Assembly: GCF_001571385.1 (NCBI RefSeq)
Contig: NZ_BCNW01000001.1
Coordinates: forward strand, 2,457,470-2,521,469
Reading direction: 5' to 3'
DNA: 64,000 bases
DNA from: Methanofollis ethanolicus
GTDB lineage: Archaea; Halobacteriota; Methanomicrobia; Methanomicrobiales; Methanofollaceae
In this document: in pieces, positions 1 through 64,000 of the stretch
Numbering within the stretch: position 1 is the stretch's first letter
Layout of the letters: the number at the start of each line of letters is the position of its first letter
Made by a program: the position numbers and the translations under genes
The notes under the pieces: model-generated
What the model was told of the DNA's origin: nothing
The model's input: only the letters and a program-made list of their open reading frames with translations
Databases searched by the model: none

Positions 1-169
1 CATTTCTGCATCGTTGCACGGTCGTTCTCACACAGGGCCGATTGCACCTGTTTCGATCTTGAGGGCCTTGCGGCGCTCGTCCAGAGAGAGGGATTGGGGC
101 CGTCAGCTTGATTCTGATCCAGACGGTACATGGCGCTGTATTCAAGAGGTTTGTGCACCATGAACACCA

Positions 170-274
170 GGACATGTGCCTCGACAGAGAACTGTCCCGT
201 CCTCCCCGGGTGCAGGACTCGATCCTGTCGGTGCATTCGAGGATATGGATGAGGTACGGCCGGTCGTCTTTCAC
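170..274 (-). pseudogene. HEPN toxin N-terminal remnant
   Basis: A GTG codon at 274 opens a short frame beginning VKDDRPYLIHILECTDRIES, which matches the N-terminal helix of DUF86/HepT-like HEPN ribonucleases. The similarity fades after about 33 codons and no Rx4HxY catalytic motif follows, so only the N-terminus survives. The GTG overlaps the stop codon of the adjacent MNT remnant, the arrangement also seen in the other MNT-HEPN pairs of this window. Nothing recognisable lies between here and the window edge. Confidence 0.5.
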
Positions 275-515
275 AGGGCGACGGCCTCCTGGACGCGGTC
301 CCTGATATACCAGTGCAGTCCTCCCCCGGTCACCACGTCGACCTTGCGGCCGAACAGGTCCTGGGCATGGTCGAGGAGATTTCGTCCCGGTTCGAATTCG
401 ACGAGCAGATCGATGTCGCTCTCCGGGGTCTCCTCACCCCTGACGGCCTGACAGTACGGGCGCCGTGACCTGTTGCGATCCGCAGGATCTCAGCCACAAT
501 TGCATCGGCCCGCAG
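271..515 (-). pseudogene. MNT nucleotidyltransferase antitoxin, frameshifted
   Basis: Two frames together spell a minimal nucleotidyltransferase (MntA type). The upstream part reads RADAIVAEILRIATGHGART; the downstream part reads GEETPESDIDLLVEFEPG and then DLFGRKVDVVTGGG. The segment that should carry the LFGSVAR half of the GSx(n)DxD active site is lost at a frameshifting deletion near 455, so this copy cannot be catalytic. The apparent first codon is CTG, so the true start may also be gone. It is the partner of the HEPN remnant that follows. Confidence 0.6.
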
Positions 516-623
516 GAGAAATGAAGGCCAGACGTATCACTAACCGATGGGAGAACATACCCTGAGTCATACCTCCAGAGAGAATGTTTTCATATCTGCG
601 AGAAACAAAACAGGTTGGGAAGC

Positions 624-938
624 ATGCACTTCGATAGAGAAAGGATCATCGGATTCCTGGATCAGGACGCGGTCATCATTTCGCATCACGCCCGGGTCAG
701 GATGTTTGAGCGCAACGTCTCCACCGATGATCTCCTTCTCGTGATCAGGACCGGCGAGATGATCGAATCATATCCTGATGATGAGCCCTGCCCCTCCCTG
801 CTCATGCTTGGTTTTATACATGACAATGCCTATCATGTAGTACTGGGGATCTGCCAGGACCATCTCCGGGTGATCACCACCTATATGCCTGATGAACAAC
901 ACTGGACCGATACACGAACGAGGAGGAGAGAAGAATGA
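624..938 (+). CDS. DUF4258 domain protein, probable toxin
   Basis: A 104-residue protein starting at ATG 624 (an in-frame TTG lies 9 bp upstream). It carries the DUF4258 pattern: an early SHHARVRMFERN segment, an IESYPDDEPCPSLLMLG core and the C-terminal TTYMPDEQHW signature. DUF4258 proteins are RelE-like folds usually encoded just before a YgiT-type zinc-finger antitoxin, which is what follows here with a 4-bp overlap. Both members look intact, so this is one of the few complete toxin-antitoxin modules in the first 10 kb. Toxicity is inferred from family and context. Confidence 0.85.
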   Translation: MHFDRERIIGFLDQDAVIISHHARVRMFERNVSTDDLLLVIRTGEMIESYPDDEPCPSLLMLGFIHDNAYHVVLGICQDHLRVITTYMPDEQHWTDTRTRRREE

Positions 939-1180
939 TTCCAGAGAGGTGCACGTTCTGTAAAGGAACACTACATGAAGGAAAAACTGAGTTCATCGCA
1001 CGGGTGAAGGACGAGATCATCGTCATCACAGATGTCCCGGCTTTCATCTGCGATCGTTGCGGCGAGGCATATTATAGCGTGGAGGTCTCCCGGAAGATCG
1101 ATGCCGTGATGCAGGATGTCCACAACGGCAGGATCTGCTGCCGTCCCCTCGCGGCAGGCGAGGTCGAGCTCACCGGATAG
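935..1180 (+). CDS. YgiT-type zinc finger antitoxin
   Basis: An 81-residue protein with two CxxC pairs, CTFC at residues 6-9 and CDRC at 39-42, the zinc-binding layout of the YgiT/MqsA N-terminal domain, followed by GEAYYSVEVSRKIDAVM, the conserved helix after the second pair. It lacks the separate HTH domain of full-length MqsA, as is usual for the archaeal short form. The ATG overlaps the end of the DUF4258 gene, giving a translationally coupled pair in which this protein is the likely antitoxin and autoregulator. Confidence 0.85.
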   Translation: MIPERCTFCKGTLHEGKTEFIARVKDEIIVITDVPAFICDRCGEAYYSVEVSRKIDAVMQDVHNGRICCRPLAAGEVELTG

Positions 1181-1341
1181 AGATTGGCTGTGTTCCCGGA
1201 CCACGGACATTTTTCAAAAAAGCAGGTCTTCGATCGTTTCCGGTCAGGGGGCGGACAGAGACTCATCCTCCGTCTGCACTGCGTTCAGGTCGCCGCAGAC
1301 CCAGGCGGAGGACGGGCATTCTCTCTCGGTTGACAGAGGTA

Positions 1342-1379
1342 TGTTCGCATATACGAACATATGTTCGACTATACGAACA
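1342..1379 (+). promoter_or_regulatory. Twin palindromic operators over a wHTH start codon
   Basis: Two 18-bp palindromes with the same arms, TGTTCG-N6-CGAACA, occupy 1342-1359 and 1362-1379, exactly 20 bp apart (two helical turns). The second overlaps the first codons of the winged-helix gene that starts at 1361. This is the layout expected for autorepression by a dimeric wHTH protein. A matching architecture with different half-sites lies at 55533-55558. Confidence 0.7.
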
Positions 1380-1603
1380 CACCCTCCAGGACTTCATTTC
1401 TGCTCCTCCGATTTCTGGGACGGAATTACCGCGAAGAGTATTATGTCCGCGAGATCGCCCGGGTGCTCCACCTGGGAGCGGGATCTTCAAGTGAAACCCT
1501 TGCTCGCCTTTCAGAGGCCGGCCTTCTCCACCACCAGGAGAGAGGACGTCTTGTGAGACCTTTTTTGAGTCAGCCTCCGCGTGTTCCGCTCCGATGCCGG
1601 TGA
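1361..1603 (+). pseudogene. Winged-helix regulator, truncated
   Basis: An 80-residue frame whose first 65 residues form a winged helix-turn-helix (NYREEYYVREIARVLHLGAG, then SETLARLSEAGLLHHQERGR). This domain usually precedes a nucleotidyltransferase or wing C-terminus, as in the intact gene ending at 55551. Here the sequence loses similarity after GRLV near 1555 and runs into unrelated residues, which suggests a frameshift or deletion. It sits directly under twin operators. A nucleotidyltransferase gene follows after about 160 bp, so the two may be the separated halves of one wHTH-MNT protein. Confidence 0.55.
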
Positions 1604-1760
1604 AGCACCAGAGGGTTCGTTCTCGGCCCTCGCCTGAGGGATACCCACCTCTTTTATCCCGTCTTCATCGGGGATGTCGTCCACTGTCTGTACAGGCGGC
1701 CGGTCCTGCCGCCAGAAGAGCGATGAGAAGAAAGACCTATCCTCTTATTACGTGCACCAG

Positions 1761-2144
1761 ATGTCTGCAGTGGAAGAGATCATCGAGAGGCTTCGTACGG
1801 TCGAGGGGTTCGAGAAGGTCCGTTTTGTCATTCTCTATGGATCGGTCGCCCGGGGCGATGCGAGAGAGGGGTCGGATATCGATCTCTGCGTCTTCTTCGA
1901 CGGCGATCCCGCGGAGGCGTCGAGGTTCAGGTTTCACGCCCTGTCAGAGCTCTTCAGCGACCGGTACGACCTCCAGATCTTCCAGCAGCTCCCCCTCTCT
2001 GTACGGGTGGAGTGCTTGCGCGGCCGGGTGCTCTCCTGCCCTGATGAGCGGTTTTTGTACGACGTCGCGGTCGAGACCATCAGGGAATTCGACGCATTCA
2101 AACACCGCCTCTACTACTATATCGGGGAGCGGGCGATTGGCTAG
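1761..2144 (+). CDS. MNT-type nucleotidyltransferase
   Basis: A 127-residue nucleotidyltransferase-fold protein. The start at ATG 1761 places the active-site motif GSVARGDAREGSDIDL at about residues 28-43, the GSx(n)DxD signature of minimal nucleotidyltransferases; a second conserved stretch, RYDLQIFQQLPLSVR, follows. In MntA-HepT systems this enzyme AMPylates and silences a HEPN ribonuclease. The expected HEPN partner downstream survives only as scraps. An upstream in-frame extension exists but has no similarity to the family. Confidence 0.8.
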   Translation: MSAVEEIIERLRTVEGFEKVRFVILYGSVARGDAREGSDIDLCVFFDGDPAEASRFRFHALSELFSDRYDLQIFQQLPLSVRVECLRGRVLSCPDERFLYDVAVETIREFDAFKHRLYYYIGERAIG

Positions 2145-2330
2145 AACGGGATGCTCAGGAGTGCCGTCATCAGGATCTGAATCCAGGAGGAGAGCATCGG
2201 CATGGTCAGGGAACACCTGCCCGGACCTTCATCCACCCCGGGATCGTCAGGGACGGTATCTCCACACTGCGGTCGAAAATGTCTTCGATATCTGTGCGAT
2301 GCTGAACACCGACCTCCGCCTCGGTTCCAA
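2145..2330 (+). pseudogene. HEPN (DUF86) remnant
   Basis: Directly after the nucleotidyltransferase, the stretch GRYLHTAVENVFDICAMLN at about 2251-2307 matches the central helix of DUF86 HEPN proteins (typical form: RYLQ.AIE..IDI...L). No open frame surrounds it and no Rx4HxY motif is present, so the toxin is dead. The upstream half is scattered over other frames. Confidence 0.4.
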
Positions 2331-2348
2331 TTCCTCTCATGCCCGTTC

Positions 2349-2707
2349 TTAATTTTCATGGCCGGGAGGCCTCAGGTCACGGAGTATCGTCTCAACTCCA
2401 TCCTTCAGTTCCGGGAGCTGCCGGCGAATGATGAACCAGATCGTGTCCGGGTCAACCCCAAAATAGTGATGGATGACACCATGTCTGAGGCCGACAATTT
2501 TGCGCCAGGGGATGTCCGGGTACTGCTCCCTGATCGCTTCGGGGACATTCCCACAGGCCTCGCCGATCACTTCGAGGTTCCGGACAACGGCATCAAAAGT
2601 CTTTCGATCGCGGGCAAACTCTTCGCCAGAAAGGCCGCGAGTATACTCTTGGCCCCGATGCCCTCCAGGATGTCGTCGAGAAAAAAGGTGACATCACGCC
2701 CTGACAT
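2349..2707 (-). pseudogene. HEPN toxin (DUF86), frameshifted
   Basis: ATG at 2707 opens MSGRDVTFFLDDILEGIGAK; about one base is missing near 2643, after which the protein continues in another frame as YTRGLSGEEFARDRKTFDAV and then IGEACGNVPEAIREQYPDIPW. The catalytic and modification motif Rx4HxY is preserved (RHGVIHHY), and the C-terminus is complete, so the gene was a standard HepT of about 118 residues before the frameshift. It overlaps the end of the nucleotidyltransferase gene by 14 bp. A sequencing indel would give the same picture. Confidence 0.75.
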
Positions 2708-3026
2708 AGACGACATCCCCGGCGACAGACTTGAACAGATTCTTGCGCCGTCGAATCCCTCCTTTCAGGACCAGATCGACTTTGAGACCAAGAAGGTGCT
2801 CCAGGTCGTCGCGCAGGTCGACGACATCCCATCCTATCGGCCCGGCAAGGTCGACCAGGATGTCGACATCGCTCCCCTCGACCTGTTCGTTCCGGGCATA
2901 GGACCCAAAGACGCCGATCTCGCTGACACCATACTTCCTCTGGAGGGAGGGCTGAGCTCTTCGGAGAATTTCCAGGATCTCCTGCACCTTCCATGTCGCC
3001 GGGATGGTGTCGGCCGTTCTGGGCAT
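2694..3026 (-). CDS. MNT-type nucleotidyltransferase antitoxin
   Basis: A 110-residue protein from ATG 3026 (an alternative ATG lies at 3035). The motif GVFGSYARNEQVEGSDVDIL is the GSx(n)DxD active site of MntA-like enzymes, and LLGLKVDLVLKGGIRRR is the conserved second half. It precedes and overlaps the frameshifted HEPN gene, so the pair is an MNT-HEPN toxin-antitoxin operon with a broken toxin. An AT-rich box-A-like element at 3043-3055 lies upstream. Longer upstream extensions exist but are not family-like. Confidence 0.85.
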   Translation of the reverse strand: MPRTADTIPATWKVQEILEILRRAQPSLQRKYGVSEIGVFGSYARNEQVEGSDVDILVDLAGPIGWDVVDLRDDLEHLLGLKVDLVLKGGIRRRKNLFKSVAGDVVYVRA

Positions 3027-3248
3027 GCACTCCATTCGGTCACCGTAAATATTAACCATTCCGGTCCTGCTCCAGGACGGTCGATATCGGGCACACCTGG
3101 CAGAACCTGTTGCCGTTCTCTTCCGGCGGGGGCGAAGCCGGCAGAGACCGAGGCGGTGCGAAGAGATCAGGGGTAGTGCAGGACGACCAAACAGCACGAT
3201 AGCGGCCTCACCCGATCCGGGTACCCCCCTTCTCTCCCCGACGAAATG

Positions 3249-3450
3249 TCACCCTTTCGTTGTGCGGTCAGCTTCGTCGAAGATTGCCTGAATTCCCTGC
3301 TTGAGGAGAGGGAGATCATCACGGACCGTCACGAATACCGCCCCGTAATCCACTCCAGGGGTGACGTATCCTGTCCTGCGTGCCTGCGGTCTCTGTCTAG
3401 GGGATATTCTCTGCATAACCGTGGCGAAACCGTTCTTTGCCGCCTCGCCG
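3249..3450 (-). pseudogene. HEPN (DUF86) C-terminal remnant
   Basis: The C-terminal 40 residues, including YVTPGVDYGAVFVTVRDDLP and LLKQGIQAIFDEA, match the last two helices of DUF86 HEPN proteins, and GEAAKN further upstream matches the conserved IGEAAKN core. The catalytic Rx4HxY segment between them is scrambled and no N-terminus can be found. This is a fifth trace of MNT-HEPN material in the first 3.5 kb. Confidence 0.45.
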
Positions 3451-3551
3451 AAGATCGTGAGACTGAAGGTCACCCTGCCTCGATGCGGGAGGAGATGGAC
3501 AGGCCGCGGGGAGAGGGCGGGTTCCGGATTCATGATGCGCTGTTCTCACAG

Positions 3552-4069
3552 TGACAGGGGAAGAGTGGGTCTGCACACCTGGGAGGGCGGCCCCCTCCCG
3601 CCAGGCCGGAAACACCCGGGATTTCCGGAATGCAGCCGATTTCCACTCGCACTCCCTCCCCCACCCCGGCCTCTCCCGCGGCCGGGAAGGAGAGGCATTA
3701 CCTGCACGCATACCGGCGACCAGAGGGGCAGGGGAGGGGGCGGAATATCCTGCATTTTTCGAGATCTGCCCACCATCGCCTGATTTCCGGATCTCGCCAT
3801 TCCGGGCCCGGGTCCGGGGGGTGGCTCCCTGATCGGGGGGCTGTACGGGCGTATCCGGGTCGGGGTCCCCTCGGGGAGGGGGGTCTCCCGGAGCAGACCG
3901 CACCGGCCGGCACCGGTGCCGGAGCGCCGGGGAGAAGGGACGAGAGGGCGCCCCCATGCGCCTTTCCCCTTCTGAATCTGTTTAACTCTCCCCATTTTCA
4001 GGAAAAAATGCACATCTTTATGGATCGACACGAGAAAATGAGAGCGCGATCTATCGGGAGTACCACACC
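3552..4069. repeat. Family B intergenic repeat, copy 1 (3590-3870)
   Basis: No gene is recognisable between the HEPN remnant and manC. Most of the stretch is a GC-rich repeat whose elements recur at about 7960-8310 and 10500-10760: a 'gcattacctgcacgcatac'-like block, a GGGCGG-A/T-ATN2TG block near 3741 and a terminal 'acgggcgtat' block near 3846. This copy is the most diverged of the three. All three copies lie in gene-free stretches. Confidence 0.55.
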
Positions 4070-5410
4070 ATGAAGACGATCATCCTTGCCGGCGGTTCGG
4101 GCACCCGCCTCTTCCCCCTGAGCCGGACCTGCTACCCGAAACAGTTCATCCCCCTCTTCGAGAACGAGTCCCTCTTCCAGAAGGCGGTGAGGCGGGCCCT
4201 CCTCTTCTCACGGCCCGAGGAGGTGTACGTCGTCACCAACGAGGCGCACCGCTTCCTGGTGGCGGACCAGCTCGCGGCGATCTCTGCCTGCTGCCAGGTC
4301 CTCGTCGAGCCTGCCGGGAAAAACACCCTCCCCGCGATCGTCTACGGCATGACGGCCCTGGAGGAGGGGACGGTCGCGGTCCTCCCCTCCGACCAGCTGA
4401 TCACCCCGGACGAGGGGTACAAGGCAGCTTTTCATGCGGCCGAGGCCCTCGCCAGGGACCACCTGGTCACCTTCGGGATCACGCCGACCTCCCCGCACAC
4501 GGGCTACGGCTATATCCGGCCCGGCGAAGTTCTCCCCGGCGGCTATGCCGTCGACGCCTTCGTCGAGAAGCCAGACCTGGAGACCGCGGAGAGGTATGTC
4601 CGGGAGGGCTATCTCTGGAACTCAGGCATGTTCCTCTTCTCCTCTGCGCTCTTCATGGAGGAGTGCCGGCGCCTGGCGCCGGCCGTGGCAGAGGCCTTCG
4701 CCCTCCCTGTGGAGGAGGCGTATGCAAAGACCCCGAAGGTCTCGATCGACTACGGCCTCATGGAGAAGACCGACCGGGCTGCGGTCGTGCCCCTGGCCTG
4801 TTCATGGAGCGACATCGGGAGCTTCGACGCCCTGTACCAGGTGAGTGAGAAGGACGGGGACGGCAATGTCGTGAAGGGGGAGTACATCGGCCTCAGGAGC
4901 GCGAACAACCTGGTCATCTCCGACCGCCTGGTGGCGACGATCGGCCTCTCCGACCTCGCGGTCGTCGACACCCCGGACGCCCTCCTGGTCTGCCCGAAGG
5001 CAGAGGCCCAGCACGTCGGCGAGGTCACCGCCCTCCTGAAGGAGAGGGGCGACGGCCGCTGCGACCTCCACACCACTGTCCACCGGCCCTGGGGCTCGTA
5101 CACCGTCCTCCTCCAGGGCGACTCCTTCCAGATCAAGCGCCTCACCGTCCTCCCGGGCCGCCGCCTCTCGGCCCAGCTCCACCACCATCGGAGCGAGCAC
5201 TGGGTGGTCGTCCGCGGCATGGCCGGGGTCTCCAATGACGGCGAACAGTTTTTTGTCAGGCCGGGGGAGAGCACCTTTGTCCCGGCCGGGGTGCGGCACC
5301 GCCTGGAGAACCCCGGACTGATCCCCCTCGAAGTGATCGAGGTGCAGAACGGCGAATACATCACCGAGGACGATATCGTCCGCTTCGACGACGACTTCAA
5401 GAGGGAGTGA
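4070..5410 (+). CDS. manC: Mannose-1-phosphate guanylyltransferase / mannose-6-phosphate isomerase
   Basis: A 446-residue bifunctional enzyme. The N-terminal nucleotidyltransferase domain (about 1-330) opens with the GGSGTRLFPLSR signature and PKQF, and contains FVEKPDLETAERY; it makes GDP-mannose from mannose-1-phosphate and GTP. The C-terminal cupin (about 345-440) has the PWGSY and QLHHHRSEHW metal-site motifs of type II phosphomannose isomerase. The length is typical of ManC/CpsB. It lies between two gene-free stretches, apparently as a single transcription unit, and would feed GDP-mannose to the surface-glycan locus that starts 5.5 kb downstream. The first 36 bp recur at 10934. Confidence 0.95.
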   Translation: MKTIILAGGSGTRLFPLSRTCYPKQFIPLFENESLFQKAVRRALLFSRPEEVYVVTNEAHRFLVADQLAAISACCQVLVEPAGKNTLPAIVYGMTALEEGTVAVLPSDQLITPDEGYKAAFHAAEALARDHLVTFGITPTSPHTGYGYIRPGEVLPGGYAVDAFVEKPDLETAERYVREGYLWNSGMFLFSSALFMEECRRLAPAVAEAFALPVEEAYAKTPKVSIDYGLMEKTDRAAVVPLACSWSDIGSFDALYQVSEKDGDGNVVKGEYIGLRSANNLVISDRLVATIGLSDLAVVDTPDALLVCPKAEAQHVGEVTALLKERGDGRCDLHTTVHRPWGSYTVLLQGDSFQIKRLTVLPGRRLSAQLHHHRSEHWVVVRGMAGVSNDGEQFFVRPGESTFVPAGVRHRLENPGLIPLEVIEVQNGEYITEDDIVRFDDDFKRE

Positions 5411-5706
5411 AAGCCCCCTTCTGAATGTGCTTACCTCCCCCTATCTTCACCTTTTTGCGACCGCATCCTTGATCCTGCCAACGCTTGTTGCGAGGATCGC
5501 GTCTCGATACCTGTACAGCCTGGCCCACAACGCCTTTCCTTCCCCACCGAGCCATCAGGGTGACCCGGCTTTTCGACCTGTGCCAGCCCAGTTCTCTATC
5601 GGACCGACCGGGAGAAACGCAGATCGGCACGTCCATATATTCACGGCGCAAGAGCAAAGATAAAGTTCAGGCGCACATGGTATACGCTCACCGGAGGGCC
5701 GGATGT

Positions 5707-6255
5707 ATGGATGAATTTGACGGGATACTCGTATTGCTGGACGCGGCAGAGGGGCGGATTGCAGGCAGGACGACGATCCAGAAACTGGGATATTTTTCGA
5801 CGATCCGGGGTGCCGTCAGGGCACATTACCGCCCCCACTACTATGGTCCCTATAGCGCCGATATCGCCGGGGCGATCCAGACTCTTGTCTCCTACGGATT
5901 CATCGAAGAGAGGGTTGAGACACCGGCGGGTGCCGGAGAGACACCAGACTGGAGACGCTATACCTACACCCTCACCGACGACGGCAGGGAACTGGTCCAG
6001 GAGATGAAAGAGGAGTACCCCCGTGATGCCGCAGAGGTAAAAGAGGTCGTCGACATATGCAGGGATGCCGCAGACCTCGACTCCAAGACCCTCTCCTGGG
6101 CGGCGAAGGTCCACTACATCCAGACAAGAGAGATGAGGGATATGTCCCCCGACGAGATCAGAGAGATCGCCAGGACCCTGAACTGGGACCTCTCTGAGGG
6201 GCAGGTCCAGAAAGGGATGGACCTCCTCACCAACCTTCATCTCACGGGGGGGTGA
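5707..6255 (+). CDS. YwgA-like winged-helix protein
   Basis: A 182-residue protein from ATG 5707, chosen because a GGAGGG ribosome-binding site lies about 10 bp upstream; an upstream ATG at 5677 is less likely. The N-terminus, GRTTIQKLGYFSTIRG then HYYGPYSADIAGAIQTLVSY, is a winged-helix layout resembling the YwgA family, with a beta-hairpin wing (RRYTYTLTDDGRELV) near residues 85-100. In Bacillus, ywgA sits next to the HD-domain gene ywfO, and the same order is seen here: the next gene is an HD phosphohydrolase. The molecular role is unknown; a regulator or partner of the HD enzyme is an inference. Confidence 0.65.
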   Translation: MDEFDGILVLLDAAEGRIAGRTTIQKLGYFSTIRGAVRAHYRPHYYGPYSADIAGAIQTLVSYGFIEERVETPAGAGETPDWRRYTYTLTDDGRELVQEMKEEYPRDAAEVKEVVDICRDAADLDSKTLSWAAKVHYIQTREMRDMSPDEIREIARTLNWDLSEGQVQKGMDLLTNLHLTGG

Positions 6256-6268
6256 ACCGAGCACGCTC

Positions 6269-7543
6269 ACGTATGAGACCCATATCAGGGACCCCCTCTA
6301 TGGGTATATCGGGCTTACCCGTGATGAACTCCGTCTTCTCGATACCCTTCCTCTCCAGAGGCTGCGGCGGATCAAGCAGCTTGCCAACGCGCATCTGGTC
6401 TACCCTGCCGCCTGCCACACCCGCTTCGAGCACTCCCTCGGCGTCCTGCACACCGCCACCCTGATGGCGAGGCAGCTGCGGGTCGGCGATGATGACCTCA
6501 TAAACCTCCGCTCCGCCGCCCTCCTCCACGACATCGGTCACGGCCCCTTCTCCCACGTCTTTGAGGCGCCCCTGAAACAGATCAACGGGCCGGAGGCCAC
6601 ACACGAAGATATCACCCGCCGCCTCATCGGAGAGGACGAGGGGATCGTCTCTGTCCTTAGCGAGAGAACAGACGAGGTCATCACCCTCCTCTCCGAGGAC
6701 CAGAATGGTATCCTCCACCAGATCATCTCCGGGAACATCGATGCCGATAAGATGGACTATCTCAGGCGGGACTCCTACCACGCCGGGGTGACCTACGGGA
6801 ACTTCGACCTTGAACGCGTCCTCTACACCCTCAGGAAGACCGCGAGCAGGCAGCGCGAGGACCTCACTATCCATGAGAAGGGTATCGACGCCGTCGAGAG
6901 TTTCCGGCTCGCCCGCTTCCTGATGTATGCTCAGGTCTACTATCACCACACGAATGTCCTGGCAAACGGGATGCTCCAGCGGGCGGTCACCGTCGCGATC
7001 CGGGATAAGGTCGTGGACGCAGAGAGGATCCAGATGAGTGGCAGTTCTTTTTTGCAGCACTATCTCGCCCTCGACGATGCTCGCCTCCTCTCCCAGGTGC
7101 TTTCGAAACCGGAGAGTACGGCCGCTGACCTTGTCAGGAGGCTGGAGAGGAGGGACCTCCTCAAGAGAGGGTATGAGTCCTATGTCTCCCAGGAGGAGGA
7201 CACACGCCTCAGGTACCATCTCGGGACGAAGTTCACGCCTGCTATGGCGCAGACGATCGAGACGGCAGTCGCGGAGGAGTGCGGGTGCGACCCCGACCTC
7301 ATCATCGCCGACGTCGTGAAGAACGAGAACTCGCTCTTCAAGTCGGCGTCCGTCCTCTTCGAGGAGGACAAATTCCCCATTCTGATCGAGAGGAGCGACG
7401 GGAAGGTCAAGGACATCGACTCCTTCTCGACCCTCACCTATACGGGCAAGCCAAGGACGACCTTCTATCTCTTCTGCCCGGAGGAGGAGCGGCAGAGGGT
7501 GGAGGCGTGTGCCGGAGATGTCATCGCCTCGACGGTCGGGTGA
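6269..7543 (+). CDS. HD-domain phosphohydrolase (YwfO-like)
   Basis: About 424 residues of an HD-superfamily hydrolase. The conserved N-terminus HIRDPLYGYIGL, the HTRFEHSLGVLH segment and the metal motif LLHDIGHGPFSH (H87-D88 counted from 6269) are all present, with NIDADKMDYLRRD further on. Such enzymes are dNTPase/ppGpp-hydrolase-like, but the substrate is not predictable. The frame is open from 6182 yet has no ATG, GTG or TTG before 6464, which would delete the first HD motif; a non-canonical start or a small indel near the GTG at 6252 is likely. The gene follows the YwgA-like gene immediately. Confidence 0.85.
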   Translation, partial: TYETHIRDPLYGYIGLTRDELRLLDTLPLQRLRRIKQLANAHLVYPAACHTRFEHSLGVLHTATLMARQLRVGDDDLINLRSAALLHDIGHGPFSHVFEAPLKQINGPEATHEDITRRLIGEDEGIVSVLSERTDEVITLLSEDQNGILHQIISGNIDADKMDYLRRDSYHAGVTYGNFDLERVLYTLRKTASRQREDLTIHEKGIDAVESFRLARFLMYAQVYYHHTNVLANGMLQRAVTVAIRDKVVDAERIQMSGSSFLQHYLALDDARLLSQVLSKPESTAADLVRRLERRDLLKRGYESYVSQEEDTRLRYHLGTKFTPAMAQTIETAVAEECGCDPDLIIADVVKNENSLFKSASVLFEEDKFPILIERSDGKVKDIDSFSTLTYTGKPRTTFYLFCPEEERQRVEACAGDVIASTVG

Positions 7544-7599
7544 GGGCCGGAGGTACTTTCCGGGGCAGAAACAGGTGAGCGCGCTCCTCTCCTTCTCGT

Positions 7600-7736
7600 C
7601 GGCGGCATACGGGGATGAGGGGAAAGTTTCCCTGTACGGCCTTCGTACCCCTGAGATTGCAGCCCCAATCCTGCAGAGTGATCGCCGCGTTCTGGTCACG
7701 GTCCATCTCCGACCCGCGATGGAGGGGGGAGTGCAT
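7600..7736 (-). mobile_element. TnpB (IS200/IS605) C-terminal remnant
   Basis: The stretch SEMDRDQNAAITLQDWG matches the end of the zinc-ribbon and last RuvC motif of TnpB RNA-guided nucleases (typical form: DRDxNAAxN). The preceding cysteines and the rest of the protein are absent, and no intact transposase or clear end sequence remains. The rest of 7544-7960 shows nothing else recognisable. Confidence 0.5.
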
Positions 7737-7959
7737 GTGCGAGGTCAGGGCATAGACCCAGACGTATAATTCTCAGATAAATACAGAGGAGATAGACCAG
7801 ACAACCTCTCCCCACGCCAGCAGCAACCCTGTTCCGTATCGGGCCGCTCATCTCAACGACCAGGCCATTACGTCGGTCACCACCGGGCTCATTGAGATCC
7901 TTCAGGCAGGATGAGTCCCGGGCCTGATGGTGTTCCTCTGCAAGGGGAACGGTCCTCCC

Positions 7960-8310
7960 GGGCGGGAATGTAATACCCCCCGGCAGGTCGGCCCTGAAGG
8001 GAGCGACCCCTCCGGTCCGGCCGGAAACACCCCAGATAGGCGTGAAAGCACACATACAGGCCAGATTGGAGCAGATATCCGCCCGCATACCCTTCCCGTC
8101 ACCGCCCTCTCCCGGGACGGGGACGGGAGGGCATTACCCTCACGCATACGGGCCGCCGGCAGGGCAGGAGAGGGGGCGGTATTTCGTGGGTTTCTCGAAC
8201 GCCGCCTGCCGGGCCGGGACCGGCGGATCTCGGCGGAATGGGCAGGGATTGGCCGGGCGACCCCCGGATCCGGGGACGATACGGGCGTATTCAACCCAAT
8301 CCATCCCCCT
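7960..8310. repeat. Family B intergenic repeat, copy 2
   Basis: A gene-free GC-rich stretch containing the same blocks as at 3590-3870 and 10500-10760: 'gcattaccctcacgcatacg' near 8132, GTATTTCGTGGGTTTCTCGA at 8179 (exactly shared with 10631) and 'gatacgggcgtatt' near 8278. Copies 2 and 3 are close relatives. Confidence 0.65.
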
Positions 8311-8378
8311 CACCAGAGAGGGGCATTCAGCACCAGCACCACTATTCTATGATCTCCGTCCCATCCCTATCGTACGGT

Positions 8379-8590
8379 ATGTCAGACGTCACGATCATGG
8401 TGCCTCACGATATCGTCCGGGCGCTCCGCCTTCCTCCCGATGCCATCCAGGCTGCAGGGGCCTGCCCCTGGCGCTCTACCCGCGCGACATTCTTTCGTCG
8501 GGGAAGGCATGTGCTCTTGCAGGGGTGAAACGGTGGGAGGGGGAGACAATTGCCTGGCGCATGGAAGATCCCGCGGCACTATGCCGATGA
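8379..8590 (+). pseudogene. UPF0175 antitoxin, frameshifted
   Basis: From ATG 8379 the protein reads MSDVTIMVPHDIVRALRLPP, the N-terminus of UPF0175 small HTH proteins; after DAIQAAG it jumps frame and continues LALYPRDILSSGKACALAG, the conserved UPF0175 HTH segment, to a stop at 8590. A frameshift near 8465 therefore splits one gene. UPF0175 genes commonly precede a DUF3368 PIN-like toxin, whose first codons follow at 8615. Confidence 0.75.
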
Positions 8591-8614
8591 GGACCTCGAT
8601 CAGGACAAAAGCTT

Positions 8615-8690
8615 ATGCCGCGGGCGGCCAGTAACTCCTCCCCACTGATCCACCTCTCGGCGATTGGTCGCCTGAGCCCCCTCCAACATT
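8615..8690 (+). pseudogene. DUF3368 (PIN-like) toxin, N-terminal remnant
   Basis: ATG 8615 opens MPRAASNSSPLIHLSAIGRL, the first beta-strand of DUF3368 PIN-like proteins with the conserved SNSSPLIxLxxIG motif. Similarity ends after about 25 residues and the remaining acidic catalytic residues are missing. Together with the frameshifted UPF0175 gene just upstream this is a dead UPF0175/DUF3368 module. Confidence 0.6.
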
Positions 8691-8832
8691 CCGCCTGCGG
8701 TCTGCCGGCGGCAACCGCCCTGGCAGGGATGCTGGTTCATCCAGGCCTGGTGACGGGTTTTGCGCACCGCCCCCGGACCGGAGGTACACAAAGCACGGGC
8801 CCCTATAATACCCCAGATCCACTCGATTCAAT

Positions 8833-9135
8833 ATGACCGCTCACCTCCAGACCGATGACCTCAGGCGATTGCAGGAGCGAACGGCCTGGATCAGGAAGCA
8901 CTTCGGCGTGGAGCGGATCGGGATCTTCGGCTCCGTCGCCCGGGGGGAGAATACCCCGGCGAGCGATATCGACATCCTCGTCGAATTCGCGATTGGGAAG
9001 GCGACATTCCAGAACTTCATGGCCCTGATCGCGTACCTGGAAGACCTCTTCGGCCGGAGGGTCGACCTGGTCACCACAGGCGGGATCGATCCCTACCTCC
9101 GCCCGACAATCGAAGGCGCTTGTGATCTGGTGTGA
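8833..9135 (+). CDS. MNT nucleotidyltransferase antitoxin, copy 1
   Basis: A 100-residue MntA-like protein. IGIFGSVARGENTPASDIDI holds the complete GSx(n)DxD active site, and LEDLFGRRVDLVTTGGIDPY is the conserved C-terminal half. In this family the enzyme transfers AMP to a tyrosine of its HEPN partner. It is a close paralogue of the protein at 31739-32047, differing at roughly one residue in six. Its stop codon overlaps the GTG of the HEPN gene, which is broken. Confidence 0.9.
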   Translation: MTAHLQTDDLRRLQERTAWIRKHFGVERIGIFGSVARGENTPASDIDILVEFAIGKATFQNFMALIAYLEDLFGRRVDLVTTGGIDPYLRPTIEGACDLV

Positions 9136-9460
9136 GGCGTGAAGAGGTCTTCCTCCGCCATAGTGCAGAGGAGATGGCTTTCCTGGAGGAGCAATGCGGC
9201 GCTATCACCTTCGATGACCTCGTCCACGACGAGGTGCTCAAACGATCGGTTCTCCGGAGTTGATCGGCGAGGCGGCAAAGAACCTCCCCCCGCCTTTCAG
9301 GGAGGCGCACCCCGAGGTTCCCTGGAAAGCAATGGCAGGGATGAGGGACCGCCTGATCCATGCCTATCTGGGTGGGAGAAGCGTCTGGGACGTCATCACC
9401 CACGAGATCCCGGCACAAAAACCCCTGATCCATGCGTTGCTCGACATCTGCGATGCCTGA
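9132..9460 (+). pseudogene. HEPN toxin, copy 1, frameshifted
   Basis: GTG 9132 opens VRREEVFLRHSAEEMAFLEE and continues to VLKRSVLRS, where a stop appears. Compared with the paralogue at 32037, a net 7 bp are missing at about 9258-9260; the frame then continues as IGEAAKNLPPPFREAHPEVP and keeps the Rx4HxY motif (RDRLIHAY) and a complete C-terminus. The toxin is therefore disabled by one small deletion while its MNT antitoxin is intact. Confidence 0.85.
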
Positions 9461-9521
9461 GGGAAGGGCCGAGGGGCGGGGGCGTTCGGTCGGCACCATG
9501 CAAAGAGCCATATGGGATCAG

Positions 9522-9537
9522 GTAAGATACATCTTAC
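9522..9537 (+). promoter_or_regulatory. Palindromic operator before AbrB/RelE operon
   Basis: GTAAGAT-AC-ATCTTAC, a palindrome with perfect 7-bp arms, ends 9 bp before the ATG of the AbrB-like antitoxin. Swapped-hairpin AbrB/MazE antitoxins autoregulate by binding such sites, so this is the probable operator. Confidence 0.55.
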
Positions 9538-9546
9538 GGGACACCC

Positions 9547-9813
9547 ATGGACATTGGCATCACCAGACTGAGTTCGAAGGGGCAGATCGTCATTCCGGCA
9601 TCTATGAGGAAAGATCTTGTCGAGGGGACACACCTGCTCATCATCAGGGAGGGCGGCCGTTTTATCGTAAAACCCCTTGATGAACTGGAGCCGGAGCTAA
9701 AAGAAGACATTATCTTTGCAGAGAGAACAGAAAAGGCATTTAAGGAGTTTAAAAAAGGTACATTCACCAGAAAGAGCGATGTCGATTTTATCAACGATCT
9801 TGAATCATGGTGA
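9547..9813 (+). CDS. AbrB/MazE-type antitoxin
   Basis: An 88-residue protein. Residues 4-45 (ITRLSSKGQIVIPASMRKDL and onward) are a SpoVT-AbrB swapped-hairpin DNA-binding domain; the charged C-terminal half, KEDIIFAERTEKAFKEFKKG, is the likely toxin-binding tail. It overlaps the next gene by 7 bp. Autoregulation through the palindrome at 9522-9537 is inferred. Confidence 0.9.
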   Translation: MDIGITRLSSKGQIVIPASMRKDLVEGTHLLIIREGGRFIVKPLDELEPELKEDIIFAERTEKAFKEFKKGTFTRKSDVDFINDLESW

Positions 9814-10055
9814 CCGTTGCCTACGATGCGTCCTTCAAGAAAACGATCAAAAAGATCCGTGATCGCACGACGAAGAACCGGGTGAAGCAGCAGATCATCA
9901 GGATCGTCAATGATCCGGCGATCGGAAAGCCGATGAGGTACGGCAGAAAGCAGACGAGGGAGGTATATATCCCCCCATTCCGGTTATCATACTGCTATGA
10001 TCAGCAGAGGGATCTGCTGGTCTTTCTGGATCTGTATCATAAGGATGAACAGTAA
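9807..10055 (+). CDS. RelE/ParE-family toxin
   Basis: An 82-residue RelE-fold protein: N-terminal AYDASFKKTIKKIRDRTTKN, central GKPMRYGRKQTREVYIPPFR and C-terminal LLVFLDLYHKDEQ, the strand-and-tail layout of mRNA interferases. It is coupled to the AbrB-like antitoxin (7-bp overlap), and both frames are intact, so this module could be functional. Its 3' end converges with and overlaps the opposite-strand HicB-like frame. Confidence 0.85.
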   Translation: MVTVAYDASFKKTIKKIRDRTTKNRVKQQIIRIVNDPAIGKPMRYGRKQTREVYIPPFRLSYCYDQQRDLLVFLDLYHKDEQ

Positions 10056-10308
10056 CGCCTGACGATCCTTTGCCAGTGCTCTCTGGACCGACCTGAAGTT
10101 CTGTCAGGGATACAACCGTGATCTGCTCTCCGGCATCGATAGTCTCTTCAAAGTGGAGTTCTACGGCATCTTTGACATTATGCATGAGTTCGTCAAGTGT
10201 CGTGCCCTGCGTGAAGATGTCCACACCCATGCCCCGGGCACACCAGAACGCACCGTCAAAATAGCTATCAAATGTAACCAGCATGACCGGTGCCTCCTTG
10301 TAGTGCAT
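9907..10308 (-). CDS. HicB-like protein, copy 1, aberrant C-terminus
   Basis: From ATG 10308 (or 10284) the protein reads like a HicB antitoxin: VTFDSYFDGAFWCARGMGVD, TLDELMHNVKDAVELHFEE and ITVVSLTELQVG. The paralogue at 30659 stops about 10 residues after this point; here translation runs on for about 60 unrelated residues, antisense to the 3' end of the relE gene, and no HicA follows. The C-terminal tail is therefore probably junk created by a deletion that removed hicA. Confidence 0.6.
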   Translation of the reverse strand: MHYKEAPVMLVTFDSYFDGAFWCARGMGVDIFTQGTTLDELMHNVKDAVELHFEETIDAGEQITVVSLTELQVGPESTGKGSSGVTVHPYDTDPERPADPSADHSSMITGMGGYIPPSSAFCRTSSAFRSPDH

Positions 10309-10439
10309 AGTATGTATGCAATCATAAATCTGACGGGAGGTGCAGGACGGCAGGTAGTTGCCGGGGTTTTGCCTGTTTTTCGCGTAAATGCATTGTTGCC
10401 CGGCACATGGTTCACATGGGGAAAACCCACCTGATCCCA

Positions 10440-10890
10440 TCAGCCCCGAGCGTGCCTTTTTCCACGTGGAGAGATACCGGCGCATATCTCCACTCAAACC
10501 CGGAAACGCTCACCGTAATGACCCGATCTCCGCCTGCACTCCCTTCCCCTCCCCGGCCGCATGCGAGGGGTTGAAGGCGTTCGAATTACTCCCAATCATA
10601 CTGGCCGCCAGGGGGGCGGGAGAGCGCCCGGTATTTCGTGGGTTTCTCGAACGCTGCCTGCAGGGCCGGGATCGGCGGATCCCGGCGGTACGGGCCGGGA
10701 TTGGAGGGGCGACTCCCGGACCCGGGGATGATACGGGCGTATTTTGTCGGTGGGGGAGGGGGTCCGTGCGCCCCATTCCGGGGTTACCAGAGATTCAGGG
10801 CTTTTTCAGCGGGTGTGCCCGGAAATAACCACCCTTCATGGAGATCGGCAGGAGGGGCAAAGAGAAATCCACTTAAACCATTGCCGCAAA
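10440..10890. repeat. Family B intergenic repeat, copy 3 (10500-10760)
   Basis: A gene-free stretch before the polysaccharide locus. The block from about 10500 to 10745 repeats copy 2, including GTATTTCGTGGGTTTCTCGA at 10631 and 'gatacgggcgtatt' near 10730; its first 100 bp differ. Nothing coding is visible in 10309-10933. Confidence 0.65.
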
Positions 10891-10933
10891 ATAAAACGTG
10901 AATTTTCGCACATTCATCCGGAGCACCCCCACC

Positions 10934-11797
10934 ATGAAGACGATCATCCTTGCAGGCGGTTCGGGCACCACACCACCGGGAAGACCGATCAGCGAGGGCA
11001 GGTCCATGACCACCCCCCTGGCAGACCTCTGGCCCGGCCCCCTCCCCGTCCCCGCGGTGCGGACCGCCGACGAGATGCGCTGTGTGCTCGCCGACCCCGC
11101 GGCCCCCTGCGACGGCCCCCTGTACTTCATGTACCGCGACCTCGCCCTCACCCCGGAGGACCGCACCTGGCTCTATGAGCAGGGCATCAGGTTCGACCTC
11201 ACCGTGATCCCGCCAGCGACCCTCGGCGGCGAGTACGTCAAGACGAAGGGCCACTATCATCCTGAGAATGAGGCCGGTGTCGGCTACCCCGAGGTCTACC
11301 AGGTGCTCGCCGGCGAGGCGCACTACCTCCTCCAGATAAAGGACCTCTCCGACGTGGTGGCAGTGACGGCGCGCGCGGGGGACGTCGTGCTGGTGCCGCC
11401 GGGGTATGGGCACGTGACGATCAACGCGGGGGAGGAGGTGCTGGTGATGGCAAACCTCGTCTCGACGCGGTTTGAAAGTCAGAGCGCCACGCAGGGTGGC
11501 TTGGAGACCGTGGTGATGGCAAACCTCGTCTCGACGCGGTTTGAAAGTGAGTACGGGTTCTATGAGGAGAGGCATGGGGCGGCGTACTATGAGATGGAGG
11601 GAGAGGGATGGGTGAGGAATGCGCGGTACGGAACGCTGCCGGCGCTCAGGTCGGTTTCAGCCGGGGATGTACCGCAAACTCCTGTCATCCACCCAGAACA
11701 GCCGATCTATGACCTGGTGACGGAGAGGAAAAATTTGATCTTTCTGAATGAACCTGAAATCCAGATCTATGGCGACTGCACTTCCAAAAGAAACTGA
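10934..11797 (+). CDS. pgiA: Archaeal cupin-type glucose-6-phosphate isomerase, with internal duplication
   Basis: The conserved enzyme starts at ATG 11006 (MTTPLADLWPGPLPVP) and runs 263 residues. TKGHYHPENEAGVGYPEVYQ is the metal-binding cupin motif of archaeal phosphoglucose isomerases, which interconvert glucose-6-phosphate and fructose-6-phosphate. Two oddities: the in-frame upstream ATG at 10934 opens with 36 bp almost identical to the start of manC, and a 23-residue in-frame duplication (VVMANLVSTRFES repeated) disrupts the core after the cupin strands. It heads the rhamnose operon, supplying hexose phosphate. The C-terminus after about 11690 looks diverged. Activity is uncertain. Confidence 0.8.
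   Translation: MKTIILAGGSGTTPPGRPISEGRSMTTPLADLWPGPLPVPAVRTADEMRCVLADPAAPCDGPLYFMYRDLALTPEDRTWLYEQGIRFDLTVIPPATLGGEYVKTKGHYHPENEAGVGYPEVYQVLAGEAHYLLQIKDLSDVVAVTARAGDVVLVPPGYGHVTINAGEEVLVMANLVSTRFESQSATQGGLETVVMANLVSTRFESEYGFYEERHGAAYYEMEGEGWVRNARYGTLPALRSVSAGDVPQTPVIHPEQPIYDLVTERKNLIFLNEPEIQIYGDCTSKRN
11442..11548 (+). repeat. 38-bp direct repeat, 69-bp offset, inside pgiA
   Basis: The 38 bp at 11442-11479 recur identically at 11511-11548, separated by 31 bp. Because the offset is 69 bp the insertion is in frame and adds 23 residues (QSATQGGLETVV then MANLVSTRFES). Confidence 0.9.
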
Positions 11798-11842
11798 ATA
11801 AAATGATTTCTACTGATTTGCGATGGGAAAAAATAGGAAGGA

Positions 11843-12352
11843 TTGATACACATGAAGAATAATCATATGCCGATGAAACCGGCACAGATCGAAGGCGTAC
11901 GGATCAAGATGCTCAAGGTCATTCCCGATGAGCGCGGCTGGTTGATGGAGATCCTCCGCTGCGACGACGAGATCTTCGAGCAGTTCGGGCAGGTCTACTG
12001 CACGACGGCGTACCCCGGCGTCGTCAAGGCCTGGCACTATCACAAGAAACAGACCGACAACTTCACCTGCGTCCACGGCATGATGAAGGTGGCGCTCTTT
12101 GACGCCCGCAAGGACTCGCCCACCTCTGGGGCGCTCATGGAACTCTTTGTCGGGGAGAAGAACCCGGTCCTGATCAGCGTCCCGCCTGGCGTCTACCACG
12201 GCTTCAAGGGGATCGGCACCGAGACGGCATTCTTCGTCAGCATCCCGACCCTCCCGTACAACTACAAGGAGCCGGACGAGTTCCGTCTGCCCCCTGACAC
12301 TCCCGATATCCCGTACGACTGGGGCCTGACCCCCGGCCTCAAGCACGGATAA
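11843..12352 (+). CDS. rfbC: dTDP-4-dehydrorhamnose 3,5-epimerase
   Basis: A 169-residue cupin-fold epimerase. PDERGWLMEILRCDDEIFEQ is the family N-terminus, VVKAWHYHKKQTDNF carries the catalytic histidine region and ISVPPGVYHGF is the conserved loop. It converts dTDP-4-keto-6-deoxyglucose to dTDP-4-keto-rhamnose. The family start is probably one of the ATGs at 11852 to 11873 rather than 11843. It is the first of four contiguous dTDP-rhamnose genes. Confidence 0.93.
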   Translation: MIHMKNNHMPMKPAQIEGVRIKMLKVIPDERGWLMEILRCDDEIFEQFGQVYCTTAYPGVVKAWHYHKKQTDNFTCVHGMMKVALFDARKDSPTSGALMELFVGEKNPVLISVPPGVYHGFKGIGTETAFFVSIPTLPYNYKEPDEFRLPPDTPDIPYDWGLTPGLKHG

Positions 12353-12365
12353 GGGGGAGTACACC

Positions 12366-13331
12366 ATGCAGCACCTCCTCGTCACCGGCGGCTCCGGGTT
12401 CATCGGCAGCAACTTCATCCGCCATATGCTCGCCCGGCACCCGGACCTCGATATCGTCAACCTGGATGTCCTGACCTATGCCGGGAACCAGGCGAACCTG
12501 CAGGACATCCAGGACGATCCCAGGTACACCTTTGTGAAGGGCGACATCTGCGACGCCTCCCTCGTCTCTGCGGTGATGCGGGAGCACGCCATCGACACCG
12601 TCGTCCACTTTGCCGCGGAGAGCCATGTCGACCGCTCGATCGCGGACGGCTCGGCTTTTGTCAGGACCAATGTGCTCGGCACGCACACCCTCCTCCACGC
12701 GGCGCATATGCACGGGGTCGAGCGGTTCGTCCACATCTCCACCGACGAGGTGTACGGGAGCACGGTCGACGGCTCCTTCAGGGAGACAGACAACCTGAAC
12801 CCTTCAAGCCCGTACTCCTCCAGCAAGGCCGGGTCAGACCTCCTGGCACGCTCCTATTTCATCACCCACGGCCTTCCGGTGATCGTCACCCGGTGCACCA
12901 ACAACTACGGGCCGTACCAGTTCCCTGAGAAACTGATCCCCCTCTTCGTGACCAACCTCCTGCAGGGGAAGAAGGTGCCTGTCTACGGCACCGGCAAAAA
13001 CATCCGCGACTGGCTCTATGTCCTCGACCACTGCCGCGCGATCGACTTCGTTCTGGAGCACGGCGAACCCGGCGAGGTCTACAACATCGGCGGCGGCGAG
13101 GAGAAGACGAACCTTGAGATCACCCACAGGATCCTCGACCTCCTCGGGAAGGACGAGTCGTACATCGAGCATGTTCCGGACCGGAAAGGGCACGACCTCA
13201 GGTACTCGCTGGACTACACAAAACTCAGGGCCCTCGGCTGGGAGCCGGAGTATGACTTCGAGACGGCGCTGAAGGCGACGGTCAGGTGGTACGTGGAGAA
13301 TGAATGGTGGTGGCGGCCATTACTCCACTGA
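12366..13331 (+). CDS. rfbB: dTDP-glucose 4,6-dehydratase
   Basis: A 321-residue extended short-chain dehydrogenase. GGSGFIGSNFIRHML (residues 8-22) is the NAD-binding glycine motif, HFAAESHVDRSI and STDEVYGS are RmlB signatures, and YSSSKAGSD holds the catalytic YxxxK. It makes dTDP-4-keto-6-deoxyglucose. The 3' end overlaps the next gene by 28 bp in another frame, and the spacing from rfbC is 13 bp with a GGGGGAG ribosome-binding site. Confidence 0.96.
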   Translation: MQHLLVTGGSGFIGSNFIRHMLARHPDLDIVNLDVLTYAGNQANLQDIQDDPRYTFVKGDICDASLVSAVMREHAIDTVVHFAAESHVDRSIADGSAFVRTNVLGTHTLLHAAHMHGVERFVHISTDEVYGSTVDGSFRETDNLNPSSPYSSSKAGSDLLARSYFITHGLPVIVTRCTNNYGPYQFPEKLIPLFVTNLLQGKKVPVYGTGKNIRDWLYVLDHCRAIDFVLEHGEPGEVYNIGGGEEKTNLEITHRILDLLGKDESYIEHVPDRKGHDLRYSLDYTKLRALGWEPEYDFETALKATVRWYVENEWWWRPLLH

Positions 13332-14128
13332 AGGTCCTGATCATCGGGGCCTACGGGATGCTCGGGCACGACCTGCAGGCGGCCTTCCCTGCGGCCACGC
13401 TCTGCGGCCACCAGGACCTCGACATCACCGACGAGGCCGCGGTGGAGAGGTACATCCGGAGGGTGAGGCCCGCCCTCGTCATCAACGCCGCCGCCTACAC
13501 CGACGTGGACGGCTGCGAGGAGAAACGGGACCTCGCCTTTGCCGTCAACGGCGAGGCGCCTGGCCACATCGCCGCCGCCTGCCAGGAGGTCGGTGCGATT
13601 CTCGTCCACTACAGTACCGACTATGTCTTCGACGGCGCGAAGACGTCGTATGTAGAATCAGACAAAACGAACCCTATCAATGTCTACGGGGCGTCGAAGC
13701 TCCGTGGCGAGGAGGAGATCGCGCGGTGCATGGACGACTACCGGATCATCCGCACCTCCTGGCTCTTCGGCCTCCACGGGAAGAACTTCGTCGACACGAT
13801 CCTCGGCCTCTCGCAGAGGATGGATCAGGTGCGGGTGGTGGACGACCAGGTGGGCAAGCCCACGTACACGCGAGACCTCGCAGAGAAGACGGCGGAGATC
13901 GTCGGGTGCCCCCCCGGCATCTACCATATCACCAACGACGGCGTCTGCTCCTGGTACGAGTTTGCCAGCGCCTTCATCGACAACGCCGTCCCCTGTTCGA
14001 GCGCAGAGTTCCCCCGCAAGGCAAAGCGGCCCGCGTACTCCGTGCTCGTGAACACGAAGACCCCCCCTCTCAGGCACTGGAGGGAGGCTCTTGCCGACTA
14101 TCTTATAGAGAGACGTGATCGATCATGA
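13304..14128 (+). CDS. rfbD: dTDP-4-dehydrorhamnose reductase
   Basis: A 274-residue RmlD-type reductase: GAYGMLGHDLQ is the cofactor glycine motif, VINAAAYTDVDGCEE and YSTDYVFDG are RmlD signatures, and YGASKLRGE carries YxxxK. It performs the last step to dTDP-L-rhamnose. Start ATG 13304 lies inside rfbB; a possible later start at 13337 would drop non-conserved residues only. It overlaps rfbA by 4 bp. Confidence 0.96.
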   Translation: MVVAAITPLKVLIIGAYGMLGHDLQAAFPAATLCGHQDLDITDEAAVERYIRRVRPALVINAAAYTDVDGCEEKRDLAFAVNGEAPGHIAAACQEVGAILVHYSTDYVFDGAKTSYVESDKTNPINVYGASKLRGEEEIARCMDDYRIIRTSWLFGLHGKNFVDTILGLSQRMDQVRVVDDQVGKPTYTRDLAEKTAEIVGCPPGIYHITNDGVCSWYEFASAFIDNAVPCSSAEFPRKAKRPAYSVLVNTKTPPLRHWREALADYLIERRDRS

Positions 14129-14847
14129 AAGGAGTCATTCTTGCCGGCGGGACGGGTTCCCGCCTCTACCCCCTCACCAAGGTGACAAACAAGCACCTGC
14201 TGCCCGTCTATGACAAGCCGATGATCTGCTACCCCCTCCAGACCCTGATGGACGCCGGGATCGACGACATCCTCATCGTCTCCGGACGGGGGCATGTCGG
14301 CCACTTCCTCGAACTGCTGGGCTCCGGTTCAGATATGGGTGTGAGACTCTCCTACGAGATCCAGGAAGGGGCCGGCGGCATCGCCCAGGCCCTCGGGCTT
14401 GCGAAGCGCTGGTCCAACGGCGACGACCTCGCCGTCATCCTCGGCGACAACATCTTCGAGGACTCGGTGAGGGATGCCGTCGAATCCTTCGAGGGTGGGG
14501 CGCGGGTCTTCCTGAAGGAGGTGCTGGACGCCCACCGCTTCGGGGTCGCCGAGGTAGCGGGCGACAGGATCGTCTCTATCGAGGAGAAGCCGGAGAAGCC
14601 GAAGTCGAACCTCGCTGTCACGGGGTTGTACCTCTACGACCACCGGGTCTTCGACGTCATCAAGACGCTCAAGCCCTCGGGCCGGGGCGAGCTTGAGATC
14701 ACCGACGTGAACAACGCCTATATCGGGCAGGGTGAGATGGGTTTCTCGGTGCTCCGCGGGTTCTGGAGCGATGCCGGGACGTTTGATAGTTTGTTGAGGG
14801 CGAGTCAAATGGTTAAAAAACATATGAGAGATGAAAAAGTAAATTAG
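14125..14847 (+). CDS. rfbA: Glucose-1-phosphate thymidylyltransferase (short form)
   Basis: A 240-residue nucleotidyltransferase starting MKGVILAGGTGSRLYPLTKV, with the substrate motifs IQEGAGGIAQALGL and VILGDNIFEDS. It lacks the roughly 50-residue C-terminus of bacterial RmlA, as many archaeal versions do. It produces dTDP-glucose for the pathway, so all four rhamnose steps are encoded together. The local base composition switches to AT-rich just after its stop. Confidence 0.95.
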   Translation: MKGVILAGGTGSRLYPLTKVTNKHLLPVYDKPMICYPLQTLMDAGIDDILIVSGRGHVGHFLELLGSGSDMGVRLSYEIQEGAGGIAQALGLAKRWSNGDDLAVILGDNIFEDSVRDAVESFEGGARVFLKEVLDAHRFGVAEVAGDRIVSIEEKPEKPKSNLAVTGLYLYDHRVFDVIKTLKPSGRGELEITDVNNAYIGQGEMGFSVLRGFWSDAGTFDSLLRASQMVKKHMRDEKVN

Positions 14848-14897
14848 GTTATTCGAGGATAAAAATTACTGAAATTTAAAAATGAAGGAGAAAAGAG

Positions 14898-15572
14898 ATG
14901 ACAAAAGAGGATATGTACAATGAAAAGAGTAATATTTACTATTCGAATATTCGATGGGATATAATCGACCTAATACCAGAAGGGAATCATAAAGTACTGG
15001 AAGTTGGGTGTGGCGCAGGGAATACCCTGATAAAATTAAAAGAGATCCATAAAGCCCAGGAGATATATGGTTTGGAAATGAATGAAGAGATCGTACAAGG
15101 ACATATCAAAGATATCAACAAAGTGATTGTTGGAGATATCGAACAGATAGATCCATCATTTCCAGAAGAATTTTTTGATTATATCATATTCGGGGATGTC
15201 TTAGAACATTTAATTGAACCAGAAAAGATTTTGAAAAAATACACGCGGTATCTTAAAAAGAATGGAATGATTGTTGCAAGCATCCCCAACATAAAAAATT
15301 ATACTGTACTGTTCGATTTATTAGTCCGAGATAAATTTGAATACAAAGATTCAGGCATCTTAGACCGGACTCACTTGAGATTTTTTACAAAGAGAGAAAT
15401 AATCAACATGTTCGAGAGGTCTAACCTGGATATATCGAAAATAAGATCAAATCTTAGTTTTCCAATGAATATTGTAGACAAAATGCTGGGCCATTTTATA
15501 AGTCGTCACAGACTGCCTAGTTCTTCATTTTTCACGATCCAATATATTGTCTGTGCAAAGAGGATGACATAA
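14898..15572 (+). CDS. SAM-dependent methyltransferase
   Basis: A 224-residue class I methyltransferase. VLEVGCGAGNTLIKL (residues 34-48) is the SAM-binding motif I, FDYIIFGDVLEHLIEPEKIL is motif IV, and LKKNGMIVASIPNIKNYTVL is the post-strand region. In a polysaccharide locus it probably methylates a sugar, but the acceptor cannot be predicted. Base composition is clearly more AT-rich than in the rfb genes upstream, marking the left edge of the island. Confidence 0.85.
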   Translation: MTKEDMYNEKSNIYYSNIRWDIIDLIPEGNHKVLEVGCGAGNTLIKLKEIHKAQEIYGLEMNEEIVQGHIKDINKVIVGDIEQIDPSFPEEFFDYIIFGDVLEHLIEPEKILKKYTRYLKKNGMIVASIPNIKNYTVLFDLLVRDKFEYKDSGILDRTHLRFFTKREIINMFERSNLDISKIRSNLSFPMNIVDKMLGHFISRHRLPSSSFFTIQYIVCAKRMT

Positions 15573-15636
15573 TTTTTCAGTAGTGCTTTTTATCGTTATA
15601 TAATTCATACTTTCAAAGAACCAAAGGAGTAAGCAC

Positions 15637-17097
15637 GTGGATCTTCACGCCAAGGACAGTAGCAATTTTAACCTCAAATCTTTCAGTAGTGATGTCCTGA
15701 TCTATTCCTTTGGACAGGCCGTTCTCCTGATCTTTGGATTTTTCCAGAGCCTGATCATCCCGAAATATCTCTCCACAGTAGACTATGGCTACTGGCAACT
15801 CTTCCTCCTCTGCGCGACTTATGTGGGTATCCTCCATCTCGGATTCCTCAATGGCATTCTTATTCGATGGGCAGGAAAAAACTTTGAAGATCTCAAAGAC
15901 GAAATCCCCATGGCCTTCAGGTTCATCCTTCTGGAACAGGGAGTCATTGTCGGCATCCTCATGTTGATTGCAGGATTGATCGATATACCATCAAAAGAGA
16001 TCGCTTTCACTGTGCTGGCTAATGCCATCATTGTTAATCTGATCACATTTTTTATTATTATTGCTCAGACAACAAGAAACTTCAAACTTATTACCAATGC
16101 CAATATTGGAAAGGGGTTATTATTTCTTATACTCATTCTGCTACTCTTCCTTGGTGGTTATTTCAGTTATCTTCTATTGATCCTTGCGACCATGGCCGCC
16201 GGACTTATTGTAGCAATAGTGTTTGTCTTCTACCTGCGGGGCAGCCTTTTTCACCATAATATCTGCAGAGTCTCTCTTTTCCAGTATGGTAAAGAAAACA
16301 TCGGGATCGGAATTTTTATTCTGCTGGGTGACTTTATCGCACTTATCTTCACGACAATCGACCGCGTGACCGTCGGATCGTTCTTCCCCATCACCCAGTT
16401 TGCCATCTACGCCTTTGCCATGACCATGTGCGGCCTCGCCACAGTCTTTCTTCAGGCGGTGGCGCAGGTCTTTTTCCCCTATCTCGCAGGTTCGAGCGGC
16501 GAAACCAGGACAAAGGCGTACACTCTCCTCAGGCCTGTTCTTGTGATCTTCTGGGCGGCGGTGCTCGCGGTCTATTTCCCCTTCTCCGTCTGGATCAGGT
16601 ACTACCTCCCTCACTATGCTGATAGCCTTTCCCTGATGGCGATCCTCCTCTGCACGGTCGGGTTCAGCGGGCAGATCAATATCCTCCATGCCAACTTCTT
16701 CAAAGTCTACCGGAAACAACGTGCATACTTTGTTCTTGCGGGAGTCTCCCTCATCGGGGCGATTGTCCTCAACCTCCTTGCCGTGTTCCTCTTCGGTACG
16801 CTCACGGCAGTGGCTGCCACAGCGGTTGTCAGTTTCAGCCTCTGGTACCTCCTCAATGAAGCAGCGCTCCGGCACCTCGTCGAAGTGCCGCTGAAAGAGA
16901 TTGTCAGGTGGGCGCTCGTGATCAGTGCGTATATCGGCGCCTTCCTTGGTGCCTATGCAGTGTCTGAAACATGGGTCATTGGGTTTTGTATCTATGCTGT
17001 ACTCTTTGCCGGGATCACCGCCGTTTGCCTCCGCAGGGAGACGGAGCAACTGTGGAGCATGTTCAGAGAGATAATAAAACGGAAGGAAGATGTCTGA
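15637..17097 (+). CDS. Polysaccharide flippase (Wzx-like)
   Basis: A 486-residue protein with about 12-14 hydrophobic helices, starting at GTG 15637 with an AAAGGAG site upstream. The N-terminus (DVLIYSFGQAVLLIFGFFQS, IPKYLSTVDYGYWQLF) is characteristic of oligosaccharide flippases of the MOP superfamily. It would move lipid-linked glycan units across the membrane. Its 5' half is AT-rich and its 3' half GC-rich, so the gene may be a recombinant between island and host DNA. It is coupled to the next gene by a TGATG overlap. Confidence 0.85.
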   Translation: MDLHAKDSSNFNLKSFSSDVLIYSFGQAVLLIFGFFQSLIIPKYLSTVDYGYWQLFLLCATYVGILHLGFLNGILIRWAGKNFEDLKDEIPMAFRFILLEQGVIVGILMLIAGLIDIPSKEIAFTVLANAIIVNLITFFIIIAQTTRNFKLITNANIGKGLLFLILILLLFLGGYFSYLLLILATMAAGLIVAIVFVFYLRGSLFHHNICRVSLFQYGKENIGIGIFILLGDFIALIFTTIDRVTVGSFFPITQFAIYAFAMTMCGLATVFLQAVAQVFFPYLAGSSGETRTKAYTLLRPVLVIFWAAVLAVYFPFSVWIRYYLPHYADSLSLMAILLCTVGFSGQINILHANFFKVYRKQRAYFVLAGVSLIGAIVLNLLAVFLFGTLTAVAATAVVSFSLWYLLNEAALRHLVEVPLKEIVRWALVISAYIGAFLGAYAVSETWVIGFCIYAVLFAGITAVCLRRETEQLWSMFREIIKRKEDV

Positions 17098-18161
17098 TGG
17101 TGTGCAATAGAAAGAATGGTATGGAAACAGCCCCCCGCGTCTCGATCATCATTCTGAACTGGAATGGATGGAAGGATACGATAGAGTGTCTGGAGTCAGT
17201 CTATCAGATTACGTATCCAAATTACGATGTTATTGTTGCAGACAACGGTTCTGAGAATGAATCAATAGAGAAAATCAAGGAGTACGCTGAGGGGAAGTTA
17301 GAAGTAACATCAAAATTTTTTAAATACTCGGGAGAGAACAAGCCATTCTGTTATATTGAATACACGCGTGAAGAAACTGAGGCGGGTAGTGGGAAAGAGG
17401 GGGAGATTAACGATCTCCCATCCTGGAAAAAACTCATAATAATAAAAAATGGGAAAAATTACGGCTTTGCTGAAGGAAACAATATTGCTATTAGATATGC
17501 CCTAAAAACGCTAAATCCCAAATACGTTCTTCTATTAAACAATGATACTGTTGTTGATAAGAGATTTCTTAACGAATTGGTAAATGTTGCAGAGTCCGAT
17601 AGAAGAATAGGATTTGTCGGACCAAAAACATACTATTACGATCATCATGGGCGAACCGACGTGATCAACTTTGCAGGCGGAAGGCTTGTAATGTGGAAAG
17701 GAAAGTCCATCCATATCGGTTTGAATGAAATTGATCGAGGACAACACGATGGTATCGCTGATGTTGACTATGTTGAAGGATCTTGCCTTCTTACACGACG
17801 GGAAATTTTAGAATCCATAGGTCTCCTTGATCCAACTTATTTTTTATATTGGGAAGAAACAGACTGGTGTATGCGGGTTCATAAGGCAGGATTAAGATTA
17901 GTGTATGCCCCAAAAGCAGAGATATGGCATAAAGTCGCCGCATCTAGCAAACCTAAATCAAATCCAGTAATAGAATACTATTGCACGAGAAATAGATCTC
18001 GATTTATAATGAAAAATGGATCAACATTAGATAAAACAATGTATAGCATGTATCTATTTGGATATTTGTCGATATCCAAGATTTTTGCGTCACTTCTGTT
18101 CTACCGAGATCTTGAAAGGTGTCGATTTGTCCTAAAAGGATTATTAGACGGATTCCGATAA
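17097..18161 (+). CDS. Family 2 glycosyltransferase
   Basis: A 354-residue GT2 enzyme starting at ATG 17097, which overlaps the flippase stop. SIIILNWNGWKDTIECLES is the N-terminal nucleotide-binding strand, VLLLNNDTVVDKRFL holds the metal-binding acidic motif, and YFLYWEETDWCMRVHKAG is the ED/QxxRW-like region. It resembles rhamnosyltransferases of the WbbL type, which fits the dTDP-rhamnose genes upstream; the acceptor is unknown. Confidence 0.88.
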   Translation: MVCNRKNGMETAPRVSIIILNWNGWKDTIECLESVYQITYPNYDVIVADNGSENESIEKIKEYAEGKLEVTSKFFKYSGENKPFCYIEYTREETEAGSGKEGEINDLPSWKKLIIIKNGKNYGFAEGNNIAIRYALKTLNPKYVLLLNNDTVVDKRFLNELVNVAESDRRIGFVGPKTYYYDHHGRTDVINFAGGRLVMWKGKSIHIGLNEIDRGQHDGIADVDYVEGSCLLTRREILESIGLLDPTYFLYWEETDWCMRVHKAGLRLVYAPKAEIWHKVAASSKPKSNPVIEYYCTRNRSRFIMKNGSTLDKTMYSMYLFGYLSISKIFASLLFYRDLERCRFVLKGLLDGFR

Positions 18162-18258
18162 CATGGAAGTATTTATGATACAGCGAGATAGATCACATCA
18201 AAATGAAAAGAGGAACTTGTTCCTTGTGTTTGTGAACTAAAATTGAAGAAGTATTACC

Positions 18259-19983
18259 ATGTCCAACAGAGATAATATTTCACAAAGAAGATTTTTCTTT
18301 TGCCTGTCAATTTTATCTTGGATTTTAATTGCAGTTATTGCATTCTATTTTAAATTTTTTCCCACTCTAATAAATCCTCTCTTTAGTGATTTATTTATTG
18401 TAACACTGATATTCTCTTTACTTCTCTCTCTGGTCATCGGTTCATTTATGATAAAATATTCTAATCAATTATTCTTTTTTCTACCCCAGTGCCTCTTGAT
18501 TTGTTTTTTTGCGAGGAGCGTCCGATCTCTGCGATCTTCGTATCCTCCATTGTGGGATCCGTATGCCTTTTTAGCGGCATTCCTTAACATCCACACATTT
18601 GGAACTCTGGAACCTATGTATAGTTACTGGGGAACTGTAATTGCGGGCTTAATTAAGTGGCCCTCAATGTTAATTATTACCGAGTCACTATCCAGAGTTG
18701 CTGGAATTAATTATCTGTGGCTTTTTGAATATCAGGAGCCTCTCCTTGGTATGATCTTTTTTTTAGCGATATTTGTGTTGGCATATTATCTCTCTAAAAA
18801 TTATGGAGTGGCTCTATTATCAGGGTTAATTTCATCTCTTGCTTCACATGTGATCTTTTATCAGTCCGAATATCACTACCAAGGCTATGCATATATAATG
18901 TTTGTATTTTTACTCATTTCATTGCTGGCAACTTGCAGATGTAAAAATCAGTCCAGGTACAAAATACTTGCAATTATATTCACTTTTGCCTGCGCATTTT
19001 CCCATTATTTTTCGTCTCTCTTTATTTTATTCATTCTAGGAGTGTTTTTTTGTTTTGTAAATCTCATTTCAGTGTTTAATCAAACATTTTCAAATTCTCG
19101 GTTAAACATAATAAAAATAAATAATCCCACTAATCTCTTTTTTTTTATATCGTTTATTCTCGTTATAAGTTATCATCTGTTTGTTTATCCCAAGAATATC
19201 GAACAGTATATAGATATGATTCTTAGTGCAGACCCATATCACGCTTCTCTAATTACCAGTGGGAAAGGAGGAAAAATCGTCCCTTTTCCAACGAATATCA
19301 TCCATGGTATCCGGTATGTCTTACTCCTTCTGGGATTTACCTCCATTCTTTATGCAATACGAAAAAATAAAACGGATGAGATAATATTAGGGATCATATG
19401 TGCAACATTAGTATTTTTGGGTATTTTGGGGAATACATTAGTTTATCTTGAAGTAGGTCGAATAGTTGCTTTTTACGAAGTTTTAATAGGTATTTTTGCG
19501 GCTTTAACCTTATTCCGACTACGAAATCTTTGGCTCAGAGCATTGAAAAATCAAAAATTAATAACCGCAATACTATGCATTGTTACAGCTGGTATTGTAA
19601 CATTGACTTTTTTTGGTGGACATTATATCCCAGATTATTATTTTAAAAGTTTGGATCAAAATAATTATTATTGGTGTAACAATGATTTGCCTGAGATGCA
19701 GGAATATAAATACGCAGGGACATGGGTCCATAATTATGCTCCAGAAAATTCTTATTTCGTTTCAATAGATAGTTCAGATTATTTCATTTACTCTGCCATT
19801 TTTTTCTGGGGGCACGTGAGTTATGAGAACCACGTAAAAAATCGGGCATACCTTCCAAAGGATTTGAATGAACCAATATTTACCCTCTCTAATCGAAGAA
19901 ATTTTAGTTCGGGGAAAAAAAGGATTATGGATGTAACAAATAAGTTATACTCCAACGAAGAGATAGAAATGACCGCATATTAA
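18259..19983 (+). CDS. Multi-pass membrane protein, GT-C-like or polymerase-like
   Basis: A 574-residue, strongly AT-rich gene. About 11-13 hydrophobic segments span residues 10-475, followed by an extracytoplasmic tail of about 100 residues (NYYWCNNDLPEMQEYKYAGT, ENSYFVSIDSSDYFIYSA). A loop between helices carries WDPYAFLAAFLNIH, in the place where GT-C enzymes have their acidic catalytic loop, and YQSEYHYQGY follows. It could be a GT-C glycosyltransferase or a glycan polymerase; no specific family is certain. It lies at the 3' end of the plus-strand part of the locus. Confidence 0.7.
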   Translation: MSNRDNISQRRFFFCLSILSWILIAVIAFYFKFFPTLINPLFSDLFIVTLIFSLLLSLVIGSFMIKYSNQLFFFLPQCLLICFFARSVRSLRSSYPPLWDPYAFLAAFLNIHTFGTLEPMYSYWGTVIAGLIKWPSMLIITESLSRVAGINYLWLFEYQEPLLGMIFFLAIFVLAYYLSKNYGVALLSGLISSLASHVIFYQSEYHYQGYAYIMFVFLLISLLATCRCKNQSRYKILAIIFTFACAFSHYFSSLFILFILGVFFCFVNLISVFNQTFSNSRLNIIKINNPTNLFFFISFILVISYHLFVYPKNIEQYIDMILSADPYHASLITSGKGGKIVPFPTNIIHGIRYVLLLLGFTSILYAIRKNKTDEIILGIICATLVFLGILGNTLVYLEVGRIVAFYEVLIGIFAALTLFRLRNLWLRALKNQKLITAILCIVTAGIVTLTFFGGHYIPDYYFKSLDQNNYYWCNNDLPEMQEYKYAGTWVHNYAPENSYFVSIDSSDYFIYSAIFFWGHVSYENHVKNRAYLPKDLNEPIFTLSNRRNFSSGKKRIMDVTNKLYSNEEIEMTAY

Positions 19984-20018
19984 CTGATGTCATAAATAGA
20001 TTATATTCTACACAGGTT

Positions 20019-21152
20019 TCATGGGATCATATTTGTAGAGAATATTTTTATTATGGCATTGCCAAATTCAACAATATCTCCCTCGTCAACTAAAAAACCG
20101 TTTTTAATCACTTCTCTATGTGGCCCAATATCAAATGCAACAACAGGTTTCCCACAGGCTTGAGCTTCAACTAAAGGCATGTTAAAACCCTCCACCAAAG
20201 AACATGTTGCATAGACATCGCAGGCAGCGTAGTAGTATGGTAATTCTTCATCAGACACAAAGCCAGCAAAAATGACACTAAGATCACATGCCCTTGCTAA
20301 GTCTTCTGAATATTGATTATCGTAACTTTTGCCAACGACAATGAGTTTAACATTGGGAAGACAGATTTTTACAATTTTGAAGGCCACTATCAAAGAATGA
20401 ATATTTTTTGTAGGAACGATCCTCCCAACAAAGAGGATCACAGGATCGTCTGATCCGATATGATATTTTGTCCGGATAGGTTCTTCATCTACATTGTTTC
20501 TATTAAACCGACTGGAATCAATTTCATCATATATTACTATGCTTTCGATACCCTTTTCATGCTGGAGTATAGCCTTCGAATGATTGCTTATAGAAACTAC
20601 CTGATCGAATTTTTTAATTTTTTTCCAATTAAAAGGTGAGATGGCCACTTTATAGAGCCGTACCTTCAAAGGTAAGAAACGAGATTCGGCAATGTGGTGA
20701 TGCCAGTAAATTACCTGAGTGTGATAGAATAATTTAGCAAAGTACGCTACAATCACTAAAGTTTCTTGGTGAACAATGATCAAACTGCTTTTTTTGAGAT
20801 CTAAACTTATTTTCAATGCTTTCCAAAGGTTAAACGGAAATAATGCGCGGTAGAGAACGTTTAACCTCGAAGCATATTTCTGGACCCAGGAATCAATAAT
20901 TCTAACATTATATCCTATCGGATCGATATCCGATTCAAACGTATAGACGATGACGGAGTAACCACGTTTTGACAATTCTCGGGCCTGAAATTCGGCAACT
21001 CTACTGGCCCCTTCAGATTTTAAGAAATATGATATCAAGATAACAATTGCATGTTGAGATGGATCTCCTGGAAGTACTTCTCTAATGAATTCAGAGAATT
21101 GATTATCTCCTAGAAATGATATCCTAGATACAGAATTAATTGGATCGTCCAT
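20019..21152 (-). CDS. Family 4 glycosyltransferase
   Basis: A 377-residue GT-B enzyme. The N-terminal domain includes LKSEGASRVAEFQARELSKR, typical of GT4; the C-terminal domain has ILFVGRIVPTKNIHSLIVAF and the nucleotide-sugar motif EGFNMPLVEAQACGKPVVAF (E-x7-E). It is the last gene of a minus-strand run of glycan genes beginning at 26989, separated from the previous one by 85 bp. Very AT-rich. Donor and acceptor are not predictable. Confidence 0.88.
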   Translation of the reverse strand: MDDPINSVSRISFLGDNQFSEFIREVLPGDPSQHAIVILISYFLKSEGASRVAEFQARELSKRGYSVIVYTFESDIDPIGYNVRIIDSWVQKYASRLNVLYRALFPFNLWKALKISLDLKKSSLIIVHQETLVIVAYFAKLFYHTQVIYWHHHIAESRFLPLKVRLYKVAISPFNWKKIKKFDQVVSISNHSKAILQHEKGIESIVIYDEIDSSRFNRNNVDEEPIRTKYHIGSDDPVILFVGRIVPTKNIHSLIVAFKIVKICLPNVKLIVVGKSYDNQYSEDLARACDLSVIFAGFVSDEELPYYYAACDVYATCSLVEGFNMPLVEAQACGKPVVAFDIGPHREVIKNGFLVDEGDIVEFGNAIIKIFSTNMIP

Positions 21153-21237
21153 CTTTTTCCCTCAATAAAGATAAACCCATATTTGCTCTAAAGATTGTGA
21201 ATCTCTCACAACCTCCACTCAAAGCATAAATTGACAA

Positions 21238-22383
21238 TTAAGTAATCCTTATTGAGACTTCCCGATAAATTCTCATCGTCTTCTTTGCAACACTTTCCCA
21301 GGATAACTCCTCCGCTTTCTTTCTCACGTTCGTTTCCATCATAGTTCTCAAATTAGGATCTGCCAACAACCGGATGATCGCATCTGCTAATGCCAGAGGA
21401 TCACCTGGAGGCACAAGCAGCCCTGTCTTGCCATGTTCAACTGCTTCGTCAAGCCCGCCGACATCGCTTACAATAACGGGTTTTCCAAATGCATAGGCAA
21501 CATTGAGTACCCCACTCATCCCACTCATCTCTGTATAGGGCAGTACCACAAGAGCTGAGCGCTGGAAGAGGGAGGCGACAAGGTCGTCAGGTATGAACTC
21601 ATTGTGGACCTCAAGTGTTGATCTGTCGCAGACCTCCATTAAGGAGTGATACGGTGAAAGATCTCCCTCTCCGGCGATGATCACTTTAAGACTTGGAATC
21701 TGTTTGACAATTGTTGGAACTGCACTGAGAAGTATGTCTAATCCCTTGTATTCTCGGATATTCCCAAAAAAAAGAACTGTATCCTTTTCTTCAGGAATTT
21801 CTTTTTTGTAATGGGTAAAGAAATCGTACGTGCCATGGGGGATTACTACAACATTTTTTTTCTCCAGATGTCGTGCTGCCAGTAGTTCTTCCCTGTCATT
21901 TAGGGTGTGCACAATAATTTTTTTGAACGATAGGAACTGTTCAGAAAAGTTCAGGACATACTCTTCAAATATTTTCTTAAAGAGTCCAGAATTCGAATAG
22001 AGCCCATGTTTTGTATATACTATAGGGTATTTTCTATCAATTCTATTGATGAAAAGAAAGAAGGCAAGTGGCGGTATAAGAGGTGTTGTGATATGAATAA
22101 TATCTGGATCTATTTTTCCGATAGTTTTGATTCTCCTGAATGAAATGAGAGCAAATAGGTTCTGAAAAGAGATTACTTTTCTTAAATGGTTCATGGAGAA
22201 GTCCAGATGATCAAATAGTTTTATTATCGTTATCTTTTTTGAGAAATAGTCTGCAGGGATGTTGTTGCTGCCAACAACTGTTACATCAGCATTCTCAGCG
22301 ACTGCATTCGCTATCTCCGCTGTATACTGGGGCATGCCTCCCCAATCGTAGGGGAGAATATACAATATCCGCATCCTACCCAC
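21238..22383 (-). CDS. Family 4 glycosyltransferase
   Basis: A 381-residue GT-B enzyme. ILYILPYDWGGMPQYTAEIA is the N-terminal substrate-loop region; DTVLFFGNIREYKGLDILLS and MSGVLNVAYAFGKPVIVSD with GGLDEAVEHGKTGLLVPPGD form the C-terminal donor domain. The start used is 22383; the next in-frame ATG, three codons later, is equally possible. It lies 41 bp downstream of the second HprK-like gene in the same orientation. Confidence 0.9.
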   Translation of the reverse strand: MGRMRILYILPYDWGGMPQYTAEIANAVAENADVTVVGSNNIPADYFSKKITIIKLFDHLDFSMNHLRKVISFQNLFALISFRRIKTIGKIDPDIIHITTPLIPPLAFFLFINRIDRKYPIVYTKHGLYSNSGLFKKIFEEYVLNFSEQFLSFKKIIVHTLNDREELLAARHLEKKNVVVIPHGTYDFFTHYKKEIPEEKDTVLFFGNIREYKGLDILLSAVPTIVKQIPSLKVIIAGEGDLSPYHSLMEVCDRSTLEVHNEFIPDDLVASLFQRSALVVLPYTEMSGMSGVLNVAYAFGKPVIVSDVGGLDEAVEHGKTGLLVPPGDPLALADAIIRLLADPNLRTMMETNVRKKAEELSWESVAKKTMRIYREVSIRIT

Positions 22384-22424
22384 TTAACCCTATTGTCCTC
22401 TCATACGTTAGTCATTTCCAGTGC

Positions 22425-23513
22425 CTATCGCCTTGAGTAGCAATGCTCTTTTTGGAGCTCACTGAAATACGTTCTAAAGTTAGCTTTTAGATTGACTATT
22501 TTAAATATTTCAACGATTTTTGGGATAGATTCTTTTATAATATCATTAGTTTCTGGGAAATTAAAACTACTTCTGTTGTGGAATATATATGAATAGGCAC
22601 ACATCATATCAAAAAAATAATTTGGTATATCCAAATCGGAGGTATTGTTTAGATTGCATAAGCTTTCGGCAAGGTTGTTATTTATTAATGAGCATGTTGT
22701 AGCATCATAATGATCTGAGACTTTAGTTAGATCAGAAATCGAGCCCTGAACTTTATCTACCAAACTAATCGATCTTATTTCTCCTTGTTCCGCAATATTA
22801 AATTTACTCATTAGTTTATGAGATCTTTTCATAATGAATACTGCAGCCTTTATTTTCTCGATAAATGTACCGTGCTCTTTTGAATAATCACTAACAAGTA
22901 GGTGATTAAATAAACCAAAATATCTCAGAAAACTATACGCGATTCCATTTTTTATTATGATCTTATCGTCCCCAAGATATGAATATTCCAAGTTGTTGAT
23001 GCTATATGCGATAGCAGATGTTTTTGATGATCCACTTCTTCCAGAAAATAAAAGCGCTTCGTTTTCATCATTACAGACAGCTGCTACATGCAGAAGGCAG
23101 TAGCCTTTTTTTGCCAATATATAATCTATGAGAGATTCAAGATAAACAACCTGAGAGAAGTTGTTGGGAGCTACAACTCCTCGTAGGGACTTATGTATCC
23201 AACAAAAATTGATGATTATTTCTTCAGTTTCAATACCGTTGATTTCAACCTGCCATTTTGCCAGGCCTTCCTGCTCTCTGCAGTAGATGTAGTCTTTTTT
23301 AATATGATATTTTCTGAAGACAATATCACATTCACTATTATTCGGCTTGAAAGGACCAACATTCAAAATAATATCGGGATCTTGCACTGATTCAACCTCA
23401 AAATATGAAAAAGGGAAGTTGAAATCTGGGAGATAGTCGTTCCCGTCGTCACATACTATCTGGAATGTCAGGATATCATGGATATTGTAATTTTTGACAA
23501 TTCTCTTTCTCAT
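22425..23513 (-). CDS. HprK-like P-loop protein 2
   Basis: A 362-residue protein of the HPr-kinase/PEP-carboxykinase-like P-loop type. The Walker A motif is GRSGSSKTS at residues 158-166, followed by YSYLGDDKIIIKNG at 178-191, the conserved metal/base region of HprK-like kinases. The first 140 residues are beta-rich and hold PDIILNVGPFKPNNSECDIV. It is a distant paralogue of the neighbour at 23524, with Walker A at the same residue number. HprK-like kinases occur in surface-glycan and RiPP clusters; the substrate here is unknown. The gene is very AT-rich. Confidence 0.75.
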   Translation of the reverse strand: MRKRIVKNYNIHDILTFQIVCDDGNDYLPDFNFPFSYFEVESVQDPDIILNVGPFKPNNSECDIVFRKYHIKKDYIYCREQEGLAKWQVEINGIETEEIIINFCWIHKSLRGVVAPNNFSQVVYLESLIDYILAKKGYCLLHVAAVCNDENEALLFSGRSGSSKTSAIAYSINNLEYSYLGDDKIIIKNGIAYSFLRYFGLFNHLLVSDYSKEHGTFIEKIKAAVFIMKRSHKLMSKFNIAEQGEIRSISLVDKVQGSISDLTKVSDHYDATTCSLINNNLAESLCNLNNTSDLDIPNYFFDMMCAYSYIFHNRSSFNFPETNDIIKESIPKIVEIFKIVNLKANFRTYFSELQKEHCYSRR

Positions 23514-23523
23514 GCGATCACCT

Positions 23524-24591
23524 CTAAAGCGTATCCAGAATCGTCTCTTTCAGCCACTTGTGAACCCTCTGATAGTCTTCCGGGCGTAACCTGATCTCAT
23601 AGGCTTCAATGTCCTTTGGAATGTTTGCCTGTAAGTTCTGGGCATACCGATCAAGATCCTTTTCCAGTTCATTGGAAGGATAGATCGTGGAATAATTATA
23701 TACATGCCTGAGGAACCGCCTGTTTTCAAAAAGCTGGTTTGTATAAAAGTGATCAATGACCTTTTCTGTGTCAATCGGGGTTATTTCATATTTGTAACTC
23801 GGTTGAATACATATAATGGTTTTCAGTCGAGATTTTCTCCCGATATATTGTGGGAATACATCTCTGGACTTAAGATAGACAAAACCTCCAATATATCCGA
23901 GAGTCACAGTTTCAAGGAACCGATTGAGAGAAAGCCCCATCCGGTTTTTTCTGCTGATTATATCTGATATATATTGTATGTTCCCCTGTTTAAATCCTGG
24001 GCACTCGGGAAATTCGAAGGTGTAACCATTATGAATGAGTATTCGATCGTCCCCTAAGAATTTGAATCCCTCTTTCAGGCACGACAGCGAAAAAGATGTT
24101 TTTCCCGCACCGCCAGGCCCGGTAAACAGTATTGAATGATCGTTCTTGCATACGCCAGAGGCATGTAACGAACAGATCCCTCGTTGATTTAACATAAAAT
24201 AAACAATGTAATCGATGACCTGCTCATGAATAACCCGATTTCCAAAAAAATTGGGTTGAATCCGAAGTAAGATTGGCTTCTCTTTATCTGACTTGTTGAA
24301 ATTGGATAACTCAAACTGATATTTTGCGATTTTATATTTAAAACTCCCAAACAGGTAATCATCTTTGACTTTATATATGTCATTTTCAACAAGATTGCAA
24401 TCGATTTGAGGGGTAAATTTTCCAAGTTCTATGACTAAATCCGGTGTATCAAACGTCTTAGATGTAGAGAAATAATCATAATCTTTTTCGAACAAACTAA
24501 CCTGTCGTGAAAGATAATCTCTCTTATCTTTTAAGGTGATATTCAATGAATTATGGAGTGAATAGTGTCTTTCTATCATGTTAACACTCAC
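23524..24591 (-). CDS. HprK-like P-loop protein 1
   Basis: A 355-residue protein with Walker A GPGGAGKTS at residues 158-166 and KFLGDDRILIHNG at 177-189, the paired motifs of HprK-like kinases. The preceding HEQVIDYIVYFMLNQRGICS and LHASGV are typical of this group, in which a conserved LHAS/A stretch precedes the P-loop. It overlaps the radical SAM gene by 4 bp and is followed 10 bp later by its paralogue, so the three are probably co-translated. No HPr or PTS genes are visible, so a role in classical carbon control is unlikely. Confidence 0.78.
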   Translation of the reverse strand: MSVNMIERHYSLHNSLNITLKDKRDYLSRQVSLFEKDYDYFSTSKTFDTPDLVIELGKFTPQIDCNLVENDIYKVKDDYLFGSFKYKIAKYQFELSNFNKSDKEKPILLRIQPNFFGNRVIHEQVIDYIVYFMLNQRGICSLHASGVCKNDHSILFTGPGGAGKTSFSLSCLKEGFKFLGDDRILIHNGYTFEFPECPGFKQGNIQYISDIISRKNRMGLSLNRFLETVTLGYIGGFVYLKSRDVFPQYIGRKSRLKTIICIQPSYKYEITPIDTEKVIDHFYTNQLFENRRFLRHVYNYSTIYPSNELEKDLDRYAQNLQANIPKDIEAYEIRLRPEDYQRVHKWLKETILDTL

Positions 24592-26033
24592 TTAGATACA
24601 TACCCCAAAAACATCTTCGTGGAAAACCAGAGTCTTTTCACTTCAGCGACAGCGTTTTTCCTGCAGACCTGCCTCATCGCCAGCGGCACATATCCCGGCG
24701 AGAGATAGTATCCCCGCAAGATCTCATTCGCCTCGCGTACCATCTCTTCGTTGCTCAGGGCAGGGTAGGAGAGGATCGCCTTCTGGTGACCTTCATCATC
24801 GAGGTACTCGTTGGGATCATCAGTGAGAAGATATCCGTTACCCTTACACCAGACATAAAACTCCGTTCCCGGGAAGGGAGATGCCACGGCAACCTGCAGG
24901 ATGTCGGGCCTCACCTCACGGATGAGTTTCTTCGTCTGCTCGATCGTCTCTTTGGTTTCCCCCGGCAGCCCGATGATGAAGTCCCCATGAACAAGCAGCC
25001 CTGCCTTCCGGGCATTCTCTGCAAATGTTCTGATCTGATCGGTGGTGATCCCCTTCTTGATCGCCTGCAGGATGGAATCAACACCGGATTCATACCCCGC
25101 AATGAGCAGACGGCAGTTCGCCTTCTTCATCGCCTGCATCGTCTCAAGGTCTAGGGTGTTTGCGCGGGCATTGCAGGACCAGGTGACCGAGAGGCCGCGT
25201 TCCTGATAACCCTTACAGAACTCCATGACCCGTTCTTTGCTGATGGTGAAGGTGTCGTCCTCGAAGAAGACTTCCTTGACCTTCAGGTTGGCCTCGATCC
25301 AGGCAAGCTCATCCAGTACGCTGGCGATGCTTCTCACGCGATACTTCCGTCCGGTGAGAGTCTGTGGCCAGGCGCAGAAGGTGCACTGGTTTGGACACCC
25401 CCTTCCGGTGAATATCTGGACCTCAGGGTAAAGAGATTGCCCGAGAAAATAGTCCTCGATATGGAGATATTTTTTGTAGACTTTCGAGACAAAGGGGATT
25501 GTATCGAGGTCTGCCGAGGTGGAGAATTCACGATCAGGGTTGTGAACGACCTGGCCGTTGACTCTGTAGGAGATGCCTTTGACAGAGGAGAGGTCACCAG
25601 CGTCTTCAAGAACCCTCGCTAGTTCCCGGAGCGTAAAGTCGTACTCCCACCGAACAACAATATCAATTGCGGCATGCTTCAGGATCTGTGCCGCATACTG
25701 GGACGCCGGGGGGCCGACAAGAACCGTCGTTATCGCAGGATAGCTATCCTTCACGGCCTCTGCAACGCTGATATCATTATTGAGGCTGGGGAAACTGGAA
25801 TCGATGACCAGAATATCTGGATCAAATTTGCCTATATCATCTATGACATCCTCTATCTTCCAGTTCCATGCAGGTGCATCGACAAGCCGCGTTTCATGCT
25901 CCTGTTCAAGGAGTGCAGTTGCGTAGGACAGCCAGATAGGATAATACAATGTGCCTGCCCTTCCCGTGTCCTGCCATCGCGCACTCCTCCCGAAATGAGG
26001 GAAGTACGGGGGGTTGAGAAGATAGATCTTCAT
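24588..26033 (-). CDS. B12-binding domain radical SAM protein
   Basis: A 481-residue enzyme. Residues 1-150 form a cobalamin-binding Rossmann-like domain (LLNPPYFPHFGRSARW, DILVIDSSFPSLNND); the radical SAM cluster motif is RGCPNQCTFC with C213, C217 and C220. HGDFIIGLPGETKETIEQT is the typical glycine-rich segment of the BchE-like group. Such enzymes methylate or rearrange unactivated carbons. In this context the target could be a sugar, a lipid carrier or a peptide handled by the adjacent kinases. Coupled by 4-bp overlaps to genes on both sides. Confidence 0.9.
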   Translation of the reverse strand: MKIYLLNPPYFPHFGRSARWQDTGRAGTLYYPIWLSYATALLEQEHETRLVDAPAWNWKIEDVIDDIGKFDPDILVIDSSFPSLNNDISVAEAVKDSYPAITTVLVGPPASQYAAQILKHAAIDIVVRWEYDFTLRELARVLEDAGDLSSVKGISYRVNGQVVHNPDREFSTSADLDTIPFVSKVYKKYLHIEDYFLGQSLYPEVQIFTGRGCPNQCTFCAWPQTLTGRKYRVRSIASVLDELAWIEANLKVKEVFFEDDTFTISKERVMEFCKGYQERGLSVTWSCNARANTLDLETMQAMKKANCRLLIAGYESGVDSILQAIKKGITTDQIRTFAENARKAGLLVHGDFIIGLPGETKETIEQTKKLIREVRPDILQVAVASPFPGTEFYVWCKGNGYLLTDDPNEYLDDEGHQKAILSYPALSNEEMVREANEILRGYYLSPGYVPLAMRQVCRKNAVAEVKRLWFSTKMFLGYVSK

Positions 26034-26989
26034 GGAGAACTCCTTTTCGTGATGCTTGCGACGGTGCCTGTCCAGAATCCGAACATATAGGCAATGTGTT
26101 CAAGGAGATAGACGATCGGAACTGAGAGGAGATAATCCGCTTTTCTGACTTTTCCAAAAATGGCGATGGTATATGCCCCTACTATTCCTGCATAGATCAC
26201 AACTAGGGCAGCGGATGCAAGTGGGGCAATAAATGCAAGCAGCAGGATCCCGATGGCTGCCAGAGGCGGGACGACCTGAAGGTCCCAGAGGCGGTTGATG
26301 CCTCGACCATAGCCGAAGAAGTGCATCCGCCTGACAAACTCTACGATCGTTCTCTCCTGGTTATGATGGACGAGGGCATCGGGAGTGTAGACGAGTGTGC
26401 CGAGGCGTTGCATCCGCGTGTTCAGTTCGGTGTCTTCATTGATGGAAAGCTTGACATCGAACCCCCCTACCGTCACGAGATCCTTCTTCCGGTACATACT
26501 GCTGCAGCCGCTGATACTCCTGACAACCCTCTTACCCGGGAGGACGCGGTCCTGGACCGAGTTTGCACTCCCGAGAAAAGTGTCGAGGGCGAGGGCGATG
26601 GACTCCTCCCAGAGGCCGGTACCGATATTTTTGATCCCGCCTCCCACACCTGCTATGCCGTCCTCGAATTCTCGGACGAGGTTTTCAAGCCAGTCCTTCT
26701 GGGGGATGCAGTCGGCGTCGGTAAAGGCGACATAGTCTCCCCCTGCCTCCTCAACACCAACCTGGCGGGCACCGCCGACTGTCCCGTAGTCCTCGAAGAC
26801 CACCCGGGTCTGGAATTTTCTTGCGATCTCAACGGTTGCATCCGTGGAGTGGCCGTCGACGACGATGATCTCATAGGGTTGTAGTGTTTGATTGAGGAGG
26901 GCCTGAAGGCAGCGCTCAATTTTTGGCACCCCATTTCTGACCGGGACGACGACAGAGATTTTCTGAGGGTGCAGACGAGAAGAATTCAT
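26030..26989 (-). CDS. Family 2 glycosyltransferase, membrane-anchored
   Basis: A 319-residue GT2 enzyme. KISVVVPVRNGVPKIERCLQ is the N-terminal strand, DYVAFTDADCIPQKDW carries the DxD motif and SINEDTELNTRMQRLG the ED motif. Two or three C-terminal hydrophobic helices (about 240-310) anchor it to the membrane. It is the first gene of the coupled run with the radical SAM and HprK-like proteins, so it presumably builds the glycan those proteins modify. Confidence 0.9.
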   Translation of the reverse strand: MNSSRLHPQKISVVVPVRNGVPKIERCLQALLNQTLQPYEIIVVDGHSTDATVEIARKFQTRVVFEDYGTVGGARQVGVEEAGGDYVAFTDADCIPQKDWLENLVREFEDGIAGVGGGIKNIGTGLWEESIALALDTFLGSANSVQDRVLPGKRVVRSISGCSSMYRKKDLVTVGGFDVKLSINEDTELNTRMQRLGTLVYTPDALVHHNQERTIVEFVRRMHFFGYGRGINRLWDLQVVPPLAAIGILLLAFIAPLASAALVVIYAGIVGAYTIAIFGKVRKADYLLSVPIVYLLEHIAYMFGFWTGTVASITKRSSP

Positions 26990-27079
26990 GGTATCTCTAC
27001 CTGTGTGATGATCAGAGATGCCGTGACGGTCTCGGGACGTGTGCCAAGGATTATTGCTATCATGTATGTAACTCTGGCC

Positions 27080-28186
27080 TCAGTGTATGGTGATCTGTTC
27101 AGCGTTTTCAGAAGTGTGCGTGCACCTAACTCTCACCCCGCACTGCCCCTGCATAATCTGCACAAGCGAGTACAAAATCATCCCCGCGGTGGCGAGCAGC
27201 AACCCCAGGAGCAGGGCGAACAACCCCCCCGTGAAGACGATATAGTGGAACTGGGCGGTCTCGTAGAACTCCGAAAACGTGTAGAGTTCGGCAGCGAGGC
27301 CGACAACCGTGAAGACAGTGCCGGGAATCCCGAAGAACACCAGCGGCCGGCGGAGGCTGATCAGCCGGACGATGTTCATCAGCACACCGACCCCATGCGA
27401 AACAGGGTTCTCACTTGACGTCCCCTCGATGTCGTACCGCACCGTGATCGGCACCTCGGCGATCCGAAGACCGGCGTCGGCGGCCTGGATCAGGATCTCG
27501 GAGCCGGCAGACATGCCCTCGCCGGCGATGTGCACGGCCTCGATGGCCCGCTGGCCGTACGCCCGGAAGCCTGACTGGGAGTCGGAGACCTGGAGGTCGC
27601 CGCCGGCGAACTCGGTCATCTCGTCGAGGACCTTCATGCCGACCTTGCGGTAGGCAGGGATGTCGCCCTTCGAGCCGTCGAGGAAGCGGGAGCCGATGAC
27701 GACGTCGGCGCCGCCGTCGAGTCTGGTGAGGAGGGCCGGGATATCACGCGGATCATGCTGGCCGTCGGCGTCGAGGATGACGAGGGCGTCGGCCCGGACG
27801 GCGCGGGCGGTCTCGAAGATCGTGCGCAGGGCCCCGCCATAGCCCTGGTTGGTCTTATGCTGGATGACGAGGGCGCCGAGGGCGCGGGCGATCTCGACGG
27901 TGGCGTCGGAGGAGCCGTCGTCGACGACGAGGACGACGTCGACGTACTTCCTGGCGCCGAGGACCGTCTTCGCGATGAAGCGCTCCTCATTGTAGGCAGG
28001 CATCGCGGCGATCGTCTGGCCGGGGGGGACCTGGTCGAGAGAGGTGACAGGGAACCCTCCCACTGTCTGCCCTGTCCCATCAGGAGGGAAAGAACGGGCA
28101 GACGCCACCCCACTTCCAGCAGGGCAGGGTCCGGCCTGCACCCGATGTACTTCATGTATACTGCTCTGATTCACGCGCACCCACAT
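27080..28186 (-). CDS. Family 2 glycosyltransferase, dolichyl-phosphate type
   Basis: The conserved enzyme begins at IAAMPAYNEERFIAKTVLGA (about 28007), continues with VLVVDDGSSDATVEIA and LVILDADGQHDPRDIP (DxD), and ends with two hydrophobic helices at about residues 275-350. It resembles archaeal Dpm1/AglJ-like enzymes that charge dolichyl phosphate. The true start is uncertain: the frame is open to 28186, a GTG lies at 28108, and upstream residues are not family-like. It is GC-rich, unlike the neighbouring AT-rich island genes. Confidence 0.85.
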   Translation of the reverse strand: MWVRVNQSSIHEVHRVQAGPCPAGSGVASARSFPPDGTGQTVGGFPVTSLDQVPPGQTIAAMPAYNEERFIAKTVLGARKYVDVVLVVDDGSSDATVEIARALGALVIQHKTNQGYGGALRTIFETARAVRADALVILDADGQHDPRDIPALLTRLDGGADVVIGSRFLDGSKGDIPAYRKVGMKVLDEMTEFAGGDLQVSDSQSGFRAYGQRAIEAVHIAGEGMSAGSEILIQAADAGLRIAEVPITVRYDIEGTSSENPVSHGVGVLMNIVRLISLRRPLVFFGIPGTVFTVVGLAAELYTFSEFYETAQFHYIVFTGGLFALLLGLLLATAGMILYSLVQIMQGQCGVRVRCTHTSENAEQITIH

Positions 28187-28474
28187 CCAGATCCCCTCTC
28201 TCCCCGCCCCCTACGGACAGGGAGGCCCTCTCCGGCCAGGTTAGGGGGGGCCGGGGAGGGGAGGTTTACGGGATATCAATTATCTGTGGCAATATATAAG
28301 GATTGTTTATTCTGTCCCGATGATGAAGAAGTATATTTAACTTCTAATGACAGGGCCAGGGAAAAGGCAGGCAGAACATGGACAGAGGAGCAGGGACGCG
28401 CGCAGGACAGGGGCGAGGGGCAGGAAAACCCCTTCGCAACCTTAATCCGGCGCAGGGGTGAAGAGATCAGGGAT
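28187..28474. other. Intergenic, divergent promoters
   Basis: No gene is visible. It contains a C-rich/G-rich stretch at about 28190-28265 and two box-A-like sites, 'caatatataagg' near 28288 and 'agtatatttaac' near 28330, suitable for the rightward genes starting at 28475. Confidence 0.4.
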
Positions 28475-28738
28475 ATGCGCGGTGCCGGCTACATCGGGGC
28501 AGGGGCGATCGCCCTGTGGACAGGGGTCGTCGCCTTTTTCATGCTCCTGAACAGGGCCCTCGACCTGGAGGTCTCTTTTGTGCTCTGGCTCATCGGCCTC
28601 CTCGCGGTCACGGTGCTCATCGACACGCCTTTTGTCCAGCCGCGGTACCTGAAGGGGATCAAGGTGATCATCGCCGCGGGCGTGATCGTCTTCGGCTATA
28701 TCGTCGTGATGAAGGTGCTGGAGATCCTGGCGAAATGA
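28475..28738 (+). CDS. Small membrane protein
   Basis: An 87-residue protein from ATG 28475, preceded by a GAGATCAGGGAT ribosome-binding region. It consists of three hydrophobic helices (GYIGAGAIALWTGVVAFFML, FVLWLIGLLAVTVLI, VIIAAGVIVFGYIVVM) with short loops. The frame is open far upstream but without similarity or start-site support. Its stop overlaps the ATG of the next gene (ATGA), so the two are co-translated. No family recognised; it may be a membrane partner of the DUF4129 protein. Confidence 0.65.
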   Translation: MRGAGYIGAGAIALWTGVVAFFMLLNRALDLEVSFVLWLIGLLAVTVLIDTPFVQPRYLKGIKVIIAAGVIVFGYIVVMKVLEILAK

Positions 28739-30309
28739 AGGGTGCACAGGTCCTGGCCGCCCTCCTGGTGCTGGCCTGCATCGGCCTCCTCGCCCTCCAG
28801 GCAGGGGAGCCCCTCCTCTGGACCGCGAAAGATACGGAGAACCCGGCCGAGGCCGACCTCTCGGCAGCAGAAAAAATAAACGCGAAGGGGGCCGCATCCC
28901 TCGTCCCCCTGATGCAGGACATACTCGGGCAGGGGAGCACGGTCGTCCTCTCCGTGCAGGTGAAGGACTTTGAGAGTGCAGAGAAGGACCTGAAAGAATA
29001 CGCAGAGATGACGCACTCGGTGGACAACCTGGTCGTGAACCTCGACCTCACCGGCACAGACATCGACGAGTTCAGGCAGAAGAGCCGGGAGAACCTGGAG
29101 AGCCTCACGACTCTCGTCAATGGCACGGAGCGCCTGGAGGAGATCAGGGTCGAGTACAGGGACGAAAAAGATCCGGGGAAGGTCTACTCCCTCGTCTACG
29201 AGGGCGAGGCACTGAAGAAGGAGCTGCAGGGGGCGGCGACGACCTATGAGAGGGCGGCGGCGAAGACGGTCGCCATCGGGGAGAAGTACGAGGCCGACAC
29301 CGCGGCCCACGAGGAGAGCGTCAAAACCTTCCGGGGGATCGTCGGGGAGGAGACGAAAGGGGGAATCGCCCTGCCGCCGCCCGCGCTCGGCCTCGCGATA
29401 GAGCCGGGGGAGGCGCGGTTCGGGGACCTCATCACCCTGCGGGGCACGGCGCCGGCAGGAAAGACTGTCGAGGCCTTCGTCGACAGCAGGCAGGCAGGGA
29501 GTGCACACTCGACAGGGGTCTACGCAATCGAGCACAGGATCGAGAGAGGCCGGGCAGGCCCGCACCTGGCGTATGTCCAATCGGGCGACGCCGTCTCGGG
29601 CCTCGTCGAGTTCACGGTGCTCGCCTCGCCCGCGGACCTCACTCTCGCGGCGAATGAGAGCATGGTCTCCGGCACACTCACCGCACAGGGCCGCGGGGTC
29701 GCGGGCGCGAGGATCGCCCTCCTCATCGACGGGACAGAGGCCACGAGACTGACGACAGGGGAGGGGGGGAGGTATGAGGATACCATCAACCTCGCCGCGG
29801 GGCGCCACACCCTCCAGGCCGTCTTCTCGGGCGAGGGCTTCCCCCTCGACCCGGCAGAGAGTCCCGAGGTCGTCGTGGAGAGGGGAGGCCTCCCCGTCGC
29901 CGCGGCCGCCTTCCTGATCCTCCTTGGCGGCATAGGCGTCGTCCTGTACCGCCGCAGGCGGAAAGAGGAGGACGTGACGCCGGTGCTTGCGGAGAGGCTG
30001 GTACCACCTCCACCTGAAGAAGAGGAAGATGTCCCTGTCACCGTCGCCGGCCTCCCCCCTGAGGAGGCCGCAGTCGCCCTCTGGCAGGGCCTCGCGGACG
30101 CGGCGGAGAGGCAGTACGGCGTGAAAAACGCCCGCTCCCTGACCCCGCGGGAGATCGCCGCCGCACTCACAGAGACGCCGGCACAGGAGGCGGCGGCCGC
30201 CTTCGCGATGCTGTACGAGGCGATCCGGTACGCCGGCCTCCCCTGCGGAGAAAACGAGGTCGCACACCTGGAGGCCCTGTACCACGCCGTCAGGGAGCCT
30301 GGAGGATAG
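28735..30309 (+). CDS. DUF4129 membrane protein with extracellular Ig-like domains
   Basis: A 524-residue protein from ATG 28735. Layout: an N-terminal signal/TM helix (residues 5-22); a charged, probably coiled-coil region (about 60-190); two beta-rich Ig/Big-like segments (about 200-390, e.g. EPGEARFGDLITLRGTAPAG and SMVSGTLTAQGRGVAGARIA); a TM helix (PVAAAAFLILLGGIGVVLY, about 394-412); and a cytoplasmic C-terminal DUF4129 domain ending in RSLTPREIAAAL. DUF4129 proteins often accompany transglutaminase-like and MoxR/DUF58 genes, none of which is here. Topology suggests a surface sensor or assembly factor; function unknown. Confidence 0.8.
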   Translation: MKGAQVLAALLVLACIGLLALQAGEPLLWTAKDTENPAEADLSAAEKINAKGAASLVPLMQDILGQGSTVVLSVQVKDFESAEKDLKEYAEMTHSVDNLVVNLDLTGTDIDEFRQKSRENLESLTTLVNGTERLEEIRVEYRDEKDPGKVYSLVYEGEALKKELQGAATTYERAAAKTVAIGEKYEADTAAHEESVKTFRGIVGEETKGGIALPPPALGLAIEPGEARFGDLITLRGTAPAGKTVEAFVDSRQAGSAHSTGVYAIEHRIERGRAGPHLAYVQSGDAVSGLVEFTVLASPADLTLAANESMVSGTLTAQGRGVAGARIALLIDGTEATRLTTGEGGRYEDTINLAAGRHTLQAVFSGEGFPLDPAESPEVVVERGGLPVAAAAFLILLGGIGVVLYRRRRKEEDVTPVLAERLVPPPPEEEEDVPVTVAGLPPEEAAVALWQGLADAAERQYGVKNARSLTPREIAAALTETPAQEAAAAFAMLYEAIRYAGLPCGENEVAHLEALYHAVREPGG

Positions 30310-30446
30310 AAGAGCAGGAAGGTTTGTCTCGACACTCCCTGCAGGAGAGAGGGGGGGACGCCTCTCCCATCTGTTAGAGGGATATATCGACCGCCTCACA
30401 CGTCAAATAGCGGGATAATGAGAGATCTCACGGCAGGGGATATCCC

Positions 30447-30681
30447 TTATCGCAACAGATCAAAAAGGTCTTCTTTCGAGATACAATTCCACTGAGATAC
30501 CTTTGCGACGATATCGTTCAGGGTGCCCTTTGCGATCTCGTCATGGAGAGGGATCGTGATCCGGTGTTCTCCGGCAGGTGTGTTCTTGCTCAACTGAACA
30601 TGACTGCCACAGGACGGTATCTCCAGGCGAACCGAGCACCTTCACCAGAAGATTGCCGCTAACAACCGGAGATTTTGGCAA
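30447..30681 (-). pseudogene. HicA toxin, frameshifted
   Basis: TTG 30681 opens LPKSPVVSGNLLVKVL, the start of HicA; after a frameshift near 30632 the protein continues as CGSHVQLSKNTPAGEHRITI and PLHDEIAKGTLNDIVAKVSQ to a stop at 30447. The catalytic histidine of the GSHVQL motif is retained but lies in the wrong frame. The partner HicB frame upstream is intact and overlaps its start by 23 bp. Confidence 0.85.
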
Positions 30682-30883
30682 TTGAACCAACCTGAAGTTC
30701 TGTCAGGGAGACAACCGTGATCTGTTCTCCGGCATCGATATCCTCTTCAAAATGCAGCTCCACTGCATCTTTGATATTGTTCATGAGTTCGTCAAGCGTT
30801 GCACCCTGGGTGAAGATGTCCACCCCCATGCCACGGCCACACCAGAACTCACCGTCAGAGTAGATATCGAATTTTACCAGCAT
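30659..30883 (-). CDS. HicB-like antitoxin, copy 2
   Basis: A 74-residue protein (start ATG 30883; ATG 30907 would add 8 residues). VKFDIYSDGEFWCGRGMGVD, TLDELMNNIKDAVELHFEED and ITVVSLTELQVGSIAKISGC form the partial RNase H-like fold of HicB proteins; there is no DNA-binding tail. It is closely related to the copy ending at 10308 and precedes a frameshifted hicA, so it is an antitoxin without a working toxin. Confidence 0.85.
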   Translation of the reverse strand: MLVKFDIYSDGEFWCGRGMGVDIFTQGATLDELMNNIKDAVELHFEEDIDAGEQITVVSLTELQVGSIAKISGC

Positions 30884-31066
30884 CCACCGTACCTCCCGAT
30901 AGTGCATGGGATGTCTGCGGACATAAATATGACCGGCGGCACGGGGAGAGGCCGTACCGAACATCGCACGCCGGGGACTTGTCAACTACCCCGGCCTGAA
31001 GGGCGGGGCTTGAGACTCTATCGTGTCGATAGTTCTCGTATGGGTGGCTGACTGGTAGAATAAGGA

Positions 31067-31339
31067 TCACGGGAATACGGAGTAGATCTCTTCTCTGGAT
31101 TTGACGCGGTAGAGGATCAGGGTTCCCGTGGCGGTGAGTCTGCACCCGATCCGGTATTTTCCCACTCGTATCCGGTAGAAGTCCTGATATCCCCTCATTT
31201 TTTTGAAATCAAAATCGGCATGGAGATCTGTGGAGGCAGGAAGGTCGGTGAATACCAGGTCTTCAATAGACCCTCTCATAGGAGACGGGATTTTCGCAAG
31301 ATCCTTTAAGAACGTCTTTTTGTAGAGGCACGTGACCAT
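31067..31339 (-). CDS. RelE-family toxin
   Basis: A 90-residue RelE-like protein: KKTFLKDLAKIPSPMRGSIE at the N-terminus, MRGYQDFYRIRVGKYRIGCR in the core and ILYRVKSREEIYSVFP at the C-terminus, the standard RelE beta-sheet and tail with the conserved R/Y positions. It follows the antitoxin gene with a 1-bp gap on the same strand. Both are intact. Confidence 0.9.
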   Translation of the reverse strand: MVTCLYKKTFLKDLAKIPSPMRGSIEDLVFTDLPASTDLHADFDFKKMRGYQDFYRIRVGKYRIGCRLTATGTLILYRVKSREEIYSVFP

Positions 31340-31340
31340 G

Positions 31341-31544
31341 TCAGACGGAGCCCTGTAATTTTTTGTAATATTTCAGTGCCTCTGCACGTTCGAGGGGTTC
31401 TTCGTCGTCGGCTTCAGTGATGTACTGTGCAAGGCCGTAATCTTCGAGGATGGACTCGATCCGTTCAAAAGTCGAGATGTCGAGGATAACGCCGATTGGT
31501 CTGTTGTCTTCGGAGATCACATACTGGCGCTTGATTTCAGACAT
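31341..31544 (-). CDS. RelB/Phd-like antitoxin
   Basis: A 67-residue protein, KRQYVISEDNRPIGVILDIS followed by TFERIESILEDYGL and an acidic tail, as in RelB/Phd-YefM antitoxins that accompany RelE. A TATTATAT box-A-like element and an AGGAGGTGG site lie upstream on this strand (about 31560-31590), so the operon probably starts here. Confidence 0.85.
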   Translation of the reverse strand: MSEIKRQYVISEDNRPIGVILDISTFERIESILEDYGLAQYITEADDEEPLERAEALKYYKKLQGSV

Positions 31545-31738
31545 CGTTGTTTCCTGCTACACTGTGCCACCTCCTGCGATATAATACCGATCACCCCGCA
31601 GGTGGGTGGGGGCGATCCGCTTCAGAGACCGGCGTTGTGGAGAATCACTCATGAAACGAAGTTTCAAGCGATTCCCCGGAGAGTGCCGCGGTGCGGGCAC
31701 CCAGATATACCGCAATCCCCGGGATCCTCTCGATAGGC

Positions 31739-32047
31739 GTGACCGCTCACCTCCAGACCAACGAACTCAGGCAACTGCAGGAGCGATCGGCCTGGATCCG
31801 GGGGCGTTTCGGAGTCGTACGGATCGGCATCTTCGGGTCCGTCGCGAGGGGAGACGAGACCCCGACGAGCGACATCGATATCCTCGTCGAATTCGCACCT
31901 GGACAGGCCACATTCCAGAACTTCATGGCCCTCATCGCATACCTCGAAGACCTCTTCGGCAGGCGGGTGGACCTGGTCACCACCGGCGGGATCGACCCCT
32001 ATCTCCGTCCGTACATCGAAGACGAGGTGGTCTGGTGTGAAGCGTGA
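31739..32047 (+). CDS. MNT nucleotidyltransferase antitoxin, copy 2
   Basis: A 102-residue MntA-like protein from GTG 31739, the codon corresponding to ATG 8833 in copy 1 (TAHLQT follows in both). IGIFGSVARGDETPTSDIDI is the intact active site. It is closely similar to copy 1 throughout, apart from the last eight residues. The HEPN gene overlaps its 3' end by 11 bp. Confidence 0.9.
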   Translation: MTAHLQTNELRQLQERSAWIRGRFGVVRIGIFGSVARGDETPTSDIDILVEFAPGQATFQNFMALIAYLEDLFGRRVDLVTTGGIDPYLRPYIEDEVVWCEA

Positions 32048-32743
32048 AGGAGTCTTCCTCCACCATATCATGGATGAGATGACCTTCCTGGAGGAGCAGT
32101 GCGGCGCCATCACCTATGACGACCTCGTGAAGGACGAAGTGCTGAAACGATCTGTCCTCCGGAGCATCGAGGCGATCGGTGAGGCGGCGAAGAACCTCCC
32201 GCCCTCCTTCAGGGAGGCCCATCCCGAGGTCCCCTGGAGAGCGATGGCAGGCATGCGGGACAGGCTTATCCATGAGCATATCCCAAAACTCTCGTTCATT
32301 TCCCGATCTCTGCATGCAGGGACCGGGAGAAATTACAGGATCGGGTCGATATCTCCCTGAATTCCCTGAAGAATCGTGCGAAACCACCGCCTTCCCTTCG
32401 CTCTCCACCGGGGGACTGACGCCCCCGGACCCCCGAAAATAGGATAGGACGGGGGAAGAATAACCCCTGCATATCGAAGAAGATTGCCCTCCACCCCCTA
32501 TCGCAATGATGGGGGGACCGGGGGGTGAAACCCCCCGGACAGGACACCAGAACAGGATTTTTCAGAACCACATACCGATCATTCCATCGACAGGACAGAG
32601 GGTATGATTAGTTTTGGGATGACCTCCATGTGTACTTCAGTGTGGACTGGGAGATCGTCTGGGATGTCCTGACCCATGAGATACCGGCACAGAAACCTCT
32701 CATCCGTGCGTTGCTCGACCAGGCAGAGGGGAAGAGCGGCTGA
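32037..32743 (+). pseudogene. HEPN toxin, copy 2, split by an insertion
   Basis: GTG 32037 opens VKREGVFLHHIMDEMTFLEE; the protein is intact through MAGMRDRLIH at about 32274, where a 350-bp insertion begins. The C-terminus resumes at 32630: removing the insertion and one copy of the flanking TCCATG restores RDRLIHVYFSVDWEIVWDV in frame, ending LIRALLDQAEGKSG at 32743. The restored gene has the full Rx4HxY motif. As it stands the product is truncated inside that motif. Confidence 0.9.
32275..32624. mobile_element. MITE-like insertion with TIRs and 6-bp target duplication
   Basis: 350 bp bounded by near-terminal inverted repeats, ATCCCAAAACT at 32280-32290 and AGTTTTGGGAT at 32610-32620, and flanked by direct TCCATG copies at 32269-32274 and 32625-32630. 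No transposase is encoded. The interior includes a family A hairpin repeat (CCGGGGGAC...GCCCCCGG at 32408-32428 and a second hairpin near 32515-32545). Confidence 0.8.
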
Positions 32744-32757
32744 AAACATCTCTCTTC

Positions 32758-34077
32758 TTATACCCCTTCGAGTTCCCTGAACCGGAAGGAGACCCGCCAC
32801 TCCTGCTGCTCCCGCAGCATCATCTCGTTCGCCTCGGCAAGGAGGTCACAGAGGGTCGGCATGTCCTCGGCCCGCCTGATCCGCAGGGAGAGTGCCGAGA
32901 GGTGGCGGAGCATGCGGGACGCCCTCTCGGCCGTCGGGCGGTACTCCTGCTGGGTCCGGATCGCGGCGAGGCCGGCCGCAACAGCGGGGAGGACGATGGT
33001 CAGGGTGGTGGTGTAGGGGTGGCCGACGCCCGAGGCATGGGCCGCGGCCGCGATCAGGGTGGCGATGAAGAAGATCTCCCCGGCATAGAGGAGGTCCTCG
33101 TGCCGCCGCCGGTTTTTCTGCGCCTTCTCCGCGTACCAGTCGATCTGCCGGGCGAGCCAGGCCTCCAGGAGGAAGGTCTTCAGGGGCTCGAAGGGCATCG
33201 CAAGGGAGCAGTATTCCTGCGGCCTCGACTCGACCAGACTCTCAAAGGCCAGAGAGAGCCAGTCGTCGGCATGGGGAGAGAGGGTGAGGGGCGGGCGGTC
33301 GGGGAGCTCGCAGGTGATGCAGACAAAACAGAGGAAGATCGCCGATCTGATCCTCTCTGCAAGGAAGCGGTAGTCGAGCCACCTGCGGTGCCAGTCCAGG
33401 GTCCGGCCAGCAATGAGGAGGAGGAGGACGCAGGCGATCGCCGCCACCTCCAGCCAGACCAGGGCAGGCCAGACAGGGAGGAGGAGGGCCTGGACTGCGG
33501 CGATGGCGATCGCGGCGGAGGAGAGGGCGTACACCGCACTGCCGGCCAGCCGGTGGCGGCGGCCATAGCGGTCGGCGAGGATGCGGGTGCGGGCATAGTA
33601 CGGGAGGAGGGACCCTGCCACCTCGTCAAGGAGGGCCGGGTCCAGGCCCGCACCGAGCAGGGCCGCCCTGTAAGCACTCTCCCGGCCGGCCACCTTTACC
33701 CTGACCCGCGCCGTGTCCACACTCTCGCCATTATAGGCGTCGAAGAAGCGGAGGGTCTCGAGGATGCGGTCGGCATGGTGCTCCGCGGTGACCGCACCCT
33801 CCGGGGTAACGAAAAAGAATGTCCTGCCCGCGGCGCGGGCCGCGGCGGCGGCGTCTTCGGTGAAAGCAACGAGGATGTCGCAGGCCTCGGCCACCTTCGC
33901 GGCCGAGCCGACGGTCTGGAGGTCGGCGATGCCGGGAACAGTTGCGCTGGTGGTCACGGCCAGATAGGTGTGAGGTGTGCTGGCAAGGATGCGGTCCAGG
34001 TACACGAGCACAGGCGCGGGGTCGCCCTCTCCTACCACCCCGACACGGACCACCAGGGGGAGGGGAGGGGTCTCCAT
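32758..34077 (-). CDS. SLOG-like plus SLATT-like membrane protein
   Basis: A 439-residue protein from ATG 34077. Residues 1-125 look like a divergent SLOG/Rossmann domain (RVGVVGEGDPAPVLVYLDRI, then VAEACDILVAFTEDAAAAAR), which in relatives binds nucleotide-derived signals. Residues 160-245 carry two TM helices and the motif WLDYRFLAERIR (233-244), typical of SLATT-like 2TM modules; two more hydrophobic helices lie at about 330-375. SLATT proteins are predicted pore-forming effectors in nucleotide-signalled defence. No cyclase is adjacent; the neighbour is a HEAT-repeat gene. The domain calls are by motif resemblance only. Confidence 0.6.
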   Translation of the reverse strand: METPPLPLVVRVGVVGEGDPAPVLVYLDRILASTPHTYLAVTTSATVPGIADLQTVGSAAKVAEACDILVAFTEDAAAAARAAGRTFFFVTPEGAVTAEHHADRILETLRFFDAYNGESVDTARVRVKVAGRESAYRAALLGAGLDPALLDEVAGSLLPYYARTRILADRYGRRHRLAGSAVYALSSAAIAIAAVQALLLPVWPALVWLEVAAIACVLLLLIAGRTLDWHRRWLDYRFLAERIRSAIFLCFVCITCELPDRPPLTLSPHADDWLSLAFESLVESRPQEYCSLAMPFEPLKTFLLEAWLARQIDWYAEKAQKNRRRHEDLLYAGEIFFIATLIAAAAHASGVGHPYTTTLTIVLPAVAAGLAAIRTQQEYRPTAERASRMLRHLSALSLRIRRAEDMPTLCDLLAEANEMMLREQQEWRVSFRFRELEGV

Positions 34078-34078
34078 A

Positions 34079-34639
34079 TCACGGCCGACCGAGGGCATCC
34101 CTGATCGCCCGGCGCACCGCACCCGAGGGTTCGGCGACGAGGGCCGCCTCCAGGGCAGATTCCGCGCCCCCCACACGCCCCAGGGCAAAGGCCGCCGCCT
34201 TCCTGGCCGGCGGGTTTGTATCGGAGAGGAGGGGGAGGAGGGCCTCCCGCGCCGCCGGGTCTGCGATCTGGCCGAGGGCCTTCGCCGCCATGTAACGCAC
34301 ATGGTCCTTTTCATCTGCGAGGGCCCGCACGAGGGGCCCGACGGCCCGGCGGTCGCCGATGCGGCCGAGCCCCTCCGCAGCGCGGTACCGGGGCCGCCAC
34401 GCAGGGTCCTGGAGGGCGCGGACAAGGGGGAGGACGGCATCCTGTGCCACCAGACCCTCCATCGCCCGCGCCCGCACCCCTTTGTCGGCATCGCCGAGGG
34501 CCAGGACGAGCGCGGTCGGGTCCTCCCCATCCTTCCCGAGGAAGATCGCGGCCATACTCCTGATGCGGGCCTCTTCGGCTCCGGAAAGGGCAAGGCAGAG
34601 TCCTTCCCGCGCACGGTCTGCCGTGTACTCATGCTCCAT
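34079..34639 (-). CDS. HEAT-repeat protein
   Basis: A 186-residue protein from ATG 34639 composed of about five HEAT/PBS-lyase-like repeats, e.g. DPAWRPRYRAAEGLGRIGDR, EKDHVRYMAAKALGQIADPA and SDTNPPARKAAAFALGRVGG. It is a helical scaffold probably for protein binding. It is immediately upstream of the SLOG/SLATT-like gene (its stop is followed by that ATG after 1 bp), so the two are translationally coupled and likely work together. Confidence 0.85.
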   Translation of the reverse strand: MEHEYTADRAREGLCLALSGAEEARIRSMAAIFLGKDGEDPTALVLALGDADKGVRARAMEGLVAQDAVLPLVRALQDPAWRPRYRAAEGLGRIGDRRAVGPLVRALADEKDHVRYMAAKALGQIADPAAREALLPLLSDTNPPARKAAAFALGRVGGAESALEAALVAEPSGAVRRAIRDALGRP

Positions 34640-34711
34640 GGAGAGACACTTCACCTCCGGAAGTAAAAAATACACCCCGGAGTCGGGGAGTGACGATGCA
34701 AAAAGGGAAAA

Positions 34712-34784
34712 CGCCCAGGACGGAATTCGAATCCGTGTCGATGCCGTGACAGGGCATCATGATAGGCCTCTACACTACCTGGGC
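34712..34784 (-). tRNA. tRNA-Asp (GTC)
   Basis: Cloverleaf on the minus strand: acceptor GCCCAGG/CCTGGGC, anticodon loop CTGTCAC (GTC), T-arm ACGGA-TTCGAAT-TCCGT and discriminator G. No intron. CCA is not encoded. It lies just downstream of tRNA-Tyr in the same orientation. Confidence 0.95.
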
Positions 34785-34795
34785 ACATTGCGATA

Positions 34796-34902
34796 TCCCG
34801 CCTCCCGGAGTCGAACCGGGGACATCGCGGTAGCCGCGCGGTTACCGAGCGTCGGTAAACCAAACTACAGCCGCGCACTCTACCAGTCTGAGTTAAGGCG
34901 GG
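34796..34902 (-). tRNA. tRNA-Tyr (GTA) with 33-nt intron
   Basis: Acceptor CCCGCCT/AGGCGGG, D-stem ACTC/GAGT, anticodon stem CGCGG/CCGCG and T-stem CCCGG/CCGGG. The loop CTGTAG-A is interrupted after G37 by a 33-nt intron, the canonical archaeal position, expected to form a bulge-helix-bulge for the splicing endonuclease. Mature length is 74 nt with discriminator A. A box-A-like TTTAATAA lies at 34932-34939 upstream. Confidence 0.93.
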
Positions 34903-34971
34903 TATTGCGTTATATAGGTGGGCCTAGCCGGTTATTAAAGATATCGGTGTCCCCTGACGCCCCGGGAGACA

Positions 34972-34981
34972 TCTATATATA
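34972..34981 (+). promoter_or_regulatory. Box-A-like promoter of the LeuA/CimA gene
   Basis: The run 'tctatatata' lies about 90 bp before the expected start of the synthase gene and is divergent from the tRNA genes. Its spacing allows a leader of about 60 nt. Confidence 0.45.
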
Positions 34982-35063
34982 TCCCGGTGTCCTTTTCTGT
35001 GTATGTCTCGCATCAACGCAGACACACAGATGACAAGGGGGTATCGTTTTCTTTACCCCTGGG

Positions 35064-36572
35064 AATGCACGTAAGACCATCACTCTTTTCGACACCACGC
35101 TGAGGGACGGCGAACAAACGCCGGGCGTGTCCTTTACCGTTGACCAGAAGGTCGAGATTGCACGCCAGCTCGCCGCAACAGGCATCGGCACCATCGAGGC
35201 CGGGTTCCCTGCATCCTCCGCGGAGGAGAGGGAGGCCGTGCAGGCGGTCGCCAGGGCCGTCGACTCTGCCCGGATCTGCGGCCTCGCCCGGATGCGCAGG
35301 GACGACGTGGATGCCTGCACCGCGTGCGGCGTCGGCATGATCCATGTCTTCGTCCCGACCTCTGACATCCAGCGGGAGTACACGATCAAAAAGAGCAGGC
35401 AGGAGGTGCTCGACGCCACCGCGGAGGTCGTCGCCTATGCCAGGGAGCAGGTGCCGCACGTCCTCTTCTCCGCAATGGACGCCACCAGGACTGACAGGGA
35501 CTACCTGGCCGAAGTCTGCCGGGCGGCCGTGGACGCGGGGGCGACGACCGTGAACATCCCCGACACCGTCGGCGTGATGACGCCGACCGCGATGAAGGAG
35601 TTGATCGCCTGGGCCGTGAAGGAGGTGAAGGCGCCGATCGACGTCCACTGCCACAACGACTTCGGCCTCGCGGTCGCAAACACCCTGGCCGCGGTCGAGG
35701 CCGGGGCCGCGCAGGTCCAGGTCACCGTCAACGGCATGGGCGAGCGGGCCGGCAACGCCGACCTCGCCCAGACCGCGATGGCCCTGGAGGCGATCTACGG
35801 CATCGAGACAGGCGTCGTCTCCAACCGCCTCCTGGAGACCTCGCGCCTGGTCTCCCGGTACGCCGGGATCAGCATCCCGCCGGGACAGCCCGTCGTCGGC
35901 GAGAACGCCTTCTCCCATGAGAGCGGCATCCATGCCCACGGCATCATCGAGCACCCGGACACCTTCGAGCCGGGCATCATGACCCCGGAAATGGTCGGTC
36001 ATCGACGGCGCCTGAAGCTCGGCAAGCATGCGGGCAGGCACGCCGTCCGCCAGATGCTCGCCGACGTCCACATGCAGCCTGACGACGCCGCACTCGACCA
36101 GATCCTGGCGAAGATGAAGGCGATCGCCAGCCGCGGCCGCCGGATCACCGACGCCGACCTGTATGCGATCGCCGAGGAAGTGATGGGCATGGCAGGCGTC
36201 ACCCCCGCAGTCGGGCTGCGGGACATCGCCGTCTTCACCGGCACCCACTCGATGCCGACCGCCTCGGTCAGCCTCATCGTCGACGGGGCCGAGAAGGTCG
36301 GGTGCAGCACAGGCAACGGCCCGGTGGACGCCGCCATGAAGGCGATCCTCCGCTGCCTGGACGAGCCCGTCCACCTGAAGGAGTTCGCGGTCGAGTCGAT
36401 CAGCGGCGGCACAGACGCCATCGGCCATGTCACGATCACCGTCGAGGACCGGGCAGGCCACATCTTCGACGCCTCTGCCTCATCAGACGACATCGTCATC
36501 GCCTCCGTCGACGCCATGATCAACGCGATCAACCTCCTGCAGAGGGTGCAGGGCGCGAAGACCGGGGAGTGA
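35064..36572 (+). CDS. 2-isopropylmalate / (R)-citramalate synthase
   Basis: About 502 residues of the homocitrate synthase family. TITLFDTTLRDGEQTPGVSF is the acyl-CoA/metal motif, HCHNDFGLAVANTLAAVEAG the second metal site, and the C-terminal 110 residues (from about IAVFTGTHSMPTASVSLIVD) are the LeuA regulatory domain, which rules out AksA. LeuA and CimA cannot be separated by eye. The conserved protein starts at about NARKTITLF (35064), but no ATG, GTG or TTG occurs in frame between the stop at 35031 and GTG 35127, which would remove the DTTLRDGEQ motif; an indel or non-standard start is implied. Confidence 0.88.
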   Translation, partial: NARKTITLFDTTLRDGEQTPGVSFTVDQKVEIARQLAATGIGTIEAGFPASSAEEREAVQAVARAVDSARICGLARMRRDDVDACTACGVGMIHVFVPTSDIQREYTIKKSRQEVLDATAEVVAYAREQVPHVLFSAMDATRTDRDYLAEVCRAAVDAGATTVNIPDTVGVMTPTAMKELIAWAVKEVKAPIDVHCHNDFGLAVANTLAAVEAGAAQVQVTVNGMGERAGNADLAQTAMALEAIYGIETGVVSNRLLETSRLVSRYAGISIPPGQPVVGENAFSHESGIHAHGIIEHPDTFEPGIMTPEMVGHRRRLKLGKHAGRHAVRQMLADVHMQPDDAALDQILAKMKAIASRGRRITDADLYAIAEEVMGMAGVTPAVGLRDIAVFTGTHSMPTASVSLIVDGAEKVGCSTGNGPVDAAMKAILRCLDEPVHLKEFAVESISGGTDAIGHVTITVEDRAGHIFDASASSDDIVIASVDAMINAINLLQRVQGAKTGE

Positions 36573-37118
36573 CCTCCCCGGAACGACACTTTTTTTCGGG
36601 TTCTTGAACTCTCTGACGCTCGTTTCCCCCGGCACAGAATAGTAGGAGTACGGCAATCATCCCCTTCAGGATCCATGCTCTGTCTTCCCCGGCCCTATCC
36701 TGAGATCGGGGGTCCGGGGGCAACGAGAAAGCCGCCAGGCTTTCGAGTAGTCCCCCGGCTCGTATCTAGGGGAAGGCGGGCGATTGGCACTTTCCACCGG
36801 GGGACTACGCCCCCGAACCCCCGCTCAGGATAGGCAGGGATAGGGCAATCTCCCCTTCAGGATCCTCTGTTCGCTCTTCCCGGGATCAGTTCTGAGGGAG
36901 AAAAAAGGAGGTTGAGAAAACCGTAGGTCTTCGAGGGCCGAACGCAATGAGGTCAAGAAACTGAAGGTTTCGCTGTGCGAACGAAGTGAGCATGAGAAAA
37001 CCGCAGGTTTTCGAGGCAGTCCCCCGGCGAACACTATGGGGAAGGCGGTGGACCTGTGCATCCCATCGGGTAGTCACCACAGCGATCGACCCGGACAAAG
37101 AGAAACCAGAAAAAAAGA
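36573..37118. repeat. Family A hairpin repeat, copy 2
   Basis: A gene-free stretch. At about 36705-36765 a long imperfect hairpin pairs CCGGGGGCAACGAGAAAGCC with the following GGCTTTCGAGTAGTCCCCCG; a second core, CCGGGGGACTACGCCCCCG, lies at 36797-36815, followed by 'tcaggataggcaggg'. The reverse complement of the first hairpin occurs at about 61125-61200. A further set of short 'gaggtcaagaaactgaaggtt'-like phrases at 36905-37010 is locally repetitive. Confidence 0.7.
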
Positions 37119-37481
37119 TTACGAGGCCGGGGAAGAGCCGCCGCCGAGGGCCTGCTTCACCTGGGACTGGAGCTGCTCGAACTTCGTCTGCATCACTTTT
37201 TCCTGTTTTTCAAGGGACGCAATCCGCAGCCCGAGGGTCTCGGCCTTCTCCTGCAATTCGGCGAGCACCTTCTCCTTCCCCTTCTGCATCATCACGGTGC
37301 CGACATTCACGTACACCGGCGCATCGTCGGCGACCTCCTTCAACTCCTCCGCCGCGCGGTTTGTCTCCTTCACCGCCATCTCGTACTGGGCCTTCTGCCC
37401 GACGATCGTCTGGAGCTGCTGCTGGATCTGCTGCAGCATCGCAAGCTGCTGCTGAACCCTGGGTGAAATAGTACTACTCAT
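37119..37481 (-). CDS. pfdB: Prefoldin subunit beta
   Basis: A 120-residue protein with the beta-prefoldin layout: N-terminal coiled coil (VQQQLAMLQQIQQQLQTIVG), hairpin (PVYVNVGTVMMQKGKEKVLA) and C-terminal coiled coil ending in a GGGSS tail. It forms the hetero-hexameric chaperone with the alpha subunit. It is the last gene of the minus-strand translation/proteasome run and overlaps the Pcc1 gene by 8 bp. Confidence 0.95.
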   Translation of the reverse strand: MSSTISPRVQQQLAMLQQIQQQLQTIVGQKAQYEMAVKETNRAAEELKEVADDAPVYVNVGTVMMQKGKEKVLAELQEKAETLGLRIASLEKQEKVMQTKFEQLQSQVKQALGGGSSPAS

Positions 37482-37716
37482 GCCTGATCATCTCCTGGAT
37501 TTCGTCAGCCACATTGACCAGCCGAAGCCACATGTTCAGCGCCGCCCGCAGGGCGTGCACGTCCGCCGCCCACACCGTGAGGACAAGGCTGTCGGGGCCG
37601 GCGAGGGCGACCCCCTCGTGGGAACGGGAACCGGCCACCTCCCCGGCCTCCGGGGCGAGGGCGCGGTACAGCAGGGGCGCAGCCGGCGAGTGGAACGTAA
37701 AGACCGCCTCATGCAT
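37474..37716 (-). CDS. KEOPS complex subunit Pcc1
   Basis: An 80-residue protein from ATG 37716: [20 protein letters not shown], then LVLTVWAADVHALRAALNMW and LRLVNVADEIQEMIRHE, the beta-strand and final helix of Pcc1. The KEOPS complex makes t6A37 in tRNA; Pcc1 is its dimerisation subunit. It overlaps both neighbouring genes by 8 bp, as in other euryarchaeal genomes where it sits between Brix and prefoldin genes. Confidence 0.85.
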   Translation of the reverse strand: MHEAVFTFHSPAAPLLYRALAPEAGEVAGSRSHEGVALAGPDSLVLTVWAADVHALRAALNMWLRLVNVADEIQEMIRHE

Positions 37717-38107
37717 CGGGTGCCACCTCAAGGACGATCCTCTTCTTCTGCTGGCCGTCAAAGATGACTGACGGCACGTCGGCCTCGATCTGTTCAGTTA
37801 CACAGTATCTTTTCAGGACATCATAAACCGATGGGTCCGCGATCCTGACCGTGTGACTGATCGGTTCGCTCCGCTCAGAGATCGTGACCTTCCTGAGAGC
37901 AAACTCATGGGCGACAACCCCTTCCTCCACCACCTGGAGCCTGAGGGCGCCGCGTTCCCGGAGAAAGAGTATGACCGACTCGTCGGAAAGGGCCGCAAGG
38001 CCGGTCTTCCCGCGGGCCAGGTATCGGGCGCCCGTCGCAAAGGCGAGGTGCCGTGCGAGCGCCCGCAGGTCGTTTGCCGCTTTTCTGGAGGTCGTGACGA
38101 CAGTCAT
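37709..38107 (-). CDS. Brix-domain ribosome biogenesis protein
   Basis: A 132-residue protein from ATG 38107: [36 protein letters not shown] and IVLEVAPDA match the archaeal short IMP4/Brix proteins implicated in rRNA maturation. The position between rpoP and pcc1 agrees with conserved gene order. The ATG overlaps the rpoP stop (ATGA). Confidence 0.85.
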
Positions 38108-38238
38108 CGAGCCTTCAGGTCTTTGGTCGCGGCGCCTCTCTCCTTGAACAGGATACGGTGTCCGCAGTAGGGGCACCTGACATTCTGGTCGATCTCGACC
38201 TTCTGCTTACACCGCGCACACTTGTACGAGCTGGCCAC
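38104..38238 (-). CDS. rpoP: DNA-directed RNA polymerase subunit P
   Basis: A 44-residue protein from GTG 38238: [20 protein letters not shown] followed by [20 protein letters not shown]. The two CxxC pairs bind zinc, and the length is normal for archaeal Rpo12. It lies between rpl37ae (5-bp gap) and the Brix gene (4-bp overlap), the usual order. Confidence 0.95.
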
Positions 38239-38243
38239 GGAGC

Positions 38244-38534
38244 TTACTCCTGGGTCTCGATTGCACGCTCGATCGTCCGCAGGGCCACGCGGAGGGACGG
38301 CGTCTGCGGAGCGTACGCACCGCCTGCAAACTTAAACCCGCACTTGCGGCATTCCCAGATCCCGGTGCCGACACGGTGGACAGACTCGTGGTCACAGCGG
38401 GGGCAGGTGTGGGCGGCCTTCTCGACCCTCTCGACCTCGACCACACGCTTGCGGATGAACCTGCCGTACCTGCATCCGAACCGCCCGGAACTCCCGGTGA
38501 CTTTGCCTTTTGCTTTCTGGTTACGCCTCGCCAT
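38244..38534 (-). CDS. rpl37ae: Ribosomal protein L37ae (eL43)
   Basis: A 96-residue zinc-ribbon ribosomal protein: [20 protein letters not shown], then CPRC and CRKC pairs (residues 44-47 and 62-65) and a C-terminal helix [10 protein letters not shown]. It directly follows the SBDS gene by 43 bp; in many archaea the exosome genes rrp4, rrp41 and rrp42 lie at this point and are absent here. Confidence 0.97.
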
Positions 38535-38577
38535 TCTGGATTACCCCTAATATGCTTATTTAGGTTAGATGTTTTGG

Positions 38578-39282
38578 TTAATATAGTTGTTCAAGCACCT
38601 TGACCTGCCCGTCTCCCTTGGAGAGACGGTTGACCAGAGAGTAGAATTCACTCTGTGTGCCGGCAGGGATCCTGCATACGCAGACCCATGACCCGTCGTT
38701 CTGCCACTCCTCTCTCTCGACCGTCGTCGCCGTCTGCATCTCGCCATAGGCGCGGGGCGCGTGGTCGGCCGGGATCCGCACCGCGACGCGGAGTTCCTCG
38801 AAACGGATGGGGATGAGAGGGCGGAGGGCCTTCATCGTCTCCTTCACCAGTTCGTCCAGGTGCTTGAAGGGGTCGATGCTCACCCTCGCCTCCTCCATCG
38901 CCATCTCGATCCTCTGGGGCGGGTGCGGGAGTTTGGTCTGCGGGTTGACAGCGTTGCGTGCGATGTACGTGATGACCTGCCGGCGCTTATCCTCGATCAG
39001 CTGCCGGCGCTGCTCTGAGGTGAGATGGATCTCGCCCTTGGTAAGGATCTTTCGTGCGATCGGCTCGAAGTCCGTCGTCCCGAAGGCCTTCACCAGGGAC
39101 TCGTCAGAGGCACGTTCCCCATGCGCGAAGTTCTCAAAGACGAAATCGGCAGCGACAAGGTCCTCGATCGGGACGTCCTCGCCCTTTTTGACCTTCATCG
39201 CAAGGTCGGGGTCGACCCCGATCTCGAACCGCTCGCCGTGACTCTCAAGCCGTGCCACAATCGCCCGGTCCAGGGGGATCAT
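38578..39282 (-). CDS. Ribosome assembly factor SBDS (Sdo1)
   Basis: A 234-residue protein with the three SBDS domains: N-terminal FYSH domain (VARLESHGERFEIGVDPDLA, PIEDLVAADFVFENFAHGER), central helical domain (LTKGEIHLTSEQRRQLIEDK, PHPPQRIEMAMEEARVSIDP) and C-terminal ferredoxin-like domain (RPLIPIRFEELRVAVRIPAD). It releases the anti-association factor aIF6 from the large subunit. It lies 7 bp after psmA. Confidence 0.97.
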   Translation of the reverse strand: MIPLDRAIVARLESHGERFEIGVDPDLAMKVKKGEDVPIEDLVAADFVFENFAHGERASDESLVKAFGTTDFEPIARKILTKGEIHLTSEQRRQLIEDKRRQVITYIARNAVNPQTKLPHPPQRIEMAMEEARVSIDPFKHLDELVKETMKALRPLIPIRFEELRVAVRIPADHAPRAYGEMQTATTVEREEWQNDGSWVCVCRIPAGTQSEFYSLVNRLSKGDGQVKVLEQLY

Positions 39283-39289
39283 ACCTTAC

Positions 39290-40039
39290 TCACTCCCCTG
39301 AAGGTTCCGCGACACTCTCGAAGTCCATCTGGTCGACAAAGGACTTCACTTCCGCGGCTTCCATCTTGCGGAAGAACGGGTTTGCGACTTCGATGACACC
39401 GATCTCGACGGTCTGGACATCGAACTTCCCTTCGGTCGCCGCATGGAGGGCCTTGAGACCGAGACGGATCGCGTCGGGGATCGTCATCTCGGGGTTGTAC
39501 TCCTCCTCGAAGATCTTCATGGCCGCAGGCCGGCCGATGCCGATGCCTGTCGCCTTGTACTCGAGGAGCGTGCCCGACGGGTCGGTCTCGAAGAGGCGGA
39601 CCTCGCCCTCGAAGATACCCGCGATCAGCAGGGCCGTGCCATACGGGCGGGCGCCGCCGAACTGGGTGTACACCTGCATGTGATCGCAGATCTTCTTTGC
39701 CAGGGTCTCGACATCGATCGACTCGTCGTAGGTCACCCTGTTGATCTGTGCCTCGACCCGCGCCCTTTCCACAAGGAGGCGGGCGTCGCCGACAAGGCCC
39801 GAGGACGCGACACCGATGTGATCGTCGATCAGGTAGATCTTCTCGATCGACGAGGATTCAAGGAGGCGGGACGAGACCCTCTTGTCGACAAGAAGGATCA
39901 CACCTTCCCTGCACTTGATCCCGACTGCAGTGGTCCCCCGCTTCACTGCCTCGCGTGCGTACTCTACCTGGTAGAGACGGCCGTCCGGGCTGAAGACCGT
40001 GATCGCCCGGTCATATCCCATCTGATATTGTGGTTGCAT
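39290..40039 (-). CDS. psmA: Proteasome subunit alpha
   Basis: A 249-residue protein: YDRAITVFSPDGRLYQVEYA is the alpha-subunit N-terminal gate motif, followed by KCREGVILLVDKRVSSRLLE and YTQFGGARPYGTALLIAGIF. It forms the outer rings of the 20S particle. It overlaps the end of the RNase P gene by 1 bp. Confidence 0.98.
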   Translation of the reverse strand: MQPQYQMGYDRAITVFSPDGRLYQVEYAREAVKRGTTAVGIKCREGVILLVDKRVSSRLLESSSIEKIYLIDDHIGVASSGLVGDARLLVERARVEAQINRVTYDESIDVETLAKKICDHMQVYTQFGGARPYGTALLIAGIFEGEVRLFETDPSGTLLEYKATGIGIGRPAAMKIFEEEYNPEMTIPDAIRLGLKALHAATEGKFDVQTVEIGVIEVANPFFRKMEAAEVKSFVDQMDFESVAEPSGE

Positions 40040-40521
40040 TAGATCTCCTCTCTTTCATGATCTGTCAAAAAGACTCTGCTCTGCTTTTTAATACCCTCTT
40101 GTAGTACATCAACCTTGTGCCGTCCGTACCTGAAGGCGGGTGACTCCTTTTCCCCGTAGGCGACCGATTCCGGTCCCTTCCGGGGACCCCCCTCCAGAAG
40201 TCGCCTCTTGAGCGCGGCGATCGTCCCGGAAACCGCCACTGTCCTGAGGGCGATTTTCGCGTCCCCGACCGCGGTGACGGTCGAGCACGCGACGGCGAGG
40301 TCGCCCTCTGTCCCCCGCTGACAGCGGAGGATGGCGTGCTCCCCCTCGCGGGAGAGGACGGCGGGCTGGACCACGGCGGCACGGACGTCACCGAAGAGCG
40401 AGGTCACTGCATCGGCGATAGCCAGGTACAGCGCCTTTTCCCCGGTCTCCTGCCAGGGCGGGAAGACCCGCACGAGCAGGTACCTCCTCTTCGTCCTGAG
40501 AGTCGGCGGCCGCACCTTCAT
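40039..40521 (-). CDS. rnp2: Ribonuclease P protein component 2 (Pop5)
   Basis: A 160-residue protein: RPPTLRTKRRYLLVRVFPPW is the Pop5 N-terminus and CQRGTEGDLAVACSTVTAVG the conserved core. The C-terminal 40 residues are low-conservation and basic. It is a subunit of archaeal RNase P, paired with Rpp30 encoded immediately upstream with a 4-bp overlap. Confidence 0.9.
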   Translation of the reverse strand: MKVRPPTLRTKRRYLLVRVFPPWQETGEKALYLAIADAVTSLFGDVRAAVVQPAVLSREGEHAILRCQRGTEGDLAVACSTVTAVGDAKIALRTVAVSGTIAALKRRLLEGGPRKGPESVAYGEKESPAFRYGRHKVDVLQEGIKKQSRVFLTDHEREEI

Positions 40522-41153
40522 TCGACCACCTGCACCGGTTCGGGGCGCTCCATCAGCCTGTCGAGGGAGGAGAGGGCGGAAAGGGTCTCAGCCTCCTCCA
40601 TCCCGAAGAGTGAGCAGAGGCCGACGACCTCCCGCACCGTCCGCAGGTCGAGGGCAGACCTGGCATTGCTTGCGACGGTGAGGGGAAAGCCGTAGTGGCG
40701 CTGGAGGACGAGGACGTCCGCGTAACGCTGGAACACCCTCTGTCTCTCCCGGCCCCGCAGAGATATGACCGGCGCAAGGTCGATCTCGATGGCGACGCCG
40801 TTTTCAGCAGCGGTCCGTGCGGCAACGTGGTCGAAAGCGTGTTTTCCGGCATGGCTAAGTCCCTTCAGCACATGGACCCCGCCATGGGAAACGGCCGACC
40901 TGTTGAAGCCTTCTTCGCCTGCCTCGACCATCACAAGAGCCCCGGCAGGGGCGCGGCGCACTCCCCGCGTCAGGTCCCTGACATGTGCAGCCGCGATCAC
41001 GATGCCCGGGATCACCTGCACGCCAAAGAACTCGCCGTTCCCGCTGGTCGAAACGATCCGGTCAAAACCGCAGTCCCGTGCTTCGAGGGCCATGCGAGGA
41101 AGGGTCGTGTCGCCGTCAGGATAGGGATGCACGCAGGCATCGGTGTACGCCAT
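40518..41153 (-). CDS. rnp3: Ribonuclease P protein component 3 (Rpp30)
   Basis: A 211-residue TIM-barrel protein from ATG 41153: YTDACVHPYPDGDTTLPRMA, then DHVAARTAAENGVAIEIDLA and SNARSALDLRTVREVVGLCS, typical of archaeal Rpp30. A long upstream extension is antisense to rpl15e and is not conserved. Confidence 0.92.
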   Translation of the reverse strand: MAYTDACVHPYPDGDTTLPRMALEARDCGFDRIVSTSGNGEFFGVQVIPGIVIAAAHVRDLTRGVRRAPAGALVMVEAGEEGFNRSAVSHGGVHVLKGLSHAGKHAFDHVAARTAAENGVAIEIDLAPVISLRGRERQRVFQRYADVLVLQRHYGFPLTVASNARSALDLRTVREVVGLCSLFGMEEAETLSALSSLDRLMERPEPVQVVE

Positions 41154-41181
41154 TGGTGCACTCCAAAAAATAAGGGGATGG

Positions 41182-41772
41182 TTACTTTCCTTTGTTCGCG
41201 TTGGACCGGATGCTCGGGCGGGTCTTCTCGGTGCCCGTGCCCTTGTGCCTCTGGCCACGGCCCTTCCGTCCGGCCATCGTCTTGCCGCGCTCGGCACGGC
41301 CGCGCTGGTTCGCCTGACCGATCCACGCGAGCTGCGGGTCGCTCATCACGGACGGGTGGCTACCGTCGACGAGGATGATCTCGTACCACTTGTTGCGGCC
41401 GTCTTCGCCGACCCAGTACGAGTTGAGGACTTCCATGTTCGGATACTTCCGGGAGGCGCGCTCCTCGGCGATCCGCTGGATGCTCTTGCCGGCGGTGATC
41501 CGGCGCATGCCCATCCTGGCGGTCCTGCGACCGCGGATGTACCTCGACTTCCTCCTGCCGCCCCTGCGGACGCGTGCCCGCACGACGATGACACCCTGCT
41601 TGGCCTTGTAGCCGAGGGAGTGTGCACGGTCGATCCTGGTCGGGCGAGCGAGCCGCACGACTGCACCCTCGCGCCTCCAGGTCTGCATCCGCTCCCAGAG
41701 GAGCGCCTTGACCTCGGTGGCGTCGGGGTTTCTCCATGCCTCACGAACGTAGGCATACATTGACTTTGCCAT
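41182..41772 (-). CDS. rpl15e: Ribosomal protein L15e
   Basis: A 196-residue protein with the highly conserved L15e features: [40 protein letters not shown] and [20 protein letters not shown]. It is the first gene of a ten-gene minus-strand run (L15e, Rpp30, Pop5, PsmA, SBDS, L37ae, RpoP, Brix, Pcc1, prefoldin beta). A box-A-like ATATTAATAA lies at 41851-41860 upstream. Confidence 0.98.
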
Positions 41773-42253
41773 TGCAATTCACCTCAGGTTCAGCGCAAAT
41801 GTTGCGCCACATTCCTTGATGGGATACCTGTACTGGTGGGTTTCGGAGGATTATTAATATTCGTACGGTGGGGGAGGCCGGCGCCCCTCCGACACGAACC
41901 AGGTATACAGCACCTCCTGGTCGGAAGAGGGAGGAGAGAGGACACACTTTCTCTTCAGGATCGCGGCTCGCTCTTCCCTGTGCCTATCCTGAGGGGGGAC
42001 GACCGGAGGGAGTCGAGAAAATCTCTGATTTTCGAGTTTCTGGGGGTGAAACCCCCAGCCCAGATATGGGGAAGGCGGCGGATCGGCGTCTCGCGCCGGG
42101 GGACTACGCCCCCGGCCCCCCGCCATCAGGATAGGACGGGAATGGCAGTCCCGCTCATCAGATCTCTGGCTCGTTCTTCCCCGGTCCAGTCCTGAGGCAG
42201 GTCTGGGGGTGAAACCCCCGGTCCTGATTATGGGAAGACAGCGGATCAGTGCC
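41773..42253. repeat. Promoter region and family A hairpin repeat, copy 3
   Basis: 41773-41870 holds the probable promoter of the ribosomal/proteasome run. 41930-42240 is family A repeat: 'tttctgggggtgaaacccc' near 42039 and again near 42206, the core CCGGGGGACTACGCCCCCGG at 42096-42115 and 'atcaggataggacgggaat' near 42125. No gene is visible. Confidence 0.65.
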
Positions 42254-42724
42254 TCACGCCTTCCCTTTCCTCTTCTCGACGACCCAGATCCCCTCGATCC
42301 GTGTGACCGGATACTGCCCGTTCTCGTCCTTCTCCGCGGATTTCACCATGTCCCAGACGGTGAGGAGGGCGACAGAGACGCCGGTGAGGGCGTCCATCTC
42401 GACGCCGGTCTTGCCGTACGAGCGGACCCTGACCTGTGCGACGATGCAGCCCTCCCCTTCCTCGAAGTCGACCTCCACGCCGCCGAGGGCGAGGGGGTGG
42501 CACATCGGAATGATGCGGGAGGTGTCCTTCACCGCCATGGTGGCGGCGACCCGCGCTGTGGCCAGGACATTGCCCTTGATGACGGTGCCGTCGCGGATCG
42601 CCGCAAGAGTCTCCTCCCGCAGGTAGATCCGGCCCTCGGCGACTGCCAGCCGCACGACGTCGGGCTTGTCGGAGACGTCGACCATGCGGGCGCGGTCGTC
42701 CGCGATATGAGTGAACTCAACCAT
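42254..42724 (-). CDS. moaC: Cyclic pyranopterin monophosphate synthase
   Basis: A 156-residue Moa[21 protein letters not shown], the active-site [18 protein letters not shown] and [20 protein letters not shown]. It makes cPMP from the MoaA product in molybdopterin synthesis, needed for formylmethanofuran dehydrogenase in methanogens. It overlaps the upstream nnr gene by 8 bp. Confidence 0.97.
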
Positions 42725-44102
42725 ACAGTACCTCTGGAATGCGGGCGAGCATTTCTGTTGCGGTCATGCCGGCGTCCCGCCCGGCGGCCGCCGTCTCCCC
42801 GGCGAGGCCGTTCGCGTATGCCGCGACGCACGCGGCGTCGAAGGCAGAGAGGCGGCAGAAGAGGCCGGCCGCACACCCGGCGAGGACATCGCCTGTGCCG
42901 CCGACGGTCATCGCGGGGCAGCCCGTCCTGTTGAAGCGGACCCGCCTGCCGTCCGAGATGATGTCGACGGCCCCTTTCAGGAGGACGGCGGCGCCCCCGG
43001 GCACGGCATCGCGCACGGTGCGGGCGCGGTCGCGCAAAGGTGACGGGAGGGGGCGGTCGAAGGCCCTGACAAACTCCGCGGCATGGGGGGTGTAGACCGT
43101 TTCCGGGCCCGCGGGAAGGGGGGTGCGGAGGGCGTCGGCGTCGAGGACGAGTCTTTTCGCACAGGGTGCGAGGGCCGCCACCACCTCGTGGCTCTCCGTG
43201 CCGAGGCCGTTCCCGCAGAGGACGACGTCGGCCCTCTCCACGAGGGGGACGAGAGCGGCGAGGTGCTCCTCGCCGATCACCCGGCCGGAGAGGGGGACGT
43301 GGATGAGGTCGGGGTCAGGGACGTACACGGGCGAGGCGACACGCACGATGTCGGCCCCGGCCCTGAGCGCGGCCATGCCGGCGAGGAAAGGGGCGCCCTG
43401 GTACGGCCCGCCGCCGACGACGAGCACCTCGCCGCCGGCCCCCTTGTGGGCGGACGGCCCCTTCGGCCGCAGGCAGAGGAGGTCGCCGGGGCCTGTGCAG
43501 ATCTCCGCGGCGAGGGGAATGCCGATCTCCGCCACCCGACCGCCCGCCTCCTTCGGACGGTGGAAGGTGACGACGAGATCGGCCCGCGCACCCGGCGTCG
43601 GCACGTCGACCGCCACCACGCGGGCAGGGCTCGCGTTCATGAGCCCGACCATCGAGAGCAGGGGCTCCCGCGGCGACCCGACAGCGCCGGTGCCGAGCAT
43701 GGCGTCGACGACGACGTCGGCCCTCGCGAAGAGGGGGGCCAGGGCCTCGACGTCGGCAGGCACGCGCACCTCGTGGACGGCGGCAGGGCAGGCCCGGAGG
43801 GCGGCGAGCTGGGCGAGGAAGTCGGGGGTCGCGGAGCCGTATGCCGGACAGACCACGTCCACCTCAGAGTCCTGGAGGTGGCGGGCGACGACGAGGCCGT
43901 CGCCGCCATTGTTCCCCCGCCCGCAGAGGACGAGCACCCGCGACGGCGAGGACTCCCGCACCGCACAAACGACCGCGAGGCCGGCCGCCTCCATCAACTG
44001 GAGGCCGGAGACGCCGAGGGCCATGCTGTTCCTGTCCACGGCACGCATCCGCTCGGGCGTGATCACGCCCGTCTCGCAGAACTCCCTGAGATCCTCAAAC
44101 AT
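42717..44102 (-). CDS. nnr: Bifunctional NAD(P)H-hydrate epimerase/dehydratase
   Basis: A 461-residue two-domain protein from ATG 44102. The N-terminal YjeF-N epimerase (about 1-205) has [20 protein letters not shown] and [13 protein letters not shown]; the C-terminal kinase-fold dehydratase (about 215-460) has [18 protein letters not shown]. It repairs hydrated NAD(P)H. A 77-codon upstream extension is open but not conserved. Probably co-transcribed with moaC. Confidence 0.95.
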
Positions 44103-44316
44103 CAGATGCCCGGTGGGCGGCGGGAAGATAGAAAGGTTGCGAAGGGGTGCGCGGGCAGAGAGGGATGATCGATATGCGGAAACCTCCGGGGCGGGACATG
44201 ACCCACAACAGGGAGATGCAGGGAATCCATGCAGGTTCCGCTGGAAAAAAGGAAGAGACAGGGTCGGGAACGGTACAGCAACAATCCAATGAGAGGGGGA
44301 GTGCCGGGAGAAGATC

Positions 44317-44469
44317 ATGACAATAGGAGACATTCAGGGACTGCAGGCAATGTGCAGTATCTGTCAGGGAAAAATGACCATTACCACATGCAGGAATGAC
44401 CAGCAATACAAAAAAACACTCCTGAAGAACTCGATAATGAGACAGATATCTAAAAATAAATACAAATAA
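44317..44469 (+). CDS. Small CxxC protein, hypothetical
   Basis: A 50-codon frame starting MTIGDIQGLQAMCSICQGKM and ending RQISKNKYK, with a GGGAGAAGATC sequence right before the ATG and a CSIC pair at residues 13-16. The 5' half is GC-balanced and the 3' half AT-rich and basic. It lies alone upstream of the TasA-like gene. Coding status is unproven. Confidence 0.35.
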   Translation: MTIGDIQGLQAMCSICQGKMTITTCRNDQQYKKTLLKNSIMRQISKNKYK

Positions 44470-44504
44470 AAAAATTAAACTTTTTTAAGAGATACAAATA
44501 ATAA

Positions 44505-44514
44505 CATATAAATA
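44505..44514 (+). promoter_or_regulatory. Box-A-like promoter of the TasA/SipW cluster
   Basis: 'catataaata' lies about 80 bp before the TasA-like start inside a strongly AT-rich 44420-44530 stretch; spacing predicts a leader of about 50 nt with an AGGAGGATC ribosome-binding site at 44570. The rest of 44103-44586 shows no other feature apart from the small frame at 44317. Confidence 0.45.
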
Positions 44515-44586
44515 TCATATCACGTTAATAATCGGCCGTCATATAGACTGCACCCGGAATGTGCAGATCAGGAGGATCAAGAATCT

Positions 44587-45252
44587 ATGAAATCAAGAGT
44601 ATTGTACGGAGTCATGGGCATAGCCCTGGTAGCGCTCTTCATCGGTGGCGGCACCTATGCGTACTTTAGCGACACGGAAACGAGCACAGGGAACACCTTC
44701 AGCGCCGGGACGCTGAACCTGAGCGTCGGGAGCGACAGCACCCTGCCGTTCGCCTTCGACAACCTGAAACCAGGGGATACAGGAGTCCTGGCAGACCCCT
44801 GGCGGATCAACAACACCGGCACCATCGCCGGGAACCTCACAATCACGTGCGGGGAGATCATCAACAACGAGAACGGGCTGACAGAGCCCGAAGAGAGTGT
44901 GGACTTCACTGGCGGCGTGCTTGAAGGCGAGCTCGGCGCAAACCTCACGGTGGCGTTCTGGATCGACAGCAACGCCAACAACACCCTGGATACAGGGGAC
45001 TATTACCTCCGTGTAGATGGTGACAGGATAGAGTTCAACAACGAGGAAAACGCGCTTCCCGACGATGCCTTCGCACCCCTGAACGAGTACAGCGAAAAGA
45101 GCTGGGCCAACCTGGCGACCATCGCCGGAGGGGCGTCGGCAGGCACATTCCATGTGGAGTATGACCTCCCCGGCCCGACGACCGGGAACGACGTCCAGAG
45201 CGACACCTGCACCTTCGACCTCATCTTCAAGCTTGAACAGGCACGCACGTAA
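44587..45252 (+). CDS. TasA/camelysin-like secreted protein
   Basis: A 221-residue protein with a SipW-type signal: VLYGVMGIALVALFIGGGTY then AYFSDTETSTGNTFSAGTLN. The mature part has the TasA-family phrases LKPGDTGVLADPWRINNTGT and ANLTVAFWIDSNANNTLDTG. TasA proteins polymerise into extracellular fibres in Bacillus biofilms, and archaeal relatives form threads. The next gene encodes a matching signal peptidase, 35 bp away. Fibre formation here is inferred. Confidence 0.85.
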   Translation: MKSRVLYGVMGIALVALFIGGGTYAYFSDTETSTGNTFSAGTLNLSVGSDSTLPFAFDNLKPGDTGVLADPWRINNTGTIAGNLTITCGEIINNENGLTEPEESVDFTGGVLEGELGANLTVAFWIDSNANNTLDTGDYYLRVDGDRIEFNNEENALPDDAFAPLNEYSEKSWANLATIAGGASAGTFHVEYDLPGPTTGNDVQSDTCTFDLIFKLEQART

Positions 45253-45287
45253 TCCGAACCCCATTTCAGGGCCAGAGGAAGAATAAA

Positions 45288-45770
45288 ATGCACCCCCTTG
45301 CCGGAAGGGCCTGCACGGCCCTCCTTGTCGTAGCCGCCCTCGTCGTCGTCGCCGCAGTCCTTGCGGGCTGGCAGGTCGAGGTCGTGCTCTCCGGGAGCAT
45401 GGAACCGGCAATCCCGGTCGGCGGGGTGGTGGTGACCGCCCCTGTCTCCCCAGAGGATGTGCGGGCAGGCGACATCATCACCTTCAGCTCGGGCGGGCAC
45501 CATGTCACCCACCGGGTGACCGCGGTGGTGGAGGGGCCGACGGCCGGTTTCATCACCCGCGGCGACGCCAACGAGGACGCAGACCCCGTGCCGGTAGCGG
45601 CCGGGGACGTCGTCGGCAGGGCCCTCTTCTCCCTCCCCTTCCTTGGTTACCTTGCCGTCTTCGTCAGGACGCCGGCCGGGTTCTTCCTCACTCTCCTCGT
45701 CCCCGGCCTCGTCCTTGTCGCCCTGGAGGTGCAGACCCTCAGGGGAAAACACAGCGAGAGGGAGGGATAA
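45288..45770 (+). CDS. Signal peptidase I, SipW/ER type
   Basis: A 160-residue membrane protease. An N-terminal TM helix (residues 11-27) precedes the catalytic serine in VVLSGSMEPAIPVGGVVV (S37); the second catalytic residue is H75 in HHVTHRV rather than lysine, the ER/archaeal/SipW type. A second TM helix pair lies near the C-terminus (TPAGFFLTLLVPGLVLVALE). Its location between the TasA-like gene and other exported proteins indicates a dedicated peptidase. Confidence 0.9.
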   Translation: MHPLAGRACTALLVVAALVVVAAVLAGWQVEVVLSGSMEPAIPVGGVVVTAPVSPEDVRAGDIITFSSGGHHVTHRVTAVVEGPTAGFITRGDANEDADPVPVAAGDVVGRALFSLPFLGYLAVFVRTPAGFFLTLLVPGLVLVALEVQTLRGKHSEREG

Positions 45771-45773
45771 GTC

Positions 45774-47252
45774 ATGGGAGAGTGGCGGGGGGTGCTGACG
45801 GCCACGGTCCTTCTCCTCCTCCTTGCCGGGGGGTGCTGGACAGTTGAAGGACTCTTCTTCGACCAGGAGGACACAGGAACGTCCACCTTCGCCGCGTACG
45901 TGCCCGGACTCTGGGAGCAGACCGCCAGGGCAGACTTCGAGGACGGCACCGCCGACGGGGTTGCGGTCTCGCCCACCGGCGACGTCGCCCTTGCCGCCGG
46001 CGGCGGGAGTTTCATGCTCTTCTGGGAGGACGAGACGGTCCCGGAGAACTGGACCTCTGTCTCCAACGAAGGAGGGGAGTACTACCACCGCTTCCCCCGC
46101 GGTGCGGCAGAATATGGCGGTGAGGGAGGTACGGAGAACCACACCCACACCGGAGATGCGGCATGCTCCGGGCCGTCAGAAACAATGATCCGATGGTGGT
46201 GGTTCCTTGCCTGGTCCATAATATCCTGTGCCTCCCCTGACCACGAACACACTGTCACCGCGACCGTCGCCAATGCCTCCCACCTCCCCCCGTATCGCGA
46301 CTTCAAGATCATCAGGTACGACGGCGGCGCCCCCTGCATCATCCCTGCCGGGGCGATCGGGATCTTCGAGGGCCTGCCGACGAGGGACTGGGGGCAGGCG
46401 TACGGGGATGATCGCTACCTCAGGGGCGGGGCCGTGACGGGTACGGGGGGATCGCAGGACCACACCCACGAGGTCACAGTCACGGCCGGGGGGTTTTCGG
46501 AGTGGGTCGAGGCCCGTGTCCAGTTGTTGCTCGGCGGAAAGGATATCAAGATCACAGGGCCGGACCACATCCACAATGTCACGGCAACGATGACTGCGGC
46601 AGAAAACAAACCTCCCTTCATCACGGTGCGGTTGGGGCGGGCAGAAAATGACACCCCGGTCCCTGCCGGCCTCATTGCCATGCATGACAGTGATCCGGGG
46701 GAAGGGTGGAGCGTCGTCTCCGACTTCGAAGAGCGACTTCTCAGGGATACCGGGGAGTTCGGGGAGACAGGTGGGGACGAAACCCACACCCATACCGATA
46801 TGACAGTCAGAACCGGTGGCCCGGCCCCGATTGGCGTCGAAGAGATCGCTGCAGAATGGGATGAAAGGACAGAGGTCGCGGACACAACTCACACCCACAC
46901 TCTCGACCTCTCCTTCGACAATGCGACCTCCCTCCCCCCGTACAGAGACACCATCTTTGCACGGGCAGAATATGTCTCATCGGGCACCCTCGAAAGCCCG
47001 GTCTTCGATACCGGGATCGCAGGCGCCACCTGGAACGCCTTTTTCTGGGACGAGACGACAGAGGACGGAGTGACAGGGATCGAGATGGCGGTCAGGGCGT
47101 CCGACGCCCCCTTCGAAGAGAGCGACGCCGGTTGGACTGACCCGACCGACGGCCTCCCGAAAGGGCGTTACATGCAGTGGAGGGCAACGCTGACCACGAC
47201 GGACAGCACACAGACCCCGGTCCTCCACGCGGTGCGGGTGTATTACTACTGA
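45774..47252 (+). CDS. Secreted protein with three 108-residue HxH repeats
   Basis: A 492-residue protein with a SipW-like N-terminal helix (GVLTATVLLLLLAGG). Residues 85-400 hold three tandem repeats; each has two HxH motifs: H123/H125 and H157/H159, H230/H232 and H265/H267, H338/H340 and H373/H375. Corresponding motifs are 107-108 residues apart. Around them recur GG(S/D)-x-H-T-H and (D/T)H-x-H-x-(V/L) with LPPYRD. HxH pairs coordinate iron in phage T4 tail-fibre trimers, so a metal-stabilised fibre is a reasonable guess. The C-terminal 90 residues form a separate beta domain. No known family is assigned. It starts 3 bp after the peptidase gene. Confidence 0.75.
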   Translation: MGEWRGVLTATVLLLLLAGGCWTVEGLFFDQEDTGTSTFAAYVPGLWEQTARADFEDGTADGVAVSPTGDVALAAGGGSFMLFWEDETVPENWTSVSNEGGEYYHRFPRGAAEYGGEGGTENHTHTGDAACSGPSETMIRWWWFLAWSIISCASPDHEHTVTATVANASHLPPYRDFKIIRYDGGAPCIIPAGAIGIFEGLPTRDWGQAYGDDRYLRGGAVTGTGGSQDHTHEVTVTAGGFSEWVEARVQLLLGGKDIKITGPDHIHNVTATMTAAENKPPFITVRLGRAENDTPVPAGLIAMHDSDPGEGWSVVSDFEERLLRDTGEFGETGGDETHTHTDMTVRTGGPAPIGVEEIAAEWDERTEVADTTHTHTLDLSFDNATSLPPYRDTIFARAEYVSSGTLESPVFDTGIAGATWNAFFWDETTEDGVTGIEMAVRASDAPFEESDAGWTDPTDGLPKGRYMQWRATLTTTDSTQTPVLHAVRVYYY

Positions 47253-47262
47253 GGGATGAAAG

Positions 47263-48333
47263 ATGGAGACGACTGCAACAGACAGGAACAGACTGGTGAT
47301 GGTGGCCATGCTCTGCCCCCTCCTCGTCGCCGCGGCCCTGGGAGCGGCCGTCGACCTCACCCTCGACGGCCCCGGGGCGGGGGGCATGGCCTTCCCCGGC
47401 CTCAAGCCCGGCGACACCGGCACCACGACCGTACTCCTCCATAATGCCGGTAGCGAAGGCGGCAGCGTCGCCGTCTGGATCTCCGACATCACGGAGACGG
47501 ACGCGAGGGCTGACGGCGCCAGGCTCGACACCTACCTCCTCTTCTCCCTCTCGAACGAGAGGCTTGCATCCACCCTCGACCTGCCCGCACCCATCACCTC
47601 CTTCCCGCAGGGACCGGGCGGCAGTCCCGCCGTCACCGTGACGCATCTGGAGGCCGGCGCGACCACCGCACTCGTCTGGCACTGGGATTTCAGGGAGACC
47701 GGGACCCCACAGGACGACGCCCAGGGCGACACACTCGCTTTCACCGTCCACTACACCCTCACCACCCTTCCCCCGGACGACACCGGCGGCGGGGGAGGAG
47801 GAGGGGGAGGACACAGGCATGTCCAGGCCTCCTCCGGGAGCCAGAGCGGGCAGCACTCCACACCCACAACCCTCCCGGAGGAGACCCGGACGATACCGAC
47901 AACAATCACCGGCGAGACGGCACCAGAGGACAGGATCCCCCTGCTCGAAGCCCTCCTCCTCATGCTCCTCATCGGGGGCATGGTCAGGCTGCGGCACGAG
48001 CCCTCCAGAGTGCTGAAGGTGGCGGCCGCCGCCGGCATATTCCTCCTCCTCGTTGCCGCGCTCCCCATTGACTACAGGGTTCTCTGCTGCGTGCAGCCGC
48101 CCGGCATCCTCCTCGCCGCCGCGGCACCCCTCATCCCGGTCGCCGCCGGCCTGCTCAGTCAGCGGCAGCCGACGACCCGCACCCTCTGGGCAGGGGAGTA
48201 CACTCTTCTCTTTCTCTCGGTGGCAGCAGGCTTCGGCCTCCTCACCCTCGGCGCCGGCCCCCTGGGAAGTCTCCTTGGCCTGGCCGCCGTCTACCTCGTC
48301 ACCCTCGGTGTCGTCCTCATCATGGAGAGGTAA
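47263..48333 (+). CDS. TasA-like ectodomain protein with multi-TM anchor
   Basis: A 356-residue protein. After an N-terminal helix (LVMVAMLCPLLVAAALGAAV) comes a TasA-like domain (FPGLKPGDTGTTTVLLHNAG, ALVWHWDFRETGTPQDDAQG), then a nine-glycine run and a Ser/Thr/Pro-rich linker (about 180-225), and finally six or so hydrophobic helices (about 230-352). It probably anchors or nucleates the extracellular assembly made by the preceding genes. It is the last gene of the cluster, 10 bp after the HxH-repeat gene. Confidence 0.75.
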   Translation: METTATDRNRLVMVAMLCPLLVAAALGAAVDLTLDGPGAGGMAFPGLKPGDTGTTTVLLHNAGSEGGSVAVWISDITETDARADGARLDTYLLFSLSNERLASTLDLPAPITSFPQGPGGSPAVTVTHLEAGATTALVWHWDFRETGTPQDDAQGDTLAFTVHYTLTTLPPDDTGGGGGGGGGHRHVQASSGSQSGQHSTPTTLPEETRTIPTTITGETAPEDRIPLLEALLLMLLIGGMVRLRHEPSRVLKVAAAAGIFLLLVAALPIDYRVLCCVQPPGILLAAAAPLIPVAAGLLSQRQPTTRTLWAGEYTLLFLSVAAGFGLLTLGAGPLGSLLGLAAVYLVTLGVVLIMER

Positions 48334-48425
48334 GGCAGGAATAATCCGTACAATCAACCAGAGAGGGCGGCAAATTCGCCCGACCAATGGGTTATATCAG
48401 AGGGACATGATAGTATAGTAGTTGG

Positions 48426-49820
48426 ATGAGTCTTGAGAGGGATGTATCAGCGGCCGCCGGGCGGATCCGCGAGGCCGACCGGGTGACGGTCATCTCGCAC
48501 ATCGACGCCGACGGGATCACCAGCCTCTCGATCCTGATGCAGGCGATCACTCGCGCCGGGATCGAGGCGGTGCCCGTCTTCGTGCGGCAGCTCGAGCCGC
48601 TGATGATGCACCACGTCCCGCAGGACGACACACTGAAGGTCTTCTCCGACCTCGGGGCCGGGCAGCAGAACCTCCTGGAGGAGCACGGCCTTGCCGAGGA
48701 CAGGGTCGTGATCATCGATCACCACGTCTCGCAGGACGTGAAGACGCCCTACATGCAGGTGAATGCCCTGCCGTACGGCCACACGAAGTTCTCAGCCGCG
48801 GGGGCGGCGTACCTCGTCGCCCGGGCCATCGACGACGACACCCACGACCTCGCAAAGCTTGCCGTGATCGGGAATGTCGGCGACATGATGGCCAGGGAAG
48901 ACTGCGGGCTCATCGGGCCGGCACGGGCGATCGCCGACGACGGAATCGAGTACGGGAATGTCGAGGCGCAGCGCGACCTCAACTGCTACGGCATCTCCAC
49001 CCGCCCCCTGAACCTCTGCCTCGCCTACACCGACGACCCCTTCATCGAGGGGATCACCAACAACCCGGCAGGGGCGAGAAGGCTCCTTGCGTCCCTCGGC
49101 ATACCGGAGAGGACGCGGGAAGGGCGGTGGCGGGTCTGGGAGGACCTGGACGCCGCCGAAAAGCAGGCGGTCTGCTCGGCCCTTGCAGAACAGATCGTCG
49201 CCCACGGCGGCGACGCCGGGAGACTCTGCGCCGAGGTCTACCTCTTCCCCGACGAGGCCGGGGGGACGGCCCTGCACAATGCCTCCGAGTTCTCGACCCT
49301 CCTCAATGCCTGCGGCAGGTGGGCCCGCCCTGCGGTCGGGAGCGCGATCTGCGCCGGCGACCGGGCCGAAGCCCTCAGGGAGGCCGGGCAGATGCTCACC
49401 CAGCATCGGGCGACGATCCGGGAGATCCTCACCTACATCCTCACCACCGGCGTCCGGGAACTCGACGCCATCCAGTACCTCCATGTCGGGGACAGGTTCC
49501 CCGACACCATCGTCGGGATCGGCGCGGGTATGGCCCTCTCGAAACTCGGCCGTGAGAAACCGATCCTCATCATGTGCACTCTCCCCGACGATCCCGCCCT
49601 CACCAAGGTCTCCATGCGGGCCGACGACAGGATGGTCGGCGCCGGCATCGACCTTCAGGCGGCCCTCATCGAGGCCGCCGGGCCCTTCGGCGGGGCGGCA
49701 GGGGGGCACGCCATCGCCGCGGGGGCATATATCCCGAAAACAGCAGAACAGGAGTTTGTACACCGTGTCAACCAGTGCATCAAGAGACAGCGCGGAGCGG
49801 CAGGTCAGGGCGATTGCTGA
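48426..49820 (+). CDS. recJ: RecJ-like single-strand exonuclease (DHH family)
   Basis: A 464-residue DHH phosphoesterase: VISHIDADGITSLSILMQAI (motif I), FSDLGAGQQNLLEE (motif II), VVIIDHHVSQDVKTPYM (DHH) and IGNVGDMMAREDCGL (motif IV). The C-terminal DHHA1 domain includes AAGGHAIAAGAYIP with the RNA/DNA-binding GGH. Archaeal RecJ homologues associate with the replisome (GAN) or act in repair. It overlaps the PUA gene by 56 bp. A TTATATC box-A-like element is about 35 bp upstream. Confidence 0.92.
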   Translation: MSLERDVSAAAGRIREADRVTVISHIDADGITSLSILMQAITRAGIEAVPVFVRQLEPLMMHHVPQDDTLKVFSDLGAGQQNLLEEHGLAEDRVVIIDHHVSQDVKTPYMQVNALPYGHTKFSAAGAAYLVARAIDDDTHDLAKLAVIGNVGDMMAREDCGLIGPARAIADDGIEYGNVEAQRDLNCYGISTRPLNLCLAYTDDPFIEGITNNPAGARRLLASLGIPERTREGRWRVWEDLDAAEKQAVCSALAEQIVAHGGDAGRLCAEVYLFPDEAGGTALHNASEFSTLLNACGRWARPAVGSAICAGDRAEALREAGQMLTQHRATIREILTYILTTGVRELDAIQYLHVGDRFPDTIVGIGAGMALSKLGREKPILIMCTLPDDPALTKVSMRADDRMVGAGIDLQAALIEAAGPFGGAAGGHAIAAGAYIPKTAEQEFVHRVNQCIKRQRGAAGQGDC

Positions 49821-50241
49821 CTTCCAGTTCGGGAAAGGAGCAGGAGAAGCACTCTTCCCGTCAGGCTGCCGCATCGTCAGGTCGAAAACGCGGCGCGTCA
49901 GACAGGTGATGCTCGGCGACGAGCGTATCGTCACCGTCCGCGCCCAGGACGGGCGGTTCACCCTCGGCATCATGGGCGCTCGCCTGCTTGCGCAGGCGCT
50001 TGCGGCGCCCGCGTACCGCGTCGTGATCGCAGACGAAGTCGCCGATTTCGTCGCCGACGGGAAGAACGCCTTTGCCAAACACATCGTCACAGCGGATACC
50101 GGCATCAGGGCCGGCGACGAGGTGATCGTCGTGTCCGGAGAGGACAAGGTGATCGCCACCGGCCAGGCACTCCTCTCGGGCAGAGAAATGGTGGCATTTG
50201 ATTATGGAGTAGCGGTAAAAGTTAGGAAAGGAGGAAAGTAA
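49765..50241 (+). CDS. PUA domain protein
   Basis: A 158-residue protein from GTG 49765 (the frame is open upstream inside recJ). VRAIADFQFGKGAGEALFPS is a pre-PUA segment like that of archaeosine transglycosylase C-termini, and residues 75-155 (YRVVIADEVADFVADGKNAF, DEVIVVSGEDKVIATGQALL) form the PUA RNA-binding domain. It is coupled to NAC 2 bp downstream. An RNA-modification or translation role is inferred. Confidence 0.88.
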   Translation: MSTSASRDSAERQVRAIADFQFGKGAGEALFPSGCRIVRSKTRRVRQVMLGDERIVTVRAQDGRFTLGIMGARLLAQALAAPAYRVVIADEVADFVADGKNAFAKHIVTADTGIRAGDEVIVVSGEDKVIATGQALLSGREMVAFDYGVAVKVRKGGK

Positions 50242-50243
50242 GC

Positions 50244-50588
50244 GTGTTTCCAGGCGGTAAGATCAATCCGAAAAAGATGAAGCAGATGATGAAGCAGCTC
50301 GGCATGGAGATCGAGCAGCTTGAAGACGTGAAGAGAGTCGTCATCGAGACCGGCAAGGGGAACTATGTCTTCGACGAGGCCGAAGTCGTCGCCACGATCA
50401 TGCAGGGTGCCACCACCTACCAGATCAATGGCGAGGCGAGGTTCGAGCCCGCCGCCCTTGATATTCCGGAAGACGACGTGAAACTGGTGATGGAGCAGAC
50501 CGGCACCACGGCCGCCGCCGCCCGGGAGGCGCTCGCCGCCACCGACGGAGACATCGCCGGGGCGATCCTGCGTCTGACAGGCGCATGA
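50244..50588 (+). CDS. nac: Nascent polypeptide-associated complex protein
   Basis: A 114-residue archaeal NAC from GTG 50244: FPGGKINPKKMKQMMKQLGM, the NAC beta-barrel (RVVIETGKGNYVFDEAEVVA) and a C-terminal UBA domain (KLVMEQTGTTAAAAREALAA). It binds nascent chains at the ribosome exit. It overlaps trmI by 4 bp. Confidence 0.97.
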   Translation: MFPGGKINPKKMKQMMKQLGMEIEQLEDVKRVVIETGKGNYVFDEAEVVATIMQGATTYQINGEARFEPAALDIPEDDVKLVMEQTGTTAAAAREALAATDGDIAGAILRLTGA

Positions 50589-51310
50589 TCCAGGAAGGGG
50601 AGCGTCTCATCCTCGTCTCCGCGACGAGGGAATACTATGTCTCTGCAGGGGAGGGCACCCTCTCCACAGACCTCGGCATCCTGAAGCTCGACACTCTCGT
50701 CGGGGCGGCGTACGGCGACGTCGTCGCCACCCATCTCGGCACCGAGTTCGTGATCAGGCGGCCGCGGGCGACCGACTTCTTCACCCACGCCGCGAGGACA
50801 GGCGCCCCGATGCTCCCGAAGGACATCGGTATGGTCATCGCCTACACGGGCATGAACAGCAGGGACACCGTCCTCGACGCCGGCACAGGGAGCGGCATCG
50901 CCGCGATCTATTTCGGCGGCGTCGCGGGGCATGTCGTCAGCTGCGAGGTGCGGCCCGAGTTCGCAAAGAAGGCCGAGAAAAATATCAGGGACGCGGGCCT
51001 CGACAATGTCGAAGTGCGGGCCTGCGACGTCCTTTCTGTGGAGGGGGAGTTCGACGTCGTCCACCTTGACCTCGGGATCACGCCCGAGCATATCGCCCAT
51101 GCGCGGACCCTGCTGCGGTCGGGCGGCTACCTGGCCTGCTACACCCCCTTCATCGAGCAGATGATGCAGGCCTACGACGAGGCATCGCGCCTTTTTTCCG
51201 AGGTGCATACCTATGAGTGCATGGAAAGGGAGATGACGCGGAGCGCCCGCGGCACCCGGCCGTCGACGCGGGTCGGGCACTCCGGGTACATCACCATTGC
51301 ACGGGGGTAA
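50585..51310 (+). CDS. trmI: tRNA (adenine-N1)-methyltransferase
   Basis: A 241-residue TrmI: N-terminal beta domain (YYVSAGEGTLSTDLGILKLD), LPKDIGMVIAYTGMNSRDTV, and SAM motif VLDAGTGSGIAAIYFGGVAG. It forms m1A57/58 in tRNA. The position after NAC and before pyrB agrees with a compact run recJ-PUA-NAC-trmI-pyrB-pyrI, all on this strand with 0-10 bp gaps or overlaps. Confidence 0.93.
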   Translation: MIQEGERLILVSATREYYVSAGEGTLSTDLGILKLDTLVGAAYGDVVATHLGTEFVIRRPRATDFFTHAARTGAPMLPKDIGMVIAYTGMNSRDTVLDAGTGSGIAAIYFGGVAGHVVSCEVRPEFAKKAEKNIRDAGLDNVEVRACDVLSVEGEFDVVHLDLGITPEHIAHARTLLRSGGYLACYTPFIEQMMQAYDEASRLFSEVHTYECMEREMTRSARGTRPSTRVGHSGYITIARG

Positions 51311-51313
51311 ATC

Positions 51314-52210
51314 ATGCGGCATATCATCTCGATCAAGGAGTTTGAAAAGGGGGAGATCGACGCCCTTCTCGATCGAGCCCGGGCGATCGATGCCGGGGAC
51401 TATGACCGGCACGCCCTGGAGGACAAAATCCTCGGGGTGCTCTTCTTCGAGCCGTCGACGCGGACCAGGATGTCTTTCGAGGCGGCGATGGCCCGCCTCG
51501 GCGGGAGTTCCATCGACATGGGAGGCGTGGAGGTGAGTTCTGTCGTCAAGGGCGAGACCCTGGCAGACACGGTGCGGGTGGTGAGCGGGTACGCGGACGC
51601 GATCGTGCTCCGCCACCCGAAGGAGGGGGCGGCCAGGCTCGCCACCGAGTTCTCGTCGGTCCCGGTGATCAATGCCGGGGACGGCGCGGGCCAGCACCCC
51701 TCCCAGACCCTCATCGACCTGTACACGATCAGGCAGGCGATGCCCCTGGACGGGATCGATGTCGGCCTCCTCGGCGACCTGCGGTACGGGCGGACGGCCC
51801 ACTCTCTCGCGTACGCCCTGACGAACTACGACGTCACCATCCACACCCTCGCCCCCGAGGGGCTGGAGATGCCGCCGAATGTGATCGGGAACCTCCGCGA
51901 CCGTGGGGTCGAGGTGGTGGAGCACACCGACATCGCGGAGTTCGCCCGCGGCCTGGACGTGATGTACGTGACCAGGATCCAGCGCGAGCGCTTCCCTGAC
52001 ACGGCCTCGTACTACGCGGTGGCGTCGAGTTACCGGGTGACCCCCGACCTCCTGGCAGGTGCCCGGACCCGGATGATCATCCTCCACCCCCTGCCGCGGG
52101 TGGACGAGATCGACCCCCGGGTGGACGCCCTGCCCCATGCCCGCTACTTCCAGCAGGCGAGGAACGGCATCCCGATCAGGATGGCCCTCCTCCTGGAGGT
52201 GATGGGATGA
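51314..52210 (+). CDS. pyrB: Aspartate carbamoyltransferase, catalytic chain
   Basis: A 298-residue ATCase: FFEPSTRTRMSFEAAMARLG is the carbamoyl-phosphate signature, GDGAGQHPSQTLIDLYTI the second conserved block and HPLPRVDEIDPRVD the aspartate-site loop. It performs the second step of pyrimidine synthesis. It is coupled to pyrI by a 4-bp overlap. Confidence 0.98.
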   Translation: MRHIISIKEFEKGEIDALLDRARAIDAGDYDRHALEDKILGVLFFEPSTRTRMSFEAAMARLGGSSIDMGGVEVSSVVKGETLADTVRVVSGYADAIVLRHPKEGAARLATEFSSVPVINAGDGAGQHPSQTLIDLYTIRQAMPLDGIDVGLLGDLRYGRTAHSLAYALTNYDVTIHTLAPEGLEMPPNVIGNLRDRGVEVVEHTDIAEFARGLDVMYVTRIQRERFPDTASYYAVASSYRVTPDLLAGARTRMIILHPLPRVDEIDPRVDALPHARYFQQARNGIPIRMALLLEVMG

Positions 52211-52668
52211 ACGAAACCCCGAAGAGCCTCCAGATCAGCCCGATCAGGAACGGCACGGTGATCGACCACATCCCGGCGGGCGAGGCCTTCAACGTGCTGC
52301 GCATCCTCGGGATCACGAGGGCGACGACAGACACCCTCTCCATCGCCACGAATGTGGCGAGCGGCAAGGCCGGCCGGAAGGACATCGTCAAGATCGAGAA
52401 CCGCGAGCTCAAAAAGGAGGAGGTGGACAGGATCGCCCTCATCGCCCCGCAGGCGACGATCAATATCATCAGGAACTACCTGGTCTTCGACAAGAAGGGC
52501 GTCCAGATCCCGAAACTCCTCCACGGTGTCGTCAGGTGCCCGAACCCTGGCTGCATCTCGAACACGAACGAACCTATCCAGAGCAGGTTCGAGGTGACGG
52601 AGAAGGGTCTCCACTGCCTGTACTGCGACTGGTACCTCACCGAGGACATCGCCGGGCATATTATCTGA
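52207..52668 (+). CDS. pyrI: Aspartate carbamoyltransferase, regulatory chain
   Basis: A 153-residue regulatory subunit: nucleotide-binding domain (GTVIDHIPAGEAFNVLRILG) and C-terminal zinc domain with four cysteines (VRCPNPGCI, LHCLYCDWYL). Gives allosteric control of PyrB by CTP/ATP. A T-rich stretch follows directly. Confidence 0.98.
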   Translation: MNETPKSLQISPIRNGTVIDHIPAGEAFNVLRILGITRATTDTLSIATNVASGKAGRKDIVKIENRELKKEEVDRIALIAPQATINIIRNYLVFDKKGVQIPKLLHGVVRCPNPGCISNTNEPIQSRFEVTEKGLHCLYCDWYLTEDIAGHII

Positions 52669-52687
52669 ATTTTTTTTCTTTTTTTGA
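52669..52687 (+). terminator. T-tract terminator after pyrI
   Basis: Two runs of eight and seven T separated by C follow the pyrI stop within 20 bp, the usual oligo-T signal for archaeal RNA polymerase termination. Confidence 0.6.
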
Positions 52688-53133
52688 AGTCTGTCCTTCT
52701 TCTGGAGCGACGGCGGACTCTGCCTCTCCGAAATTTGATTTTTCCTCGCAACTCTTCCACAGAGACACGGATGTGCCGTCCGGCGAACTCTCCCCAGAAC
52801 AGGTGGCCGGCCACGCAGTCGAGCGCGGGGCGTACAGGAGAGTGCTATCACGCCGACAGGCGGATGCGACACTCAGAAACAGGACGTGCACATTTTTCAG
52901 GCCAGGTGCGTCTTTCAGGGTGAGAGAGATCAGCCCGATAGTTGAACGGTTGTATCACAAACAACATATACAGCAGGGAGGATATTCAGAGATGTGGAGA
53001 TCAGTTTGATTCTCCGGCGGGGTTCTTTGCAATTGTCCCCGTGCTTGACAGGACCCACCACTATCCAGAGGCGAAAGGATAATACGCGTCCGTGTGTTTC
53101 ACATGCCTCCGGAGAGAACGGGAGGCAAAACAC
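52688..53133. other. Gene-free stretch
   Basis: No coding frame with recognisable features on either strand. The interval is moderately GC-rich with a small AT-rich window at 52950-52985 ('gttgtatcacaaacaacata') that could be a promoter. Nothing else is seen. Confidence 0.4.
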
Positions 53134-53631
53134 ATGAAAAGAAGAACCGGCATCCGGGCATTTTTCGTCTTCCTGGCAATACTGCTGATATGCGTCGCAA
53201 TGTTGCCGGCGATGAGCGCAGGCGACGAAGAATGTGCAGGCACAAACGTCGTCGGCATCGATGTGCCTGCACCGGAGCCAACGGTTGTGCCATCAGATGA
53301 AAAATTACCGTCTCTCGGGGAGAAAGACGAGGGAGCGATCATCGACAATACGACAACGTACCTCACCTACTGGAATGAAAAGATGAAATGGGAGTTATCT
53401 GAGGAGGAGATAGAGAAAGATTCCCGGATCCTTGAAGAAAAAGTATTGGTCAGGCATTATGACGCGGACGATGATTACTATCATATAAAAGATCTCAATA
53501 CATTTGGCGAAGAAATGGGCCCTGTTCTGGGTCTTACCCCGGATCAAATTATGGATTTTGTCCAGGCCCATAGAGAACAACTTGTGATAGATCGTCAGAA
53601 TTATGAAAGTCCGGCAAGATGGCGAGATTGA
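53134..53631 (+). CDS. Exported protein of unknown function
   Basis: A 165-residue protein from ATG 53134 with a signal sequence (RRTGIRAFFVFLAILLICVA then MLPAMSAGDEE). The mature part is acidic and begins with a Pro/Glu-rich linker (GIDVPAPEPTVVPSDEKLPS); the C-terminal half is helical and charged (TYWNEKMKWELSEEEIEKDS, YYHIKDLNTFGEEMGPVLGL). No family recognised. A second exported-protein gene lies 116 bp downstream. Confidence 0.65.
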   Translation: MKRRTGIRAFFVFLAILLICVAMLPAMSAGDEECAGTNVVGIDVPAPEPTVVPSDEKLPSLGEKDEGAIIDNTTTYLTYWNEKMKWELSEEEIEKDSRILEEKVLVRHYDADDDYYHIKDLNTFGEEMGPVLGLTPDQIMDFVQAHREQLVIDRQNYESPARWRD

Positions 53632-53747
53632 GGCCGGATCTGCCAAAAGACATTCCCAGAGCAGGATATCTGGATACACACTCCCACACATATCCATGAG
53701 TCCTGTCGAGGACGCACCACATTCTCGAAACCACCTCTGGTGACACT

Positions 53748-54428
53748 ATGGACGAAAAATATCGAAAAACCGGAAAAACCATAGTGCTTGCATTGATCGC
53801 CATCTGCATCGTCATCGCGGCGGCCTTCCTGATTCTCCTGGCACCTGCCTTCGTCGAGACCACGATGCCGGTCGACTCCTACGTGATCGAGATCGACGGC
53901 CCCGGCAGTCTTGCCGTGAACGGCACCGCCACGCTCATGGTCCCGATCCCCGCGAACGCGGACGGCGAACCGGTGATGCCAGAGGAGGCGTTCACCGCCG
54001 GGGACCAGGCCTTCGGGTGGCAGACCTCGGTTCAGGAGACGCCCTACGGGAAGATGCTGGCGTTCACGACGATGGAGAGTTACGCATTGGACATCTTCAG
54101 GCCCACAGGAGAGATGGAAAAGAAAGAAGAGCCGCGACTGCTGGCACCCGTGCTCGCGACGCCCGGCAACGCGAGCGTCGCCGAGTTCTGCCAATAGTCC
54201 GGCGGCACCTACACCACCGTCGTGTTCATCGACGGCTTCGTCCCTGTGTCGGAAGACGTCACCCCGATCTCGTTCACCCTCGAGTATAAGGGCGGCGCGG
54301 GCATGAAGCACCTGGTGACCGAGGACACCTGGACGACGACCGTCCATGCGACGGTCGCAGGAAACGCGTCAGGGTTTGTCCAGGTACCTGCAGAATACCA
54401 GGTCATCGCCGGGGGCGTCAAACTCTGA
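53748..54428 (+). pseudogene. Membrane-anchored exported protein interrupted by in-frame TAG
   Basis: ATG 53748 opens a protein with an N-terminal TM helix (IVLALIAICIVIAAAFLILL) and a beta-rich exterior (YVIEIDGPGSLAVNGTATLM, YGKMLAFTTMESYALDIFRP). A TAG at 54195 ends it after 149 residues, but the same frame continues without break as SGGTYTTVVFIDGFVPVSED and ISFTLEYKGGAGMKHLV to TGA at 54426, giving 226 codons. A single change of a tyrosine codon would create the TAG. Pyrrolysine readthrough is possible in principle but not expected in this order. No family recognised. Confidence 0.65.
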
Positions 54429-54475
54429 GGGGGGGGCGTCTCCCGGCTGCAGACGGTCTTTCGGTACGAGACCTC

Positions 54476-54970
54476 TCACCGGCAGTGCCCGCTCTCCTCG
54501 ATCAAGACGGCGAACAATTTTCGCAGTGCCTGCACATCTTTCTCTTTCAAACCATCCACGATCCCCCTGCACTTCACGAGAAAACGGGGGACCTGTCGTG
54601 CAAGCGTACCGACATAGGCCTCTGAAACGTCGCTGGCGATATAATATTGCGTTTCCACGCGTGCCTGCCGCGCCTTCTCCAGCATCTCGCACTCGTCGGG
54701 CGTGAAGAAATCCCTGAGGAGGTGCTGCATAAGCGCAATCGTGCAGGTATGGTTCTCGGACTTGATCCCGATCTTCGTGAGCACGGCATACAGAGAGAAA
54801 TAGAGAGAATAATACCCGGTCGAGATCTTCCAGTCATTCGAAGCCACAGAATGCATGGCGTCCATGGCATCCTCCGCTTTTTTCAGGTATGCACCTGCAA
54901 GGGTGTCATTTGGTTCGACAGGCATGATGCCGTTTTTTATCCCGGCGCACCAGGCGAGTCTGTCTTTCAT
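54476..54970 (-). CDS. HEPN-domain protein
   Basis: A 164-residue all-helical protein: AGAYLKKAEDAMDAMHSVAS, WKISTGYYSLYFSLYAVLTK and GIKSENHTCTIALMQHLLRD are the HEPN layout, with the conserved KSENH motif. It lacks the Rx4HxY motif of the HepT-type copies elsewhere in the window, so it belongs to a different HEPN group. It overlaps the wHTH-MNT gene by 4 bp and both are intact. Confidence 0.85.
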   Translation of the reverse strand: MKDRLAWCAGIKNGIMPVEPNDTLAGAYLKKAEDAMDAMHSVASNDWKISTGYYSLYFSLYAVLTKIGIKSENHTCTIALMQHLLRDFFTPDECEMLEKARQARVETQYYIASDVSEAYVGTLARQVPRFLVKCRGIVDGLKEKDVQALRKLFAVLIEESGHCR

Positions 54971-55551
54971 GCCACCACCTCTCGGACAAAAGAGTCTGTG
55001 TTTTTCCAGACGATATGATTCTTTCTCACCTCGAGGACAAGAGGATCTGACAGATATTTCGGGCCGAACGCGGTATCCGGGTACGATTTGATAGTGACCT
55101 CGACACCGTACATCTCCCCGATTTTTGCGACTTCCCTCTCATCATATCGTCCTGCAACGAAGATATCGAGGTCTGAGGTTTCTGTCTCCGTACCTTTCGC
55201 GTAACTCCCGAAGAGAAGAGTGGTACCTTGCGTACAGGAGGAGACCCTGTCCAGTACTTCCGAGATATAGGGGTTTTCTTCCATGAACCGGATCTTCTTG
55301 TAAATCTCGGCGAGAATAAAATATTGGATGGAAATTTCGCTGGGTTTTATCCGGAAGAGCCGGATTTTCCCGCGTTGTGATGATGCAAGCACGCGTTTAT
55401 CTTCAAGACGCACGAGGACCGTCTGCGCCGTCCCGGGACTGATCGGGAGATAGGTGCAGACCTCCCTGATGTAATACTCACGGTCGTATCCATGGGAAAA
55501 CAGGGCGAGTATCATGAGGTCGGTCTCGGTGATGTCTAATTTTTTAGACAT
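54967..55551 (-). CDS. wHTH-nucleotidyltransferase fusion protein
   Basis: A 194-residue protein. Residues 1-70 are a winged helix (TETDLMILALFSHGYDREYY, IREVCTYLPISPGTAQTVLV, RLEDKRVLASSQRGKIRLFR); residues 95-190 are a nucleotidyltransferase with TTLLFGSYAKGTETETSDLD, the GSx(n)DxD site. It is the likely antitoxin and autorepressor of the HEPN gene that follows. Palindromic half-sites cover its start codon. The truncated wHTH gene at 1361 is the same type of module. Confidence 0.9.
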   Translation of the reverse strand: MSKKLDITETDLMILALFSHGYDREYYIREVCTYLPISPGTAQTVLVRLEDKRVLASSQRGKIRLFRIKPSEISIQYFILAEIYKKIRFMEENPYISEVLDRVSSCTQGTTLLFGSYAKGTETETSDLDIFVAGRYDEREVAKIGEMYGVEVTIKSYPDTAFGPKYLSDPLVLEVRKNHIVWKNTDSFVREVVA

Positions 55552-55558
55552 ATGTCTA
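55533..55558 (-). promoter_or_regulatory. Palindromic operator over the wHTH-MNT start
   Basis: TGTCTA-N6-TAGACA at 55533-55550 is followed by another TGTCTA at 55553-55558, 20 bp from the first, so TAGACATATGTCTA (55545-55558) is also a perfect palindrome spanning the start codon. The 6-6-6 geometry and 20-bp phase equal those at 1342-1379, with different arm sequences. Confidence 0.65.
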
Positions 55559-55680
55559 TTTTTTTATCAATATCATATATAAAGATGGGGTCGGAGCATC
55601 CTATCATGCAGGAGCGGGGAGTCGGCGACTCCCTCTGCATTGACCCCCACGAACCAGAAGAGATCAGAGAGACCCCCCCC

Positions 55681-56139
55681 TCACCGCATCAGGTGCCCGG
55701 CCTCGTCGATCTCGCCCCTGATGATCCGCGTCGAGGAGATCCAGCGGTTGTCCTCCGCGAGCACGCAGGCGATCTGGTGGATCTCGACCATCCTCTTCCC
55801 CTTCGCCCGGCGGAGCTTGTTGATCTCCAGGGCCACCGGCAGCGTCTCCTCGGAGACCACCAGGATATCGAAGTCGGCGTCCAGGGCAGAGCCGTACCGA
55901 TCGTTCAGCTCCTCGACCTCCCACCGGGTCGTTGTCCCCAGGCTCCGCACGTACTTCTCCAGCGCCGCCCTCCTCTCCTCGTACGACAGCACGGGGTGGG
56001 TCTTCCTCCCCGCGAAGGTAGGGGAGGAGAGACCAATGATCACGGTCCCGTCCGGGCCTGCAAGTTCAAAAGAGCGCGATATCAGTTTCTTGTGTCCCGC
56101 GTGCAGGGGGGAGAAGGTGCCCCCGACCATAATCTTCAT
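55681..56139 (-). CDS. coaD: Phosphopantetheine adenylyltransferase (archaeal type)
   Basis: A 152-residue nucleotidyltransferase from ATG 56139: KIMVGGTFSPLHAGHKKLIS holds the HxGH motif, NRWISSTRIIRGEI the STR motif. It makes dephospho-CoA. An upstream ATG at 56160 would extend into the promoter region. It is divergent from the carbonic anhydrase gene with only 29 bp between the two starts. Confidence 0.93.
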   Translation of the reverse strand: MKIMVGGTFSPLHAGHKKLISRSFELAGPDGTVIIGLSSPTFAGRKTHPVLSYEERRAALEKYVRSLGTTTRWEVEELNDRYGSALDADFDILVVSEETLPVALEINKLRRAKGKRMVEIHQIACVLAEDNRWISSTRIIRGEIDEAGHLMR

Positions 56140-56168
56140 TGATAGTAATGGGGAATCCATAGTATAAT

Positions 56169-56660
56169 ATGAACCACACTCTGCGCATCGGCGATGAGGT
56201 CTTCATTGCGGAAAACGCCACCCTGCTCGGCGACGTCACCATCGGCGACCGTTCCGGCGTCTGGTTCGGCGCCGTACTGCGCGGCGACCGCGACCGGATC
56301 GTCGTCGGCGCCGACTCCAATGTCCAGGACAACGCCACTGTCCATGGCAGCACCGGCCACCCAACCCTCATCGGCGACCGGGTCTCCATCGGCCACGGCG
56401 CGATCGTCCATGGCTGCACCATCTCCGACGAGGTGCTCGTGGGCATGGGCGCGATCGTGATGAACGGTGCGGTCGTCGGCGAGGGCTCGATCATCGGCGC
56501 AGGTGCCGTGGTCACCGAGGGGAAGGTCATCCCGCCGGGCTCGGTCGTGCTCGGCGTCCCGGGCAAGATCGTCAAGGAGGTCGACGAAGCGCAGCGCGAG
56601 CACATCAGGGAGAACGCGAAAGTCTACGTCGAAATGGCCGGGAGGTACAGGCGTGGCTGA
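56169..56660 (+). CDS. Gamma-class carbonic anhydrase family protein
   Basis: A 163-residue left-handed beta-helix protein with hexapeptide repeats (ATLLGDVTIGDRSGVWFGAV). Histidines in NATVHGSTGHP and SIGHGAIVHGC match the three zinc/iron ligands of gamma-carbonic anhydrases. It lacks the acidic loop of Cam, as in CamH/YrdA-type relatives, so activity is uncertain. It overlaps the HdrA-like gene by 8 bp. Confidence 0.9.
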   Translation: MNHTLRIGDEVFIAENATLLGDVTIGDRSGVWFGAVLRGDRDRIVVGADSNVQDNATVHGSTGHPTLIGDRVSIGHGAIVHGCTISDEVLVGMGAIVMNGAVVGEGSIIGAGAVVTEGKVIPPGSVVLGVPGKIVKEVDEAQREHIRENAKVYVEMAGRYRRG

Positions 56661-57936
56661 GGTTGTCGTCATCGGCGGCGGGATCGCCGGTATTCAGGCC
56701 GCCCTCGACCTGGCCAACCACGGGGTCCGCGTCCACCTCGTCGAGAAAGAACCCGCGATCGGCGGCCACATGGCCCAGCTCGACAAGACCTTCCCGACAA
56801 ACGACTGCTCCATGTGCATCCTCTCCCCGAAGATGGTCGAGGTGGAGCGCCACCCCGGCATCGTCCTCCACACCTGCACAGAGGTGACAGGGATCGAAGG
56901 GGAGGTCGGCACCTTCACCGTCCACCTCAGGCGCCACCCGCGGTACGTCGACGAAGAGCGGTGCAATGGCTGCGGCGACTGCACCGCGGTCTGCCCTGTC
57001 GAGGTCTACAACCGTTTCGACGCCGGGATCGGTGTGCGGAAAGCGATCTACCGCCCGATGCCGCAGGCTGTCCCCAATGTTACGATCAGGGATGCCGACC
57101 ACTGCATCGACTGCGGCCTCTGCTACGAGGCCTGCGGCCGGGACGCCGTCCTCCACGACGACGAAGACAGAGAGGAGGACTTCGAACTCCCTGCCGCGAG
57201 CGTCGTCGTCACCACAGGCTACGCTACCTTCGACCCGGCCGGGAAGAGAAACCTCAGGTACCTCCAGGTCCCCGACGTCGTCACCAGCCTCCAGTTCGAG
57301 AGGATGATCAATGCCAGCGGCCCGACAGGCGGTGAGGTGCGGAGGCTCTCGAACGGCGCAGTCCCCCGAAGTGTTGCCTTCCTCCAGTGCGTCGGCTCCC
57401 GCGACATGCAGGCCGACCGCCCGTACTGCTCCTGCGTCTGCTGCATGGCCGCGATGAAGAACGCCATGCTGATCAAGGAGCACCACCCCGAGGTCGAGGT
57501 CACCATCCTGTACATGGACGTGCGGGCCTATGGCAAGGGTTACGAGGAGTACTTCAACCGTGCCGAAGCGATGGGCGTCCGCTTCCTCCGCGGCCTGCCC
57601 GGCGAGATCGCACAGACAGACGGCGGCCTGGAGATGCAGGTCGAGAACACAGAGACCGGCGCGGTCGAACTCCTGAAGCCAGACCTCGTCGTCCTCTCCG
57701 TCGGGATGGAGCCCCCGAAAGGGATGGAGGAGATTGCGGAGAACCTCGGCATCACCCTGGAAGAGACGGGCTTTGTCCATACCAGGGACGAGAAGATGAA
57801 CAGCGTGGCGACGATCAGGCCGGGCATCTATGTGGCAGGGACGGCCGCCGCCCCCAAAGACATCCCTGACAGTGTAGCGATGGCCGGTGCGGCCGCGATG
57901 CGGGCGTACACCGACGTCCTGAAGGCCGGCCCATGA
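56653..57936 (+). CDS. HdrA-like FAD/iron-sulfur oxidoreductase
   Basis: A 427-residue protein from GTG 56653. It has the HdrA FAD site VVVIGGGIAGIQAALDLANH, the NDCSMCILSPKM motif, two 4Fe-4S motifs (CNGCGDCTAVCP and CIDCGLCYEACG, about residues 108-160) and VGMEPPKGMEEIAENLGITL near the end. Full HdrA of methanogens is about 650 residues with extra C-terminal clusters, so this is a short paralogue, possibly partnering another electron carrier. HdrB/C genes are not adjacent. Confidence 0.88.
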   Translation: MAEVVVIGGGIAGIQAALDLANHGVRVHLVEKEPAIGGHMAQLDKTFPTNDCSMCILSPKMVEVERHPGIVLHTCTEVTGIEGEVGTFTVHLRRHPRYVDEERCNGCGDCTAVCPVEVYNRFDAGIGVRKAIYRPMPQAVPNVTIRDADHCIDCGLCYEACGRDAVLHDDEDREEDFELPAASVVVTTGYATFDPAGKRNLRYLQVPDVVTSLQFERMINASGPTGGEVRRLSNGAVPRSVAFLQCVGSRDMQADRPYCSCVCCMAAMKNAMLIKEHHPEVEVTILYMDVRAYGKGYEEYFNRAEAMGVRFLRGLPGEIAQTDGGLEMQVENTETGAVELLKPDLVVLSVGMEPPKGMEEIAENLGITLEETGFVHTRDEKMNSVATIRPGIYVAGTAAAPKDIPDSVAMAGAAAMRAYTDVLKAGP

Positions 57937-58958
57937 TCCCGCGGACCATCGAGAGGGACGGGCAGGCCATCGTCTTCATCGACCAGACCCTCCTGCCGGA
58001 GAGGCTGGAGGTCGTCGCCTGCACCGACGTCGAGCGCCTCGCCATCGCGATCCGCCGCCTGGAAGTGCGGGGCGCCCCGGCCCTCGGCATCGCCGGGGCG
58101 TACGGCGTCGCCCTCGCGGCGATAACGAGCACAGAGACAGAGTACGGCCCCTTCGTCGCAGAGGTGGCGAAGGCCGCCGCTTCCCTTCGGGCCACCCGCC
58201 CGACCGCGGTGAACCTGGGCTGGGGCATCGACAGGACAATGGCAGCACTTCAGGCCACCGGGACGGTGCACGAGGCCGTTGAGGCCGCGGTGAGAGAGGC
58301 CGACACCATCGCCCGCGAGGACGAGGGGGTCTGCCGGGCCCTCGGGAAGAACGGTGCGGACCTCATCCCAGACGGCGCCCGTATCCTCACCCACTGCAAC
58401 GCGGGCGCCCTCGCCTGCTCCACCTGGGGGACGGCCCTCGGCGTCGTCAGGTCGACCGTGGAGAGCGGAAAAAAAATCTCCGTCACCGCCTGCGAGACGC
58501 GGCCCCTCCTCCAGGGGGCCCGCCTCACCGCCTTCGAACTCCATGAGGACCGCATCCCTGTGCGGGTGATCACAGACAGTACCGCCGCCTTCCTGATGCA
58601 GAGGGGCGAGATCGACTGCGTCGTCGTCGGCGCGGACAGGATCACAACAGACGCCGTCTTCAACAAGATCGGCACGTACATGCACGCGGTCTGTGCCCGC
58701 CACCACGGCATCCCCTTCTATGTCGCCGCACCGGCGTCCACCTTCGATACCGGGCGCAGGGCCAAAGACGTCACGATCGAGGAGAGAAATGGCGACGAAA
58801 TCGCCACATTCAATGGGAGACAGACCGTCCCGGCAGGCGTGCCCTGCACGAACTTCGCCTTCGACAGAACACCCCTCGACCTCGTCTCGGCGATCGTCAC
58901 CGAACGCGGCGTCCTCCGCCCGCCATATGACAGGATGCCGGATACAGGGAATATTTAA
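57933..58958 (+). CDS. mtnA: S-methyl-5-thioribose-1-phosphate isomerase family
   Basis: A 341-residue aldose-ketose isomerase: RRLEVRGAPALGIAGAYGVA, ARILTHCNAGALACSTWGTA with the catalytic cysteine, and VVVGADRITTDAVFNKIGTY with the catalytic aspartate. It acts in methionine salvage; in methanogens relatives may also isomerise 5-deoxyribose phosphates. It overlaps the HdrA-like gene by 4 bp. Confidence 0.94.
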   Translation: MIPRTIERDGQAIVFIDQTLLPERLEVVACTDVERLAIAIRRLEVRGAPALGIAGAYGVALAAITSTETEYGPFVAEVAKAAASLRATRPTAVNLGWGIDRTMAALQATGTVHEAVEAAVREADTIAREDEGVCRALGKNGADLIPDGARILTHCNAGALACSTWGTALGVVRSTVESGKKISVTACETRPLLQGARLTAFELHEDRIPVRVITDSTAAFLMQRGEIDCVVVGADRITTDAVFNKIGTYMHAVCARHHGIPFYVAAPASTFDTGRRAKDVTIEERNGDEIATFNGRQTVPAGVPCTNFAFDRTPLDLVSAIVTERGVLRPPYDRMPDTGNI

Positions 58959-58961
58959 ATA
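58950..58961 (+). promoter_or_regulatory. Box-A promoter, probably leaderless
   Basis: AATATTTAAATA centred near 58956 lies about 27 bp before the ATG at 58983, so transcription would start at or very near the start codon. No Shine-Dalgarno sequence is seen before the ATG. Confidence 0.6.
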
Positions 58962-58982
58962 ATCCCCCCATATTCTCCTACC

Positions 58983-59660
58983 ATGTTTTTCACGGCCTCG
59001 CTCTGGAACGACCTGATGATGCTCATCGGAGAGATCACGGTCTTCCTGATCGTCGGGATGCTCATCGGCTCCGTCCTTGTGATGATCGTCGCCGGCCTCT
59101 CCATCCAGAGCGGGCAGTTCTACTTCCCGCGGCTGATGAAGAGCGGGATGGTCCTCCTTGAAGGTGTGATCAAGGGTATATGCAAGTTTTTCGGTTTCGA
59201 CGACAAGGAACTCATCCAGTTCTCGATCCGACTGAACAATATGATGAATACGAAGAGGTTCGCCGAGACCCCCCCGGAAAAAAGGGTGATCTACCTTCCC
59301 CAGTGCCTGCGGTCATCCCGATGCCCGGCGCATCTCACGCCCGAGGGACTGATCTGCCAGCGGTGTGGGCAGTGCGAAATCGGCAGGGAGATCGATAGAT
59401 ATGAAGCGATGGGGTACCGGGTCTTTATCGCCCCGGGCTCCACCCTCATCAAGAGGATGATGAAAAAATATCAGCCTGAGGCGATCGTCGGCGTCGGTTG
59501 CCTGATGGAAATAAAAGAGGGGCTCGAACTCTGTGACAGGGCCGGGGTCATCGGGATGGGTGTCGTCACGATGAAGGACGGGTGCATCGAGACGGCCCTC
59601 AACTGGGATGACCTCCATGAGATCGCTGCGATCGGGGTCACTGCGCCTGATTCGCAATGA
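58983..59660 (+). CDS. DUF116 protein
   Basis: A 225-residue protein with an N-terminal membrane segment (TVFLIVGMLIGSVLVMIVAG) and a cysteine-rich DUF116 domain: LPQCLRSSRCPAHLTPEGL and CQRCGQCEIGREIDRYEAMG. IVGVGCLMEIKEGLELCDRA is the conserved C-terminal block. DUF116 proteins are common in methanogens; function is unknown, and metal or cluster binding is likely from the cysteines. Its 3' end overlaps the convergent bactofilin-like gene by 23 bp. Confidence 0.93.
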   Translation: MFFTASLWNDLMMLIGEITVFLIVGMLIGSVLVMIVAGLSIQSGQFYFPRLMKSGMVLLEGVIKGICKFFGFDDKELIQFSIRLNNMMNTKRFAETPPEKRVIYLPQCLRSSRCPAHLTPEGLICQRCGQCEIGREIDRYEAMGYRVFIAPGSTLIKRMMKKYQPEAIVGVGCLMEIKEGLELCDRAGVIGMGVVTMKDGCIETALNWDDLHEIAAIGVTAPDSQ

Positions 59661-60057
59661 CCTTTATGTTCCTGCCGACAAGGCCCTCGCTTGAGATGCT
59701 TCCGTAGACATAGACCGTGGCCTCGCTCCTCACACCGCCGACCTTCACGCCCGGCCGCAGGATGATGTCGCCCACTGCCGAGACAGACCCCAGGACGACG
59801 TCGTCGGAGATGGTCACGTCCTCCCCGACCGTGAGCGACCCCCCGATCCTGACCCCATGACCGATCACACCCGACCGGCAGGTGACGTCCCCGCCGACGG
59901 TCGAAGAGGGGCCGAGTTCCAGACAGCCGTCGACGTCGAGGCGGCCCCAGAAATGGGTCTCTGGCGGGACGATGAAGTCTCCGGGGATGTGGACGTTCCC
60001 GTCGAAATACGATCCCTTCGGTGCGATGTAGGTGTTCCCGCGCTGATAGACCTTCAT
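59638..60057 (-). CDS. Bactofilin-like beta-helix protein
   Basis: A 139-residue protein made almost entirely of short beta-helix rungs: DGNVHIPGDFIVPPETHFWG, TVGGDVTCRSGVIGHGVRIG and SLTVGEDVTISDDVVLGSVS. This matches polymer-forming (bactofilin/CcmA-like) proteins; catalytic residues of acyltransferases are absent. It could polymerise into a cytoskeletal or surface scaffold. It appears to be a single-gene unit. Confidence 0.75.
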   Translation of the reverse strand: MKVYQRGNTYIAPKGSYFDGNVHIPGDFIVPPETHFWGRLDVDGCLELGPSSTVGGDVTCRSGVIGHGVRIGGSLTVGEDVTISDDVVLGSVSAVGDIILRPGVKVGGVRSEATVYVYGSISSEGLVGRNIKVIANQAQ

Positions 60058-60214
60058 GCTGTAAACACGATCATGCCGTGCATGGGAAGAATAGTTTTCG
60101 GTTTGTTTATATGAGGGATGATGAAATCAGGCATTCGTATAAATGGTCTCCCCCCATCGACCAGCCCATAACCCCTCGATTCACCGGGCAAACCCGAGAA
60201 CCCGTCTGCGTCCC

Positions 60215-61048
60215 TCAGAGGAGGACGGCAGCGGCCGTAAAGATGAGGAGGGAGAGGAACATCCCTTTCTTCAGGGTGGAGGTGACACGTGACGACCTGA
60301 TGCAGGCCGGCGTCGTGCACCCCCGCACACCCGCGGCGCCGAGGAGGACGGCGGCATTGAGGAGGCCGATGGCAAGGAGGTACGGGAGGCCCCACCACCG
60401 GAAGACCGGGAGCATGGAGAGGACCATGGCGGCCGCGGCGAACGCAAAGGCGAGGGCGATCGTCCGGGGGATGCCAAGGACCATCGGCAGGGTCCGCGCC
60501 CCGCCGGCGGCGTCGCCCTCCACGTCCTCGGCGTCCTTGAGCACTTCCCGCGCCACCATCGCAAGGAAGGTGACCCCCGCGACAGGGAGGTTCGCCGCAA
60601 GGCCGTCCGGCCCGGCAAGGGCGCCGCCGAAGAGGAAGATCGAGGCCGAGAGATAGGCGACCGCGAGGTTGCCGACAAAGGGCATGCCCTTCAGGCGTGT
60701 GGCGTACAGCACCAGGAGGGCCGAGTTGAAGAGGGCGATCGCAAGGCAAGAGAGGTTTGTCGTCAGGGCGAGGAGGTTGCCGGCCGCAAAGAGGAGGGCG
60801 GCATAGATGAGGGCGCCCCGGCGCGAGACTTTCCCTGCGGGTATCGGCCTGTCAGGCCTGTTGACGGCGTCGATCTCCGCGTCGCAGTAGTCGTTGATGA
60901 CATTCCCGGCGGCGGTGACCAGGGCGACGATCCCGATGAGGGCCGCGGACTCGGGAGTGACCGTTCCGGTGGCGATGAGGTAGCCGAGCACCCCGGCAAG
61001 CCCGGCGACGACCGAGTTGGCCGGGCGGGTGATCGAGACATAACCGTG
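60215..61048 (-). CDS. UbiA-family geranylgeranylglycerol-phosphate geranylgeranyltransferase
   Basis: A 277-residue protein from ATG 61048 with about eight TM helices. AGNVINDYCDAEIDAVNRPD RP-type first Asp-rich motif and VLKDAEDVEGDAAGGARTLP second Asp-rich motif are typical of archaeal DGGGP synthases that add the second geranylgeranyl chain to archaeal membrane lipid precursors. The N-terminal YVSITRPANSVVAGLAGVLG fits the family. Confidence 0.92.
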   Translation of the reverse strand, partial: HGYVSITRPANSVVAGLAGVLGYLIATGTVTPESAALIGIVALVTAAGNVINDYCDAEIDAVNRPDRPIPAGKVSRRGALIYAALLFAAGNLLALTTNLSCLAIALFNSALLVLYATRLKGMPFVGNLAVAYLSASIFLFGGALAGPDGLAANLPVAGVTFLAMVAREVLKDAEDVEGDAAGGARTLPMVLGIPRTIALAFAFAAAAMVLSMLPVFRWWGLPYLLAIGLLNAAVLLGAAGVRGCTTPACIRSSRVTSTLKKGMFLSLLIFTAAAVLL

Positions 61049-61494
61049 CATTCGGAAAAGAGGTGTGAGGGGGAGGTATTTCAATACTCACACCACGGTG
61101 ACGGGGATCCACCGCCTTCCCTCTACTGATCCCCGGGGGACTACTCGAAAGCCTCTGGCTTTCTCGTTGCCCCCGGACCCCCGAAATCAGGATTGGACCA
61201 GGGGAAAAAGAGCAGGAGATCTGATGAGCGGGACTGCCATCCCCGTCCTATCTTAATGGCGGGGGTCCGGGGGCGTAGTCCCCCGGTGCGAGACACCGAT
61301 CCACCGTCCTTCCCTCGCTCTGATCTGGGGGGTTTCATCGAAAACTTACGGTTCGTGGCACATCGAAGATGTGCCCGAACAGGAAAATCTTCGATTCCCT
61401 GTGTTCTCAAGCTTGATGACGTTCACAGCTCCCTGAACTCGACAATCACAGATTTTCTCGACTCCCTCCGATCGTTCCCCCAGCAAGGGGTGCT
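61049..61494. repeat. Family A hairpin repeat, copy 4
   Basis: No gene is visible. 61125-61195 is the reverse complement of the first hairpin of copy 2 (GAAAGCC and GGCTTTC arms between CCCCCGG blocks), and 61261-61290 has GGGGGTCCGGGGGCGTAGTC then CCCCGG, the reversed core. 'atcaggattgg' and 'tcctatctta' accompany them. The right part (61320-61490) is AT-richer with 'tcgaaaacttacggttcgtg'. Confidence 0.7.
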
Positions 61495-63687
61495 TCATCT
61501 CCTCACCGCCGCGTAGCCCGCCGTCCACCCCGGCCTCGCGGGCGGGTCGGTCTCGAGCATCTCCTGCCAGGCCTCGTCGGTGAGCCTCCCGGAGAGGGGG
61601 ACGGTGAACTCATAGTACGAGAAGACCGGACCGGCCGCGAGGAAAGGCCGGCCGTCAGGGTCGGGACAGGCGACGACGATCAGGTCCACATACCCGACCC
61701 CCTCTTCGAGAACGATGTTGTTGCCCGGGTCAGTGTGCACGTCGGCGACGACCGCGGTCGTCATCCCGTCCTCGTCGACACCGGCAACGAGCTGGTCGAG
61801 GGAGGCGGCAACACCCCTGATGAAGGCCTCGTCGTCAGGGGTGAGGGCCTCGCCTTCGAGTTCCTTCACCGAGATCGCCTCCAGGCGTGCGAGGACGTCT
61901 TCGAGGGAGCGGAGGCGGGATCCGGAGGTCTCGTCCAGGGCGCCGAGGTCGTCAAGGCCCTCGCGGGTCATCGCGGTGAGGGTGAGGAGGCGGTGGTAGA
62001 GGGCAGGCACAGGCTCGACGTAGCCGGCGACCTCCTGTTCGGGCGGGCGGTAGGCCATCCCCTTGCCCATCGTGTAACTCTGCTTGGCGTACAGAATGGT
62101 GTCGTGGCGGAGTTCTGTCCAGGAGGCGAGGGAGGTGGCGAGTTCCTTCTCCTGCCAGGCCGTCGTCTGCATGAAGGTCGGGTAGCCCTCCCCGAAACCG
62201 GCAAGGAGGGGTTGGAGAGTGTAGAGCCAGCCGATGGCAAGGTTCCTGTTCCACGCACTCTCGTTCTGCGGGAGTTCCCCGGCAAGACGGCCGGCGATGG
62301 CGTCATAGTGCTCGTACCGACTGTCGCCATTCTCGTCCAGGATCGCGTCGGCCCTCTCGGAGCCGAGGAGGGCCATCACGTCGAGGGCTGTCGGAATGGA
62401 GCGCTCGCCGTCATGGAGGGTAAAGGGCGTGCCCGTGCTGGTGAAATCACCGGTGTACGGGTACACGAGTTCTGAGAAGATGTACGAGTCAAGGAGGAAG
62501 CGCTGACCCATGAAACGGAACCCCTGCGTCGCATTGAGGCAGGTGCGTGCCTCTTCAGGGGTAAAGGCGATGCAGTCGGCGGTACCGCCGTAGATCGCGG
62601 GGGCGCGGTACGTGCCGAGTTCCCGCTGCAGGGCCGCCACCTGGTCCTGAGAGAGGTCGGTTTTCGGGCCGCCGAAGAGGGCGGACATCGCCGCGAGATA
62701 GTCGCGGGGGCCGAGATCGTCAGCGTAGCCTGTATAGAAGGCGGTGACCTCATAGATCCGGTCCCACCTCTCCATCAGGGCCGGGTCGTCGGCGAGGGCC
62801 GTCGAGACCTGGGCGGCGCCGATCGTCTGGACCCTCGCGTCCTCAGGGGTCACGAGGGTACCGTTGAGGAGGAAGGCCATCCGGCCGTGCCACATCATCG
62901 CCAGGAAGTAGTTCTCCAGTCTCTCCGACCGGGTGTAGTGGCCGCGAGGAAGGTACTGCGAGTAGTCCTCCTCGTACCTGAAGAGGGGCGAGGCGTCGGT
63001 GCCGGCATGGCCGCGGATCAGGAGGAGTTCGGCCTCCACGTCGGGCCTGATCTCCTCAGGGACAGCAACACCGTAGCGCTGCACGTCTCCGGCTTCAAAC
63101 CCGGTGCCGGCACCGACCTGCTGTGCCTCAGGGGCGAGAAGACTGGTTGCCACGCCGAAGTACACCGCATTGCGCCGGGCCGCCTCCTTCGCCTCGCCGC
63201 TCGACTGCTCGTAGGTCTCCATCGAGATATTGAGAAGGGCGGAGTCGAGGACATACAGGTCGTCGTACAGCCTCTCCTCCTCGACCGCCCGCATCGTCTC
63301 GTCGAACTGGATATGGTAGAGGTGCAGGAGAGAGTCGGTGCTCACAAAGACCGGGACGCCCTCTTCTTTCAGGGCGGCATAGGGCCTGACCATGTCGGCG
63401 CCGCCGGGACCGAGGGGATTTTCGACGACGACGAAACCATGTGCCGCCAGGAGGGCCTCGGCCCCGGGGCCGAGGGAGAGGGCGGCGTCGACCTCCTGCC
63501 AGTTGGTGACATTCACCGTCTCAAGGGGGAGGGGGTACTGCGGCGCGGAGAGGTTCACCGCCAGAGGTGCGGGGGTCGGGTACGCGGAAAAATTCGTCTC
63601 CGGTTGGGGCGCTTCCGGGGAGGTCACGCACCCGGCAAGAAGAGCGACCGCACAGAGGAGCAGGGCAAGAAGGGCAGTCCGGTCCAT
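61495..63687 (-). CDS. DUF3160 lipoprotein
   Basis: A 730-residue exported protein. The lipobox LLAGC at residues 16-20 follows a short hydrophobic signal (LLALLLCAVALLAG), so it is probably lipid-anchored outside the membrane. The body matches DUF3160: LKEEGVPVFVSTDSLLHLYH and IQFDETMRAVEE, TGQ-like GFRFMGQRFLLDSYIFSELV, and LASWTELRHDTILYAKQSYT near the C-terminus. Function is unknown; the family is common in Methanomicrobia. Single-gene unit beside tRNA-Arg. Confidence 0.93.
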   Translation of the reverse strand: MDRTALLALLLCAVALLAGCVTSPEAPQPETNFSAYPTPAPLAVNLSAPQYPLPLETVNVTNWQEVDAALSLGPGAEALLAAHGFVVVENPLGPGGADMVRPYAALKEEGVPVFVSTDSLLHLYHIQFDETMRAVEEERLYDDLYVLDSALLNISMETYEQSSGEAKEAARRNAVYFGVATSLLAPEAQQVGAGTGFEAGDVQRYGVAVPEEIRPDVEAELLLIRGHAGTDASPLFRYEEDYSQYLPRGHYTRSERLENYFLAMMWHGRMAFLLNGTLVTPEDARVQTIGAAQVSTALADDPALMERWDRIYEVTAFYTGYADDLGPRDYLAAMSALFGGPKTDLSQDQVAALQRELGTYRAPAIYGGTADCIAFTPEEARTCLNATQGFRFMGQRFLLDSYIFSELVYPYTGDFTSTGTPFTLHDGERSIPTALDVMALLGSERADAILDENGDSRYEHYDAIAGRLAGELPQNESAWNRNLAIGWLYTLQPLLAGFGEGYPTFMQTTAWQEKELATSLASWTELRHDTILYAKQSYTMGKGMAYRPPEQEVAGYVEPVPALYHRLLTLTAMTREGLDDLGALDETSGSRLRSLEDVLARLEAISVKELEGEALTPDDEAFIRGVAASLDQLVAGVDEDGMTTAVVADVHTDPGNNIVLEEGVGYVDLIVVACPDPDGRPFLAAGPVFSYYEFTVPLSGRLTDEAWQEMLETDPPARPGWTAGYAAVRR

Positions 63688-63747
63688 GGACGATCAAAGG
63701 GCGGCAGGGCCAAAAAAAGTATGCTTCAACACGGCGCGAAAAAGGAG

Positions 63748-63822
63748 CGGGCTTGGGGGGATTTGAACCCCCGGCATTCAGCTTAGGAGGCTGACGCCAT
63801 GTCCTGGCTAGGCCACAAGCCC
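63748..63822 (-). tRNA. tRNA-Arg (CCT)
   Basis: Minus-strand cloverleaf: acceptor GGGCTTG/CAAGCCC, anticodon stem TCAGC/GCTGA with loop CTCCTAA (CCT), T-arm GGGGG-TTCAAAT-CCCCC and discriminator G. No intron; CCA not encoded. Confidence 0.95.
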
Positions 63823-63888
63823 AATGATACTCTCTAGTGTGGGTGCCGGGAAGGTATTAAGGTTTTGAAGGCCCACTTTTCTCCCGCA

Positions 63889-64000
63889 ATGGAGAAGGTT
63901 CCGGTCACCGAGGGGAGGACCACGTTTTTTGCGCCGGTTCAGGATGAAAATGCCGCTTTCCCACCGGGTTCGGCTCCGATCTTTTATAACCGGAGGATGG
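63889..64000 (+). CDS. trm1: tRNA (guanine-N2)-dimethyltransferase Trm1, 5' fragment
   Basis: The last 112 bp of the window open MEKVPVTEGRTTFFAPVQDE followed by NAAFPPGSAPIFYNRRM, the highly conserved Trm1 N-terminus (typical form: VTEG.T.F..P.......P...FYNP.M). The enzyme makes m2,2G26 in tRNA. The rest lies beyond the window edge. Confidence 0.9.
   Translation, partial: MEKVPVTEGRTTFFAPVQDENAAFPPGSAPIFYNRRM

Follow-up and report, generated by a model that had tools for sequence, protein, structure and literature searches.

In the 64,000-nucleotide stretch of DNA that was analysed (the window), two tandem paralogous genes, here named K1 and K2, encode proteins with the predicted fold of the HprK/PEPCK superfamily and lie next to a gene for a cobalamin-binding radical SAM protein (rSAM) resembling HpnJ. 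The two genes recur together in distant archaea beside the same kind of rSAM gene, and sequence comparison indicates that they travel as a unit. The explanation we consider best, to which we give about an even chance, is that the region belongs to a glycan island in which the K1-K2 pair would phosphorylate a lipid-linked glycan and the rSAM would remodel a sugar without methylation. The HprK/PEPCK superfamily itself is already known. Within the literature searched, what is new is a co-inherited, horizontally moving pair of its members that is linked, in archaea, to glycan loci with an HpnJ-like rSAM; our search of the open-access literature returned no paper containing the phrase "HprK-related kinase", and HprK combined with archaeal glycans gave unrelated titles only.

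Genes at the border of a low-GC island

The features referred to below are as follows (GT, glycosyltransferase).

14898..24591, low-GC island holding genes for a methyltransferase, a flippase-like protein, a GT2, a membrane protein, two GT4s, K2 and K1; ends at the rSAM/K1 junction
20019..21152, reverse strand, second GT4, inside the low-GC island (PF00534, 9e-37; GC3 0.33)
21238..22383, reverse strand, GT4 directly after K2 (PF13692, 7e-31)
22425..23513, reverse strand, K2, paralogous protein of predicted HprK/PEPCK fold, 362 aa, altered P-loop GRSGSSKTS
23524..24591, reverse strand, K1, predicted kinase of HprK/PEPCK fold, 355 aa, canonical P-loop; likelier start ATG 24579
24588..26033, reverse strand, HpnJ-like cobalamin-binding rSAM, 481 aa; CPNQCTFC (CxxxCxxC) at residues 213-220; PF04055, PF02310
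26030..26989, reverse strand, GT2 of the upstream flank, overlapping rSAM by 4 bp (PF00535, 5e-32)
27080..28186, reverse strand, GT2 resembling AglJ/dolichyl-phosphate-hexose transferases, upstream core (TIGR04182, E 2e-40, below the cut-off; GC3 0.83)

The earlier note on this DNA had described a CxxxCxxC radical SAM protein and two paralogs with a Walker A motif at residues 158-166 and a following LGDD(R/K), flanked by GT2 and GT4 genes on the same strand. All of these were found in place, the GT2 upstream and two GT4 genes downstream; the motifs are GPGGAGKTS and LGDDR in K1 and GRSGSSKTS and LGDDK in K2. BLASTP aligned the N-terminal ~200 residues of K1 and K2 with 31% identity and an E value of 6e-23, thus their likeness is not a matter of chance and they are paralogs. 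The rSAM carries a B12-binding domain at its N-terminus (E 5.9e-12). The three genes are nearly contiguous, and only mechanical ORFs were seen inside them. Of the spacings given in the note, the 10-bp gap between K1 and K2 holds; the 4-bp overlap of rSAM and K1 requires a GTG start of K1. Because the K1 homologue of the ANME-2 archaeon HR1 (L071) starts at the position equivalent to Met5 of K1 (ATG 24579), this start, which would leave an 8-bp gap, is likelier on sequence grounds.

The neighbouring genes in the window encode glycosyltransferases, a flippase-like protein and sugar-nucleotide enzymes, and rmlBDA and manC-like genes are present. This context makes a glycan-related role quite likely, in agreement with the surface glycan named in the note as one possible substrate. 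Relatives of the GT2 at 26030..26989 adjoin rSAM in a genome of the same genus (G002, 73% identity), in G078 (56%) and in L069 (60%), and relatives of the AglJ-like GT2 lie upstream of rSAM in G078, G005, G039, L068, L069 and others. A relative of the GT4 at 21238..22383 follows K2 in HR1 and a single kinase in L065 and L170.

The genes of the island have GC contents of 0.33-0.42 and GC3 of 0.31-0.42, with the exception of the flippase-like gene (0.49 and 0.61); GC3 is 0.40 for K1 and 0.33 for K2. The corresponding GC and GC3 values are 0.53 and 0.65 for rSAM and 0.60-0.67 and 0.82-0.91 for the rmlBDA and manC-like genes, host-like genes having a GC3 of 0.8-0.9. G002 has a similar step.

Distribution and history of the K1-K2 pair

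A contig scan using K1 alone yielded no relatives, and profiles of kinase alignments were used to search 232 genomes of the class of the window, 393 of its phylum and 238 of the class of G504. Few of the genomes searched gave strong matches of the K1/K2 type. Pairs were found in the window, G002, G504 and G560 (the HR1 genome); a scan with the rSAM alignment added a pair in JdFR-43 (L076) and recovered HR1 again, which brings the total to five archaea. In all five, K1 and K2 follow rSAM downstream on the same strand, in that order, and the stretch that separates K1 from rSAM holds 0 to 5 genes (one GT4 in G002, five genes in G504). The order rSAM-K1-K2-GT4 in HR1 is identical to that of the window, with identities of 57, 54, 41 and 54%, respectively. 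Single kinase genes also exist: one in G023, K2-type genes in G601, G584 and G582, and a more distant kinase in G542 and G349, where the order is rSAM-GT4-methyltransferase-kinase-GT4. Some single K2-type genes have no rSAM nearby. A relative in G589 adjoins PqqD-like and signal-peptidase-like genes, as judged by eye. K1 was not found in phages, with no match in PHROGs, nor in viral contigs, which were scanned with K1 aligned to its homologue from HR1; plasmids gave short distant K1 matches only, the one from Halobaculum being without glycan context, and PADLOC gave only a weak generic match to rSAM.

We then counted rSAM orthologs, defined by E <= 1e-120, in 470 genomes of two archaeal classes. 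Fifteen genomes carry rSAM and four carry the K1-K2 pair; all four pair genomes have rSAM, with the pair within 6 kb of it. By simple arithmetic that ignores relatedness, the chance of this is ~2e-5 with the window left out (3/3 against 14/469) and ~1.6e-3 with both the window and G002 left out (2/2 from 10/238). Most rSAM loci have neither the pair nor any HprK-like gene. An alternative cassette, consisting of a GT, a thymidylate-kinase-like gene and sometimes a type I phosphodiesterase, is present at five rSAM loci and never together with HprK-like genes, an exclusivity that is not significant (hypergeometric about 0.15).

In a 25-row tree, K1 and K2 fall into separate clades with support of 97/96, so the doubling to which the earlier note had drawn attention is conserved. 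Each clade splits into the same two groups, the window with HR1 and G504 with G002 and JdFR-43. In the rSAM tree, the window and G002 are sisters with 91% identity, whereas their kinases are just 28-29% identical, and a forced grouping of the window with G002 was rejected for both K1 (AU p 1e-37) and K2 (AU p 5e-6). Over ten non-independent pairs, identity in K1 goes along with identity in K2 (r 0.66), and neither does so with identity in rSAM (r -0.31 and -0.40). Placing the pair on the rSAM tree takes about four gains or losses, three of which are forced by well-supported branches. Since the trees of K1 and K2 are congruent and strongly reject the history of rSAM, and the low-GC island starts at the rSAM border, we concluded that K1 and K2 are two ancient, co-inherited paralogous clades, and that the pair is a mobile unit that was transferred horizontally and docked more than once beside a resident rSAM.

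These data have to be weighed against the main rival explanation, namely that the linkage is only positional: rSAM would be the last gene of a conserved core, and K1-K2 would be just one among several cassettes docking next to it, with no direct biochemical relation to the rSAM product. The GC break exactly at the rSAM/K1 junction, the conflict between the kinase and rSAM trees, the intervening genes in G002 and G504 and the absence of HprK-like genes from most rSAM loci speak for this explanation. It accounts less readily for the presence of the pair at rSAM loci only among the 470 genomes, for its constant strand and downstream position, and for the separate gains or losses that the rSAM tree requires; we consider it possible, though rather unlikely. 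The three-gene neighbourhood put forward in the note does therefore recur, but the coupling is looser than proposed, as rSAM mostly occurs without the kinases and the trees disagree. That the K1/K2 step depends directly on the rSAM product is uncertain and, in our view, slightly doubtful.

Predicted fold and active-site residues of K1 and K2

Neither K1 nor K2 passed the curated cut-offs of Pfam or NCBIfam. HprK_rel_B was matched by each of the 12 proteins in the family alignment (best E 1.6e-11), the match shown lying around the P-loop, and a profile of these proteins gave weak matches to PDB chains of PEPCK and HprK, limited to that region. AlphaFold2 models were built from six sequences, with a pLDDT of 75 and pTM of 0.78 for K1 and a pLDDT of 64 for K2, whose C-terminal part is moderate. 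For both models, the top ranks in Foldseek were taken by PEPCK and HprK. Alignment with the PEPCK structure 2pc9 by VIA-align gave a Z of 16.3 and rmsd of 3.7 for K1 and a Z of 13.2 and rmsd of 4.6 for K2, over 269 residues each. The predicted structures of the single proteins thus bear out the HprK-like fold suggested in the note, and K1 and K2, as modelled, belong to the HprK/PEPCK superfamily.

The likeness extends to the catalytic residues, which are His143-Lys164-Asp181-Asp182 in K1 and His142-Lys164-Asp182-Asp183 in K2. In an alignment of 25 relatives, 10/10 of the paired proteins have the His, Lys and first Asp, and 9/10 also have the second Asp. The same His-Lys-Asp-Asp set is essential in the lasso-peptide kinases (PMC9266682), among which PadeK, ThcoK and PsmK share it with K1 and K2; the phosphate added by PsmK is further glycosylated (PMC9266682). 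Unlike these kinases, K1 and K2 stand in tandem, and peptide-pathway genes were not found. ATP-dependent PEPCK resembles K1 in whole-length fold and in having counterparts of its His232-Lys254-Asp268/269; K1 differs in reaching only 19.2 bits against a cut-off of 26.5 (PF01293), in its length of only about 350 aa, and in what appears, by ungapped count, to be a Gln at the Lys213 position. HPr kinase/phosphorylase has in common the P-loop kinase core with the His, Lys and Asp-Asp, but its N- and C-terminal regions are unlike those of K1 and K2, and its family TIGR00679 gave 14.9 bits against 240 for K1, with K2 absent from the listed matches. The HprK-related kinases A and B (TIGR04352 and TIGR04355) are similar around the P-loop, K1 and K2 scoring 30.5 and 14.1 against 200 bits for kinase B.

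No HPr gene (PF00381) was detected in the host genome, which is 99.7% complete and, with two mcrA genes, that of a methanogen, while seven control genomes gave matches. K1 and K2 are therefore not HPr kinases, which fits the mention in the note of HprK-like kinases without HPr.

Active phosphotransfer by K1 and K2 is likely. The P-loop of K1 has the canonical form GxxxxGK[ST] except for the first Gly in two members and keeps the second Gly, which is Phe or Ser in 8/8 members of the K2 clade; the activity of K2 is uncertain for this reason. One possible reading is that the labour is divided between the two subunits. A less favourable one is that K1 and K2 have no kinase activity and serve the glycan machinery as nucleotide sensors or scaffold subunits, K2 being a degenerate partner. 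The altered K2 P-loops, with an Arg in place of the Ser/Thr as well in HR1 K2, and the lost or changed Asp pair of some relatives (SNEP in G023, SEE in G349 and G542) would suit such a role. As the His-Lys-Asp-Asp set is essentially intact across the five pairs and the K1 P-loop canonical apart from the first Gly in two members, we regard it as distinctly unlikely.

The rSAM reaction and the possible role of the locus

The best family for rSAM is HpnJ (TIGR03471), matched at full length with 465.1 bits against an equivalog cut-off of 577.6, which is not passed. The next-best family gave 152 bits, and methylase families at most about 138 bits. The relatives tested from the same clade are also under the HpnJ cut-off, with 423-457 bits; the closest are archaeal orthologs of 51-91% identity, that of G002 being at the upper end. 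HpnJ likewise combines a B12-binding with a radical SAM domain, and its substrate is a sugar linked to an isoprenoid. It turns bacteriohopanetetrol glucosamine into the cyclitol ether (PMC12583986) and has been classed with the few non-methylating cobalamin rSAM enzymes (PMC13142503). Besides the lower score, the window differs in the partners: the neighbouring GT2 reached 20.6 bits against the HpnI cut-off of 310, and no deacetylase domain that could stand for HpnK occurs among the neighbours scanned. Since rSAM does not reach the HpnJ cut-off and hopanoid synthesis is known from no archaeon (PMC6770870), its reaction is argued by analogy. In archaea, the contraction of the ring of a lipid-linked hexose has been ascribed, as a proposal, to the radical SAM enzyme calditol synthase, Cds (PMC9385802). 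Because HpnJ is the best family and non-methylating, and an archaeal ring contraction has been proposed for calditol synthase, we prefer sugar remodelling without methylation to C-methylation as the most likely reaction of rSAM. Dehydration is another option, because among solved structures AprD4, a sugar-acting radical SAM dehydratase, is nearest in sequence.

The note had instead envisaged that a glycan, its carrier or a peptide undergoes a B12-dependent C-methylation and, coupled to it, a phosphorylation. The B12-binding domain of rSAM and the predominance of methylases among known cobalamin rSAM enzymes (PMC13142503) speak for methylation, but the nearest family is non-methylating and scores far above the methylase families, which makes it very unlikely. 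The small peptide fares no better as substrate: a RiPP-like pathway, in which K1 and K2, like the lasso-peptide kinases, would act on a ribosomal peptide, could appeal to the shared His-Lys-Asp-Asp set (PMC9266682) and to the gene neighbours in G589, but is extremely improbable given that the annotated neighbours include no PqqD, cyclase or transporter domain, that nothing but mechanical ORFs is found within the near-contiguous genes, and that the paired clades occur solely among glycosyltransferases.

Under the preferred explanation, a phosphorylated glycan with a sugar remodelled without methylation, the region would form the edge of an island devoted to the biosynthesis of a surface glycan. 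Its conserved core would comprise the AglJ-like GT2, the second GT2 (in several loci) and the HpnJ-like rSAM, and an exchangeable low-GC cassette would start with K1-K2 and include the GT4s. Such a division into a conserved and an exchangeable part suggests a shared core sugar and a variable, phosphorylated outer glycan. The rSAM may remodel the shared lipid-linked core sugar much as HpnJ acts on a glucosaminyl-hopanoid, K1-K2, probably as a heteromer or in two successive steps, may phosphorylate the variable outer part of the lipid-linked glycan, on a sugar or on a group linked to one, and the neighbouring glycosyltransferases would build the rest. A glycan as the substrate of K1 and K2 is a fair guess. 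A more specific version, in which an obligate K1/K2 heteromer with divided labour, spread horizontally as a unit, phosphorylates a radical-remodelled and possibly ring-contracted lipid-linked sugar, is unlikely in our estimate; if true, Archaea would have a route to phosphorylated surface glycans that has not been described before.

The chemistry of archaeal surface glycans is poorly known, and to our knowledge few substrates besides HPr have been identified for HprK/PEPCK kinases, to which K1 and K2 add a paired branch. That the pair is exchanged at a fixed rSAM border illustrates how glycan islands of archaea trade components. The recurrence of the gene set in distant archaea suggests that the synthesis of archaeal surface sugars includes a phosphate step not described so far, and leads to a testable prediction: methanogens and ANME archaea should contain a sugar that is both phosphorylated and radically remodelled.

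Composition and neighbours of the radical SAM gene

Positions 14898-24591 of the window form a low-GC island that contains the variable glycan genes and terminates at the border of the HpnJ-like radical SAM gene. Most of the island genes have a GC content of 33-42%, compared with 58% for the window; that of a flippase-like gene in the island departs less from the window. Close to the radical SAM core lies a further gene:

28516-30309, membrane-anchored protein with DUF4129

Relatives of this protein are also close to the radical SAM core in a congener (G002, 47% identity) and in G039 (38% identity).

Thymidylate-kinase-like genes at other radical SAM loci

At other radical SAM loci, the paired HprK/PEPCK-fold paralogs K1 and K2 are replaced by a thymidylate-kinase-like gene, after which some of the loci have a gene for a type I phosphodiesterase:

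L023 7894-8562 and 6440-7903, thymidylate-kinase-like / type I phosphodiesterase cassette
L075, L077, L187 (L069) and L080, further thymidylate-kinase-like cassettes

This is possibly a different phosphate-handling cassette; its mutual exclusion with K1-K2 at radical SAM loci has no statistical significance.

HprK-like genes in other archaea

Single K2-type genes, in which GDE replaces the Asp-Asp motif GDD, were observed in G601, G584 and G582 (L167, L168 and L169, respectively), where they adjoin an ATP-grasp gene and a thymidylate-kinase-like gene; no radical SAM gene was found around them within these stretches. The more distant archaeon G539 carries three tandem HprK-like genes (L060 7697-10762) accompanied by glycosyltransferase-like genes, and its HpnJ-like radical SAM gene lies more than 1 Mb away. 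Distant HprK-like relatives beside signal-peptidase-like genes, with neighbours assigned by eye, are:

L171 3744-5514 (G589), also adjoined by a PqqD-like gene
L009 8497-9381 (G005)

The gene sets around these two relatives resemble peptide-maturation sets rather than glycan clusters.

Follow-up and report, generated by a model that had tools for sequence, protein, structure and literature searches.

A four-gene cluster of Methanofollis ethanolicus is predicted to encode a donor-strand surface fibre with a membrane base and a distal tip

A cluster of four genes in the methanogen Methanofollis ethanolicus appears to encode a TasA-type surface fibre that is built by donor-strand exchange and has both of its ends specified, a reading to which we give a probability of about 0.6. 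We also lean slightly towards describing it as an archaeal, usher-free donor-strand pilus contained in one four-gene operon, with an acceptor-only membrane base (ORF4), a donor-only distal tip that carries interchangeable binding modules (ORF3), and a polarity opposite to that of type 1 pili. There is no settled view of how TasA-type fibres are attached to cells or of the direction in which they run. The polarity of the Sulfolobus thread was stated to be unknown by its authors, who offered two hypotheses (PMC9715654). If our reading is correct, the presence of an acceptor-only membrane subunit and of a donor-only, module-swapping subunit in one operon would decide the polarity of one fibre type and would answer, for such fibres, the question left open for the archaeal threads. 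It would also make a minimal four-protein system available for rebuilding, and it would provide methanogens with a candidate organelle for adhesion, in which the tip would be the determinant of specificity; how these organisms attach to surfaces and to partners is of importance in digesters and sediments.

Results

All positions refer to the window, which is a stretch of 64,000 nt of M. ethanolicus from contig NZ_BCNW01000001.1. The four genes, ORF1 to ORF4, are all open and run in the same direction, with gaps of 35, 3 and 10 bp between ORF1 and ORF2, ORF2 and ORF3, and ORF3 and ORF4, respectively. These values agree with a preliminary description of this DNA, which had listed four genes at these positions with a spacing of 3-35 bp. 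The AT-rich region that it placed upstream of ORF1 was found as well: the GC content is about 38% in 300-bp segments over positions 44250-44699, just upstream of ORF1 and into it. The DNA 5' of ORF1 is conserved in two relatives and includes TAAATAT-like and GGAGGAT elements. The features of the cluster are summarized in Table 1.

Table 1 Features of the four-gene cluster, with positions in the window.
Feature	Position	Strand	Evidence
AT-rich region with predicted promoter and ribosome-binding site (AGGAGG), 5' of ORF1	44440..44586	+	GC ~0.38 vs 0.6-0.7 around; conserved in L057, L058
ORF1, predicted TasA/camelysin-family fibre subunit, 221 aa	44587..45252	+	PF12389 E 4.8e-15; PDB TasA 8aur E 1.3e-6
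ORF1 residues 26-40 (YFSDTETSTGNTFSA), SipW-type cleavage region and predicted donor strand	44662..44706	+	Aligns with TasA donor strand FNDIKSKDATF; TIGR04088 41.5 bits (cut-off 19)
ORF2, cluster-dedicated archaeal-type signal peptidase I (S37, H75), 160 aa	45288..45770	+	TIGR02228 E 5.8e-30; alignment
ORF3, predicted donor-only tip/initiator, 492 aa; N-terminal segment, exchangeable middle and conserved C-terminal domain	45774..47252	+	
ORF3 residues 27-42 (LFFDQEDTGTSTFAAY), SipW-type/donor-strand-like segment	45852..45899	+	Family profile vs TasA N-termini; Phe spacing as in TasA
ORF3 middle module, three ~107-aa repeats with six HxH motifs; other domains or nothing in relatives	46014..46970	+	
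ORF3 C-terminal beta domain, ~residues 401-492, conserved part of family	46974..47249	+	pLDDT ~60-85 in otherwise poor model
ORF4, predicted acceptor-only membrane base, 356 aa	47263..48333	+	
ORF4 N-terminal signal peptide	47296..47346	+	Hydropathy; no SipW-type segment
ORF4 TasA-like ectodomain, residues 28-172, without donor strand	47344..47778	+	8aur residues 43-241, Z 8.6; ORF1 residues 41-217, E 8e-8
Membrane domain at the C-terminus of ORF4 (residues 225-355), with five hydrophobic segments	47935..48327	+	Hydropathy; helices in low-confidence part of model

The cluster is present in 7 Methanofollis genomes, in one of which (G001) the contig ends before ORF1, and is absent from 5. It occupies two chromosomal sites in this genus, with the gene order TasA–peptidase–ORF3–ORF4 conserved, and where it is missing the flanking genes lie side by side (nnrD next to recJ). 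Other Methanomicrobiales also carry cluster genes, which are split over contigs, and a complete cluster was found in a Methanomassiliicoccus MAG. The order is conserved across two archaeal phyla, and ORF2 to ORF4 abut or overlap in all contiguous copies. The preliminary description had called the locus a self-contained assembly cluster and had proposed a comparison of gene order; that comparison found the four genes together in related genomes, and the proposal is well supported by the conserved set and order and by genes that come and go together in Methanofollis. No relative of ORF4 was found in viral contigs. Weak matches of the ORF4 profile in other Halobacteriota were set aside as ordinary camelysins and not orthologues of ORF4, as those that were opened had full TasA-type N-termini.

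The protein encoded by ORF1 is TasA-like, as had been proposed from the sequence. It scored 56.4 bits against PF12389, above the Pfam gathering cut-off of 22.5, with the match confined to residues 2-80, which comprise the signal and the N-terminal part, and ORF1 is the sole PF12389 gene found in the genome. The model of the SipW-dependent signal, TIGR04088, also matched above its cut-off. The alignment of ORF1 to the solved TasA structure 8aur begins at the F of the donor strand, and its structural matches are the TasA fibre and monomer. The score against the TasA equivalog NF046066 was 37.9 bits, below the cut-off of 450, and ORF1 is therefore assigned to the TasA family and not to TasA proper.

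ORF2 belongs to the archaeal signal peptidase I family, scoring 104.2 bits against TIGR02228 (cut-off 51.85). The S37 and H75 residues that had been pointed out earlier are both present, and they are invariant across the family alignment; a Ser/His pair is usual for archaeal signal peptidases. The accompanying label of SipW-type peptidase holds by association only, as the score against the SipW equivalog NF046067 was 97.2 bits for a cut-off of 190. Another signal peptidase is encoded elsewhere in the same genome.

The TasA-like ectodomain attributed to the fourth protein was recovered by structure and by profile. A Foldseek search of the PDB with the ORF4 ectodomain gave 8aur as the sole match below 0.001 (E 2.4e-5). 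In the VIA structural alignment, ORF4 residues 28-177 aligned with TasA 8aur at 4.1 Å over 139 residues, ranking first of 986, and the profile of the ectodomain matched that of ORF1 (Table 1). The structural matches to ORF4 also include 7ueg at Z 6.1. The model of ORF4 is modest, with a mean pLDDT of 55 and values mostly of 70-90 in the ectodomain, and immunoglobulin-like folds match many things at lower Z. The donor strand of TasA consists of residues 28-38 (PMC9674648), and the ectodomain of ORF4 begins exactly where this strand ends. When the N-termini of ORF4 proteins were compared with those of TasA, only the last seven residues aligned, with a score of 15.9. Against PF12389, ORF4 scored 13.6 bits and the best relative seen 21.1, below the cut-off of 22.5.

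All of the ORF4 proteins examined begin with a signal peptide and carry one or more membrane segments in the C-terminal part; there are about five C-terminal hydrophobic segments in the ORF4 of the window and one to five in the relatives. Of the six-helix anchor described earlier, the C-terminal membrane base stands, and the count is made of the signal peptide plus about five helices. The nine-glycine linker is present at residues 175-183 but is not conserved in relatives. ORF4 had further been described as a membrane anchor or nucleator. A role as anchor is supported by the TasA-fold ectodomain and the C-terminal membrane helix or helices of all relatives examined. The nucleator of the TasA system is TapA, the giver of the first donor strand (PMC9674648); ORF4 has no donor strand, and a role as nucleator is not supported. 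This first-donor-strand feature belongs to ORF3, and we therefore predict that ORF3 is the initiator and tip, and ORF4 the terminator and base.

The third gene does encode an HxH-repeat protein, and the repeats make up its middle module. The middle modules of the ORF3 family differ between lineages, consisting of HxH repeats, DUF2341, LamG (Laminin_G_3), kelch, or none. Judged by sequence, the N-terminus of ORF3 is a SipW-type signal/donor-strand segment that is not followed by a TasA acceptor domain. A profile comparison of the N-termini of the ORF3 family with those of TasA gave an E of 4.4e-8 and a score of 40.9, the best of 60 shuffled controls reaching 26.7, and the spacing of Phe residues in the segment is the same as in TasA. 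The donor segment is a signal at the level of the family: the ORF3 of the window alone does not stand out in the N-terminal profile search, and TIGR04088 gave no match in nine members of the family, the window's ORF3 included. Neither the donor-like N-terminus nor the module swapping was part of the preliminary description, which named only the HxH repeats. The structure model of ORF3 is poor (mean pLDDT 38) and matched nothing in the PDB under E 0.001, and we therefore make no claim on its fold. The PAG-x-I / HxH pattern had raised the suspicion that the repeats derive from phage tail fibres, which we do not claim, as phage searches gave little: tblastn of ORF3 against 50,697 phage records returned one weak match, to the C-terminal domain only, and a PHROGs search returned nothing.

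Discussion

The sequence data show the homology, the synteny, which segments are missing or present, the membrane helices and the swapping of modules; processing, assembly, polarity and adhesion are predictions built on them. The assembly of the fibre could proceed as follows. ORF1 and ORF3 would be exported as precursors, and the co-encoded peptidase ORF2 would probably remove their signal peptides and so free a donor strand at each N-terminus. An ordinary signal peptide would serve for the export of ORF4. ORF3, which has a predicted donor strand and no TasA acceptor, would start the chain by placing the first donor strand into an ORF1 subunit, and would be carried outward as the distal tip with its exchangeable module. 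ORF1, having both donor and acceptor, would form the chain. The last donor strand would be taken by the membrane-held ORF4, which has an acceptor and no donor strand and would both end the chain and tie it to the cell. In such a fibre the donor strands would be directed towards the cell, opposite to the arrangement in type 1 pili.

An unlikely alternative is that ORF3 is a cell-proximal initiator, TapA-like and wall- or lipid-associated, that ORF4 is a membrane chaperone holding the donor strands of ORF1 before release, and that the fibres are not anchored via ORF4. In its favour, TapA, which gives the first donor strand, has been described near the membrane (PMC9674648, PMC10151520), and CapP, a comparable protein, is cell-wall-associated and chaperone-like (PMC13082335). 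In several relatives of ORF3 a Cys directly precedes the donor-like segment, so that ORF3 may be held at the cell surface by a lipid, which would oppose a role as tip; however, this Cys is not conserved in L109 or in the three relatives nearest to the window's ORF3. Large exchangeable modules such as LamG, kelch and HxH repeats would be odd for a buried base, and the membrane helices in all relatives belong to ORF4, both of which speak against this alternative.

It is improbable that there is no single fibre, that is, that the TasA-like protein ORF1 is secreted and makes a simple matrix fibre by itself, with ORF3 and ORF4 acting separately at the surface (as adhesin or receptor) and sharing no more than a transcript with it. 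The Dehalococcoidia relative of ORF4, a long multidomain protein whose upstream genes are cut off, counts in favour of such independence, whereas the donor and acceptor segments are complementary in presence and absence between ORF3 and ORF4, and the conserved order and all-or-none presence in the genus also speak against it. Although PF12389 is named Camelysin metallo-endopeptidase in Pfam, a reading of ORF1 as a camelysin-type metalloprotease (family M73) in a secreted protease system is hardly credible and was rejected, given the structural matches to TasA and the limited coverage of the PF12389 match.

The four-gene cluster with a predicted base and tip can be compared with several known systems. 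It shares with the tapA-sipW-tasA operon of Bacillus subtilis a TasA-family subunit with a SipW-type signal, a co-encoded Ser/His signal peptidase, and a further protein of the operon, TapA in B. subtilis and ORF3 in Methanofollis, in which a donor-like N-terminus is joined to a different body. The gene order differs, and the B. subtilis operon, as described, is without a membrane-anchored TasA-fold protein such as ORF4. Sequence searches of Pfam, NCBIfam and the PDB revealed no TapA-family match to ORF3; the donor-like N-terminus is analogous, and the exchangeable modules are a feature of ORF3. The sipW-tasA-capP-calY system of Bacillus cereus also has TasA-family filaments, a dedicated peptidase and an assembly helper, but CapP is a soluble or cell-wall-associated protein and not a membrane TasA-fold protein. 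The structure 7ueg, which we take to be the Pyrobaculum bundling pilus, is an archaeal TasA-like donor-strand pilus, as is predicted for the Methanofollis system. The threads of Sulfolobus, composed of the subunit Saci_0406 and the cap Saci_0405, are donor-strand fibres whose cap is co-expressed, is donor-only and has no acceptor site, the same condition that we propose for ORF3; their subunit, however, is of a type-1-pilin-like family, and no membrane base was identified (PMC9715654). Type 1 (chaperone-usher) pili have in common with the predicted fibre a donor-strand chain, a specialised adhesin and a terminator, whereas the Methanofollis cluster has no chaperone or usher. Because its acceptor-only subunit would lie at the base and not, as in type 1 pili, at the tip, the predicted polarity is reversed.

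Organization of the four-gene cluster

As the preliminary description had it, the four genes lie on one strand, with gaps of 35, 3 and 10 bp. They are preceded by an AT-rich stretch (GC about 0.38), which is kept in two relatives, and the next gene downstream is a DHH/RecJ-like ORF. ORF1 is a TasA/camelysin-family protein, which matches PF12389 at 56 bits and TasA (PDB-id 8aur) with an E-value of 1.3e-6, while its signal matches TIGR04088 at 41.5 bits. Within the genus Methanofollis, the cluster ORF1 is the only PF12389 match. ORF2 belongs to the archaeal type of signal peptidase I (TIGR02228) and scores under the SipW equivalog cut-off. A single other signal peptidase I is encoded elsewhere in the genome, which makes ORF2 an additional enzyme linked to the cluster.

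Coordinates of the cluster and of related features (L, locus; C, contig; G, genome)
Feature	Sequence	Position
ORF1-ORF4	window	44587-48333
HxH repeats of ORF3	window	46014-46970
DHH/RecJ-like ORF	window	start at 48426
Further signal peptidase I	C1, same genome	247 kb
Short second-site ORFs (G002, G004, G007)	L172; L173; L174	8941-9069; 2331-2459; 8779-8880
TasA-like gene with two signal peptidases (G041)	L066	4832-8087
Methanomassiliicoccus ORF4 relative	L094	7917-9542
Tandem repeats (G011)	L182	about 3900-4188

ORF4 has a predicted acceptor domain and ORF3 a donor-like N-terminus

The TasA-like ectodomain first noticed in ORF4 was recovered by profile comparison and by predicted-structure matches to TasA. 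The ORF1 and ORF4 families align with an E-value of 8e-8 (ORF1 41-217 to ORF4 27-168). The ectodomain model (residues about 30-172, pLDDT mostly 70-90) has the TasA fibre 8aur as its sole PDB match with E < 0.001. VIA-align places ORF4 28-177 on TasA 43-241 with a Z of 8.6, followed by TasA monomer structures at 8.4 and 8.2 and by the next rows at 7.0; because a Z just over 8 is modest, the sequence-profile match is important support. The donor strand of TasA, residues 28-38, fits into the next subunit (PMC9674648). As the match starts at TasA residue 43, ORF4 appears to have kept the acceptor domain without the donor strand. Its signal peptide passes directly into VDLTL, and the N-terminal profiles of 14 ORF4 proteins and TasA align only across AGTLNLS/GAAVDLT. 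Each of the 14 starts with a signal peptide and carries one to five hydrophobic segments in its C-terminal part, so that an ectodomain plus a membrane part is conserved, but the six-helix base described initially is not; the glycine run read as a linker also varies among relatives. The ORF4 relative from Methanomassiliicoccus has a CARDB domain and a single membrane helix, followed by a cytoplasmic tail that on visual inspection resembles a winged helix and might couple attachment of the fibre to regulation.

The window ORF3 protein has no family match in Pfam, NCBIfam or PDB, and alignment of its relatives divides it into three parts. Like that of TasA, the N-terminus has a hydrophobic stretch and then F-x10-F with intervening D/E/T. 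The family profile matches TasA N-termini with an E-value of 4.4e-8 and a score of 40.9; 60 controls with permuted columns beyond the hydrophobic core scored no higher than 26.7. A Cys immediately ahead of the donor-like segment in several relatives, though not in general, would allow lipid attachment. The middle part is wholly different between relatives: three HxH repeats (G000, G009, G010), DUF2341 (G001, G003, G005, G006), Laminin_G_3 (G173), kelch (G164, G185, G224) or none (G058 and a Methanomassiliicoccus MAG). The last part, a C-terminal domain spanning about 95 residues, is conserved. Contig breaks fall in or near ORF3 in G173, G185, G172 and G164, where the N- and C-terminal parts were assigned to one gene by their order at contig ends. 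By eye, the HxH repeats are reminiscent of the HxH metal-binding motifs at the tips of phage tail fibres, a likeness that database tests did not support.

Proposed assembly

LamG and kelch folds commonly act in binding, and the swapped ORF3 modules may serve in adhesion. Judged from sequence, the cluster products probably form a fibre. A TasA subunit must have its groove filled before it extends its donor strand, and the first such strand comes from TapA (PMC9674648). If this strand-exchange rule is applied to donor and acceptor content, ORF3, a donor without acceptor, would begin the chain, ORF1 would extend it and ORF4, an acceptor without donor, would terminate it. Because the membrane helices belong to ORF4, the ORF4 end would be the cell end and the ORF3 end the outer one. 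This polarity runs opposite to that of type 1 pili and corresponds to 'hypothesis 2' of Gaines et al. for Sulfolobus threads, for which a donor-only cap, Saci_0405, was proposed, the polarity was stated as unknown and the hypotheses were left open (PMC9715654). TasA-like archaeal pili are already known from P. calidifontis. In the literature consulted, we found no operon that combines an acceptor-only base in the membrane with a donor-only tip that swaps modules; an anchor may already have been noted at the P. calidifontis pilus locus.

Distribution and genomic sites

The set is present in seven Methanofollis genomes, and ORF1, ORF3 and ORF4 are all missing in five (Fisher p 0.001, a rough figure that ignores relatedness). 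In G001, ORF1 falls beyond the contig end and the cluster flanks are not on the same contig. The cluster occupies two chromosomal sites, between nnrD and recJ (G000, G009, G010) and between trkA-like and transporter-like genes (G003, G005, G006), with alike gene spacing in every contiguous copy. The nnrD and recJ genes adjoin (about 0.1-0.4 kb) in G011, G002, G004, G007, G008 and G005. In a class-wide search of 232 genomes, strong ORF4 relatives were confined to Methanofollis, G058 and a group of five genomes from another family. When 84,980 species genomes were scanned, two further records appeared: a Dehalococcoidia MAG, whose ORF4 lies at the edge of a contig, and the Methanomassiliicoccus MAG, in which the four genes are all present in the same order. 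The spread is patchy and two insertion sites are used, which points to transfer or repeated loss. The two outliers are MAGs.

Other TasA-like arrangements were seen. In G041, from another family, a TasA-like gene accompanies genes for two signal peptidases and for a membrane protein of 344 aa, while ORF3 and ORF4 are absent. Other Halobacteriota have tandem TasA-like genes, in some with an adjoining signal peptidase; the short loci searched (L131, L132, L133, L136, L142) gave no ORF3 or ORF4 match. At the second site, G002, G004 and G007 have short ORFs (about 77-88 aa) that keep both membrane ends of the ORF2 peptidase without its catalytic middle; they may be what remains of a cluster since lost, or else small proteins that are conserved. 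In G011, a contig end beside this site has tandem repeats coding EHEKISDLRCASS-like units.
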